Source: Reticulascus tulasneorum (lineage: Eukaryota; Ascomycota; Sordariomycetes; Glomerellales; Reticulascaceae). Taken from it: a DNA stretch of 64,000 nucleotides. This document shows, in pieces, positions 1 to 64,000 of this stretch. Where the stretch lies: contig LSAX01000003.1 of NCBI GenBank assembly GCA_001557505.1, positions 2,046,001 to 2,110,000 on the forward strand. Direction: 5' to 3'. Below the pieces are notes generated by a model, which was not told where the DNA came from, searched no databases, and worked only from the letters and a program-made list of their open reading frames with translations. Positions within the stretch are counted from its first letter, which is position 1. Each line of letters starts with the position of its first letter. The position numbers and the translations under genes are program-made.

Positions 1-302
1 CTAGATCGTAGCTCTAGCCGGATAATGCTGGTGTAGATTGGATCTGGTGTTCTGCCAAGCCTTCGAATTCCAACAAACTTTTGGGATTGGGCACTCAAAC
101 TTCTCAGGAATTGAGATCTTTTCAAGTAGTGGTGACCTACACATGTTTAGTTTCATATGCCGTGGTAAGAGATTCAGCCTAGCCTACTGGGGAACATGGC
201 AGACCAACACAGCCAATACTCCCCCATAGAGATCACGAAGTCTATGAAGGCGATGTATTTAGGCGCAGGCAACTGGCCGCATGTTCGCACAACCTCGTAA
301 CT
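1..302. other. Non-coding left edge
   Basis: No supported gene is visible here. The short open frames lack recognisable domains and are not flanked by usable splice sites. The stretch lies downstream of the cyclophilin stop codon, so it probably holds that gene's 3' untranslated region and a spacer. Confidence 0.5.
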
Positions 303-857
303 TCAGTCGGCTAGCGGATTGGCATGAATCGTAACTGTCTCGATCTTCACAGACTCCTTCGGTCGGTTCTTCTTGTCCACTTCGATAGCTTCAATCTGAG
401 CGAGGGTTGCCAGACTGTCGTCGCCAATAAGCCGGCCAAAAACCGTGTTCAACCCATCCAAATGGGGCGCCTTGTCGAAGAGAACGAAGAATTGCGAGCC
501 GTTCGTGCCAGGGCCTTTGTTAGCCATGGACACTATCCCCCGCGCACTATGTCGCAGTGCTGGTCGAATCTCATCTTCGAACGCGCCGCCCCAGATAGAT
601 CGACCGCCTTTCGGGTTGTCGGGCGTCGGGTTTGCGGGTCCGCCAGTTTGGGTCATGAAATTTGGGATCAGGCGGTGGAAGGGGGACTGGTCATAGTAGC
701 CCGAGGCGCAGAGGGCGAGGAAGTTCTACTTGGAGTTAGAGATGCCTGGTGGTGGGCGGCTCTGGCTACGGAAACTTGCCTCAGCTGTTTTCGGGACGCT
801 TTCGCAGAAGATTTCGATCTTGAGATCGCCTAGATTGGTGTGGAGAGTAACCGACAT
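303..857 (-). CDS. cyp10: Cyclophilin-type peptidyl-prolyl cis-trans isomerase, PPIL3 / Cyp10 class
   Basis: Two exons (857-780 and 725-303) encode 166 residues, the usual size for single-domain PPIL3-type cyclophilins. The first exon reads MSVTLHTNLGDLKIEIF, the typical start of this class. The core FHRLIPNFMTQTGG, the SMANKGPGTNGSQFF segment and the HLDGLNTVFG segment are all present. By alignment to cyclophilin A, the catalytic Arg, the FM pair and the Gln are kept. The tryptophan that binds cyclosporin in cyclophilin A is His here, as in PPIL3 proteins. The family catalyses proline isomerisation, and PPIL3 members are found with spliceosomes. The reading frame requires a 54-bp intron (726-779) with a GC donor (GCAAGT) and a TAG acceptor. 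The neighbour at 1575 is transcribed divergently. The family is certain; the spliceosomal role is inferred from family. Confidence 0.93.
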
Positions 858-1574
858 TGTTCGCTGCTGTTATTGCAGTGCTGAGGGCATGATCTATTGG
901 TCGGGTGTGTATTTCAAGCTGGACAAAGGAAAGAAAATTTCGGGATGAATGTTTCTTGGAGCTCGAAGCTGTGGCTCAGCGATCTCGCCTTGTGAGCAGG
1001 GGGACCTTGCAGGGCCTACCCCGCCTAAGGTATTTTAGATCATGATATGTGGTCTGTGGGGTCTCCGCCAGCTTCAAGTTGCCTGTCACGGTTTCCATGA
1101 AACTGATTCAAGTATAATAACATTAGTGTCTAGTTAGAGGTTGTTTCCATAAATGCTGTGAATAGGCTGCCAGAGAGGATCTGGCGTAGTCACTAACAAC
1201 CGCGGATTGACAGTAGAGGCAACTCGACTAAAGCAACCCCAGGCTTAATATACCCTAATTATGCCCCTCCTCTCTCCCTCGGCCGAGGGCTCCCCACAAT
1301 CATCGTTATCTTCAGGGCCCGTCTTATCTTTACATAAATGCGGCGAACAGTTGACCGTCCACTGCTGCGACTAACGGATCCCACCTATCATGATGCTTTG
1401 GCGACTGGATTGAATGGGTCGATAGTGGCCGATTCGGGCAACTCATAGGCGGCATGATAACTAGCTACTCTGGTCACTCCTATTTGAGGGACTTCATACC
1501 TTGATGATGACCTTATACTCTTTGCTCTGATTCTCAAAATAAAAAGACTGGAGCATGAAGACAAGATCCTCGCT
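858..1574. promoter_or_regulatory. Divergent intergenic region between cyclophilin and dihydropyrimidinase
   Basis: These 717 bp separate two divergently transcribed genes and must contain both promoters. I see no open frame of interest and no motif I can assign with confidence. Confidence 0.45.
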
Positions 1575-3183
1575 ATGGAGTATGACCTAGTTATCACCAA
1601 CGGCGTCTGCGTCACAGCCAGTGATGTTGCGGCATATGATATCGCAGTGAAGGATGAGAAGATTGTCCTTCTCAGCCCATCAGGCTCATTGGCCTCCGCA
1701 AAATCAAAACGAACCATAGATGCTGAAGGCGGCTATGTCATGGTGAGGGTTCCTTGTATATACTCAGCGTTGGGGTTGTTCGCTAACACCCGGAAGCCAG
1801 GCGGAATCGACACCCATGTTCATCTAGAAGAACCAGCAATCTTCATCAAAGGGTCGTCAGGACGGTCGGCAGACAGCTGGGAGACCGGTAAGAATCCACG
1901 ACATCTCCAGTCTTGAAATGACTTCTCATTCGACCACAGGCACGAGGTCAGCTATTGCAGGAGGCAACACGACAGTAGTGGCATTCGCTCCCCAGCAAAA
2001 GCACCAAGATTCCTTGCTCGCCGCCGTGGAAGCAACTCATAAACTCGCCACAGGGAACTGCTACTGCGACTACGGCTTCCATGTGATCGTATCTAATCCC
2101 GGCGAGAAGGCATTGTCGGAATTCAAGCAGCTCAAAGAGGAGGAGGGCATCAGCTCGCTGAAGATCTATATGACTTACACAGCTCTGCAACTCCGAGACA
2201 ACGAGATCCTGTCGATTCTGCTCAAAGCTCGGGAATATGAGATTCTCACCATGATACATGCCGAGAATGGTGATGTGCTTAACTGGCTGACCGATCAACT
2301 CGAGGCACAACAACTTTTCGCACCGAAGTATCATTCCAACTCCCGGCCGCCGATTCTTGAAGCGGAGGCGACGAATCGAGCCATCGCGTTGTCGTCACTG
2401 ATTTCAAACACGCCAATTCTGCTGGTACACATCAGTGATCCTAGCGCTATGTTGCGCATCCGACAAGCGCAGAACCTGGGGCAGCCGATCATGGCTGAGA
2501 CTTGCCCACAATATCTTTTCCTGACCCGAGATGATCTCGACAAGCCGGGTTTCGAGGGCGCAAAGTGCGTCTGCTCACCCCCGCCGCGAAACAAGGCGGA
2601 CCAAGATTCCATCTGGGGTGGACTGAAGAATGGCACGTTCACGGTTCTGAGCTCCGATCACTGCCCGTTCAAGTTCGAGGACATCGAGGCGGGCAAGAAG
2701 TCTTGCATCACGCACGAGCATCCAGTAGGCCGGTTTCGGTATATCCCGAACGGCCTGCCGGGTATCGAGACAAGACTTGCAATGGCGTTCTCGGCTGCTA
2801 GGCTGGCACTGACGAAGTTCGTGGAGGTCACGTCAACGAATGCGGCGAAGCTGTACGGGCTGTATCCCAAGAAAGGGGCGATCCTCCCAGGGGTTTCTGA
2901 TGCGGATCTGACTGTGTGGTACCCGGACGGCAAGCTGGCAGAGTTCGGGATCACCAATGAGATGCTTCATCACGATGTGGACTACACGCCGTTCCAAGGG
3001 AAGCAGGTGCGCAACTGGCCGCGCTATACTATTATTCGCGGTCAAGTCGTCTGGGATCGTGATAACGGTGGTATAACTGGCAAGATGGGATATGGGCAGT
3101 TTGTCAAGCGCGGTTCCAGTAGCTTGGGGAGGATGTGGGAGACAGTCCAAGAGGAAGGGAAGTTCGATTTGGAGGCCCTATAA
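1575..3183 (+). CDS. PYD2: Dihydropyrimidinase / D-hydantoinase family cyclic amidohydrolase
   Basis: Three exons (1575-1742, 1797-1887, 1940-3183) encode 500 residues, the normal length for dihydropyrimidinase. The introns are 54 and 52 bp, and splicing joins MEYDLVITNG... to PGGIDTHVHLEEP and then to GTRSAIAGGNTTVV. The amidohydrolase metal ligands are visible: the HVH pair at residues 63 and 65, the lysine that becomes carboxylated at about 161 (SSLKIYMTYT), His at about 193 (MIHAENG), His at about 250 (VHISDPSA) and Asp at about 326 (SSDHCPF). The enzyme hydrolyses dihydrouracil and dihydrothymine to N-carbamyl beta-amino acids, the second step of reductive pyrimidine breakdown. A hydantoinase with other cyclic ureide substrates is possible. 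No other pyrimidine-pathway gene is adjacent, so the exact substrate is inferred from family. Confidence 0.93.
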
Positions 3184-4470
3184 ATAAGGCGATAGACCGA
3201 GATACAGATGAGGAACGGTTTTTGCTGAAGACGACTCTAGAAACGAATTCCAGATGTGAATGTGTCTGTATCAATGCTACGTGGTGGCAATGTTACGACC
3301 TAGAAGTGATCGTTTCGCTCCAAGATGTTTTGCATCTCAACAGCAGCAGAGGAGAAAGGCCACCGCACGCTGTGTGACAGATTGAAGCTCTTCCTAACGA
3401 ATGCACCGCACACTTAGAGTAGTAGGACATCTTGACAGGACGAAGTGCTTCTGATGCATTTGTCGAATGATATCGGTGTTAGGTGAACCTCTGGCCGGAC
3501 ACAATATAATTATACGACTGCTCATCTCCAGTAGGACAGAGCACAGTCAGTGGTGCTACGAAGTACTCCTCAAAACGCCCAGCCGGCACCCGAAGATAGC
3601 CCCGCAGGTTAAGTCCGGGATCGAATCATCAGAATGATGATGACGGCATGAATACTCGATCTAGACCTTTGAGAATATCTCAGCACCACCGAGCAGTGGA
3701 GCAGCGAGGGTATTCGGGAGATGATCCAATCCCCATCGCAGCGATGCGGGACGGTTTGCACGGTTTGAAGAGCAGGCAACCATGATTGGGCCATCCTCCG
3801 TACACGCACATTGTTGACTGCCCGCTGCCCGCTGCCCGCAGCTCGAATCGACTCCTGTTGGGGGGCAGGGCCGGGGAAAGGATCATGATTGGAGGTTTCA
3901 GAGCAGCAGGTCACGCCCCAACCGGGCCTCAAACGGCCTCCAAGCTGTCTCTTTTAAAGTGTGCAGTATCATTAAGGGCCGCTGGGTGCGGGATTGAGAT
4001 GGGGTCTTCATTTCAGGGACCGCAGGGCGGCTGTCCGAGGCGAAGCACACACACACCCTCGTCAGCATATCCCACGGACCATATTTAGGGCGGTTCGGCG
4101 GCTAACTTTGCTGAAAAAAGTAACCATGATGGATGGAAGAAGCAACTTTGGCCCCCAGCTGTCAGGCCAAGCAATATGTGCCATCCCATTTGGGGAGTGC
4201 CTGGTGTATATACCTAGGTAATAATGCTACGTACTTCCATACTGTTACTTTTACTACCCAGTAGGGAGGGGATTAATAAGTTGGTTTGCGCGAACGTCTG
4301 GCAGGCAGATTTTCTCGTTAACATACATGTAAGCAGAGCTGAGTGAATGCATGCATACATCGCTTGCCGCCATCCAAAGACCAGACCTTTTGTGTCGTAG
4401 TCGCCGTGAGGTAAGTAAGATCTGGCTGTCTCACCTCATTTCCACACGCTTTCCTAACTTTCCTAACTTA

Positions 4471-4498
4471 CCTACCTACCTACCTACCTACCTACCTC
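4471..4498. repeat. (ACCT)n tetranucleotide tract
   Basis: About seven copies of ACCT run head to tail. The same motif family (TACCTACC and its complement) recurs around 13.1-13.4 kb and 61.9 kb in the window, always outside coding exons. Confidence 0.85.
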
Positions 4499-4761
4499 CC
4501 TACTAACCCAGGTGACTGCCCAGCAAACATCGTGACTTTTGTTGTGGGCGTTGATTTTTACACCTCCCGTCTATGGGGTAACGAAAGAAGCTTTTGCAAA
4601 GTGCCTAATCATTAACAGTACTGCTCTTCCCCGCCTCCACACACGGCCGTCACAGCTGCCATCGCCGGGCCACAATTCCATCTTTAATTCCCACCCCCCG
4701 GCCATCGCTAAAGCAAGATCTTCGATTCCTTGGAACTGCTTCTTGTGCTCGTGCTGGATTG

Positions 4762-4796
4762 AAACGAAACAAACAAACAAACAAACAAAACAAAAC
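4762..4796. repeat. (AAAC)n tract
   Basis: A run of AAAC units with slight decay at the right end. It lies in the presumed leader of the arrestin-like gene and is a simple microsatellite. Confidence 0.8.
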
Positions 4797-5723
4797 ATAG
4801 TAGCCGGTACCACTCGTTGCACATACATTCAAACCCCCAAATCGACTATCGCGCAAGCCAAGACCGAGGCAGCCCAACGAGAAAGACACCCCCCGTCAGA
4901 GCTCAAAGGAAGCGGCGGTACCACAAACGTGCAGCACAGAACACAGCTCTGTCTCTCTCGCCAGGTTTGGTCGACCGAGAGCGGCTGAGCAGCATCGACA
5001 GCCCAATCAACATCGCCAGCATCCACTCCAGAACCACAACGATTGCCAGTGCCGATCCGCCAAATCCGACCTCACACAGGTTCTCGGGTGCCTGAGGTAC
5101 GTGCGGATCGCCATTCAGCTTCCCATCGATAGTGAATGCAGAAGAAGCCCTCTTTCCTCCCCGCCGTCCCCATCATCTTCAATACGTGGTGCACGCCTTG
5201 GGAACTTCACAGCAATTTACTTGCACAAACAAACACCTGACGAACGCCGACCAAGCGAATCCCGGCCTACGCGACTTCGCACAGCGGCGGCGAAAATAAG
5301 CTGCATACGATACGGCTCGCACCACTAATACCTCGACCTACCCTCTCTCCTCCTCTCCTACCGGACAACGCAACCGACCTCCAGCCGCTCCTGGTACTCA
5401 CCACCCCCAAAAATCGACATTGCGCTAAAGACAACAGGACGTCCGCTGCGACGAAATTCGGACGACGGCCACGAACGCTGTGCTGGTCTAGCATGTAATG
5501 CTTCCCTCGACCTCCGACTGCTCAACACCGACAGCGACGACGACTGCATTGCACCGCACCTTACCCCACACCAGGCGGCGACGCGCAGCGCCCAGGACTG
5601 CCGCCAACTGGTCGCATTCAAACTTATGAGAGCCTCAGCAGCACCACTGCCGACCGCTGACGAGCACAACCCCACCCGCGACGCCGACACAACCGCCATC
5701 GCCATCCTGGCTCCCAAAGAAGG

Positions 5724-7074
5724 ATGGCCGCCTTTGTGAGGGTTTCGGGTCCGCCGAATAGTAGTTTTCTCGTGGGCTATCCAGGTATCTCCGCGACGCT
5801 GGTATGTGCATCCCAACCCCACGGTGACGAGGCCTGGCGCTTGAGCCTCGCAATGGCATTGCTGACATTCGTGGCGACCTCTTCTAGCCTCGGATCGAAG
5901 GAAAAGTCGAAATTCGGCCTTCGCAAGGCTTTTCAATGCCGGTTGCGGTATCGTTAGTACGAATATGCCTTCAACGAAGAGAGACGATTCATCCTGCGGC
6001 TGAGAATGTTGCTAAGAGACACCTGGGCACACCGAGGAGGGAGACGACGGATGTGGTAGGGAAAGAATTGCTGCTCTTTCGGTGCGCTTCAGGGAAAGAG
6101 GCGGAGAGCGTGATTGCGATGGATTTACCATTCGTGTTGTTCATCCCATTTGGACGAGGAGGCGAAGAAACGAACCGACGAATACCACCGGCGTCACTAC
6201 AACTTGCGAGTAGAACGGCAGAGACATACTACGAGCTGGTAGTGACCGTACAGCAAGGACACAGTGTGCAGAACAAATACTCGTTCCCAATACCGCTACA
6301 ACGGTACGATACGTTATCCACGTTCGGCATGTACAACAAGCCGGAGTCGAAAATGGTGACGGCAGATAACGTGGTAACACTGGGGATATCGTTACCGAAA
6401 TGGAGCTATGGGCCGCTGGATCCAATAACGGTCTATATCAAGCTGGTGCCAAACCCGGACTGGATGAAGAAGGCGATGAAGGTCACCATACAAAAGATCA
6501 CGGTGACAATAGAAGAGGAGATAACGTACAACCCGGAGGGTGACGAACCGACGAAGAAGACGAACAAGATTGCGAAAAACACGCAAGTAGTCCAAGCCAA
6601 GATGCCGGAAGCCGGGTATGCTACGAACCTTGGCTTGGTATTCCCATCGAAAGATCTACGAGATCCAGATGGGATAATACGAAAAGGGAAGGCTGGATTT
6701 CCTCTATACGAAGTCACGTCCTTCACCACGTCGTCGACGCTCTACAAGATAGAGTTCTTCTTGAGTATCAAAGTATGCAATATGTTTGACACTGCTTGGG
6801 TGTTTATCATGCTGACAGACTTTTGTTATAGGCACAAATGAGCTCTGCGCGCGACATCACGCTCCGGCAACCCCTGGTTATCTGCCCTATGGACCAACAG
6901 GCCTGCAAAGAAGAGATGGATGCTATTGAGCAGGCGGCGAAGGATGCTTCGCACGTTGATCAGAATAACCCAATGCTACCGGCCCGGAGCATTATCCTGG
7001 CAAATGATCGCGACTCGCTTCATGCATTGGGGCTTTGCATGGTGGGCGGCCAGAAAAAGCCGCTGATTGAATAA
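5724..7074 (+). CDS. Arrestin-like (arrestin N/C fold) domain protein
   Basis: Three exons (5724-5801, 5888-6772, 6832-7074) encode 401 residues. The first intron is 86 bp (donor GTATGT, acceptor TAG) and joins MAAFVRVSGPPNSS... GISATL to PRIEGKVEIRPSQG. The second is 59 bp and joins ...FFLSIK to AQMSSARDITLR. The protein shows the arrestin pattern of a first beta-sandwich (residues about 25-170, with IRPS..., VSLVRICLQRRE and DLPFVLFIPFG) and a second one opening with SLPKWSYGPLDPITVYIKL. Alpha-arrestins act as adaptors that bring ubiquitin ligases to plasma-membrane transporters. I see no PPxY ubiquitin-ligase-binding motif, so an adaptor role is not shown directly. The start is the first ATG of a frame that splices cleanly, preceded by a long leader. 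The exon model is strong; the function is only family level. Confidence 0.75.
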
Positions 7075-8221
7075 GGAATGCGTCATATACCGGCGATGAG
7101 AACGATTCACCTTTCATAGCCCCACCTGGGGCTATTTTATGACTATTGAGGCAGCTGTGTCTGCCACAGCCAAGGAAGTTCGTACGTCCGCTTCAACCTC
7201 TACCGGCAGCACCGACAACAGACATGCCGAGATGAAGGAGGTTGACGACGACGGTTGGTCCGAGGACAAGCACAGGAGATTGTACGAGATTCAAATCTCA
7301 AGTGCCATATGTTCTGAGACCAATGTCCAACCCCGCAACAGGCTTAATGCGCAGCTGAAGTGCGCCGCAGAATTTGGATTCTACCCAAGGCGTCCCTTGC
7401 TTGAATGATGATCTTGGAAGGACAAGCCATGGACTGGACCAGGACGGGACTCGGAACGAGTTCTTGTAAGGCATTTACAAAGGCGTTTTGGCGGGGCTTT
7501 ATGGCTGAGGTAATGGACAGCCAGAGGAGTGTGTGCATGGGGGTTGATTGAACATGTCTTGGACACAGTACTGAATGATGATATGATGAACACGGTACTC
7601 GGTCCAAGCTAAGAGAGAGATTTCAGAGGACATGCTGGGCCGGGGGGCGAACTGTACCATTATCAGATGAGAGCCAGGGGGAGAGAACAGAAACCTTTTG
7701 CGTCCATTTTGCCGTCTGCTTGAGAATGTCCAGACTTGCTGAGCAGGAACTTGACTCATGGACGCCTTAAGATTTCCAACGAGAACATATGTGAGCAATA
7801 CTATCTGAGGTCTCAGGGCGTTTATCTTGTGCGTCTTCAAGTCAGAGCAAACATTTGCAATCTTACCACAGACGACCCTTGCTCCTTGGTTCAAGCTTAC
7901 CAAGGACAACCACCCACAGATGCTTGAGTTCTGGATATAGTAAGATGGGATCTACATAACCCCCTAGACTCCAACATCGCTAGTAGAGAGTATCCGCTCA
8001 TTGATCCCACTTGTGCCTCCACTCCCACCCGTACAGCGACGGAGGGAGTTGGAAACGTGGGGGACGTGGAGGCATAACCCCGCCATCACACCATTGAAAA
8101 ACCTTCCCCCTCATATCTCTGCCAATTTCAGTCCTGTCAACTTGATTGCAAGCCTGTTCAGACCCAAACGAGCATCTAGCGCTATGGACACGAAGCAAAA
8201 AAAGCAGCAAAAAAAGTAGGA
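7075..8221. other. Intergenic region between the arrestin-like gene and tRNA-Leu
   Basis: No convincing gene is seen. An open frame at 7139-7408 begins soon after the arrestin stop but has no family resemblance and is most likely 3' untranslated sequence. The right end, read on the minus strand, holds the tRNA terminator. Confidence 0.4.
8209..8215 (-). terminator. RNA polymerase III terminator of tRNA-Leu
   Basis: On the minus strand a run of seven T begins six bases after the discriminator base of the tRNA. A second T7 run follows about 6 bases later (8196-8202). A T-run this long close behind the 3' end is a standard polymerase III stop, and it argues that the tRNA gene is functional. Confidence 0.85.
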
Positions 8222-8263
8222 TGACAAGAGTGGGATTCGAACCCACGAGGTTTCCCACTGCGG

Positions 8264-8285
8264 AAAGTTTTGGGTTTTGATCAAA
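8264..8285 (-). other. Canonical-position tRNA intron (after base 37)
   Basis: This stretch of about 22 nt separates TTTAGG of the anticodon loop from the final loop base and the 3' anticodon strand CGCAG. Leucine-UAG tRNAs of other fungi also have an intron at this site, which the SEN endonuclease removes. The intron can form a short hairpin with the preceding bases (GGTTT with AAACC). The exact ends could shift by one or two bases. Confidence 0.75.
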
Positions 8286-8302
8286 CCTAAACACAGCGCC
8301 TT

Positions 8303-8358
8303 CTATACAATAATTAGAGGGGGCATTTTCAGGTGAGTGGATTTCGGCTGGTACATAC
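8303..8358 (-). other. 56-bp D-loop insertion with spliceosomal-intron-like ends
   Basis: The insertion follows GAGTGGTT of the D-loop and precedes AAGGCG. It starts GTATGT and ends TATAG on the tRNA strand, and has CTAAT (fits CTRAY) about 10 bases before the terminal AG. Its 56 bp falls inside the 49-59 bp range of most pre-mRNA introns in this window, two of which also start GTATGT. Exact removal gives GAGTGGTTAAGGCG, the consensus leucine D-arm. The insert also carries CCACTC, an exact complement of the upstream GAGTGG. It lies just 3' of the A box, so the internal promoter is spared. How, or whether, it is removed from the RNA cannot be told from DNA. Confidence 0.8.
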
Positions 8359-8378
8359 AACCACTCGGCCATCTTGCC

Positions 8379-8930
8379 TTGCATCATCTGAATTAAAATT
8401 TCGCTTATTTGGTTTTAATAAGCTTGACTGGGACACCAGACCAAATTTGGTGGGGGTTCTAGGTTTGTCCATTCTGATCTGTACTTAGCTCTCTTGTCAG
8501 TAAAGTTAGTTGTGAGGATTCCTTGGGAGCTAGACAACGGATCTAAAAAGAAGCTTTCGAAATAAACATAAGACAGCATTGACTAAGCTCGAGATATCAT
8601 TCTTCTCCAAGTTAACTAGATATGAAGTGAGGTAGCTTGTTAGATCACTCGTTGTGTTGTTGACGATGAGGGGCAACCGTTTTGAAGGACTCCACATCGA
8701 AATTCTCCGACTCACGGCGCACCATTGGAGCTTGACTCAACTTTCTGCTTCCAACCAGCTAGGACAGTAGCAAACCACAACTCCGGGCATCTATGTCCAT
8801 AACAAGCCTACAATACTTACCAACGATGCGGTGACATTTTCTTTGTAGCGCATAGACAAACCACGGTCTAACTTTGCGCTGCGCATCGACCCCCTCCAAA
8901 AAAAAAACCTCCCGTCATATTCTTTCGAAG
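8379..8930. promoter_or_regulatory. Divergent spacer between tRNA-Leu and SEN54
   Basis: The region must hold the upstream sequence of the tRNA gene (to the left) and the promoter and leader of SEN54 (to the right). No open frame of interest is present. A short A-run lies just upstream of the SEN54 start. Confidence 0.45.
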
Positions 8931-10418
8931 ATGGCCTTCGACGACGACGACAACCCCCTCGCGCCGACCCCGGGGCCCGCTGCCGCCGATGGCACCGCAG
9001 ACGAGGATGCAGCCGATGACTCTCCATTCGACATGCGACTTTTCACGTCCATGTTTAACAAGAAAGGCATTGGCAGCCAGAGCATTCGGAAAGGGCAGAA
9101 GGACTTCGAGTCGCATGGGACAAAGGCGCAGGAGAACGCGCTGGAAACCAGCAGACAAGTCATTGAAGAGGTGCTGGGCTACACACGGGTGCACAAGGAG
9201 TCCTCTGGCACAATTCGGGGATGGTACTTCCCCGACTACTGGGTCCAGACGGTGGAGGAGGAGAAGAAAACGGGGGAGCCATTGTGGTTTGAGATGCCAT
9301 GGAGCGTGGAGGATTCCAGGTCCCAGTTTCTGCAAGACCGGGTTGCTGTTGTGGAGGAGCTGAAAGGTTCACAATCGAAGTCGGTGGGACGCGTGATCAA
9401 AGGGCTCAAAGGGCCCAGGCCGGCAGCGGGAAAGACTTGGTTGCTGCCAGAGGAGGCATTGTTCCTCGTCGAAAGGGGCTCAATGGACTTCTGGTGGCCG
9501 TTTCGGGATTTGAAAGAGATCATACCAGCGGCGAACAAAAAAGAATGGGAAGACGGCTACGTTCCTGAGTCCGAGGATGAGGCGCATGCGGACCCTGAGT
9601 CCGAGGAAGACGAGTTCGACGTGGGGTTGCCGTTGAGTTTACAGGCGGCGTATTCACTGTTGATCGGGGAGGATGGAGAGCGTGGGAAGATCACGCTCCC
9701 CAAATACCAGGTCTACGCCCATTTGAAGCGGGCTGGCTTCTATGTCCAACGCGCGCCACTGGTGTCAACACCACCAGATACGCGGGAGCATGGGTCCGAC
9801 GCAGAGCTGCCCGTGAAGGCGTTGTGGCAGTGGCTTTTCTCCTTTCTGGATCGGCCGCATTCTGTCCAGCCCTATGGCCCGCTCGTCCGACCTGGCTTCT
9901 ACCGGCAGTACAGTCTAATTTACAAGCAACTTGAGTTAGTCCCACGACACCAAACACCATCCTCGCCGCAGCCACTGCGCGACTCCGAAGAGCCGTTCAA
10001 AGTCCATTGGCACATATGGAAACCGTCGACGAACTCGGGCTACACCAAGTCCAACCCCCCACCTCCGGATTTCAGAATTGCGGTCGTCGATGCCAGGGAC
10101 ACATCGGTCCCCACAATAGACGAAATGAGAGCTCTTTTCAGCTCGGTTCCCTTAGACCTACCAAACCCGGCATGGAAAGGGCCGGGTCGGATGTTCCAGC
10201 GGTTGAAGCATGGGCACCGAAATGTATTGCTTGGAGTTGTCGATAGAGGCCTTGTGAATTTTCTGAGATTCGGCGAGCCGGCATTTGGAGAGGAGATCTT
10301 GTACGAACGCTTCGACTCTCGAGGATCTGGTCGCGGCGGCGGCGGCAAGAGAGGTGGAAGGGGCGGTCGAGGTGGTAGTCGGGGAAGGGGAGGACGGGGC
10401 GGGAGAGGCGGGCGCTGA
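8931..10418 (+). CDS. SEN54: tRNA-splicing endonuclease subunit Sen54
   Basis: One uninterrupted frame encodes 495 residues from the ATG at 8931. The frame stays open a little further upstream, but this is the first ATG whose protein begins like the family. The acidic N-terminus is followed by the Sen54 N-terminal domain with WLLPEEALFLVERGSMDFWW at about residue 170. The C-terminal part, with FRIAVVDARDTSVPTIDEM and RNVLLGVVDRGLVNFLRFG, is the endonuclease-like fold. Sen54 is a non-catalytic partner of the catalytic Sen2 in the heterotetramer that cuts introns from pre-tRNAs. The last 30 or so residues are an RGG/RG repeat tail, probably an RNA-binding or methylated segment. A tRNA gene that needs splicing lies immediately upstream on the other strand. 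Confidence 0.93.
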   Translation: MAFDDDDNPLAPTPGPAAADGTADEDAADDSPFDMRLFTSMFNKKGIGSQSIRKGQKDFESHGTKAQENALETSRQVIEEVLGYTRVHKESSGTIRGWYFPDYWVQTVEEEKKTGEPLWFEMPWSVEDSRSQFLQDRVAVVEELKGSQSKSVGRVIKGLKGPRPAAGKTWLLPEEALFLVERGSMDFWWPFRDLKEIIPAANKKEWEDGYVPESEDEAHADPESEEDEFDVGLPLSLQAAYSLLIGEDGERGKITLPKYQVYAHLKRAGFYVQRAPLVSTPPDTREHGSDAELPVKALWQWLFSFLDRPHSVQPYGPLVRPGFYRQYSLIYKQLELVPRHQTPSSPQPLRDSEEPFKVHWHIWKPSTNSGYTKSNPPPPDFRIAVVDARDTSVPTIDEMRALFSSVPLDLPNPAWKGPGRMFQRLKHGHRNVLLGVVDRGLVNFLRFGEPAFGEEILYERFDSRGSGRGGGGKRGGRGGRGGSRGRGGRGGRGGR

Positions 10419-12740
10419 TCTGACAGTAGTGGAGCGACGACGTGAGAACGGTATTTGAAATTCAGGTCTCACTCGTGATAGACGTTCATTGCAAGTTCAA
10501 AGTCGGTGGGTCGCCGGGATGCAGGGTCGTACCACTCGAGGCTACAGCCGCCGGGCTAACTCACGTTGGCCAGCGCAAACGACGCTCAGCTTTTGAAGTC
10601 TAGCGCCTTTTCAGACCTGCCTCTGCACTCTGCACTACCATTGATCATCGGTTAAGGAGCCGCAGCTTCAAGTAGCAATAGGATAAACCGGCGAATCGTT
10701 CCGGCTTTCCCGAAACTCCTCAGGTCCCCTCAAGTATTGTGTGGTGGCTCGTAGATTTCCCAGGTTCCCAGGGATGAGGTATGGCGCAGACAGCGGTGGC
10801 ATAGCAGCAGGTCAAACGCTATTCTTCCAGCTTTATCCCTGAGATGCTGTATTGTTGCCTCACGTTTCGCGGCACCAACTCCCCGTGGCACGACGTGTTC
10901 TCTGCCATGTTGCACAAGGGCAAATCTAGATTGGGAAGTTGCTCCAGTTTAGATAAGCGATTACAGCTTTTCCCGCGAGGACTCTTCGACGGCAGTTGTG
11001 AATTCAGCCTGCAACTAATTAAGGCATGAGCCTGTGTGATTTACAAGCGACGTGTCAAAAAAATCCCCGATCGAAAGTTGCGTGATCACTTGGCTGATAT
11101 GCCGTTGGTTCTGCGCTGATGCCAACTTTTGTTGGCTCTGGAGGTGCGCCCGTGTTCCCGCGTTTCTTGTTCCGGTTGAGGCAATAAGGGTACCTTAGGA
11201 CGAGAGGAACTACCAGCCTCGGCCGCCTTGATGGGTACAGTACATACTTGGGTTACTTGGTTGGCAGACACCCCTGTGAAGTGACCAAATGAAAAATTTG
11301 GTGGCTGGGTGGGTTCAGGTTGTCAACCAACCTAGCGATTGAAAGTTGGCAATTGAACGGGAGGAAGCGCGCACGCACACCCCCAAACCTACCAGATGCG
11401 CGAGGAGGCCCGTCCCTCAGAGGAGGACGTTGAATACGAAAATTCGCGAATGAATCCTGCAGTTAGGAAAATAACCCTCCGACAATGTCGAATATGGGAG
11501 GCAAAAAAATTCAAAACTTCAGAAGATGAGAAATGATCAGAGGGTCGCCAACGTCTCGCAAGATTCTCTGATGCCATTGGATGTGGGGAGGCGCTTTTTA
11601 GGCTGGTCTGTGTTTTGAGTTTCGTGGGTACTTTGCTTTTACTACGACGTAGTCGACAAGTAGCCAGTACTTATTGGCGCTCTCTCTGGCTCTCTCTGGC
11701 TCTCTCTCTCTCTCTCTTTGCGGTCCTCGAAATAATTCTCCTATCCCTTAGCACCACGTTTTATTAGTCCCAAGTAGCAACCAACTTAGCCGGGGGATCT
11801 CCATCCACGCGCCATTGCATGGCACATGGGGCCTGTCAATCCACCAGAATCCGTCAGGCTTATCAGGCAAACAGGAGGAAGAGTCCCATCGCAGAAGCAT
11901 GATGTGATCATATCGGAAAAGCACGCAGGCGGTTCCCGTCATGGGAAACCCGTACAGAGTAGTCCGTAATTTGAGAGTCATCGTAGTCAGACATACATGA
12001 CATGCATGAGCTTCGATCGGGGACAAGGAGGTTGATTCCTGGCTTGGCGATGCAACTCCTTCGTTCCTCTTTGCGCCCATCCCCAACACAAACCACGATT
12101 GCTTGCATGCATACGAGTATTAACTAAAGGCCTTCGGTTGGGAATCCATGGACAATTTCCCATCCAGCCGAATGTATAATGGAATGCTCGGCACCCCCCG
12201 TTGACCCACGGTGATGTCGGGAAACTTGACATTTTTTCTTTCTTCTTTCTCCATCGCGGATTTCCTGTATAGGAAAGCAGTGCATTGCGAGGCGTGATGT
12301 GTGGCCACCGAGGTGTGTTTCGAGTTTGCTGACGAGCCCAGACGCAGATCGCCTGCCCTGCTGGTGGGGTCTTCACGGACTGTGCTGGGCTCTGTGTTTT
12401 GGATTTGTTGGAGACGACAAATGCCCCGAGAGAGCCGTTTCCGTTTTCCGAGGAACGTCCAATGACAGGTGCAGACATATCCAGCAGCCAAGCCCCGAGA
12501 CACAGGCAAGCCCCCAACCAAAGGACCAACTGAAAGAGAGAGATCAAGAGGGTGCGGTCGCTTGCGATTGGGGCAGCTCGTAAATAAGCCTGGCCACAGC
12601 CAGACAAGGGAAAGTGATTACATTCAGCATCGTAATCAGCAACCAGGAAGACAGAGAAGCACCCATAAATAAGCCCTAGGATTGATAAGAAACCTTGGTA
12701 CCTACATAGCTAGCAACCGTGGCTTGATGCGAGGGCAAGG

Positions 12741-12780
12741 CGGCGGAGGCGGAGGCGGAGGTGGAGGTGGAGGCGGAGGT
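12741..12780. repeat. GGAGGC/GGAGGT minisatellite
   Basis: Six to seven imperfect 6-bp units (GGAGGC or GGAGGT) run in tandem. On the minus strand they read as polyproline in a short frame, which I take as a by-product of the repeat. Confidence 0.85.
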
Positions 12781-13134
12781 GAATATGATATGATGTGAGG
12801 AAAAGGGGATGACTCGCGGGAACCAACACCATACCAACAACGCTGGTTAATATGAGAGAGACGCAGATACAAAAACAAAAACAAAAAAGGCAGAGAGAGC
12901 GGATGGATTATGGGGATGCGATGGGGATGCGATGGGATTGTGGCAGCAAATGGGAGACAGTGGTGATGGAATGGCGCGCTCTGATGAAAATGAGATGCAC
13001 GTTGGACGACTTATGAATGGCTTGTGGGTTTGGGAGTGAATGTATTAATTTATTTTCCAAAGTCGGGGGACCTCTTAGGAGGCGCGGCGTGTACCAGAGG
13101 CAAGCAAGGTCAGATCTGTGCAGGTCAGGTCTAG

Positions 13135-13445
13135 CAGGTCAGGCAGGTCACGTACCGTACCGTGTAGGTATTATTCGTAAGTAATTAGTAGGTAGGACCA
13201 GGCCGATCTGTAATTACCTGCCTACCTACCTCGCTGTAGGTACTAGTTTAGTAGTGGGTATGTACCCGGGTACTTTCTACCTACCTGGACAGAACCCCTA
13301 CGTACCTAGGTAGATAGGTAGGCATGTAATTTGTACTAGTTAGCTCGGCCAACAGGTAGGCAATAATAAGTAAGGTAAGGTAGCCATCCCAGCCAACTGA
13401 CTGAAAGTCACTGACCTAATAAGGTAACCTAACCCAACCTGACTG
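13135..13445. repeat. Cluster of TACCTACC / GGTAGGTA words in both orientations
   Basis: About 300 bp are filled with short words related to TACCTAC and its complement in both orientations, for example around 13,190-13,235 and 13,270-13,325. The arms could form alternating hairpins. The same word family forms clean tandem tracts at 4.47 kb and 61.9 kb. Confidence 0.65.
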
Positions 13446-13534
13446 CAGCCAGCGTCAACTATTTGATCTCCCTTTCGAAACTAAAACCTGTCTCTCTCTC
13501 ACACTCGCTCTCTTTCTCTTTCTCCTCTCTCCCC

Positions 13535-13535
<1 letters not shown>

Positions 13536-13578
<43 letters not shown>
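13536..13578. repeat. (CT)n microsatellite
   Basis: An almost uninterrupted CT dinucleotide run lies in the pyrimidine-rich leader upstream of the gene at 14,026. Confidence 0.9.
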
Positions 13579-13587
<9 letters not shown>

Positions 13588-14025
13588 ACCCGCACCCCAT
13601 CCATCCCACCCTTGAATTTTCTCTTCCATCCATCCCATTCCATTCCATCCCATTCATTTTCAACTCTCGCAACAACGTCAAATCAACTGTTGCGCCCTCC
13701 CCTCCCGCCATCATCTCGACGAAACTGCACTATCTGGGATTCATTGGGTTTCGAGCGCTCTTCCCATTGGCTGATCTTCCAACTCCCCCCACCGAAACCC
13801 CAATTGGGCACCCACCACCACCACCCACCCACCCATCCATCCACCCCTTTGTTCCATTACTCACACTACTTCTTTTACCTCTTGTTTTCAAGGCTCGCTA
13901 TTCCACCCTCGTTTGAAACCTCAAACTGAGGTGTCCGCTCGAGTCAAGGACAAACTTCTCAGGCGCAGAGCGTCATACCATCTATCCTTCTCTTGAAGGA
14001 ACCTTTACTACAATAACACGCCTGG

Positions 14026-17000
14026 TTGAGCGTCCATTCAACGCGTCCTCTACGCATGGCATCATCGCCAACCCTCACCCAAACCCCGGTCAGCGCCTTT
14101 GTCTATCTCTCACCCGCTGTCGCAATGGAGGAGATAGAGATTGAACCCAAAAAACAGTCTTCTGTTGCCCCTTCCGAGGCCAAGACTCTCATAGTTGACG
14201 CTCCTGCTCCGTAAGTTTTGTTTTCGCTCTTGTTGCTACTATCATTGTTTATCACTACTGTTGTGTCGGATGCACCGTGTCACGAGATAAGGGTTGTGTA
14301 GCTAGTGTTGCACCTATTCACCGCGTACAAGTGGTGAATCACCACTCTTCCCCTTCCCGTGTCCACACCCATCCATGGCGCCAGCCTTGGGCCGTACGAA
14401 CTAACTCACAAACTCCTTTCGCCGTGATCTTCAATTAAAGTCTCAGCCTCAAGTGAGTCAAAGTCCACATACGCCTCCCCAACTCGGCCCTCGGAAACTA
14501 TTCTCTTAGCCCTGCAAACCTCGACAACTCGCTAGGCGTTGGTATTGCAACTCATCCCGGACCCCCATTACCCTCAAACCTGGTCTATGACGCCGGCTCT
14601 CAGAAGCACAGCCAACCTAATGAAGAAGGAGTCCGTGAGGTGAGTCCCTCGCTTGTGGGCCTGTGGCTGTGCCCGGTCTGGTCTTGCCCATGTAAGATGG
14701 AATAGATCTACCCTCAGTGCATTAGCGAGAGCAGTGAACCTGCCTCTCAAGGATTAAGCAGTCAAGTCTCAACATTGCGATCCTTCTCTTTGCATTCTTT
14801 AGGAACTCTGCTGCGAGAGTCGTTCCAAATCTGCAAGATCGCAACCCGACATTTACCCAGAGGATCACATAGCGCCTGCCGAACGCAGCTACTCCATCTT
14901 GGTTCTCATCCCCGCCTTCTCTCTACCCCCGGTTCTTCAAGCAGGACCATTGAACCCTCAGCAGAACCTTGCACAACCTCTCGGCATTTCCCAACGGCTG
15001 AAACTACGCGCACAAGGTCCCTGTCCAATTCAACTCTTTGGCGGTGTTGAGTTGAGTTGCACACTGCTCTTCCGAATCATCTTTCCAATACTGCCTACGT
15101 CTTTGACGATTGGGGGTGCAGCTTTGCTTAACTTCTCATCTGTTGAGATTCCTGGATTCTTCTGCTGCTTCGTCACCCATGGCCACGCCGCAAAGCCATA
15201 ACTCGTCGTCTCCACGTCTTCATCAGCTGGATAAGACACTGTGTTCTGTCGCAATCAAAGACATTCAATGTGTGACTGCCGCATCCAGATGGGCTTGATT
15301 CAATACATCCTTCCTTCCTTTCACCATCTCATCGTAACTGCTCAAGTGTGCGCGGTCGTAGCAAGCATTGTATTCATGAAGGCTGCACATCATCGGCCGG
15401 ACTCGCTAACATATTTAACCATTCTAGTACCAAGACCAACGGCTTCAAGCTTCCTGAGGAAGAGGATACTGCGAACGACGACGATCTTACCCCTCCACCA
15501 GAAAACATGAGCCCCGTCTCAAGCGGTAACGAGCGTGCTCTGGAAGATGAGATAGTCGTAGGGTCCAACCGCAACGGAATCATCGAAAAATCTTCACCAC
15601 TTCGGGTTGTTTCCGATCAGGAGGACGAGACCATGCCGGATGTCGATGATGACCGGCCTATCGTAGCGTCGGCCTCCCATTACCCTAAGCGGAAGAGAGC
15701 TTCAGTGTTCCATGATTTGAGCGAAGACAAGATGGAGAGCAGCCTGGTGGATGAGAAAGAATCAACCCCTCGCACGGCGAAGCCTCCTAGAAGGCATGGT
15801 CTGGGTGGCGTTAAGGGCGTTACTCTCGGTTACTGGCGTGATTCGCCTGTTCCGAACGAGGAGGGTAAACATGCAGTCATTGGTTTCATCGATGTCCGAG
15901 ACCGTCTTCGAACCCGCGTTCAGCCTAATACTCGAAGCGGCGAGCCAGTATCAAACATCGATTATCCATTGCCTCCTGGTCCCGGTGGTAGTTGGGTCAC
16001 TTTTGAGCGTGTAGTCTTCGCCAAGCATCTCGTTGGGCTAGACCACTTTCACATCAAGGAGTACGTCAAGATCCGTGCCGACGCACACGAAGATTCCGAC
16101 GAAGCCAGACTGGCAGCCGAGAAGGCAGCGGCGAAAGAGGCTGTCCGCCGAGTGCAGGCAAACCCTCCCCCAGAACCTGCAGTCCAACCCGCTGTCGCAT
16201 ATGGTGTCGAGATACCCGAGGGAGTCGCTCACACCCCTCGGCCAGACGCAAAACGTCGCCGCACCGGTAGTGGGATTGGAACCATCAGCGCAGGAGGACC
16301 AATTACACAGGAACCCCAGGCTCACCACCTCGATCCGCTCCCAGGCACTCGGCCAACTCGAATCGTGCTTGGCTATTGGAAGGGATCTAGCGAGCCCAAT
16401 CCCGATGACCGTCACGCAGTATATGGCATTCTTGGCCAGAATGATATGTTCCGGGTGAAGGTCGTTCGAGAGACGCGAGACGGTCGCTTTGTGGACGGAA
16501 ACTTTCCCTCAGGTGCAGGTGCTCTCTGGATTCACTACGAAGAAGTCGAGTTCGAACCACACTTGAAGGAGCTGAATCGTGCTGAAGTCAAAGAGTATTG
16601 CCGTGTCCGACAGCGACAGCTTGATGATAAGGAAATGCCGGAGGATCGAGTCGCGAATGAAACCCATGCAGTGTTTGAAGCACAGGCACGTGTTGCGCAA
16701 GGCTACAAGAGCACCAATCATCACCTCAGCTCGGCATTCCAGCCTCCGCAAGCAGAAGATGAGGGAGCATTCCCCGACGTGGCAGAGACGAAGACTGAAT
16801 CCGGTGGTCATGAGCTCCGGCAGACGCGTCGTGCCGAGTCTCGCGCTCCCCGCCATTCTCTTCCGGATGTCGAGATTCGCCAGTCTTCTCGCACGCCGAC
16901 ACTCAATGACCGAGCAAAGGCAGAGACCATTGCACGCCGTGAAATCGCTCGCGTTGAGGCTGCACAACTGCGCGCTGAGCGGCATGCTGAACAGCGAGCT

Positions 17001-17336
17001 GCCGCCGTGAGCGCCGCGACCGCCGCGGCAGCCGATCTCCCTCCCGTTGCTCCAGCTCTAGCACCCACACCGAAACTCGCAAGCAACGGTACCCGCATGA
17101 GCAGCTTGTTCCACGAGAGGGATGAAATGCAGCGTCTCAACAAGGTCTGGGCCAGCCAGGAGGAGCATCGCAGCAAGGCTGGAGTGGAGGATACCAAGTT
17201 TTACAGCGGTATCAAGTACGAGCGAAAGACTAATGGACCTTTTGTCGGCAAGCTCGTCTCTCAGGGGACAATCATCAGCATCGACGGAGAGGATTACGTG
17301 GAGTACCGTGTGCTTACCAAGCCGAGCTTCTTCTAA
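14026..17336 (+). CDS. Uncharacterised protein with a duplicated GYW domain, multi-exon
   Basis: The C-terminal exon is certain: a long frame runs from at least 15,428 (acceptor TTCTAG), and possibly from about 15,289, to the stop at 17,336. It has two related blocks of about 90 residues. One starts VTLGYWRDSPVPNEEGKHAV (about 15,820-16,075), the other RIVLGYWKGSSEPNPDDRHAV (about 16,360-16,615). Each then has a run ending in KEYVKIR or KEYCRVR. Basic NLS-like patches (KRKR, KRRR) and an alanine- and arginine-rich helix follow. The 5' part is modelled as exon 14026-14210 (or from the second ATG at 14,056), exon 14510-14639 and an exon beginning at 14,803. All three join in frame through GT-AG introns. 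The link from the 14,803 exon to the last exon is unresolved, since several donors fit. I do not recognise the family. A nuclear role is only suggested by the basic motifs. Confidence 0.7.
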
Positions 17337-18412
17337 AGCAATCCTCTACTTCTCTCCGTGTCGGAATGTCTGGCCATTCGCCAACCCTTCTATCTTTTAT
17401 GGAGCGGAGAACACAACCGGGTCACCACCACCCGGGCTACGGTGCTGCTTTGGGCCTACCCGACTGTGTTCTGGTTCTATCTCTTGGAACGCTACTTTCG
17501 CAAAGCAGTTGTGAAACGGAAATTAGGCAAAAGAAGATCTCGATTTCCTTCTATACCCTTTTCTTTTATTTTCTCCTCTCGCATCAACAAAATTGTCTGT
17601 ATAATCTCGCCATCGGTTGGCGCGCGTTTTAGGCTCATTTCTCTTCTGCCCTCTTCTCTATAAACTGCATCGGCCACTCAACTGCTCCTCTTTTCGCCCT
17701 CTCGAAAACTATAAGAAACGAAGGTTACGCGAAACGGGATAGTATGGAAAGGATGTTAATAATTTGGTCGGAGTTTCAGCTCCGATCGCTCAAACCTTCC
17801 GTTGCAAAACGGGAATCGAGCTTGTATAAGTCACATCAGGGACCTGGACCTCGAAATCACCAGGCAAATCACGGCGGTGCCTCGAACAGCTTTCTCAGAT
17901 GGGGGAACCTTGACAGGGGACGTCTCTACACATACTCTTTATCTCGGTCTACGGCTGGATGGGGTGCTAGAGCTGCCGCTGCGGTATTCCATTCTTAATA
18001 TTAGACCTCAGACTGAAAACGACGGAAAACTCGGCGGACGTCGGTCACCAGGAAAGCGACAGAGGCGTGGGTGGTAGGGCAGGCGTTCAGCTGGTTCAGG
18101 CAACGGTTGGGGGGGTTTCCGAATGAGGCTCGGGTGAGCTTACGCTGTATGTAGTGGACGTGTAATAAACATATATCAGAAAAATCCCCCCTGCGAATGC
18201 GCCCTGCAGTGTTCCTCTCTCGCATATGAGAAACATTGTTGAACGATGTTGGGATGACATTTCGAAGTCGTAGTAGAAATCTGTTAAACAGCACGGCATA
18301 GGAAGGACACAAGTGTTGGTTCAGTCGTCGTAGCATTCCATTCATGTGCAGTTCTACCAGGTATAAGCCACCATAACTACCCGCACAATGGCCCCTAAAC
18401 AGGCCTGCTATT
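17337..18412. other. Convergent 3' region between the GYW-repeat gene and ZPR1
   Basis: Both neighbours end here, so this 1.1 kb holds two 3' untranslated regions. Short open frames on either strand show no family features. Confidence 0.45.
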
Positions 18413-19955
18413 TTAATCATGTTTAACCTCATCCCCGGCCGTCTTCGCCGTCTCGTCCGCTTCAGCCCCTGTTTTCTTCACCGCCGCGTCCGCCGCATCC
18501 GCCTCATAGCCCTCGACCTTCATATCGGTCAACCCCAACTCCTCCTCCTCCTCGGCTGTCCGGTCGTAAAACTCTTTCGTGATCTGCGGGTCGGGGGCGG
18601 GCGGATCGACCAAGGACTGGACATAGCTACTGGCGAGGGGATCGGCCAGGATGATCGTAAACTTCCTTTCGCCCTTGATCGCCTCATCCAAGCCGGCAAA
18701 GAAGTCGCTCCACCGCGTCTTCTCGCCGAGGTCGAGCGAGTCGCCTCCGCCGTCGGTGTTGCCGTCCGCCTGGAAGATCTGGTTGTGCAGGTCGTTTCGG
18801 ACTTGGGTGAGCAAGCCCTCGACGGTGGTGAACCGACCACCGAGCGTGCCGGGGTTGACGGAGAGGTTGAGCTCGGGGCATTCGAGCGCGCACGTCTCGC
18901 TCTTGAGGATGTCGCGGGCGAGGTCGGTGGGGCTCTGCACGGCCAGGACGATCTTCTCGCCCTTCTCGGGGATCTCGCCGCCCGTCTTGACGTCGTTGGA
19001 GCGATAGCCGCAGTCGTCGCACACCGTGGACATGAGGACGACCTGTTTGAAGTGGGGGATGTCCACCATTTTCATGTGGGTGGTACAGGCGTGCATGCAA
19101 CCTGGACAGCTGGCCGGGAAGCTGTACACTTCGTTGGGGACGATGTCCTCCTCCTCTGGCGCTCCATTGGTTGTTCCGGCGGCGGCATCGGGGTTTGTGG
19201 CTGAGAGGCCGAGGGCCTCGTTCTGTTCTGGCGTCCGGGCGTACTCGTGCTTCTCCCACTTGCCGACGCCGTCCTTCAGATCTGGCGCGATGAAGGAGTT
19301 GCCAGCTGGGTCGTCGATCGTCATCCGGAAGGGGAACGCATTGCCTGCCAGCATGGCGTGGCCCTTCACTATGATCTCTGACACCTTTGTGTACACATCC
19401 GGAGTCTGTTCTTTCCGCGCATCTTGCCCCAGCTCCAGGTCCTCTATGATACTGCTCAGCACGCCCTCGACATTTGAAAGCTGTCCTCTCCCCGCTGGCA
19501 CCTCGACATCCAGTTCAATAAACTTGATGGTCGCGCTATCAGACTTGACGACTTGCCGCGCAAAGTCGGGAAGGGCTGTGAGTCGCAATTCGTAGTGGGT
19601 ACCCTTGGGCTGGACCGAGCCGGCTGGCTGAGCCTCGTTGTTTTGAAAACCGCAGTGCTCGCAAGAGAACGACATGAGTATGATTTCGCGAAAGTAGGGG
19701 ATCGAGGTGAGGAGGAGTCTGGTAATTCCCTAAAGAACAAGTTAGTTACGTCTTTAGTTAGGAGAACCATTTGTAGCTTACATTCTTGCCGCAGTTCATG
19801 CACAGAGATTCGATTTCATCAACAACCTTCTGATCGTCTGCCCCGCCATCATCACCATCGGTTCCGTTTGTAGCTGGGGCGAATTGCTGGACTTTGTCGC
19901 CGATAGACTCGAAGAACGCGGACGGTGTGATCTTGGTTTCTTGAGGTGCAGCCAT
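18413..19955 (-). CDS. ZPR1: Zinc finger protein ZPR1
   Basis: Two exons (19955-19782 and 19729-18413) encode 496 residues. The 52-bp intron has donor GTAAGC and acceptor TTTAG and joins ...LCMNCGKN to GITRLLLTSIPYFREI. This completes the first zinc finger with cysteines at residues 52, 55, 81 and 84. A second finger (CPGC ... CDDC) follows in the middle of the protein, with the typical text HMKMVDIPHFKQVVLMSTVC. Both halves have the ZPR1 repeat structure of a zinc finger plus a beta-rich domain. ZPR1 binds translation elongation factor eEF1A, for which it acts as a folding chaperone, and it moves between cytoplasm and nucleus. The acidic and alanine-rich C-terminus (EAD, AADAAV) is less conserved. 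The next gene upstream (stop at 20,257) is on the same strand, about 300 bp away. Confidence 0.96.
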
Positions 19956-20256
19956 GGTGAAGATCTGTAGCAAGTTGCGACACCTTGGTAGATAGTTGTG
20001 ATGGTGCTTCGAGACCGCACTTAAAAAGTAGATGCAAGTCAACAGCGGATGGTGGGGTTTTGGCCATCGCAGTTTTCCGAAATTTTTGGAGGGGCAGTCT
20101 TATCAGCCCTGCAGGGCCCTGACGTGTGTCATGCGGCGAATTCTTCGAGAATGTTCCTGCATCCGAGTCACTATTGGCTGTTCGGCCTAACTAGCAATGT
20201 GGGCAGGCTGCTAATTATTCGCAGCCACCATCACCCTGCATGCCAAAGAGAGAGCC

Positions 20257-20847
20257 CTATCTCTTCATGAAATCAGCGAGACTGAGGGTTCGGCCGCTCT
20301 GTGAACTCGACGCCTTGTTCTGGCTTAACAAGGCTTGTAATCCTGCCTTTCGAGACTTGGCCCGCTTCTTGCTGCTGGCATTGGCTGTCATCCTGTCGCC
20401 TTCAGAAATATGAGTTGCGCGAGATGCCTTCACGGGAAGTTCCCTCGTCTTTCTTCTGGTAATTGGTGGTGGTCGTGGTAGGGCAATCTTGGTGGTCTCG
20501 TTGCAATGCCCACATTTGAGAACCTTGATCGTTCCATGGTCCTGAGTCTTGGACATGTTATCCGATGACTTGGCCTTGATACCATGCCGGCTCTTTCGAG
20601 CAGCCCTTTCTACCTCCAATTTCAGGGTGCTGTCCTGGCCTGGGATCATGATATGGCCACAGCTGCCGCAGACGTGTTGGCGCTGGACATCTGTCTGCTC
20701 CAGGTTGTGGTGGAACAGGAGTTCGTTGCGACGACTCATCAAGTATGCTGAGGATTCTGGTGCAGATATTCTCAGAAGATGTCCAGCATCGTTGAGGTAG
20801 TCGAGATGAGCTGGTAGAGTTGTGACGTCCATTGTGACCGGTATCAT
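20257..20847 (-). CDS. RNase P/MRP subunit of the Rpr2/Rpp21/Snm1 family
   Basis: A single exon of 196 residues runs from the ATG at 20,847; a second ATG five codons later (MDVTTLPAHLDYL) is equally plausible. After a helical N-terminal part there are two zinc-binding cysteine pairs, CGSC at residues 60-63 and CGHC at 112-115. They flank a stretch with PGQDSTLKLEVE and a basic region, which is the Rpr2/Rpp21/Snm1 pattern. The C-terminus is rich in Lys, Arg and Ser. Family members are protein subunits of RNase P, which trims tRNA 5' ends, or of RNase MRP, which processes rRNA. The sequence does not decide between the two. It is divergent from TRM12, and the two coding regions are about 390 bp apart. 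Confidence 0.8.
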   Translation of the reverse strand: MIPVTMDVTTLPAHLDYLNDAGHLLRISAPESSAYLMSRRNELLFHHNLEQTDVQRQHVCGSCGHIMIPGQDSTLKLEVERAARKSRHGIKAKSSDNMSKTQDHGTIKVLKCGHCNETTKIALPRPPPITRRKTRELPVKASRATHISEGDRMTANASSKKRAKSRKAGLQALLSQNKASSSQSGRTLSLADFMKR

Positions 20848-21237
20848 AGATCACATCGTCCGGATGGCGGTAACATGGAGGAATGAATTGAGGATAAGAA
20901 TGTGAAGGTTCTCTTGGCCGATTCCAGTGGAGGGGAGGATATTATGGGGGGGCGTTGATCTTACAGGGGCGGTAAGCCACAATACATATTAATAAATCCC
21001 CTAAAACCGCTGGCTCCAATCATCAGGAAACCCCCTCCACCTACCTTACCTAGGTACCTTACGCCATAGCATTCAAACTTTACATTTGATTTGAATGGCT
21101 TCACTAATCTAACCTACTCTTTGCAGGCTGTTAATTATACCTAGTTGCGCTTGTCTTTCCAATCCGTGTCTTTGATTGGCCATGGAACATCGTCAATCCT
21201 CGAGACTAGGGCTGGCTTGACCTCTCTATCAAGCAAC
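20848..21237. promoter_or_regulatory. Divergent promoter region between the RNase P/MRP subunit and TRM12
   Basis: Two tRNA- or RNA-processing genes diverge from this 390-bp spacer, so shared regulation is possible. It includes a TACCTTACCTAGGTACCTTA word near 21,045-21,062. No other motif is assignable. Confidence 0.5.
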
Positions 21238-22470
21238 ATGACAATGGAGCCAAAAAGAAGCAAAAGAAAATTGCCTAAGAAAGAGAATCCAATACATGCT
21301 GCTACCAGAGCATGGCTCATTTCACTGCCGCATTCCTTGCAGCCATGGACCGGGGAAACGGGGCTAGAGGACTTCCTTGCGCAACAAGTTCCCAAGCGCT
21401 TCACGATATATGAACCCATGGCCCTGCTCCCGAGCGGAAGTTTCGCCAGTGTCGCCTGGAGGACTCTTCTCGCCAGTTCGGATATCGGGGATGAGAAATT
21501 CAGCCAGCTCTGGGAGCTGATTTTGCAGAATCTATCCAAACCATCAGTCCGCCTGACTCGCCTTGCCGTAAACGAAGGTATACCTCTGCAGAGCAATGAA
21601 CATGCACAGCAGGGGGTAGTCGATGTAGTGGAAAACATACTACGATCTCCAAGCGGGCTGAGACTGTTGTACGGCGACTTTGGCCCAGCTGATATGCCAG
21701 CTGAGCCTTCTGCTGCAGACTTTGAGAAAGGTTTCTGGGTATCCGCCAAGCAAAACGGCATCTTCCAGACCTGGGCACCGCGATGGACCATGTTCAGTAG
21801 AGGAAATGTCAAGGAGAAGGCAAGACTTTTGGACTTCCATGACGCTGGGCTAGCACAAGGGGAGCTGTCTCACAGGTATCGACCAAGCCACAGGCTTCGA
21901 GATGCCTGGGCTGTCGATCTCTACGCTGGAATTGGCTACTTCACTTTCTCATACGCCAAGCTTGGGATGAAAGTCCTCTGCTGGGAGATCAACCCCTGGA
22001 GTGTAGAGGGTCTGCGGAGAGGTGCGAGAGCCAACGGCTGGGATGTGAGAGTGATCCAGGGTGAGGACTTGCAGCTCCCTCCAGCTCATTTCATGACTGG
22101 TGATGAGAAGATTTTCGTTTTTCTTGAAGACAATAAGCTGGCAAGCAGGAGAATCGCCGAATTCAACGCCTATGCGGCGGACCTCGACATACTCCATGTC
22201 AACTGCGGGTTTCTGCCCACAAGTCAACCTGTATGGCAGGATTCTTGGGATTTGGTCCGCACTTCTGAAGACGCCTGGCTGCATCTACACGAGAACGTAG
22301 GCGTTGCCGATATCGACCGACGGCGGACCGACATACAGATGCTCTTCGACGGGTTGGCCACAACTGACAGTAGAGAGACGACCGTAATGGTTGAACATGT
22401 CGAATTAGTTAAGACATATGCCCCAGATGTATGGCATTGTGTCTTTGACGTATACATTACAAGATCTTAG
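21238..22470 (+). CDS. TRM12: tRNA wybutosine-synthesising protein 2 (TRM12/TYW2)
   Basis: One exon of 410 residues starts at the ATG at 21,238 (MTMEPKRSKRK). The frame is open further left but has no ATG there. The SAM-binding Rossmann domain is clear: DLYAGIGYFTF at about residue 226, then CWEINPWSVEGLRRGARANGW at about 248 in place of the usual E-x-NP motif, and HVNCGFLPTS near 320. The N-terminal half has the fold and text of TYW2 homologues (LLPSGSFASVAWR, WTMFSRGNVKEKAR). The enzyme moves the aminocarboxypropyl group of SAM onto the wybutosine precursor at base 37 of tRNA-Phe. Its 3' end faces the EF-hand gene with only 59 bp between the stop codons. Confidence 0.92.
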   Translation: MTMEPKRSKRKLPKKENPIHAATRAWLISLPHSLQPWTGETGLEDFLAQQVPKRFTIYEPMALLPSGSFASVAWRTLLASSDIGDEKFSQLWELILQNLSKPSVRLTRLAVNEGIPLQSNEHAQQGVVDVVENILRSPSGLRLLYGDFGPADMPAEPSAADFEKGFWVSAKQNGIFQTWAPRWTMFSRGNVKEKARLLDFHDAGLAQGELSHRYRPSHRLRDAWAVDLYAGIGYFTFSYAKLGMKVLCWEINPWSVEGLRRGARANGWDVRVIQGEDLQLPPAHFMTGDEKIFVFLEDNKLASRRIAEFNAYAADLDILHVNCGFLPTSQPVWQDSWDLVRTSEDAWLHLHENVGVADIDRRRTDIQMLFDGLATTDSRETTVMVEHVELVKTYAPDVWHCVFDVYITRS

Positions 22471-22529
22471 CAGTAGTGTTACATTGAGATTCACGTCCGC
22501 CCATGGCCCCATTTTACATGCGTCCAGCT

Positions 22530-23247
22530 TCATGATGTTCTCCTGAACTTTTGGGGAATATTTGACTCCACGATCGCCATCTTGTCGAGCTCTTCCAACC
22601 TCTCCTGTTCGTCCTCCATTTCCTCGTGTTTCTTAAAATGCTCGATGTCTTCGGGATGCGTAAGATCTTCCAGCTTGGTGTTCTCGTCGTGATACCTAGT
22701 TGCAATCAGCGCCCTAGCATTTCGCGGTATCAAAAGGGCAACAACTTACTTCTCCCAGTGGTGAATCTCGTACTCATACTCATCATCTCCGTGATGTCCC
22801 GGTCCGGTCCCGAGGTCTGGTAGAGTCTTGCCATCTGCAATAAATTGATCCCACTCGGCGCGACTAATATGCCTATCCCCGTCCCGGTCCAGGAGTGTTA
22901 TGAGTTCATGTAGGATCTCGTCTCTCTTTTGCTCCGATATGCCCTTGTTCGACTCGTCCATCAGACCGTACGTACGCAGGATCTCGTTGCCTTGCCAGCT
23001 TCCGTCGCCGTTGTAATCGTGGAGAGAGAAGAAGGACGCGCTGTCCCAGCCACTCATATGGTGCTCCTCTGCGATGTTCAGGTTAGCGATTGAAGCAATT
23101 GGGGCTTATGGCGCGGAGACATTTACCAGCCATGTGTCTTGTCATCCAATCTGCGCCCTCGTCCACCATCGGTTTCTGTCCGCCGTGGTCGCCATGGGCA
23201 ACAGCTCGACCAGCGAGCGCAAAGCTTAACAGCCAGGATCGATGCAT
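22530..23247 (-). CDS. Secretory-pathway EF-hand protein, Ssp120/nucleobindin-like
   Basis: Three exons (23247-23127, 23068-22750, 22695-22530) encode 201 residues, with introns of 58 and 54 bp. The N-terminus MHRSWLLSFALAGRAVAHGD is a signal peptide with likely cleavage after AVA. Two EF-hands follow, DYNGDGSWQGNE and DRDGDRHISRAE, each with acidic residues at the calcium-binding positions. The region HHWEKYHDENTKLEDLTHPE and the charged coiled-coil tail are typical of fungal Ssp120 and nucleobindin-like proteins. The protein is expected to bind calcium in the lumen of the secretory pathway; in yeast, Ssp120 is linked to cargo receptors of the early secretory route. No HDEL-type retention signal is seen at the C-terminus (KFRRTS). 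Family good, role inferred. Confidence 0.87.
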
Positions 23248-24171
23248 GATTCGACTTGTGTTAATTATAAATCAGGGATTTGACGCTGTCTTCCATGCGC
23301 AACTTTCGCCGCAGGTGTGCCTGGAGTTGGTTTTGGGGTACTGAAATGAGATGTGGACGATGCAAGAGGCGGAGGTGATGGATGTCATCGACTCCCGCCT
23401 CGGCTTTCATCGTCAGGGGGTTTAGCGGCCGGCAGATGCACGGATCGGCAATCAGCTGGGGCTTGTCCCGCCTAATGACCAGGTACCAGGGGCTGGAATC
23501 TCAAGGAAACTTGGAACCTCAACTTGGCACGCACGCCTCAACAGCATCGCGATCGCGTTCGGTCATAAACTACGATTAAGCCGGTCTGTCTCAAGGCGCC
23601 TCATTCGTCCGGGTTCAACAAGATCGCAAGCGGTTCCGGCTAGGTCATAGATAAAGAGTTTAGCTCGCGTGACCTCCCTCGTCCTGCAGTAGCTGAGTTT
23701 GGTTTGTATCGTGTGCACATCCTACGTACCCTGAGACCATTTCAGTATCTGGGATATTCGATATTCAACTACAACACGAACTGCCATAGTATCTTAATCG
23801 AGGCTCCAATGTCAATATGTACAGACGGTTTTATGATTCCATGGCTTGACACCAGATTTCAGGGTGCTATCAACGAAGCGATAATCTAGGATGGGAGCTA
23901 AATCAGGAGAGTTTCCGCTTCATTAACTCTACGCAACGAGGTACGTAATTGGTGCCAAAGTGATATGTCCTATTTCAGTTGACATTTAATCACCCGAAAT
24001 GGCCATCGACCTTGTTACTCGGCCAAGAGACGGGAGTTGCAACCAAACTGGCGACAAAGTGGTACACGTGACTTGGCGGTGCGGTCCTCAATTCTACGAC
24101 GCGTTGGCGCGTGCTTCATTTTCTAGCAGACTTCCTAGGTAGGTTACAACTTCAACATTACGGCAGCAAAT
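23248..24171. promoter_or_regulatory. Divergent intergenic region between the EF-hand gene and ORC6
   Basis: The 924 bp hold both promoters. Short frames are present but none looks coding. A CCTAGGTAGG word sits about 30 bp upstream of the ORC6 ATG. Confidence 0.45.
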
Positions 24172-25376
24172 ATGAATCGGTCGATTGAGCAAACGCTGCT
24201 ATCGCTGATGCCAACCCATGGCTCAGCTCTCCCTCCTCAATTGGTTGAGTTAGCCGGCTCCTTGTTAGGCCAGTCAAGACACAGAGCCAGCACGCTGAAG
24301 GCAGAGGAAGAGGTGGCCCGACTCTATGCGTGCGCGCACATCGCATGCGACAGGTGAGAACTGCTATCGTAACGGATCAAGGTGCCCAGAACCTTACGAG
24401 AGACAGGCTCAAGATATCCCTCAACCTCCCACCGATCGAAGCCCGACCCCCAATCCCTCCCAGGATATACAAGCGACTCTACAACCATTTGGACAATATC
24501 CTGCCCAATGTTTCGACAACACGCAACACTCCTGGAAAGGTCAGAACTCCAGGTTCAAGGATACGAGACGTCGGAAGTTCGCCGGCGACAGGGAAGACAC
24601 TGCCCTCAAGAGCAACTCCCAGCAAAGATCGATCTCTCTCGCAATTCAGAACCCCAACGGGAGCTAATGGTGGCACGCCTACTAAGTCTACCGGCAAGGC
24701 GACTGTTCTCTCCCTCAAGTCCGGACTCCAGCCGTGGATCCAACCAGTAATACGGTTCATATGCAAAGAATCAGGCTATGCTCAACTAACGCCCAGCATC
24801 TTGGCTGGTCTGGATCATGTTATAACATCAGGAGGTCGAAAGTATAGCGCGTGGATTAAAGATAACCTGACTGGTCTATGCGCAGCGATCTACTTTTTCG
24901 CCTGTATGCGGGCTAAGAGACTGGCAGCGGCGGACGAGAAAGTCGATAACCATACTTATCTGCCAATACGAAAGGAAATTAAGGCCCTCCTTGTTCGTGC
25001 AAGGAAGGAAGTTGTTGTAAAGGGAATGGATGACGAGCCGGCATGGGAAGGATGGCAAAACACTACGTTGGAAGGCATTGATCTAGCTGTCATCCAGGTG
25101 GAAGAGAGAGGTTGGTTACGGGCCGACTGGTTCAGTGGCATTTTGGACATTGCGGCAGAAAAGCAACCACAGGATGATGACACAGGCGGCGACAACAGCG
25201 ATGATGATCCAAACCACAAGCTTCAAATCCGGCGAGCGGATACCATGTTCCAGGACAGGTACGACTTTCTAAGCGAGAAGAAGCGAACAGAATATCGCAC
25301 TTGGAAAGCAGACATTCTCATAAGAATTGCTCAATTGGAGGAACCTGCGCCAGACGCGATGGAAATAGATACATGA
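24172..25376 (+). CDS. ORC6: Origin recognition complex subunit 6
   Basis: Two exons (24172-24353 and 24407-25376) encode 383 residues; the 53-bp intron has donor GTGAGA and acceptor CAG. Splicing joins MNRSIEQTLLSLMPTHGS...ARLYACAHIACDR to LKISLNLPPIEARPPIPPR, which is the first cyclin-like fold of fungal Orc6. A Ser/Thr/Pro-rich linker follows with many S/T-P and K/R sites (GKVRTPGSR, TPSKDRS), expected targets of cyclin-dependent kinase. The second folded region includes IQPVIRFICKESGYAQLTPS. The C-terminus is acidic (DDDTGGDNSDDD) and ends EPAPDAMEIDT. Orc6 is a subunit of the complex that marks replication origins and loads MCM. The gene converges on the dioxygenase gene with 116 bp between stops. 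Confidence 0.9.
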
Positions 25377-25492
25377 TGAGCCTATGATGGCTCTGTGGGA
25401 ATCTTCTAGGTACAGATCTTATAGTCGAAGTGTTATGTTGGACAATCTGTGTCCAATGCCTTCTCGCCCTCTCTTCTTCCATTCATGCCAAC

Positions 25493-26820
25493 TTACAAGT
25501 GGAAGGCACGACGTCTTGCCGCCGCAGCAACCGAAGACGAAGTGGCCAGCGACGAGACCGTTCCAGTCGTCTCTCCCGTCAGAGTTGCTGTGGCAGAGGG
25601 TTGCGCGGTCTGAGAGAAAGTACCATTCCCACCGGGAGCAGTACCATTTCCACCTGGACCAGTGCCGTTTCCTCCAGGAGCGCCGCCAGGACCACCTCCC
25701 GGACCGCCGCCGACGCCGCTATCCAGGGCAACGCCACCACCTTCATAATAGTGCGCAGCCGCGCCAGCGCTTTCACTGTAATCTGCTGTGGTGTTTATGG
25801 CGATGATAATCCACATCAGCAGACCGTCTGACAGGCTGTCTCCGAGCATGACATATTTGGCGAAGGGGTCGTACTCCTCGGTTGCCTCGCCTGCGGCAAT
25901 GCTATCCGCGATGTTGGTGGTCAGCTCCTGGGTGTTCGTGTTGTACGGTGCGGTAAGCTCCACGGCGGTGATGAGATCCTGGTCGAAGAACAGCTGGCCG
26001 ATGTTCTTCGCCGTGCCGCCGCTGAACGTCCCGTTAGCCAGCGTCTCGGCACCAGCAGTCGACATCAGGTGAATATGAGTCGCACGGCCGGTGTAGTGTC
26101 CTGGGAAAAGGGTGTCGAACTCCACAACGCCGTCAGAGTCTGATTGCTGAACGCCTCGGCCGTGGGTAGTGTTCAGCCCGCCTTGGCCTTCAGCGGCGAC
26201 GCCAGAGTAGACACCAGTAGAATTGCAATGCCACACGTCGATCAGGAGATCCTCCACGGCGCCGCAGGTAGTGACGTCCACGAACTGGATGTCCAAGTGT
26301 ACGGGCACACCAGTCTGGCCGTCTGTGATATCTGTGCGAATGAGCTCGCCCTCAACGTAGTATGGCCCAATTGTCACCTCGGGAACCAAAGCGCAGCTCG
26401 CATTAGCCCCGAAGATGGTGGTGGCCGGGGTGTCGAGCGTGAACCCATCTGCAGATAGGTCGTGCGAGATGGCAGCCCATGTTTCCAACGAGTCTTGATC
26501 ACGACGGCGCATGGCATCTGTGGCTCTGTTAGACGTGGTGTTTGTGTATGGATGAGAGGCAACTTACGGTTCTGAAGACCTCGCTTCTCCCGGAGAGCTT
26601 GAGCTGTGGCGGCCCGACGGGCCACTGCTCGTGCCCGAAGTTCTATAGCCGCAGCTGAGCCGGAGCACTTGTCGAGCGCTCTCCTCGAGTGGTGGCCGAC
26701 GTATCGGCGGAGGGCTAACTCGGCCTGGATCTCTTCAGGTGAGTGGTTGCCGTGGGCTGCTACTCCGGTCAAGAATGGTGTCACAGCCAGGGCAGCCGTC
26801 AAGATTGAGAAGATGGCCAT
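25493..26820 (-). CDS. Secreted intradiol ring-cleavage dioxygenase
   Basis: Two exons (26820-26568 and 26517-25493) encode 425 residues; the 50-bp intron has GTAAGT and CAG borders. A signal peptide (MAIFSILTAALAVTPFLTGV, likely cut after VAA) is followed by a basic region that may be a propeptide. The catalytic domain begins with the GPYYVEGELIRTDITDG motif. The four non-haem iron ligands of intradiol enzymes are visible: Tyr at about 138, Tyr at about 226 (PGHYTGRATHIHL), and the two His of HIH at 232 and 234. The enzyme would open catechol-type rings between the hydroxyls, outside the cell, for instance during breakdown of plant phenolics. The C-terminus has a Gly-rich linker with repeated NGT glycosylation sites and a Ser/Thr-rich tail. 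The substrate is not determined. Confidence 0.92.
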
Positions 26821-27751
26821 TTTTTGGATAGATCAAGTGCGATGCAAACTGAGAACCAAAGTTTAATGTATGAATGAAGTATACAGAAGAAGATCTCTTG
26901 TACTTAGCAGACAATAAACAATGGCAGTGAAGAGAAGATGCAATGTTAGATTCCAGTCGAGCCAAACTACACCATCTTATACCAGTCTGTGATCTCGATT
27001 CGCCTGGTCTCCGTCAGCACAGCCATAGACACGTACGTTCACATCCTCGACGTTCTCGGTGATGAAGACGTGGAGGGTCCCACATCGCGCCCTCCCCTCC
27101 GAAGCAGTGATAGCATCGCGGTATTTGCTAGTGCCCGGCACTATTCTAATTCCTGGGGGGGGGGGGTTCAAGGCAACCCTTGCCTGCAGACGAAAAATGT
27201 GCCGTGCCAGTCGTCCAATGAACATCGGCGCATTTGACATTCACAAGAGGAGGCTGAAAATAGGAAGTGGTGGATGGTGCGGTTGGTGGAGTCGTGAGGC
27301 TTCGGAATGTGGGCGGACTGACGCGGCCAAGGTCAGTTCTCCGTCCTAACAGCATGGACGTGGCTAAAAAAGGACAGCATGAGTTACGTATACAGCGGAG
27401 GAACCAGATTTGACTTGTTTCATCTTGAATTTTTCGTCTTCTGGACGCATTCTGGCAGGGATAGGTCTGGCAAATGCCGTGCATGACGTCCAGGACTGGT
27501 ACATGGTTGTGCATATCCTACTTCGTAACTTCCTGACTCCGCGATGAGTCCTTAACCAGCTAGTCGCCGTGGCAAGGCATGACATGTCAAGAATACGGGG
27601 ACTCCCTGACTGTCAACTTTATTAGATGTTTGGGAGAAACATTCTTAAAGCTTGGGATCATCGCCACGTAGTGAGGACGCAAGCTCGTGAGGCTGCGGCT
27701 GTTCTCGGGGCTGGACATAGAATTCTTCAATGCAAAGAAATAATCTCTAGC
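26821..27751. other. Intergenic region between the dioxygenase promoter and the SDR gene end
   Basis: The right-hand neighbour ends at 27,752 and the left-hand one starts at 26,820, both on the minus strand. This stretch therefore carries the dioxygenase promoter and the SDR 3' region. It has a 12-G run near 27,155. No gene is seen. Confidence 0.45.
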
Positions 27752-28801
27752 CTAGCCCAGCTTCCCAGGGACGTAGGGATGCCCTGCACTAAGACCACCA
27801 TCCACAGCCCAGGCCTGGCCGTTGACATAGCTACTCTCATCGCTTCCCAGGAAAAGCGCAACCCTCGCAATCTCATCTGCATGACCCCCCCTTCTCGTCG
27901 GGTTCAGCTGCCCTATCTTGCGCTCAGTTCCTCGAGCCCGTGCTGCGTCATACATTATGGCCGTCATGCCAGTCTCGATGAGACCCGGGCATATAGCGTT
28001 GACTCGGACTCCTGTGCCCGCCAGTTGGTATGATATGGTCTGAGCCAGGGAGACGACTGCAGCTTTCGATGCTGAGTAGGGCGTGGAGCCGGCGTTCGAG
28101 CGCAGCCCGGCAACGGACGCTGTGCCTATTATACTTCCCCCCGCATCGGGCTTCTCGGTCGATGTCTTCATCATCGCTGGTGCTGCGTGCTTCGCCGCGA
28201 GGAAGACACTAATCCAGTCAGTTTCAACGACAAGCTAAACCTTTGCACCTTTGGAACGAACCTTAAAACGTTGGTCCGCATGATCGCCGTAAAGTCCTTC
28301 TCCTCGATGTCGCTAAACAAAGCATGTGGTCCCGTGATCCCCGCATTCGCAAAGAAGATATCCAGCCTCCCGTACGTCTTCAGCGCATGCTCAACCACGT
28401 CCTTGACCTCCTTCTCGTCCGCAGCGTCAAACTGTCGAGTGTGAATTTCAACCGACGGAAACAGCGCTATGATCTCCTGCTTGTGCGTCTCTAGGTATTT
28501 GGCATCGTAGTCACACAGGTAAATCGCCTTTGCGCCGTTCTCGGCGAATTGGTGGGCTGTGGCTCTGCCGATGCCGAGAGGCGAGTTCGTCCCTATGGTT
28601 CATCAGTATCAGTGCTACGGGTGGGCTTCATGATATGGCTCTACCTGTGATTATGATGACCTTGCCATTGACTCGAGGGCCATTCGAGCTTGGCGCAACT
28701 TTCTTGATCTTGGCAATTCCGAGGGAGCTTCCCTCAGAACCAGCCCTCGGGTCCAGCTGCTGGCTGATGGCATGGACCCTTCGTTGGGCGCTCTCAGACA
28801 T
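27752..28801 (-). CDS. Short-chain dehydrogenase/reductase (SDR family)
   Basis: Three exons (28801-28645, 28592-28262, 28208-27752) encode 314 residues, with introns of 52 and 53 bp. The donors GTAGAG and GTTCGT are weaker than usual. After an N-terminal extension of about 45 residues the Rossmann fold starts at [10 protein letters not shown]. The glycine motif [10 protein letters not shown] lies across the first splice site. An Asp at the end of the second strand (YLCDYD) suggests NAD rather than NADP. The NAG motif (FFANAGITG) and the catalytic Ser and YSASK are present, as is the C-terminal DGG segment ([10 protein letters not shown]). It is a classical SDR of unknown substrate. No metabolic cluster surrounds it. 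Confidence 0.9.
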
Positions 28802-31800
28802 TGTGTGTTTATGCTCAGCGTCAATGGGAAAGTGTGGTCATCATTTGCCCCGGCTGTACAATGGCAGCTTATGTATTGCTGACATTGGATGCGCTGCATG
28901 TGAGGTCGAAGCTTACGGCGGAGGTTGAGGGGCAGGAATAGCTACCAAGAGAGATGCCGAGGTTCACACCGAGGTTGGTTAGTGTTAGTCAAATACCTCA
29001 CAACGCCTCATAAAAGCATTATTTGTCAGAGTATAGTTCTAACTCCTAGCTCTGCTCGACAAGTTGAAATGATACTCCCATTTATTCGCCAATAAGCATG
29101 AGAATTTTGGGGTTATGGGCACGAAAAGAGCACACTGTTTATCAGCCATCGCTCACAAGTAGTGAGCATCAGCTTGTTTGTTTCAATTCCGTTCACATGC
29201 GTGGCCTGGCGGGTAAACAGAGAAAGGAAACGGCAGTTTGCTACTGACTTCCAGTCTCATTGAGGTCTCACAGCTTGTGCCTAGAGGCAGCACTGGCCGG
29301 ATTTATCGTCTAAATCTCGACCATCCTACAACCTACCAACTCTTCGGAGGAAGGAGATGGGTATTTCCGATACATAACCTAACCTCAAGATAGACGCGCA
29401 TAGTTGTAACCCATGCTCGGGGAGCCTGCCTCCAGGTATTTCACTCCTGTCACCAACGGTGCTCTTCAGGAGCCATCCACCAGGAATCCGGATCGTTGCA
29501 GTCGTTATGATGGGCTCGCTGTGCCACTGTCAACATCATACAGCATCCTTCCGAATCACCATGCCATCAAGAACTCATTCGGCCGTAAGGAGCATGGTGG
29601 CTTGCCAAAAGGCGAAAAAGTGTGCTCCCGTCAATTCTCAGACCTTCACCACTAGTGTGCGTCGAAGGCCGAAGACGGGAACACGAAGAAACCCACTATT
29701 GGTCACTAGAAAGGGCCAACAAACTCCAATACGAGGTGATGCGATAACTGTCCGGTTGCTGCCATTGTCTGTGCTCTGAGGCTGTTCTCATTGCCATCGC
29801 GGGAGAGCTTGCTACATAACGATCCACTGAGCTGAGAATTACGAGATCATTGTATCTCTGATGGAATGGCTTGAGGATCCAGCCCACCCATCTCAGAGTT
29901 TCTCCTTACTACATAGTATTCCAGGTACCCATGCTGTTGATCAACCGCCATCCGACGCCACACCAATGACTGGACTGGCTTGGAAATCGATAATGGCGGA
30001 ATGCGGGATCCGAGTAGGGAATCCCAGAGGGATTTCCACGTGAGTAACCGGATAGCTGCCGTGGAATACCAATGGCGTAGATGGCGAAGATCTCTTGGTT
30101 GGGCGTCAACTTCATGTCAAGATAGGCTGGGGACGCTCTGGAAACTATGTAGTCGGCTATGGCAGATGAGCGGCCAATGCAATGATCGCCTGGCCGTGTT
30201 TTTGCATCGCCAACTTGTATTGCTATTAAGTACCTACCACAGGGGTGGGATGGGATCGTGTTGTAGCAGGGTGGTTTTCAGCCCGTTGTCCCCGTCAACA
30301 GAGCGAGTCTGCGAATGCGGATAGAGACAGCAATCATGTGCGAATCCGAGAACAATCAACAGCATCTACATAGATGTTCCTTTTCCAGAACACGTAGCCA
30401 GCCGTTGGAATTCACAACACGTCATATTAAGCCAGAGTCAGTGAACAACGAGTATTCTTCTCAATGAAGAATCGATTACCCAAGAGAGAAGGGAACGGAC
30501 GAAACACGATTAGTGCTAATGGAGAGGTAGGAGGGCTGTTCTGGTCAAGTTTGTGAGCAAGCTCCTCTCGTTTTCTCTCCTTTCCTAGCAAACATGAGAA
30601 TATGGAACTTGACAGAAAGCCAAAACCAGAGAGACAAACAAGTGTTTCAGCAACTCGAGCTTGACAATGTGTATCACACCATTACCCAAGATCCAATAGA
30701 TCGCCTCGAGTCTGACAATGGCCTGTGGCAGCTCGCCTACCGTACGAACTTATTGGGTAAAAGGCCCAGCACCCCTGTTGGAGCTTCGTTCTATCCTCCA
30801 AGCAATATTCAGCATCACCGAGGCTGTGGCACCTCGTAGGTCTTGCTGGGAGTGGAAAGGTTTCCTCCGCTGATCGCGCAAACTCATCCAAGGACTCTTT
30901 GTATGCAGAAAGACCTGCAGGAGGTTGCCGGCAGTTACTTCAGATCCCCCGATGGGTGGTTCTCGATGATGTCCTCCTCGGAGGATAACCTATAGAGTTC
31001 GTACGAAGTAGCGCCGCCGTTCCTACAGATAATGGTGCAGGAATATTTTGAGCATTGTAGAGATGGCAATCGTCTGATTAGATGAACACATGGTTCCTGC
31101 ATCGTCTTTCTTGTGAAGCGAAAGTGGTAGATTTGAATTTGCTTGTTCAACTAGCCAGTTGCTATTCTCAATAGCTATACTGCTCTAGACCAATCCGTCC
31201 CAGTCACCTCCCAGAGGGCCTCTTGGTTTCCGTTAAGCAACGAGATATGAGAATACAAGATTGAGTCTCGACTATCCAGAAGCCTGGTTCTTTTGTTATC
31301 CCCTGTAGCTGGATGGAACTCTGCATAGCCTCTATTTGTGGCCGTTACATGATACACACCCACCCCCATTGTGTTTCTCCCAGTTTTCACGGCAGCCATC
31401 GGCTAGATGCATCTCCTTAGGCTTACTTGAGATACGCAACGACCCATCGCCCGGATTTCCATACGAGACTATTATCGTCCGGCAGCGGGGATACGCAGCA
31501 CAATGTAGCACATGCATTGCTAGTTGAGTGGTCAGCCTGACTTGTCTGATCTCTTCCATCATAACTGTCCTGTCGTGGGAGCCGTCACAATCTGTAAGGA
31601 CACCAGCAGCTGACGGGACTATATAGTAACGACATGGGAATATATCGGCGCCTGGTAGCCAACGAGATCGATCTCTGTAGCCCATCGATACTGTAAACTG
31701 CGAGGTCCTTCCTGGCCAGCTGCTGCCCTTCACTTGCTTCTTTGCGTAAACCGATTTCATCATACACATTCTTTCACCTGTTCGTCCTGTCTCTCGTTCC

Positions 31801-31910
31801 ATTCGTCACATGGCCTGATTCACTTTATGCTATGTCTCTCATTACTATCTAAACATACTTGATTAGTCTGTTTTGCACCAAAGCCACAATCGACGTCCTA
31901 TCTGGGCACC
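28802..31910. other. 3.1-kb intergenic region without a recognised gene
   Basis: It lies upstream of both the SDR gene (minus) and the membrane-protein gene (plus). The open frames are short and without family features on either strand. I see no transposon ends, RNA gene or long repeat. Confidence 0.45.
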
Positions 31911-33554
31911 ATGACTTCAGTTGATGATCCTTGCGATGGATCAATCGATGCGACATCGAGGGGCTGGGGCACTATCGCGACCAATGTTCCAGATCCGCCC
32001 AAATGCATCGACGAGTGTCATGAGCAGTTCTTGAGGAGGGTTGTACAAGACTATGATGAGACAAGGTTCATTCAAGTGTGCGAGGCTCTCTCGGACGATG
32101 GAACCAAGAAAGGCGACTCTCGTTTATGGGAACTATACTGCTGCGACTCTCTTGGCTGCGGTGTGTGGATCAACCAGACGGAGGGTTTGTTGGGTCAGGA
32201 TCGTGAGTTGACATCATCGTGCTCTTGCCGTAACTCCATCTCTAATGATGAGTAGCGAACGTCAACTTGATCATCAATACGTGTCAAAAGTATGTTATTC
32301 TTGTTCCCTATTGATGGCACAATCTTACCTTCGGCTAGTATTGGCTCTCTATCTATCCATGATCCAGGCCCACCTTCATCTACATACGACTGTCCCGCCG
32401 GCTCGATTGCGCAAGTGAATGACGTCCCTTGCAGGAAATCTGCACCTCGTATCATGGCCACAAGGATCTCGGACATGACGACGTCGTCAGGTGTGCTTTC
32501 ATCGTCGCCTTCATTCCTTCCAGTGGCATCTTCATCGGAAGCGCATCCTTCTGCCACTGCTCCTGACGCAGAAATCTTTTCTACGAACAAAGGGGATCAA
32601 GGGAGCCTGTCGCCAGGCATCAAAATCGCAATAGTCCTCTGCTCTGTGTTGTTGCTTCTGGCACTCGTGGGAGTCGTTACTTGGGTCTTTCGTCGTCAGA
32701 CCAGCAATGGACGCCATCAAGGCATTAGATGCCATATCAAGCATCATGCCACTCCTCTAGCAGGCTCGCCTACTCCTCTTATATCCCCGGCTGGCTCAGC
32801 GACCGGCCCTACTACGAGTCCCTTGACACCGCCGCTGCGGCTTCGCGAGCGGAAGTTGCTTCCGACAATCCTTAGTCCTCCAAGATATGATAGCGGCTGG
32901 CCTGTGACAAGTACACTTCCACCGCCTGCGTCTTACTCTGGCTTTCCGACATCGCCGATATGTTCCCCGACCACTACCAAGTTAGTACCTAGATATGAGC
33001 GAGCCCCAAAGGTATATGGTGGTCGGTCTCCTGTCATCTCACAGGTCGCCATCAGCGGGAAAAGGAGTAGCTTGAGCAGCTTCGGGAGCGATCCAACTAC
33101 AAATGGATCCGCGGTCTCGACAATCTCTGCATCAGTTGCACCAGCCAGCCCGCCTCCTTTATCTCCTACCAGACCACCAAGACCACATGAGGCACCGCTC
33201 GAGATCCCAGACTTGGTCAGTCCCGGTCCGCCGCCGAAACGTGCTTTACCAGCAGCGCCCTATGTCAGCCCGGTATCCCCTATCCAAACAGGACGCTATG
33301 GTGATCTCGGCATGGCCATTGGAATGGTCTCCCACAACCCTGCCCAAGGAGTAGTCCTACAGAAGGACTCACAGGACTTGTGCGAGCTGACAGAGCGATA
33401 TGCCAGAGAATCAAGGGATAGCTGGGGAAGCTGGGGAGGTGGCGGCGGTGGGCCAGGAGTTGCCTTCTCCTCGCCACAAAAGGTACCAATGGCTAGAATC
33501 AGCAGTCCAGTCATCGAGGAAGTCGATTTGGAGAGACTCAGTGGTCGATACTAA
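31911..33554 (+). CDS. Single-pass membrane protein with Cys-containing N-terminus and proline-rich tail
   Basis: Three exons (31911-32202, 32256-32289, 32339-33554) encode 513 residues. The introns are 53 and 49 bp, and the middle exon is only 34 bp. Residues 1-140 contain about ten cysteines (PPKCIDECHEQF, LYCCDSLGCGVW, TCQN, YDCPAG, PCRKS). A Ser/Thr-rich stalk follows. One transmembrane helix covers about residues 205-226 (IAIVLCSVLLLLALVGVV), followed by FRRQ as the cytoplasmic positive stop. The remainder is a Pro/Ser-rich tail with many S/T-P sites and PPxP motifs. This layout is common in fungal surface sensors and adhesion-like proteins. No signal peptide is present at the modelled start, so an upstream exon may be missing or the helix may itself be the signal anchor. 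I do not recognise the family. Confidence 0.75.
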
Positions 33555-35131
33555 TGTCTACGGCCTGCATTAAAGAAGACAGATGAGGTACAAAATGTCG
33601 CTGGATAGCTGGCTATCATCGTACATTCCTTGAAGAAACATACATACCAAAACATTCAAAGTCTTCGAGGGCAGGTCGGCATACATCACACACGAGAGAA
33701 GTGTTGCGGAATGTCTGGCTAGATGACTCGCCGCATTCGAGTCTCGATCGCTGCTATGACATGGGCTTATATATATACCTTGTTTGCTACCATGAATTCC
33801 TTCTCTGAAACGATCTGGTCTGTTGAATCGCCACAATGTATTAAGAGATCTTGTATGAGTTGACGGGATACGTTGAGAGATGATTCACGAAGGCCGTTGG
33901 GCTATTACATCATTGACAGCTAGATACTCACTCCTTTATGCGACTGCGCAGCTGCTTGGAGTTCCCATCAGATGTCCCAGTCAAGTTTGTTTCCTGCGAT
34001 GGCAACTATGCTTCTTCAGGGCTTTGTACCAAACTTCACAATGTTATTGGGAGGAGCTTGTGTCTCTCTTTGCAGTAAATGTCTATGTTCTACTTAAGCC
34101 CTTCCTCCTCTGTCCCATCATGTCGTTGATGGAACGTTCTCGAGATCAGGTGTTGCTCCACGTGACAAAGACGTCTATCGCATATTGTTCTACCAACTGT
34201 GTTTCTAACACCATCGGCTAGTCTCACATTGTCCGGGGGGGATTTCAAATCTCTGCCCATCTGGATCTTTCGTCCGGTCTCGTCACAAACTGACACAGCG
34301 TCTCAAAAGCTTCGGTAACATCACCGATTCCGGAGTAAGTGGCGACAGCATTCTGCCCGCTTACTTCGGCATGCTCTCTCTTCTTGACAGGTATCGGTAC
34401 AAACGTCTACTTCTCAAAGCAGAAGATGTTCCTTTACGCGAACTTGATAACTGACATATCACATCATCAGCATGCCGAGATGGAAGTTCCCTCGAAGGGC
34501 GAATCCTCAACATCAAAACTAGTTCCAAATGCTCCAGTTTCCTGCGGCAAGGAAAAGCAATCATGCACCACAGTCCAGGCACAGTGCCGGAATCTCGAGA
34601 TACTTGAGGCATGTTTGCTTTTCCCCCTCTCTGAAGCAAGGAGGTTTCCCTGCCTTAGGGCTGGACAAGCCCATCTTCGCTAGTGAGGAGCTTCGCGACG
34701 TTTCCAACGGTTTTCGTTAGTATGGCCATGCCATCTCCTCGTGGTCAGAGTGACGGAAAAGCGTGGCTTAGTCGTGGTGGCACCAGTTGAGGCTTTTCGA
34801 GCAACGGACTGATATCCAGCCTAGTTCCGGGGAGGCTTTCAACTTTCAGCTTCCCCCGCGGCAGGGATACCGGTCAACCTGAAAAGTATGAGCAATGTTT
34901 GATCTTTGCTGTTTCTACTTGTTACCGACGGGGGTGGCGGCAGGCAATCTCCAATCCTTTTCGCTGATTTCAGGCCGTCTGTCGCGTCTGAATCTGCAGC
35001 TCTGCAGCCACGTATCGCGACCCTGCAACTCCCATCACCTAAATTGTCGTCCACAGACAGGTTCATGCAACCAAAGATTGGACCGATCTTCAGCGACAGC
35101 GGGGAGTCGCGACATCACTCATATTTCCCCG

Positions 35132-35167
35132 TCACATGTGATCCTGCACATGTATGTACATGTGCAG
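35132..35167. repeat. Two adjacent palindromes built on ACATGT
   Basis: TCACATGTGA at 35,132-35,141 is a perfect 10-bp palindrome containing an E-box-like CACATGTG core. Three bases further on, 35,144-35,167 is a perfect inverted repeat with 11-bp arms CTGCACATGTA and TACATGTGCAG around a 2-base centre. Both share the ACATG word. Confidence 0.85.
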
Positions 35168-38100
35168 TTAGTGCGTATAAATTACCCCCCAGTTCATACC
35201 ATCCAATCGGGGAGCCTGAAGCACGGGTTTTGCTTTTTCTACGGACTGCTGACGGTTTATAATAGGCAAGGGGTCTTCCCTTTATGTTCTATCACTTCTC
35301 ACTTTCACATCCCACGGGGTTGAGACTCCAGCATGGCAATCCTGAGCGTCTCCAATTACCACCTTCCGATAAAAACAAAAGAACACCACTGTTGTGCAGA
35401 CGCCACCGGTTTTGATCACGTTCTGGCTTGCGGGAGCTTAACACCCAACCCACGTGCTACCTAAATCCGACGCTGCTTGCGATGCTAGGACGCCGTGTCC
35501 AGTTTCTACAGATATCGAGCCCGGGATAATCGTCCCATCTTTCTACGTGGGGGTTAATCCTTGGGAGATTCTGCAGGAGAATCACAGCTTTTGGGTCCGA
35601 TCGCGGTGGTATCACATCTGCGAACCCTGGACACTGCATCATCATGGTCCGATTCTGCCTCGTTGGCTGCAGAATCTCGCAGCCCGTCACCTCTACAGGC
35701 TATTAGGCCCGTTCCGTAGAAGATCTAGCCGTTTGGCGATTCAATTCTACGAATAGAACCTTGCAAACCTTTGCTTTTGATGCCTAGTGCCTCATTGAGG
35801 CACAAGTTGGTTGAGGGAGCAGTTACGACTTCAACCACGATTTGATTGGGCTTTGCGAAAGATATCTCAACGCGCTGGAGAGTAGATAGTCTCTATGAGA
35901 CAGGCTTCAAATCCCGCGGGTGGCAAGTGGCCAATTAATGGTACTCCGGCTTTGCATATCGAGACCAGGTGACCTTCCTACGCTGTCGCTGCTCGCTACT
36001 TTCGCCAGAAATGGTGAGGCCCATATGACTTGTCGCTCGCAGCAGAAGCACGAGGCTACATGTTAGTGTTACAGTGAGACCCTAAGCAAGCTTCATCACC
36101 TCGCTTCCTAACAACCCACACAGCTCGTAATCACCATGTCGCGGAAACTTGGTGCCAGCTGTATCTCTTTCATTCGCGAGCTCAGGAGTCGCAGGAAAGA
36201 TAACATGTTAAATCGTCTGGTATGCCTATGAGCCAAATGGGAAGACTTCCATCTATACTGCGGTATAAACCTGGCCGATTCAGTGTACTATTGCAGACCA
36301 AGGCCACCCTGTACGTCCATGAGCCTCCGGCATTTGGAGTGCAAGGGTTGGCGACATATCGGCTCCGAGTCACCAGCTGTAAGCCGGTCTTGGCTCTTCT
36401 GCCGGAGATTGACACAGATCTCCGTACTGCACCGTCTGCTTGTTGGATACCTGCCTAGCTTGAGCACGGATCTCTGTCCATCAATAGACTACGCCATCAC
36501 ATTTTGTCAAGGACGACCCGTGGATACGAGACCCTGAAACGCCTGTGCTGAGAGAAACATCCTTCTCGTAGCGCCAAGTTGAATGCTATCGAAAAGTCCC
36601 GCAAGATCAACATCAGCGCACTGCATTGCTTAGAGCCATGTCCAAAACACGATTCACCTGAGACCAAACGGCCATAGTTTGCTTCGCGTTCTTTCCAAGA
36701 CAATGTCAGACACTTACAAATATCCCGATTCGCAATTCCACGGGGAGAGCTACATCATTGGGATCAAGCCCGCAAGATCTGCTAAACTCGCGATAGACTT
36801 GGAATCATGACCACTGAGCCATGTTACCCAGGCTAAGAATATAGCCGGCCACCTCACCTGAGACGAACCAGCAGGCCAGCTTATGAGCATCGCTATCAAT
36901 AGAGCACACGATGGAAGTTTCAAGGTGGCTGATCACTTTGCCCGTAAACAACCTGGTGGCAATAGTGTGTAATCTTCACACGAGTGTCCGGGGAACCCGG
37001 TTCCTTCTCGACAACTGCGAAGTTGACTAACCGTTTGTTTGCTTGGCCTAGACTTGCATTGATATGACGAACTGCCCCATATTTAGCAAGACCGCTGAGA
37101 GTACTCGGATTTGTTGTAGGGATCAAATTCTTCGCATGACTCTTTGAATCACCTCACTCTCTAATCGCCCCGTTTTGCCCGGCTAGTCCGGTGCGTGAAG
37201 ACGGGACGGAAGGGAGATCGCCCTGCATAGCATATCGATGTCCAAGAATGACTGACTCGGGTGATCGCGAGGCGGGAAATGGGCGTATTATTCCGGACCT
37301 TGTCGTGGATCATCGAGTACCAATGATCGTATTCCTTTCGCCAAACTGAGTAGTGTGTTTGGCGGCGACAATGGGTCGAGAACACTAGTTGAACGCTACC
37401 TACCAGGTTCTATCGATGGGGAGTGCCTGTCGTCAAGTTACGGGAGGCACTTTCTTGGACTAGGCTACCCAGTGTACAAGTTTCGGGGGAATAAGGCTTG
37501 GATTCTTGATAACCCTGTCATGAAGCTGACTCCTCCAGAGTCTGAACGCGCTCGCGAGGATCTGGGCTCTGCGACATAGGCTGAGTTTGAGACTGTCATT
37601 TTGCAATAGCGTGATCGGTAAGGAGTAGCTATCCTCTTAGTAGTTGTCGTTGACTCGAGAGTCCTCGTACTTGGTTTGCAGTTGCCAAGGAGGCTCAGAG
37701 TGGATGACTGGCAATTTCGGAATGTAGATTTGGTGCCCTTGTTCCACGTTGGTGTGATGTTCCTTGATTTTCTCGACTTGATTACAGTGGCTAGCCGCGC
37801 TAGTAGATCTCGTTCTAGCGGGTCGATCCTCTGTAATTAACCACTCATCCATTGCCGGCGCACTCCCTGTAAGCCCGCCACTTTGCCACTGCGATACCCT
37901 ATCACGATGTCTTTAACCCTATTACAGGCCATCCCAGGCATAGTTGAGCTCGAGGATGATTCGTTGGCGGCATGGCATCAAGCGCCCCCCGGCGGGAGAC
38001 GGCACGACCCAGCAATCCAATCGATAATCCTCCACAACGTCCAAGTGCCCAGACAAGGGAGGGTAATGGCTATTATTGGCTCGAAGATAGGATGTTGCTT

Positions 38101-39639
38101 GGAAAGGATTGCCTGTCTCCAACTTCTCACAACCACCACGACTTCCGCCAGTCGAAAGATGCGGAGCCTTGCCGAGTTGCGAACATAATCCGGGATAACC
38201 CTGACTTCATGACCTCCCCAACTGCTCACTAGTCTTGACCATTGGAAGATTGGCAACTTCTTCCACTAGTACGTCGCGTGTGCTCTTCGAGCATGTTGGC
38301 TAGTACTAGCGGGAGAGAGTGTAATGGTGCGCAACCACTATCCAGGACCAGCGTTCGAGGTAGAGCTAACGTTCTGGCTTATTAGCTCGAGACAACCACG
38401 ATCAAACGATTTCGCACGGAGAAGTGACTTGCTTGACATCTAACGCGATGCCGCCTAACGCCCGCACTTGTAGGTGCTAAGCACAACGCCAAACCAACTG
38501 AAGCAAGCCGCCTTCGTCTATCACGACACGAATTGGCCGCAGTAGATAGTTGACCAAAGCAGGGCAAACTCGGAAGGAGTTCCGGCCACGTGGATAGCTG
38601 GGGGATGCCTCTCCGCAAGCAAGGCAAAGTTTCGTTTGCATCTGCCGTGTTCTCAGGTTGGCCAAGGCTTTTCAACAAGACAATGCAGCTCACCCCTTCG
38701 AAGCCCGCAACCTCCAGATAAGAGGATCGTCTGGGCATACCCCATTCGATTCGCAAGGCACTGCCGCTGAAGAAGGTACTTCCCTCCCTCGAGTCCCGAG
38801 CGGTCTAGAGCGGAAACAACGCCATCGGGACGAGTCCAAGACTCCGTCGTGGTGTATCGTGCGTATGTCCGCTCCGCTGGCTCAGCTGTGGCGTCCATCA
38901 CCAGCAACGCCTCCAATCATGCCACTGCACACGCCTGTATCCGCGTCCGAAGCCCTGGGATGATAAGTCTATTTTCTACAAGAGAAGCGGCCCCAAAAAG
39001 CAAACATGACACCACACGAACTCGAAGCCCGGTTCCCCGCCGCCAGCCAAACCTGAACTAGAAACTGCAAAATTGACGAGGAAACCTTCAACGCGGATTA
39101 ATAATAGGTGCTAAACGCCCGTATTGGTTAGCTAACGACTTACCCAGGGGACAACGCTCCTGAAGTGTTCAGCCAGACAAGCGCCATTTGTCGCAGGACC
39201 CCATGCCATGGGTGGAACTATCGGCGGCGTGCCAGAAGTGTCGTTCGCAAACCCCAATGGACAGAGGCACTAATCAACAGCAACAGGTGGCTCCTGTGAG
39301 CTGCGACACTCCCTGCATTGTTTCAAACAGCCCATTATTTCTTAGTGGAGGTCCAACCAAGCATTGAAGACAAGGGCATTGCGGCAATCACTAATGCCCT
39401 AAACGACGGCCGCTGAAAAGTGACAAAATACGGTTATCCGGACCAAGCTTCAGGGATTGAAAGACCTAGTGAGATGGCTGTGGAAATTGATTCCCTGTTC
39501 TCCTGAAGCTCTCAATGACCCAAAGAAGTAAAGATGCTTCAAAGGCCCGAACGATGAAATTCACTTCCTCATACCCATGGAGGGCAGAGAGCAAGCGGAG
39601 GTTACGAGAGGCTGAAAATCCGGGGGTCCTGCATGAATA

Positions 39640-39660
39640 TCCAATATCCAATATCCAGCT
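39640..39660. repeat. Short ATATCCA tandem repeat
   Basis: Three 7-bp units of about ATATCCA lie head to tail. It is a minor tandem repeat inside the gene-poor region. Confidence 0.7.
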
Positions 39661-42440
39661 GCAATAACTCGGAGATTTTGTCCTCTCCAGCATGAGTTCG
39701 CAGCCTGTGAGTTGTCAGCTGCAGCTGCGACACAGTGGTTTTTCTGCAGGCCCTTGTGACGCCTTAGACTAGGTATGAGAGCGGATACATGTAAGGAACA
39801 GACTCAATGATCTACAGTCCCCCGAATATCTACACGCCACCAACGAATAATACATGTTTCTCCATACAGTGTTTCTTTCCGGAACCAAACTGGCCTTAGA
39901 GGGGATGACCTCCCAGCTGAGACACGCAGACGGCGTGCTTCAATGGCCTTGCCAGTTACGCCAAACGTGAGCGAGTTTGTGCTGCAGACGCACAATTGCT
40001 GATTCATGGCCAAGAATAATAACAGCCACCAAGACAAGATCCGTGCCTTGATTTCTCGTCCGGACATCCGCCTTGTCTCCGTTTCTGTGGGCGCCAAGTC
40101 GCGTCATGTCTCTCAACTCGAGAGAGAAACAAAAATCATTTCTTCGCAGAGTGAACCAATAGTTAGCCATCCGTGCCCCATCCGGTTTCGTAAACTGTAA
40201 ACAGCAAACACGGGCAAAACATATGAGATGAACATGATGCTAACAACGCATGTTGCAGCCCTCGGAAACTCGAAACTCGGCTCGCACGGCCACTTGGGCT
40301 TTCCAGGAGCATGGGCAATAGCTTTCCGGCGTATATGATACCTCAACCGCGCCTCCACCAAGAGTTCCGGCGAATATGAAATGCAATCGTGATCGTGGAA
40401 GGGTTGGACTCGCTGGAGTTGTCAATGCCCCAAAGAGGCTTTTCACAGGATGGCATTCCAGATCCGATCCCTGCCATCAGGAGAAAGAGCGAGATGAGGA
40501 ACATCTCTGGCCCTTCCTTAATCTCCTGAAAAGATGCCAGTCATGCTTTTAGCAACGTTTAGGTTCATGTTCCAGTCGCGCGAACCATTGCTCCCCCTAG
40601 TGGAGGTGCTAACGGAGCCACGGAGCGACGATGGATTTGGCGCCGTCTAGTCTCATACTAATGCTGCGCCAACTACCAAATGGCCAGTACTGCACTCGTG
40701 ATGGATAAGCTAGGCTCACAAGCTTGCATGCTGTCAAGTCTTCGTTCGCCATGAAACTAACCAGCCCACCAGCTATACTGTGCTCGAGAAATGAGCAAGT
40801 ATTAAGTAGTACATCTTGGCCGCTGACAATATCTGCGGGGCAGCCTGTTCAGCAACTAATTAGTGCGTTCGTGAATCACTTCGGCAGCTAGAGGCGTTGT
40901 TTCACAAAGCTCACAGACTGTGGCTGTCCTTGGTGTCGATTCATACCCATACACCCGGAGCCGGATGAGGGCTCAATATCGGAACAACAGCAGCATGGAG
41001 CGACGGAGGCGTGTTCTCTTCATCGCTGTTGAAACCGATTGATTCTCATACTCTGACTGAGAGACCAAGAACCGGCTGCGGACCAGTATAGTCGCACAAG
41101 CTTGGATTCTGATACCGATAGTGTAATCACGACACTTCATCTTGGCCGTCAGAAGTTATCGTCCACAGCGCATTGTTGATCACAACTGGCCCGTATCATC
41201 TCCACATCCTGAATTCGCGACTTAAGGATCGCTTAGTTTCCTTACAAGTGGCGAACAGACTGCACCGTTCAACGGAGGCCACCCCATCCTCGCACATGCC
41301 GCGATGTCTCTAGCATGCAAGCCCGTACTCATCTGGAGTCCACCTTCAGCCCGAGGCAGAGAAAACAAGATCAGCACCACATCTTGCCCTCCAAGTTCTT
41401 GCGGACCCCCACTCGGTGGTGAGCATTATAGGGTTGCGATTATGGAGCTTTTGGAACGTTCTGTGCTCGGGGACTTCCCCTGAGCCCAATACGAGGACAA
41501 TGACATGATCTCTGAACGACCATCGGGAAAATCGGACCCAAGTGCGGTTGTCCACATGCCAGCCAAGTCAGGGCAAGATGAACCCAGATCACGGCAATCG
41601 GTCATGCAGTGCAAGGTGAAACCAAAGCGTTGTCCCCACTTGGTATCTAGACTTTTCGTGACAGTGCAGGTACTCGAGGACTTGCACTCGAAGTCACAGG
41701 AACGAAGCCTTCGGCGGGTCGTAGTCTCATCACACTCGTGCCGAGTGTCTGAGCCAGGGCAACCACAGGATTGGTTACGTCTAGACGGCAGTTACGGGTG
41801 CAGTGTTCACAGTGACATCCGTAGAACCGTTGCAGCTTGCAACTGCAGCCACTGCAGCATCCAAGATACCAGTAATGGGAATGCGATACCAGAAACGAGA
41901 AAAAATAAAAAGGGGTGCTCGGGCAGGAGTCAGATCGAGAACGTCCAGCGTTCCACTGCGTGCGCCTAGGAGAATAGGAGAATTTGCCCCTGGGGGCTGC
42001 GCAGGTACACGGCCACCCGTAGGCTCACGAACGGTGCTGTGCGTGCACCGCTCGTCCATATCTCACATCGGACGACTGCAGCACTGCGCTTGCGTTGCTG
42101 CTGCGGATATGTTCTGGTCACAAGATACAGGAGCAGATCTCCGGGGCCAGATTTGACCTGTCGGCCACAGCGCCGAGAGCTGCGCATCAAGAAAGGGCTT
42201 GCCTAAGCCCTTTGGACACCCTTGAACTTGCCCCCTCCGTCCCTTGCCTGCGTGGCTGCCAGATCTCTTCCGATGAGCAAGCGATGAGTCGGCGCATTGC
42301 ATTGGGGCCATGCAAATGGAGATTTTGTCGGCGCTCCTGTCGAGATCTCATCGCAACAGGTGGGTCAAAAGAAGCAAACAAGGCCAGTTCTCCTGCAAGC
42401 TGCGTTTTCTTGCGTCCCTTGCCACTATGTAGGTGACCAA

Positions 42441-45400
42441 CCCCCCCCCCCCTTTCCCTGCTTTTGGTCATGGGCTTGTGGGCAAGATAAGAAGGTCCCT
42501 ACTAGCCCCCCGCAGCGCATGGACAAATTGTAAGTGAATTATTATAGCAAGCTGGCGTCATCATTCTGCGGTAGATGACAAGTGATTGATTGCACCGCGG
42601 TGGGACTGTCCGTCAATCCAAGACTGTGGTTCTGAGGGCTCAGGGGCCGTTCGGGATTGCCTATGGGGGTGACTGCTCGGGCCAGACCCGTTCGAACAGG
42701 CCCCCGAAATTGAGGCGATTTCCTGCACTTACTCAACGACAATCAGTCTCGAACTGCTCCAGCTGCAAGGCTCGTAACCCCATGGCAAAGACTTCGGTCT
42801 AAAGACTCTCGATAGTACATCGGCCGGTCGGCAGTTGTGGTTTGCAGATTTTCGGCGGTCTAGTGAAGCTGGCAGTTGCTGCGAACTCCTGCAGGAAGTG
42901 GGCTGCGAACAGCGGACGTTGCCTCACTACTGCAGAATATCTGCAGCGCACAGGACGCAGCCAGGTAGTAGTCACCTGCAACTGATGTTCATTCCGATAG
43001 GCCTGCATCCGCCTCTATAGCGCGGCGCAAGGGCAATAAGCTTACAAGAGGAAGGTCTGCAGTCGCTGGGATCCCCATGACGGATTCGTCTCTCCCCAAC
43101 CTCACGAAGTGGTGTTAGGAATTTCTGATATACGTAACACCCCGCTCATGGACCCTGGAATGTGGAATCTTAACGCGATCGCTATAGACGTATATTGCAA
43201 TAGACATATATGTCTCAATCTTATCATATCAGTTGCCCCGCCTTTTCGACGACGAAGACGACGACGAGGATGACAAAGGGTCAAAGAGGCTCGAGTGGCA
43301 GACAACCATACCCCTCGTTCAGGTGGGAACCCCCAATCCATCCAAATTAGACCCTGGAGGATTCCTCCATCCTGAGAAATGGGGTGGGCGACCTCACAGA
43401 GGGCACCTGAGATACTTTTCGTCCAGTGGGGATTTCGTATGCAGGTGCTCCTCATGCAGCGTGCGAACCGAGACAGGCCCTGAAGAGGTGAGATGACTAG
43501 GTTCGTGGGCATCCCATGTCCAGAATTGCCCCGCGGAAGCCATCCGGGTCGGCGGGGTCGATGGTGTTGGTCACACGTCGGAGAGAATTGTTTCAAAGTC
43601 TTACATATCGCCTGTGTCAGTGAAGATCCGCAGTTTGATTGTCGGTTGACATTTAATTTGGAGCCTTTCGCTGGGTTGCGTCTCTGGAATGTGCCTGGTC
43701 CCAGATGCGGCAGTGATGGAGATTGTAATTCACCTATCTAACCATTTGCCATCTGACACGACTGGGTTGAGGGATTGACGGACAATGGGATAACTGATAA
43801 GGACATTTCGGTTATTAGCTTGATATGTGCGTTCTCTTATGAACCAGTAATAAAACAGGATTGCGCCTGGGAAAGCAAAATGTCGAAACTGCGTGGAGCC
43901 GCAATAGGATCTTCACAGTCTCTCGGCAGCTCGGTTCCCGGGTTGCTCAACAAACTTGCGACAGAGTCGTCCCAGGTTTTCCCCTTGCGAAGATTCACTG
44001 GCCCTAATACAATCCTGACGCCACAATGTTTATTCTGGCGGGGTGGACGGCCGGCTTGATGATGCGCCTAGGGAGCGTTCATAGATTTTGCCAGGCCCGT
44101 CAAGCGACCTACTGTCCTTCGGCAGCAGTTTCTTGATCGCCCTCGCTGACTTGCAACCCAAATGCCGATGCAAGTCTGAACTAGAGCTAAGCAGTGACGA
44201 ATACGTCCGTGATATCGGCCATTTGCCGAGGGATGTGATGTGATGAGAATGACGATGCGACTTCGTTGATGCGACATTGTTGATGAGACCCCAAAAACTC
44301 CCTAAACTAGCTGTCTCATCCAGGAAGCACCTACTGTAGGTAAGGTAACGGTGATGTGTTTCGATTGATAACAACCGATATAGCGGTGTGTGGATCTCTT
44401 TAACTTGTAAGGATCTCGAACGTCAATCATGGTTGCAGGCCAAGTCCAGATTCGCCGCCCCATGCCAGGGTCGTATTCTAGTGTCGGGCTGGTGGGGGAG
44501 CTAGATGCTGCCCTGAAGCTAGAGAGGCACTGTGACGAGATTGATGTCTTGTTACGTTTGACGAGTCATCGGCCGCCGTCACTTATGGACCCTCTTCTGA
44601 CCAGCCCTCAAGAACCCAGGCAGACATGTAATAATTCACCTCACCCAGGCAAGTGATGTAACCGAACAGTAAAATGGCGAGCTTCTCCATCGGGCATGTG
44701 ATCACCAGGGTTTCACCGCAATGAGCTGATGTCTCTGCTTTTACGGCTGGCCGAGGATATCGTCTCGGACAAATCGTCCACCGGTAGGTGAGCCGTCACT
44801 TTTTGAGGGTGATTTCGGAGATTGTGAATAAGAGCCCGCCTGGACAGAGTCGAACTTCAAACCTGCGCGAAGCGATTTGCGTCCTGACATACCTGCTAGT
44901 CGGAAACCATTGCTTGTAAGTTTGGCCAAGCGAAGTGAGAAGAGCTATGAGCACGCATTTGCCGGACCTTTATCGCGGTCCCACTTCGTCAAACGACGAA
45001 CGACAGGCGGGCGAACGCCTGATCCTTGCTGCATAGCGCACGCTAACAAGCACAGCAAACAGGCAGGGCTGGATTCTGGATGTCGGGTTTTTCCCTGTCA
45101 TGACTCTGAGACATCCGGATGCCTCGCGAGAGCCGCCTCAGCATTTCCCCTTGTCGTATGACATCGTTATTTGGCCGAGATGCGAAGCCAGCCTGCGATG
45201 GAGCACGACTACCAGCGTCGTAATGGGATGCGCACTCGACCCCGCGGGATGCTCGGCAGCCACCCGCCCACTGCGCCGTTCTGAGAGATATTTAGAGTCA
45301 GATAGTGGCACAGTGGGAAACTACCTTTGTGCGAGACAAGCTCGTGACACTAGCGGACCTCGCGTAAAGGGCAGTACTTCTCCGACGTACTAGGTCGGAG

Positions 45401-48400
45401 TGATAGGCGCGGGCTGTCTCGAGACTGAACCGGGAAGACTTGGCCGTACCGCAGGACCCAAGAGTAAGGTTTATTTTAGTAGCGGCTATCAGAAATGACG
45501 AGAAACCTGAAATGCCGGCCTCGCCCTCGTCCGGGTTTAGAGCCCTTACCCTGTGTCGCAGGCGCAGACCCAAGGGGGGCGATCTCATTGCTCAGCAAAC
45601 GCGTCCTGGTCTTCGAGGGCTGGGAGGTTAACGGGGGGGGGTTCGTTCGGTGGGGGGGAGGCGTGGATTTCCAGGTTTGGGGCTTCAGAGTGGAGCCAGC
45701 CAGAGTGATGCCATTTTCGGATATCGGAAATTTCTGCCACCGCCCAACTGGAAACGACGGCACCAATTGGCCAATGGGAGGACTCAATTGATCCCAGCTT
45801 CGTCAAGAATTGGGATGTGGTCTGTCGACTTCGGGCCAGGTCAACCCACTCTAGCATGGGCTGTCAGCCAGCCAGTCAGCTAAGCCAGCCTATCTGACCA
45901 ACTAGCCTGCTATCAAATGGTTTAGACGAGAGAGCCGCCTGCTGACTATCAAACTTCCTTCATGGGTGTCTGGCCTTGGATTCATCATCGCACGTATAAT
46001 CAAGAGAAAAGCTGAAAAGAGCTGACAGATCCAGGGTACCTCAGAAGCTAGCCACATCGGACACGGCCGCCAGGCTATGGCGGTTGGTGCTTTCGCGCAA
46101 CCCCCCAATCCGCTTCAAGTCCGCAGCATCCCTGAAACTATGCCTCACCGACTCGCTCCCCCCGCAACTAAAGGTGGGCGATGAGATCGCTTACGATACC
46201 CCCAGGACGCTGTTAGGGAACGAAAGCCCACTGCTAAACATGGGTGCACCTGTCAAAGTCTAAGCTGCTCTCGCGGACAGCATGGCGCCCAAAGTCCTGT
46301 CCGGGCCTCGCAAATCACCCCACCACTCTCCGCACTTCGCAGTTAGCGAAATGACTTTCGTCAGCTGGAGCGAGGGGGAGGAGAAAGATTCTGCGCTTTT
46401 CCACCCGCTAAACGACGATCACCGAGCGCTCCCGTACTGAGACTAATGTCAAAATCAAATCAAACGTCTTGTCGATAGTTGAAGAAGGTTGATGCAAAGG
46501 GGGATCCCTGGATGCCTGGCAAAATCCCCGACAGGTCAGTTTCCGCTGAAAACAAATGAAATCAATGCCGGGCAAATAACACGAGCGACACTAATGAGAT
46601 TCCACGTGAGTAATCCCCGAAAAAGGCAGCTTAGAAGACATCAAACCCCTGTTCTGGGCGTGGTTTACTTTGCTTGGCTGTGGAGTTTTGTTTGGACTTT
46701 CGAAGAGGCGTCTATGCGACGCTTGATTGTCCTTGATTCCAGCGGAGGCCGACTGTCGAAAACGGGCCAAGGTTTTGCCATAATCTCAGCGCGGCTGAGA
46801 CAACGGACAAGAATGGCCTCGTGGCAATTTACTATGGGTTCCCTGGTCGATCGGACTACGAATCTTGGTCAGACTCGTTCCCAAACCGGGTGTCCCGAGC
46901 TTCGTTTCCACTCGATAGTATGTATCTTGTTGTACCGTCGATGGCGATGATACTTACTCACATGCGTACCGCAACGTCGTCGTCCGTATTTCTCCATGAT
47001 CGCCAGGCACCAAACTTGGATGGCCTGGACGAGACCCCCTGCACAAGAAGGAAGCCTCACCACAAAAAAAAAACCTGGTTTCAAGAGGGTGGTATCAACC
47101 ACCCCAACCGTCCAACATGCTTCATAGCAGTGCTACACACGTAGTGAAAAGGGAAGCTCGTGATATAGCTACAACCTCAAACGGCATACCTAAACCAGGA
47201 AAAGCTCATGGTGGCATTCGCATACCTTGCCTGACTCTTCTCCAAATTCGTATTCCCTCCCCCCCCTTCAGGCAGTCCCGGCTGTCTGGAGTTCAGGTTG
47301 GTCACATTTCAACTTCAAGAAAAGAAGAGACAAATCACATTTTCCGAGTCGAAATGGCTTAGCTTAGGCCCTGCACCCAGTTCCCCGGTGAAAATGTCAT
47401 GGATCTTTGACCGCTTGGTGCCTGGAATGTTGGCCCCTCCATTAGGCAATGTATCGGGGTCGGTGAGTTCACAGGTGACAAACGCCAAATCCTCCGAAAA
47501 CGCTGCGACTCGACAGCTTTAGCTTTGCAGCTGAGGTCTGTCTCGGTGTGGACAAGACAAGGAAGGTTAGTTAGGTCGACGAGTCTTACGGGTGACACAG
47601 GGTGACATTTGCGCGGGCACTTATCGTTACTATCAGTTGTACCAAAAGATCATCTCCAATGGTACGTACGGATTGGGGAAAGGCCCGACAACAACATCAG
47701 AAATGGAGGTCACCAGTCCCGCAACTCTATATTCTTGAGCGACCTACGCGACCAAGCAGCCCGGGCAAGATGCCGAATCCAGTATCAAGAGAGTATCAGG
47801 CCTTACTACGTGTATACTATATGGTAGTAGCAAAACGGTGAAGCGATCTTTGGACATGGGGGAAACAAAGCCGTAATCACACCGCAGCGGAGTGCAGCAG
47901 CACCTGCAAACACGTACGCCGAATGCCCTGGCGTGAACGGCGGCTACGAAAATAATATCGTGCCTGCCGCAATCCTCCTCCATCTCGCATTGTCGACATT
48001 CCTGCAGCATGTCGATGGCTTCAGATCCCTTCCAAGCAGAAGTGATTCGCCGAGAATACCTGGAGAACGACGCGCATCATAGCAATTGTGGAAATTGCAT
48101 CTGTATCAGACGTCTGAAAGCAGCAAGAATGCAGGCCGTACCTGGGAGGTTCTGTGCTCTCCCGTCTTATGATTGCGAAAGACTGCACATCGTCAGGGGG
48201 ATCTTCCCCAGGTGATAAGACGGTGGCTCCTGTCAATGAGCCTGAGGGCCGTGAGGGCTTACAGGCGGGTGCTGCGAGGCACTCCGGGCCTGGCCTGGCG
48301 CTGATCCGCCACAGGCTGCCAGGTGCAATCCGCTAGAACTTAGTGCTATATGTTAGCTTGTTATAGGCCTTGGGGCCCCCATGCGAACCCTCCCTGGCTC

Positions 48401-51400
48401 TGTGGAAGCTCCCACTGTGCACTGTACACTTTGCAGCAGGGCCCTGTTTGGCGAATGGGAGGCGGTGTGACTACCCCAACTGAAAAGATTGGTGAAAGTG
48501 GCGTGAGATTTCTGAAGAATTGGGACTTCCGACGAGAAGAATAGCATATGGCCAGGGTATCCCATCGCCAGGGTCGTACTACGTAGATGGACGTGCACAA
48601 TCGGCCGTCCCAGCGCCACCCCTGGGGGGGCGACCGAGAGAGGGATTCGCACAAACTGGCAATTGAGTGATGGACCCCTACGCATGTAGTTAGGTGGTCA
48701 GCTTGGGGACGGACAATGATCTACAATGGCGGCGAAACCCAGGGCCGCAGTTGACCGAGACCTGGGTGACGGCCAAAGGTTGCAACTCTTCGACGAGTCC
48801 GATTGATTGATCCATGGCCACGGGAAGGAAAGCTGGGACGGCCCAAGATGACGGGCAGAGAGGATTAGGCTAAGAGCGGCTGGCATCTTATCAGTCTATC
48901 AGGATAAACCGCTTTTCAATCAAGGCGGCTGTTTGGGGTAGACGACCCTTCAAGTTGAGGGTCTCGAAGGGACAGGAGGACGACCCTGGCAAAAACATGT
49001 GAGATGAACCTGCAGAGGCGGTACGAAATAGCAGAGCTTGCAATCCGGGGATGCACGACCGTTTGTTTCCCACATCGCTGTGAACTCGGACATCGATGCC
49101 ATATGGAGACGCCGACAACCAACAGCATTTCCCACACATAAACCATTGGACCGTGCTGGTCTGGCCGCCGTACCTGCATAGCTTACGGACTTGCACCTGC
49201 AGCAAGGGCTAAATCCGCTCGCCGGTACGGTTGACCCGAGCCTCTTGGCCATTATTTGCTTTTTAGAGAAGTGGCTTCATAATTTGATTATCCTGCTATT
49301 CCCGCCTGCGAACGGGATCGGACGATTTACACGAGACCGAGTCCTTGATTGCTGCCACCGAACAACCGTTAATCAACGTGCGGCTTGCCTTTAAAGCCCG
49401 TGTGCTGTCGAGCAACGAGGGAACCGAGAGAGGATCTGCACGGCTCGCTGAAGAAGACCCGGGTACTGAGCACTGTCTTTTCGGCGATCAACGTGGAGTC
49501 CTGGACGCCAGCCTGGTATTGGAAGCGAACAGACCATTCTATCGAGGTTCCATTTCCCCCCGTTCGTATTCGTGGATCCCAACTCTTCGGGGTGTCAGTC
49601 ACGGCTTCCGCCAAAGCTGCCGAGCTCTGAGTCCCGAATTGGTTTGAAGCCATTTCCAAGTGGTATTTGAAATTCCATGCAGCACATCGTCTGATGATCC
49701 ATTCCATGCTGCAGTCGAGATTGATAATGTGATGTTTCCAGCGAGACCGGCTGCCGACCGCTCCTGTATCGACTTGCCCCCCCCAGTCCGCTAATGCAAG
49801 CCACAGGTTGGGTTTTGACCGTAAACACCAGCACCTGGCCTGTGACACCACGACTGCGTCCGGTTCAGGCGCAGAATTGGTACAGACGCCCGCTGGATGT
49901 GACAGTACGCCTGAAGCATGCGTGGGATCCCTTTTCTTTGTGCAACCTGAAAACGCAATCTATTTCTGTAATACACATTGATAGAACGCAGTTCGGATGG
50001 AGATAGCTTGCGCGGCTCCAATATCTTCTGAGGTCCTGCAGCAGGATCGAAAGTGGCTCGTTTGGAGACCCGACATGCTGGCTGGGAATGATTTGATGGC
50101 GGTTACAAAAGCTAATGCAAACTCTAACTGTTGCTGGCGGCCGGTAGTGCCCACTTAGCTAGGAGAAAGTGACCTCTATCGGCTTCGTCCTATGTTGGTC
50201 AAGATCGTGATATGTGACACCCAGGTGAAATTTCCACCACAGAGGGGAATTACTGCAATTGGCAACTTTCACTTGGCGGATCTAGAAGTGGTTACTTTCA
50301 CCACTTTCGCTGATCCATGCCCAGCGATGAAGATCCGTCACTGCCACGTGTGTTATCTCCTAGGTTGTGGTGGACTAGTCTCAAATGTGAAGTATGGCCG
50401 AGTTGGTCTTCCCAGCCCTCAGTCAATCAGGTTCATTATGTGGTGCCTTGCAGTAGATAGTCCCTGCGGCTTTTAGTAAAACATCTGTCAGGAAGGCTAG
50501 ATGATCGAAAAGACCTCGCCAATGCAGGACACAGACACTGGAAGAGATTTTCCAGCACAAGTATACGTAACAAGAGTGGCGAGAATGCAGAGCCAAGGCA
50601 ATGTTCCTGAGATGTATTGCTGCAGGCGAAGGTGTCAACCCTTCGTCTTGGTGGTGTTGACACAATGACTACGCTGGATGAGGGCAGATGTACAGGATGT
50701 ACAGGACGACGTGTGTGTGGTGTGGTGTGAGAAGACACCTGCAAAAACGTGGGAATGTTTCGACCTTGTTTCAGGCCAATTTCTTGGGGTGGCGATCGCT
50801 GATTGGGCTAGCACGTTCAGGAACAGGGGCCAGGAGCAGTCCGCTTGTCAGTCTAGTCCGCTCTTCCCGCGATGCCGCGACATTATCGGCTTCGCGAACA
50901 TTTTAGTGTACGGCGTAGAAATCCGTGTCGAGGAAGAGGCCACGGAGATGATATCCTATCCAAGAATAGCTCCCACGTTGTAACCCTGCGCGATCATCAC
51001 AGCGCACGAGGACGGTGGACCATCTCCCACGTTCCTCCAGGGTTCCTCGCAAAAATTCTTTGATGGAAATCCTCATCGTTTCTGCTTCAATCCTTTGATC
51101 CAGCCCTACTTGGTAATCATCGACATGGAGCCTCGTCTCGTCGAGCGCTGACCTTGTACATCGTGTGCCACACTAAGCTGGGCCACGGGGGGCAGCGGGC
51201 GTAGGCAATCACTAGGACTGATAGCCACAACTGCTTTCTACTTTAACTTGCAGGGCTACGAGGCAGTGCTTATTAACGGCTTGTGACAGATCAGACAACG
51301 ACGCGATTGCCGCAATTGGCGTGCTTCCGCGGTTACTGCAAGACTAGTCACAGTAGTGAGCGCTGCGGTATCATCACCAGTACATGTAGCCTTGCAGAAC

Positions 51401-53960
51401 GGAGGATTCGCCCGTAAGTCGCAGGATTAGCGCAAGGCAACTGTTGAAAATCAAGGTACGGGGCAGCTAGGGCAAGCACTTGCAGCAGAGGAGCAGAGGA
51501 GCAGATGCCGCTTGCGGTGCGTATCGACATGGAGATGGGAGGACTCGGCGGTGGTGGCTGTGAGCTCTTCACTTGGATTGGCGGTGGCTTGAACGACCTG
51601 AGACAGAGACACAGACTCTGGCTTGGTGTACTTGGAGCAAGAGGGTGTGTTCTGCCCCACCGGTTTGAGGTATTCGTAGAGGATCCTCCCATCTATGTAT
51701 CTTCCCAGCCAAGCCATCTTGGAAGTCTGGTTGGGATAGTTTGATGTGCTTTGCGCCGGAAGCGATGGCTTCCCAGAGGGGGGGCAATGAAGGCTAGGGG
51801 GTCTGAGAGATTTCGGTCTCCCCATTCTGGGCCAGATCGTTGACTCGCATATGCGCTCGCATCAGTCCGAACTTTGCCAGACCGGACAGAATATTAGATG
51901 CATTTGAAAAAGCGAAAGAGATTGGCGGGATTTCGCCTTCGAGAGACAGTCAAAACTCATCTCAATGCAACCATCAGGTGGTCTACTGGACAGTGAAAAG
52001 CAGGGGGTAGGAGAGAGGGGATTCGCAAGGCATCAAGACCAAATCAAATACCGTAGGTACGTAGTACGAGGATGTGGTGCCTGAGGTCTATGCTCAACGC
52101 ACGAGGAAAGATGAATCGTGGCGTAGATTGACGGGCGTACCGCGCGCTGCAAGGGATGTGCTGGTGGGTTCGGAGGAGTTCGTCAAGAAAAGGAATGGAT
52201 GGACGATATTGTCAGTGCTCTGCAGCTCGTCAAAGTGGCCTGCCTGCCCGACTTGACGAAGCTGGAGGCAAGAGGGGAAAGAGACGATCAAATCAAGGAA
52301 ACGCGGACAGAAGCGAGGGTTCTTTTTCGTTCCCTTGTGCTTGCTTCTTCGCTCGTGGGAACAAGGATGATGATGATGAACAAAGATCAGCCGAGCTGGG
52401 GCGATGCGGCGAGCCCCATTATACCATGACCGAATGTTCCCTGTCAGAGATGCGGCATCCTTCGCTCCCAACTCAATCGAGGCCCATAGATTCAATCTTT
52501 ACTGCAAGTCAGTTTGCCCAGGAGGTCTGTGGTACAGTACCGCAAGGGCAGACACACACGTATGTAGCATTGATCAGGGTTGGCTGCGATGGCGAACGAC
52601 AAACAATGCGCCATAGTGGCCTTGTCCACCACTCCGCAACCCGCTAGTTAGTTCCAGACCGCATTGCTCCTGACAAAGAATGCGCTGAGCCCTGTGGGCT
52701 AGTTCGATGTGACGACGGATTGTGTTATTTGTAGTAATAGTTGGGGTATCTGAACCAAACTCTAGCGACGAAAGGTTCGCCTAGTTTCGACACCGTTCGT
52801 AGCGGCCTTGGAGGCAGGGTAGCATTTTGCCAACCCTGTGGGGTTGACTCAGAGCCATATCGTTGGTCCAAGTTCGTCCTATTTGGCTTTTGGAGGGTTG
52901 GATTGCGTGAACGGGCTGGTGAGCACAGAAGAAAAAGACCCTTCATCCCCCCCTTCCCCCGCTACGTGGTATCTCCGGGCTGGGAGGAGGGATGTATGTA
53001 CGTGGATAGAATCCTGGAGAGTTTGACGGGAAGAGGGTGGGAGGATTTGAACACGGCTCGGGCAACGGACGGGCCATTGCGGGGAAGTGGAGGGATGGAT
53101 GGCTGGCTGGCTTGCTTTTTGCTGAGTTCGCGCGCGGCGGATGATGCCCGGGGGTGTGGTGGTGGTGGTGGACGGAAACAAATCCTTGGAACTGTGTGGC
53201 TGGTCGCAACTCTTGCTAGTTGAGGTGTCGGTTTGTCTGACAGGCGAAATGTCGTGACATCTTGGATCGTTGATGCTTGTCAATCGCCACGTTTTTCGTT
53301 GCGACTATTTCCCGCCATCGGATCTGCCATGGCGGGCAGATGGCCTGCCAATCCCTCGACGATCACATCTCGTACGACGTCAAGGGGCTTCCGTTCGTGC
53401 GACCGACTAAGGTAGCTCGATTGCCTATTCCCACTATCTCCCACCGCTCCTCTGCTTTTGTTCTTGCATCTCGGGACAGCTTCAATTGATCATCAGGACA
53501 TGTCAAGTTTTCTTTCGCTTCATCCGCCTTCCCCTCCCATCCTTCCCCAAGTCTGGGACATGCCAACCACCTGCCTCCCCCCCCTCCCCTGAAGAAACGT
53601 GCAAACTATGGGGGTGGGTAGCTATGTAGGTAGACTGCGCCAGATGAACTCACTACGTACATACGGGGCTTTTGCTGCACCCCACTGTTCCGAATTTGAG
53701 AATCCCTTCAGCAACATCCCGTCTCTCATTAGAGTGTCAATTTATGAACCTGTTGGTCCGTGTCGCAGACACTGCATAGTCCCCCCCCCCCCTGCTATAG
53801 ACGAGGCAGGACCGGCATATGAGCATCTCGTACTCCCTCAACCCTCATTGAGACCAGTCGTGATAGGATGGATCGGTCTGGACAACCCACCCCCTCCCAT
53901 CACACTCCAATATTAGGCTCTGCAAGTGTTGCCTCAGAAGGTAGTACGTACAGTCATGTC
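42441..53960. other. Gene-poor region, part 2
   Basis: No supportable gene in 11.5 kb. It is bounded by a C12 run (42,441-42,452) and contains another at 53,781-53,792. Open frames are short and show no domain text. The stretch has no microsatellite fields comparable with those further right. Confidence 0.45.
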
Positions 53961-54399
53961 TTATCAATCGAGATTTCAATATGGTGCTTGCCCTCTCCGG
54001 AACGAAGGATTCTCTGGCTGACCCGGTCAATTGGTATCGCCGCGAAGTCGGTGAGATAAGATATGCATCAGGAGCCGTCGTGGAAGTGCTTCCGGCATAC
54101 TGTGCCTCATGCTTGGGTGTTCTAAAGGTCCGACTGGCTCCCCGATTCGGCTGTGATCACTCGAGGCCCATCCCATCTGAACACGAAACGCTGCTGCCGA
54201 AGGTGATTGCGGATGCGCTGCGATGTGGTGATTATCCAGCCAGAGGCGATGACGACGCTGCGACGCAGAAACTCTACTGGCGCAGCTGTTTTGCAGTGGC
54301 TCCCCTGCATAATGTGTGTCTTCGCTTTTCGCATGCCTGCAAATGCCATGCGCTGCGGATGCCATGGATTGGACTTTGTCTCCGACCGACATTTGCGAG

Positions 54400-54429
54400 A
54401 CCTGCCAAACCTGCCAGACCTGCCAGACC
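54400..54429. repeat. CCTGCCAGA-type tandem repeat
   Basis: Three imperfect units of about 9 bp (CCTGCCAAA or CCTGCCAGA) lie in tandem. They read as repeated Pro-Ala-Arg on one strand and Trp-Gln-Val on the other, which explains the repetitive short frames there. Confidence 0.8.
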
Positions 54430-56189
54430 ATCACCCTTTCAGCGTAGGCTCGCCATATTGGGCCACTCTTCGGCGCCGTCAGCCCTCTCCACACACCCAG
54501 AGCATGACGCCCTAAATCAGTCGTGGCTCCCGGCACCTCGACCTCAAAGTTCCGCATTGCGCTATCATCCTTGTCTCCCAGGATCTCCCCGGTCGCCGGG
54601 CACATCCTGACGAACAAGCTGAACGGCCGGTCAGCAGGGGTGTAGCACAACGGGGCTCCTCCGGAGTTTGACCAAGCAAGCCACGGGGCTGGCTGTCAAG
54701 AGGGCAGGCCCTGTCGCTCTTCCTGCGGCCTGGGCTGGGGTACGGATTGAAGAGAAACAAGGGCCAGGAACCAGCTTGATTGGCTTCATCACCTCCCCAG
54801 CCTATCACGGCCTGCCGTCTTACACCACAAGTCTTTGCGCACAGACACTTGCCATCAGGAATCTCGTCGAGTCCTTGATCTACCCATGACAAGACGACAT
54901 TCGTTTTTGATTATCCAGATGCAGATCAAAGAAGGATAGAACAAACGGGAATGAAGATGCTATCGCTATCAACCCGCCTCTGCCGTCGAAATATGCCTAT
55001 CGGGCTGCCGTCAACGTCGTCATTTGTCACTTTGGAAGCCCCAAACCATTTCTTCCCCTCCCCACACTAGCTCTGGAGGGTTATCATCTTTTAGCCTCAA
55101 GATATGCGCTGAATGCCGATTTGCCAATTCCAACCTTCTTCCTCGTCATGGTTGCAGGGCGTTCGCCGCATTTTGGGACTCGAAGTGGGCTCGCGTTCTG
55201 GCACTCTTGACACTGTACTCTCGATACTTGTTGGGATCATGGTGAAAGGATTCGAGGGCTGGTCACACCATATGTAGCTACGTGCCGTGTCTGCTGCATC
55301 TTTCCCCACATGCTTCTCGTGCTTTGCGACGAGTTGGATCATCACGATGGCTGGGAAAGAGGAGAACGGGTAGGTTGGTCAATTGGCCTGCGTGCGAGCC
55401 TGGAGCAGCGCACTAGACAATTGCGGGTTCCCCACAAAGTTGCGAATGATGCTGCAAAATGATGCGAACGAGGCAAATCTTGCAAATGATACCGTTGGAT
55501 TTTTGATTGCCACACCTGGCTTACTACACTACCACAGGTGGCTTCTTACGGCAGGTAAATGAACCAGACGTCCATCCTGTGCCGTGCCAACATACGTAGC
55601 ATGAGTTGTGCGAGCGAAAAAACCGGCCTAGAGCTGTTCTTGGATTGGGGATCGCTGATGAAGCCATGACAGAGATGGAGATGGCGTGCATTGGGGGCTT
55701 AGTCCTGGTGGTGAGGGCTCTTCCGTCAGACCTGCATCTCCATGGTCGCGATGAAGATGCGGTGAAGGATAGGAAATGGGGGGGGAAGAAACACTCAAGC
55801 AGTTTAGAACCATTTCATTCTGTCCCGTGTCAGCTGCGCTTGCATTCCGCATCAGTGCTCTCATTCGCGCCCATCAGCAAAACACCCTTCTTGCGTTGTC
55901 AAAGAGGGGTGAGTTGCTGACGTTCCCGGCAGACTACGAGCCGTCCCGCCTCTTGTGTTCTTGTTCTACCCCATATTCTTCCTATTCTGGCGAGAAAAGC
56001 CCTTGATCACATTGCTTTTTGAATCTCTCGCGGCCTGGTGCCTGCACGCAACGTTGAACAGACCACCGACTGCCGCGTGTGGACATGCAACCTTAATGGG
56101 CGGGATGGAAGACGGCTACACGCAAGGCAAAGCAGAGTGAGTTTGAGATGATGCACCTCAACAGCGACGCGGTATGTACGGGGGGCAGA

Positions 56190-56209
56190 GGGGGGGGGGG
56201 GGGGGGGGG
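56190..56209. repeat. G20 homopolymer
   Basis: Twenty consecutive G on the plus strand, preceded by a shorter G run (56,180-56,185). It could form a G-quadruplex, and its length is uncertain in any assembly. Confidence 0.9.
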
Positions 56210-57894
56210 AAGCAATGAGGAGGCGTTGGTGACACCCTGAAAACTGCCCGACATTTGCTGCAAGATATCACATCAATCTTGATCGTGCGATCTTTTTCGA
56301 GCCGAGCAGGGTTCTCTGTACAGCAGAACGATCATGTGCCCCTTCCGAGTGGAGGCTAGTGGTGTGTACTGCAACCAAACTCTGCAGTGTCCCGTCTCTC
56401 TCTCTCTCCTCTTTCTCGAAACGCAAGAGCTAGATTTGTCAAGGTCTCCTCGAAAAGAAAGTCCGCATCTCCAAACGGGCCAAGCAACCAAAACGCTGTC
56501 TTTCTCGGAGACCGGCCGGTTCATGTAGCCTTGCCCAGATCAGGACACGACGGGAAAAGTCTGGGGAAGTGGCCAGGGTCCGAGTCGTACGGACCAGTCT
56601 GGACGGCGAGACAGACATGATGATCTGCATATTGGCAGGTCATTATCCTCTAGCGAACATACACGAAATGAGCCGTCATCTTGTGCAGAGACGAAACAAG
56701 AGTGCATAGTACAAATTACACTAAAAGAAAATTAATGAATGGGAAAGGGGAGAAAAATCGAAATGATGTGCCCCATGGGCGGATAACGTAATTTCGACGA
56801 TCTACTCGCTCCAGGCTTAGTCGGGAGCCACTCATCAAACTTCAACTACATGCTAACAAACTACCGGACTAACTCAACGACGAGTATGGCCCCTTGCCTG
56901 GCCAAATCCGAGAACTTGATTCCAAGACGGTTTTGTAGCCGAAACCCGGAACAGGTCATGTTAAAATTTGATCTTCGACAGATACAGTCTGGACTGAACT
57001 GACTTGTGGGGCGATTGTCTTCAGCTGTACGGGTCTTCACCTGTTTAAACCAAGCGCATCATCGGAACTTGAGCATGCACCAAACCTCCGGTGACAGGCA
57101 GGGCTCCTTGCTAGTTAGTTGCTGGTGCTTCTGGGGCCGAACAAGGCATACGCTCATGGACATCTGCGAGGCCTTTCCTTGTCTGCCTCCATCCGGGGAG
57201 CAGTCAGCCGGTATCAAGCAAGACAAAGGGTCTGGCCCACTGCTTTGAACTTGTGAAAAAATTCTGAAGGGGTGTTCTACTTGGATGTTCCCTACATGAA
57301 GAGCGGTGGAGACCGGACAGGTGGCGGCGGAATGGAAATAGGAAGCCGCCTGGGAATCCCATTGAGAAGCAGAGCATGGTTCCCCTTGCTAACGATAGTG
57401 GAGGACGAAAAAAAACCAGAACCCTTCTCTTCACGATGTTTCGCTGAGACAGTGGTTGAGTGGCATGTCAGGTCGGCGACTCTGCTTGCTCCTTTTGGTT
57501 AAAGAAGTGCTAGTTTTAGGTAGGAGGGTCCCCAAATAGTAGCAGAGGCCAGCAGCAGGAGAACCAACATACAAGCAACTTACACGGGACGAGGATGTGG
57601 CATGGACTGCATTTGACGAATCGAGAGACTTCCTTTCCCCAAGTCTTAATTCTCCCGTGCCATACCTCTGCAGGAGAGCGGAGAAAATGGGGAAGGAAAA
57701 CGAGCGTGAGCAGTAGCTTACCAAACTTTCTGGCAAACACACACCACACACCGTCCAGCCCATATGCGCGCATGTGATTTCTGGACCGGACGAGGAGGAA
57801 AGGCGACTCCAACAAAGCTTGAGCCCCCTCAGGCGGGAAACCACCTGCTGCGAGGAAAAAGAAGCTACGGTACATACAGAGGCCTAGATACTTT

Positions 57895-58053
57895 TCAGAG
57901 ACGGCACAGAATGTGAACCTTCGGGGGCGGCGAGTCGGTGCCCGTGACTTGGCCGACCAGCGACCGGTGCAACTCATCCACCGCGATGGCGGCCAATTGA
58001 TGCACGTCGCCCCTCTCCACATTTGAGGTCATCCTCGTGGCAGCAGTCCTCAT
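57895..58053 (-). CDS. Possible small protein, 52 residues
   Basis: A frame from the ATG at 58,053 to the TGA at 57,895 contains VHQLAAIAVDELHRSLVGQ and TGTDSPPPKVHILC. Its composition is like a real helical protein rather than random frames around it. Length is small, no family is recognised and no promoter evidence exists. It could also be the remnant or a single exon of a lost gene. Confidence 0.25.
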   Translation of the reverse strand: MRTAATRMTSNVERGDVHQLAAIAVDELHRSLVGQVTGTDSPPPKVHILCRL

Positions 58054-58175
58054 CTAATCAGTAGAACCCCCCCTCCCATGACGAACACTCGGACTGCTGC
58101 CGATAAGTGAAGTCACTCTTCGCCCCCTCCCCAGCAGTAGCAGCAACAGGGGGTGGGATGGAAGGACGAGGAGAA

Positions 58176-58194
58176 GGGGGGGGGGGGGGGGGGG
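58176..58194. repeat. G19 homopolymer
   Basis: Nineteen consecutive G on the plus strand within a purine-rich stretch (58,140-58,194). It is similar to the G20 run 2 kb to the left. Confidence 0.9.
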
Positions 58195-58854
58195 CAACGA
58201 TTGAGATGAGAAGGTGGGATAATGCCGATGGCAGGATAATGGTAGAGCAGCAGTGTAGTGGGGAGACTGATTACACCGCAGCCCGTTGATATCACGACAG
58301 ACGCTGGTTCAATCTCGAGGACCAGAATCTTTGTTTCCCATATGGATGAATAGTGGGGGCTAATTATCGATACCACGGCTCTACTATTACTCTGTGTTTA
58401 ATATGAGGAAAACGGGTTGCGCAAAGCCGCAGGCAAGGTACTACTAGCTTTCTGGGGCTGGTGGAGCGTGTGTTTTTGCCCCGACGAAGCTCGGCTGGGC
58501 GATTCGAGCCTCTCTGTCTCTCTCGTTTACGGATTTTATTTTGTAGTTTATTTAACCAGATTCTTGCAGAGATTTTTGCCAGGTTGTCGCCTATTGCCTT
58601 CTCGTCTACCTTTCAGCCTGGCCGGGTTCCGACCTAGCCTCCCCAGAGATGACAGCGGTGGCCTGCCTTGGGGAAGAAGGGCTGGCGTTCCGGAACTGGC
58701 TAACGAGGATGACAGCGAGGCGCATCTGGCGTGTGGGAGGTGGGAGGGGTGGAGGTGTGTGGCAGCAGGGTGGAGAGGGCAGGCAAAAGTTGAAGATGTA
58801 TGTAAGTTACATGGCAGCAGGAGGAGGAGAACGAGGACGAGGGAGCAAGTCTGA

Positions 58855-58883
58855 TGGTGGAGGAGGAGGAGGAGGAGGAGGGG
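58855..58883. repeat. (GGA)n trinucleotide tract
   Basis: About nine GGA units in tandem. On the plus strand they read as polyglycine in an otherwise unconvincing frame. Confidence 0.85.
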
Positions 58884-61403
58884 CAGGCAAGGCAGGCCTC
58901 ACCTAACTGGGCCAGATTGCGAAGTTGGAGCGACTGATGAGTGGCTGCTTTGGGGAAGGTCAGCCACGTTTTGGCTTGTAGGCGGCGAAGGGGGAAATGG
59001 CGGCTCCAAGACGCTTGACCTCGATGGGGGAATTCACTAGCGGTCGAGTGTGGCCCTGGAAACGATGCATGATCAGAAGAGGAAAAAGAGCCCAGCTGAA
59101 GCAGGTCGCGCGCCGCACTGCACTCATTTCACCACACTCAGGCACCGCAGTCGTACATACCAGGACTGACCGAGAAAGTGAATAAGCCCACGGTGGGGAC
59201 ACCGTCCTTTGAAACATTGGGGTTCTATCCTGTCCCCGCTAAAAGGTTGGTGAGGGACCCACTGACGGACGAGGATGAGGATGGATGTACACACGCGGCG
59301 CATGTACTATGGTAGGAGTGTGACAGGAGACCTTCGTACCGACTTTATCGTACCCTGTCCCGGACTTCACGCGGTACTTTTCTTGGCTCCCCCCTCCACC
59401 CCCCCTCCCTTCTGCTTCTTCATCCTTCGTCTCTTCCAGAGAGGGACCCCCCGGACAAGGGTTTGCAACAGACAAAACCGATAAGCAGAACTAGCCACAT
59501 AGGTTCCAAGTCAGTATGACAGTGGTCTTGCGCTAAAATAATAAAAAAGAGCCGAAAGTCAGGCACTCGGCACGTCCTGCGAACTGGCAGATGTAACTCC
59601 ACCATGCAGGTTCCTCACGATACTTGCGACCCTCTCCACCCCCCTGGTAGGCTCTCGTTTGAGTCAGAATGGAGAGGAGCCAGGTCGGGGTCGTTAATGA
59701 AGAGACGCATGGGTCGCTGGGCGTACTGGGCAGAGAGGCCGACAAGGCGAAGTCCCAGAGGCGAGCGGAGGAGGAGGGGACAGTGGGGACGGACGGAGAC
59801 TGGGCGCGCTCGACGGAAAACTCATGGATGTACGGACCTACGCACTGAAAGTAGTTCTCCCAACAGCTGGGACCGGGTACTGTTACCTGGAACAGTGGGC
59901 TGGATTCTAATTGCCGACCTGGGCCAGCGACTGACTGACTGCCTGGGTACGCGTATGTGTTGAGGTCATCGACGATGGTGCCTCTTGTTGTGTGCGAGGC
60001 GAAGTGGCCATGGGAGAGGCAGCAAACCAGCGGAGTCACTGTACAGCTGCGGATGGGAGGTACTGTAAGGTAAGGTAGCCTACTCATTCACTAAGCGGTA
60101 CTGGCGTGCCTGTGTAGATTGATCGCGATTCGAGCATGCCCATTCTGACGGTCATCAGGGCAAAAGGAAATCTAAAGAGCGGCTTTTGGAGTACGCTGGT
60201 GCATATGCTGCTAGCATGTAGCACTCTAGATACATACATACCAGGGCATTCATCCCCACTTATTGCTACCTTACGTAGTGACTGGAAAGCATATTGAAAC
60301 TTGTTGACATTGGCATCTGCAAGTCCTGGATCTCTGCTTTGCCATCATTCATCGAGGTGCCATCCTCCCCCCGTTAGTCCGTACCTTTTCCCCAAATCCT
60401 GCCTAGATAGGTACGTATCTTACGGATATTCTACAACAGCAGGCTCTAGTGCGATAGTAGCCTGTAGCGAGAGTAGGCTGTAACTAACCAGCCAGCCATC
60501 AGGAGACCAGTGGGTACGGGTTAGACGATATCATCATCGTGGTTCGGTAGCGTCGTTCGTTTAATGGTAATCGTACGTAGATGGATGGAGCAACGTGAAT
60601 ACGCAGTACGTAGCATGTACGTAGGTACGAATGGTGTAGTAGAGTCAGTTCGAGCTCGATCCAATCAGCGAGGTTCCCTTTCTAGGCACTCCTCTCTCCC
60701 CAGTTCCCTTCCCTTCCCTTTCCCTTTGCCTTTGCCCTTTTTTTTTTCTCTCCCTGCAAAAACACCCACACAGAATCCACACCCACCTCTAGCACACACA
60801 CACCATAATAAACAACTACCAAGAGAGTCTCATCTTGGCTCAGAAGAGTAGGGACATCGACCATCTCACCCCCAGAACAAGCACCCCTGCTCGCCACATT
60901 GTCCACCCCTGCTGCAGCAACGCCTGCATCCCTTTTTGCCTTCCGGCTCCTTCCCCCCCCCCCGGTCGACCTCTAGGGACCCACCCATCTGGCTGGCTTA
61001 TTTTGTCAAGAACAGAACCCCCCCTCCCCCTGTAGCCCCCCCTGTCGGCCAAGTACCTGGCCTGCACCACGATTTCCCCAGTGCACTGTGCAAGTTTCTT
61101 TCTCAATTTCGCGTGCCTTAATGCCCTTGCTATTGGGAAGCTCTGCAGCGAATGAGGACGGCGAGCCATTATAGACTGGGGTGCCAACCACTAACGACCG
61201 GGGGGAAACGCAGAGGTACCGCTGCACACTGTATGGAGCTTGGCCCTTGCTTCATCGTCTCCAACGACGCGGACTGCAGCAAAGCTTGCTCTCTTTTCTG
61301 GCCCTCTTGTCTGGTCTCTGTTACGAACTGCGCTGAGCGATTGAGAGACAGATAGAGAGAGAGTGAGGGGGGACAGCGGTCTTCCGGTCTTTTTCTGTTT
61401 CTT

Positions 61404-61425
61404 CCTGTCTGTCTGTCTGTCTGTC
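61404..61425. repeat. (CTGT)n tract
   Basis: Five CTGT units in tandem within the pyrimidine-rich right edge. Confidence 0.85.
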
Positions 61426-61893
61426 AGGCGCTCGCTCGCTCTCGCGCGCGTCTCTCTGTATTCATGCCACTCCTTCTCTTCGCGCAAGCCACCCGAGCTT
61501 GTCTTCTGGGGTGGGCGAATCTGGCACTGCAACATCGCATCGTTTGTTCTTCCCACCCCGTGGCCCTTCCGGCTGGGGTGAAGGGCCGGGGGATTTCTCG
61601 TCTTTGTCTCTCCCACTGTGTGTGTGTCTCTCTTATTGAACAGCCGGCCAGCCATTCTCGTCCCCACGGAAAGCCCACTTCTTCGGCAGCACCCCATGTC
61701 TTGAGCTCTATTTGTCTGCTACATCACATCTCTGCTACGCTGCAGTCGCGAGATGCGCCAATTCCTTCCCGAAATCTCTGGGTATACATATATATCTATC
61801 AAAAGTAGTGTGATGGCTTACATCAGGGCTCCTTCCCGGCCAGTTACCTTACCTATGTACCTAAATACCCTACCCAAATACCTGCATACATAG

Positions 61894-61944
61894 CCTACCT
61901 ACCTACCTGCCTACCTACATACATACATACATACACATACATAC
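61894..61944. repeat. (CTAC)n / (ATAC)n tetranucleotide tract
   Basis: CTAC units pass into ATAC units over about 50 bp. The word is the same as in the tracts at 4.47 kb and 13.1-13.4 kb. Confidence 0.85.
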
Positions 61945-64000
61945 CCTTCTGTAGTCCCTCACCTTGCCCTCGACCTCGGATTCCCATCTTGCTCTCTCTC
62001 ACTTCCCACAAGTGCGCTGGCAGAAAGGGACCTTCCAAGACTTCCCGGAGAAGAAGAAGAAACGGACTATCGCAACAAGAGTGGAACGACAAGATTGGGA
62101 GAAAAAGAAATACTCCTCTCACATATCATCTTTTTTCCCATCCTCCAAATTCCATCGCTTCAACAAGCCCTCGGACTAAAACGCCCTGCCTCTTAGGCCC
62201 TGCCCTTCTACATCCATCCAGCAGTCCCGGCCAGACGTTCCCACAACAGATTCTATCAGATCTCTGTTCTGACCTCGCAACGTTTACCCACTTATACTTC
62301 CGGCCTGCTCATCAACCTGTCCCATAAACCGCACAGCCAACAGAAGCTCCCCACGAAACGTCCCATCCTCTGCCGCCGTTGCATACTGGACCTTTCTTCT
62401 TTCGTTGCTTGCAGTTATCTTGCTGCACCTCCTCTCGTCTTTTGCTCCAGACGTACTCCAAACCCCGTACATACGTTGTAGCGTGCGTGCATGTTCCTGG
62501 AGGGTCCTCCAGCTCCAACTGCGGGTGTGTGCGCTTGTGCGTTTCTGCTCCTGCTACTCCTCCACCCCCCGACACCAAGCCAACCAAGTGCGTCCATCGC
62601 AGGACTCACGGACGCCGCCCGTCATTTCTTCAGCAAGACATATAATATATATTTATATCGAGGCTATTCCTATTCGAACCTTCGCGACCTGACGCACTGT
62701 CGACATACCAGTCTTCTATGATCGCCACGCCCGCATCAGCACCCACCACGACTTGCCCTGCGTCTGGTCTCTAGTTAGTCCTCGTTGATCTGATCAATTG
62801 CTTGTAGCAGGTTCCGGCCTGCCTGCCAGCGCTCGAGCGTTTTTTTTTTCTTCTCCCCTCGTCCCCTTCCTCGTCTCCGAGGTCACTCGACTTGCATGCT
62901 CTCTGGTGGATCCACGAAAATAAGGACAGCTCCCAATCGGTACTACTCCCAGGTACCAAGCTCCATCACGCCTCCTCCATCCTCTAGGTTCTCTTATAGC
63001 CTCCCCCCCAGCCCATCCTCTTCCCAGGCCAGAGAAAGGCACCACCACCCTCTTCCGTTATATTGCTTCCCGATAAACCAATATCATCGGACGTCTGTCC
63101 TGATTCTCATATAAACGCCTCGCACGATAATCTTGGGAGCCCCTCTTCTCCTTGTATACTTAACCCTCAAGGATCCCCCACCTCGTTTGTTCTTCTTGAC
63201 CTCTTGTTCCTGCATTCGGATCATCTGGATCATCACTCATACCTCTCAACCCTCAACACTCCCCTCTCTCCTGCACAGACATCACTGCTTGCCGTCGACA
63301 CCTTGTTCTGGAGTCACCTCGACGACACTGTCAAGTCCTGTCACGCCTCAACCAGACGTCTCTGCTGCGTAGCTTGGACCAACTCACATCCCCCACTTGG
63401 TTGACTCTCGCGGGCGATCTTGCTAGTCAATCCCACAGCGGAGACACTGCCGACGAGCCTCTTTGTGAGCTTTGCGCACTTCCAGGAGACGAACAACAGG
63501 CAAGGACCTTGAAGGGCGACGGAACCACTTGTTTCTCATCTCTCAGACCCCAACGGCGCCAATCGTCCCAGATCCGCAAGCCTTTTTTGTACCTGAGCGC
63601 CCGCCCAAAAGTCGAAGATCGCATCGCTGTGCCCTTAGTGTGTGGACACCATTATGCTTCTAGCTTCCGAAACTTAATACACGCCGGCCCTCGACACTTG
63701 GACTTCGAAACAAAGGACACGCCAAACCCACCCGAACTTGGTGACCCCTACTTATCTCACCAACAGCACACACAGACCGATTTGTCCAGTAAACAACACC
63801 AGTCCCTCCACCTGTTTGCGCTTGACCACTCGCAAGTGATCCTCCCGTCAGGTGGCTAATTACAGCGACAAAGTGGGGAGTTTTAGTGCCTGTGCGCCGG
63901 GTCTTCTCCATCCTGTGGTAAGTTCACACTCGCAGCAGTCTTAAGAACCTCCTTCCCGCCTCGTTCATCGAGTCACTTCCTTACTCCCAACGTTGTGATC

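Follow-up and report, generated by a model that had tools for sequence, protein, structure and literature searches.

On its minus strand, the 64-kb stretch of DNA analysed here (the window) carries a tRNA-Leu(UAG) gene of 157 bp (8222..8378), in which cloverleaf parsing places two introns; all parts of the gene given below lie on this strand. Exon 1 (8359..8378) comprises the 5′ strand of the acceptor stem, the 5′ strand of the D-stem and the D-loop up to GTGGTT. It is followed in the D-loop by an ectopic 56-nt insertion with GT-AG ends (8303..8358), the full sequence of which is GTATGTACCAGCCGAAATCCACTCACCTGAAAATGCCCCCTCTAATTATTGTATAG. The insertion bears a candidate 5′ splice site GTATGT (8353..8358), a branch-point-like CTAAT (8313..8317), the A of which lies 11 nt from the 3′ end, and a candidate 3′ splice site TAG (8303..8305). 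Exon 2 (8286..8302) contains the rest of the D-arm, the 5′ strand of the anticodon stem, the anticodon TAG and G37. A canonical intron of 22 nt at position 37/38, of the SEN type and without GT-AG ends (8264..8285), separates it from exon 3 (8222..8263), which contains position 38, the 3′ strand of the anticodon stem, the variable arm, the T-arm, the 3′ strand of the acceptor stem and A73.

The 5′ part of the gene reads GGCAAGA-TGGCCGAGTGGTT-(56 nt)-AAGGCG-CTGTG-TTTAGG-(22 nt) and continues after the 22-nt intron as C-CGCAG-TGGGAAACCTC-GTGGG-TTCGAAT-CCCAC-TCTTGTC-A, followed by TCCTACTTTTTTT. By sequence reading, an intact A-box TGGCCGAGTGG (8361..8371) is located upstream of the insertion, the B-box GGTTCGAATCC occupies 8233..8243, and a T7 run resembling a pol III terminator lies at 8209..8215. 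Removal of the 56 nt restores GGCCGAGTGGTTAAGGCG and a full cloverleaf, with 7/7 pairs in the acceptor stem and 5/5 in the T-stem. Our parse, which puts the insertion at exactly 8303-8358 of the minus strand, bears out the first-pass annotation, which had described there a D-loop insertion with the same ends and CTAAT motif, restoration of the D-arm upon excision, and intact boxes, paired stems and T7 run. The 22-nt anticodon-loop intron (8285-8264) was absent from it. ARAGORN called no tRNA in the 64-kb window, and an Rfam cmscan of the window returned nothing above the gathering score.

Introns of protein-coding genes in the window

Two mRNA introns of the window are supported by homologues. 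The ZPR1 gene contains an intron of 52 nt (19730..19781, minus strand; GTAAGC..CTAAC..TAG), around which the tblastn matches of two homologues stop at 19782 and restart at 19729. The dihydropyrimidinase gene contains another intron of 52 nt (1888..1939, plus strand; GTAAGA..CAG) without a CTRAY motif, where the tblastn pieces run to 1889 and from 1936, and the only GT-AG in range keeps the frame. Our comparison with mRNA introns rests on these two, because a motif scan of the window gave 89 candidates versus 115 in the reversed sequence and hence no excess. Set against this mRNA set of two, both of 52 nt, the ectopic tRNA introns described below measure 51–60 nt. The resemblance in size to the mRNA introns of the window, as proposed for the 56-bp insertion in the first-pass annotation, thus holds for the two homologue-supported introns and gains nothing from the motif scan. 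For two protein queries, the named best matches come from Sordariomycetes such as Colletotrichum and Hypoxylon, a class that also makes up most of the matches listed, and among the 120 protein matches listed per query none exceeded 79% and 81% identity, respectively.

Ectopic insertions in tRNA genes across the genome

The genome (42.8 Mb in 35 contigs) was screened with Rfam RF00005, D-arm patterns and B-box-plus-terminator patterns. The candidates were then parsed into cloverleaves by a program run with and without one ectopic excision, and by eye where the program failed. The RF00005 search is not exhaustive: uninterrupted genes, among them L096, L117 and L137, came only from the B-box patterns. 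For one B-box pattern about 100 of 124 places were covered, those beyond being GGTTCGA-type matches on the last contigs with T or G as the next base, and for two further patterns all places were covered; only pattern matches resembling a T-arm plus acceptor by eye were taken further. Among 65 loci, the parser accepted 25 without and 15 with an ectopic intron and left 25 unparsed. The census of 42 genes consists of 24 genes without an ectopic intron from the parser, Ala(UGC) (L155) and 17 genes with ectopic introns, 14 of which come from the parser and three (L099, L115 and L121) from parsing by eye, L121 having been transferred from the parser's set without ectopic introns. L111 was counted as lacking an ectopic intron despite an anticodon loop without U33. 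L101 (score 10.5, GC-AG ends, no tRNA by eye) was dropped, and the Gly-like L093, the Asn-like L139 and the Asp-like L149 and L150 were left out.

In total, 19 ectopic insertions were found in 17 of the 42 parsed nuclear tRNA genes. These numbers are lower bounds for the genome and do not give an unbiased fraction, because the screens need an intact B-box and miss genes interrupted in the T-loop. The interrupted genes are spread over nine contigs (C1, C2, C3, C6, C12, C15, C17, C25 and C35). The insertion sites comprise the D-arm, 26/27, the variable loop, the T-stem and both the stem and the loop of the anticodon arm, and none of the 19 as placed occupies position 37/38. The D-arm is interrupted in Leu(CAA), Leu(CAG) and Leu(UAG) of the window, and the D-loop in both Lys(CUU) genes, in Arg(ACG), in one of two Leu(AAG) genes and in one of two Ile(AAU) genes, the other Leu(AAG) and Ile(AAU) genes being interrupted at 26/27. 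The insertion of Thr(UGU) lies in the anticodon stem, that of Gln(CUG) just before the anticodon, and those of Ser(AGA) and Ile(UAU) inside the anticodon, the last being the weakest placement of the set. Lys(UUU) is interrupted in the variable loop and Asp(GUC)-2 in the T-stem. Pro(CGG) carries three ectopic introns, in the D-loop, inside the anticodon and in the T-stem. A canonical intron is also present in 14 of the 17 interrupted genes, and Pro(CGG) thus has four introns.

Few nuclear tRNA genes were found, usually a single one for each anticodon represented, and repeated tRNAs of mitochondrial appearance are present on many of the small contigs. The B-box-dependent, non-exhaustive screens returned no gene for Phe, Tyr, His, Val(AAC), Val(CAC), Pro(AGG), Arg(UCU) and others, and only one doubtful gene for Asn. 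L139 (C34:273300-273630) resembles Asn(GUU) and has no recognisable 5′ acceptor strand or 5′ half; upstream of it, part of its D-arm is repeated in inverted orientation, and our impression is of a bacterial or organellar sequence. L093 (C1:1596290-1596620) has a perfect acceptor and, after the anticodon stem, an insertion starting with GTAAGT with no AG at the expected end, and is perhaps a pseudogene. The related pairs L119/L132 and L097/L131 show A- and B-box-like motifs and T-runs with no tRNA parse, and are possible pol III non-coding RNAs.

Splice-like signals of the ectopic insertions

The 19 insertions are uniform in length (51–60 nt, mean 55.2, SD 2.6), with 38–110 nt allowed by the parser. 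Their end dinucleotides are given by construction, since the parser admitted only GT/GC-AG or ATAA-AC ends; as such, 18 of the 19 read as GT-AG and Leu(CAG) as ATAAGT...CAC, so that the first base is G in 18 and A in one, the last base is G in 18 and C in one, and T2 and A-2 are present in all. The other motif counts are partly by construction, as starts of the GT[AG][ACT]G type and CTRAY motifs raised the parser score: G5 is found in 19/19, a YTRAY with 10–14 nt after its A in 19/19, and CTRAY in 16/19. For CTRAY, 2000 shuffles gave 1.1 on average and 6 at most.

As a check free of this bias, excisions of 40–75 nt were ranked by cloverleaf restoration without splice motifs. In 14 of the 19 cases no excision was better than the annotated one. 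Better-scoring excisions exist in the remaining five: between 2 and 23, out of 2502–3114, for Leu-CAA, Leu-UAG of the window, Ile-UAU and two introns of Pro. Ties number 712 for the second Pro intron. For Leu(UAG) of the window, 2 of 3006 excisions scored better by one point and 22 equally, with one GT-AG among the 22 equal-scoring ones. The 56-nt junction taken alone is therefore not uniquely fixed, and the case for this intron is drawn from the other 18 insertions of the genome. In seven introns the ties are limited to 1–4 excisions, a GT-AG being among them in six. For the remaining one, Leu(CAG), the cloverleaf alone fixes a single solution, ATAAGT...CTAAC...CAC. An A in the first and a C in the last position is a nucleotide pair usable by U2-type spliceosomal introns.

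Some placements and genes depart from this pattern. L121, the Lys(UUU) gene, has a better parser score without the ectopic intron (27.9 vs 25.8), L099 and L115 were not parsed by the program, and the five introns of these three genes were placed by eye. In the intron of Leu(CAA), TTAAT is the sole branch motif, and a TTTTT within this intron could act as a pol III stop. A depletion of T-runs would be expected if pol III transcribes the ectopic introns, but none is clear from the counts; T5 occurs once versus 1.7 expected, and T4 four times versus 4.9 expected. The genes show the features of functional tRNA genes, namely a full cloverleaf after excision, A and B boxes and a T-run, with the exception of Leu(AAG)-1, the A-box of which is split by the ectopic intron.

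Comparison with canonical tRNA introns and SEN substrates

The ectopic introns differ from the canonical ones of the same genome. Among 27 canonical introns compared, which lie after base 37, none has GT-AG ends, none has CTRAY, and the lengths are 9–31 nt; the set omits the 111-nt intron of L111 and the duplicate L113, and the canonical introns of L099, L106, L121 and L138 were placed by eye. In archaea and red algae, SEN-type cleavage of a bulge-helix-bulge removes introns at non-canonical positions, and the first-pass annotation had offered cutting by SEN at such a site as one explanation. Ectopic introns in the D-, anticodon and T-arms are indeed described for Cyanidioschyzon merolae and nucleomorphs (PMC4090602, PMC9602550). 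At the junctions examined here, in the strict register, 0/19 combine a central 4-bp helix with flanking helices of at least two pairs. The number of central pairs, with a mean of 1.7/4, is near the shuffle level of 1.5 (SD 0.2), one D-loop intron of Pro having all four. In addition, uniform length, G5 and a branch motif play no part in cleavage by SEN, and neither GT-AG ends nor CTRAY occur in the 27 canonical introns. We accordingly reject the archaeal-type bulge-helix-bulge in its strict register, the one form covered here, and consider SEN cleavage at the ectopic positions very improbable.

Uninterrupted copies and gene function

The insertions might instead have broken the tRNA genes, with intact copies serving the cell. 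Yoshihisa's review notes that eukaryotic D- and T-arm insertions mostly hit a single gene among numerous synonymous ones, and that the genes hit are presumed to be pseudogenes (PMC4090602). In the present genome, a BLAST search with the joined exons returned all 17 source loci. In 15 of them the match was split at the junctions into at least two pieces; for Leu(AAG)-1 and Asp, in which the other exon measures 15 and 23 nt, it was a single piece. For 16 of the 17 genes this search found no uninterrupted copy, where very divergent or unassembled copies would escape it. The first-pass annotation had tied a pseudogene reading of Leu(UAG) to several intact genes elsewhere; genome searches match only the locus in the window. 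All nuclear Lys genes found (CUU twice, UUU) and all Ile genes found (AAU twice, UAU) are interrupted. Furthermore, stems are still paired and excision restores the cloverleaf. Both Lys(CUU) genes specify the same 73-nt tRNA, and double changes between the Ile(AAU) copies preserve pairs 7-66 and 52-62, as read by eye from the alignment.

Observations on Asp speak for the pseudogene reading. Outside the source loci, one match alone was both full-length and uninterrupted, an Asp-like copy of 81% identity with a changed T-loop (C15:804677-804748), and another Asp(GUC) gene, L116, carries a canonical intron only. Asp(GUC)-2 may be a dying copy. L115, L149 and L150 form an Asp-like tRNA cluster (C15:800,640-804,830) made up of a copy with the T-stem intron, an uninterrupted one with the changed T-loop, and a degenerate inverted copy of the intron-bearing 3′ half. 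For the 17 genes as a set, loss of function is very unlikely to explain the insertions.

With regard to other small RNA genes, one U6 gene and 14 5S genes exceed the Rfam cut-off, all full length and uninterrupted, which counts against the spliceosomal reading, with one further weak match below the cut-off in each case; interrupted copies could escape these searches.

Relatedness of the insertions

A further proposal of the first-pass annotation was an introner-like element. A reading as recent transposon-derived introns that happened to land in tRNA genes concerns the origin of the introns and not their removal. The insertion sites differ, even between paralogues such as the Leu(AAG) and Ile(AAU) copies, and therefore suggest repeated gain. 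The stretch 8250-8500, which contains the window intron, is single-copy and has itself as the sole match in the genome; the genome-wide copy search covered this stretch, and the 19 introns were compared among themselves. At E < 0.5, matches of 9 nt are all that the introns have in common outside the duplicated Lys pair. An introner family common to the 19 introns is not supported by these comparisons, and a recent transposon-derived origin carries little probability. An alignment of the D-loop introns of the two Lys(CUU) genes has 62 columns, of which 47 are identical, and both introns keep GTAAG, CTAAC and CAG. By eye, these introns, of L090 and L129, also contain the hairpins GTCACA/TGTGAC and ATCACA/TGTGAT, which differ by a paired G-C to A-T change. 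An assembly or sequencing artefact has a negligible chance, as the 17 loci on nine contigs share their anatomy and differ in intron sequence.

A proposed model for tRNA maturation

Insertions, splice-like signals and restored cloverleaves are present in these genes, and uninterrupted copies are absent within the sensitivity of the search. Together, these observations argue that the 56-nt insertion is a U2-type spliceosomal intron in a working nuclear tRNA gene and one of at least 19 in at least 17 genes, a reading to which we assign a probability of nearly 0.9. The spliceosomal alternative raised in the first-pass annotation thereby gains from the common length, ends and branch-like motif in 17 genes and from the dissimilarity to canonical introns, all read from sequence.

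We infer that pol III would start from the A and B boxes and transcribe the gene as far as the T-run. Excision of the ectopic GT-AG (once AT-AC) intron by the major spliceosome in the nucleus would follow and restore the tRNA body, and SEN, measuring from the folded body, would only afterwards remove the canonical 37/38 intron in the 14 of 17 genes that have one. According to a review, SEN is believed to take its measure from the body of the tRNA (PMC4090602). Such measuring should be impeded by about 55 extra nucleotides in the D-arm, anticodon stem or T-stem, so that the ectopic intron is most likely removed first. A similar order is supposed for C. merolae, where the D- and T-introns, of the bulge-helix-bulge type, would leave before the anticodon intron (PMC9602550).

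The wider reading is also likely, if somewhat less so: the major spliceosome would be a required tRNA-processing machine in this organism, and spliceosomal introns would have spread through nuclear tRNA genes to the D-arm, the anticodon, the variable loop and the T-stem. Among them would be a U2-type AT-AC intron, and Pro(CGG) would combine three spliceosomal introns with one SEN intron. Lys and Ile decoding would then depend on the spliceosome, and two unrelated machines would act sequentially on one pol III transcript.

Discussion

The U6 snRNA, a pol III transcript, and the U3 snoRNA of fungi are known cases of mRNA-type introns in a small structured RNA. By comparison, the hosts described here are tRNA genes, they are many, the introns occupy many positions, and mostly a second, SEN-type intron is present. 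Unlike the intron-bearing U6 genes of fungi, the U6 gene above the Rfam cut-off is uninterrupted in this genome. Ascomycete nuclear rRNA also contains spliceosomal introns of the mRNA type in a non-coding transcript, there rRNA instead of tRNA; nuclear rRNA is a product of pol I, and neither it nor tRNA is made by pol II. A 1993 paper on an mRNA-type intron in fungal nuclear 18S rDNA is cited in PMC11782384. A 2017 paper names U3 and U6 as the sole small structured RNAs in which introns had so far been found frequently (PMC5832005).

Among tRNA introns, the canonical 37/38 introns co-occur with the ectopic ones and differ from them in length, position and signals, as described above. The introns of tRNA-Ile(UAU) of C. 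merolae have a bulge-helix-bulge, which is absent here in the register tested. The ectopic introns of the Guillardia nucleomorph measure 3–24 nt, whereas those described here measure 51–60 nt and carry splice signals. We found no earlier report of spliceosomal introns in nuclear tRNA genes in the accessible portions of the open-licence literature.

Textbooks assign tRNA splicing to an enzyme other than the spliceosome, and a 2026 review counts it as independent of the spliceosome (PMC13149111). Standard finders are blind to genes of the kind described here, as ARAGORN was in the window, and may overlook them in other genomes. If the tRNA genes described here need the spliceosome, the two splicing worlds would not be divided by gene class or polymerase. 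The AT-AC intron of Leu(CAG) would be a natural change of the first and last nucleotide pair in a tRNA, and the gain of spliceosomal introns in any nuclear transcript would become a testable question. Translation in this organism would then depend on the activity of the spliceosome.
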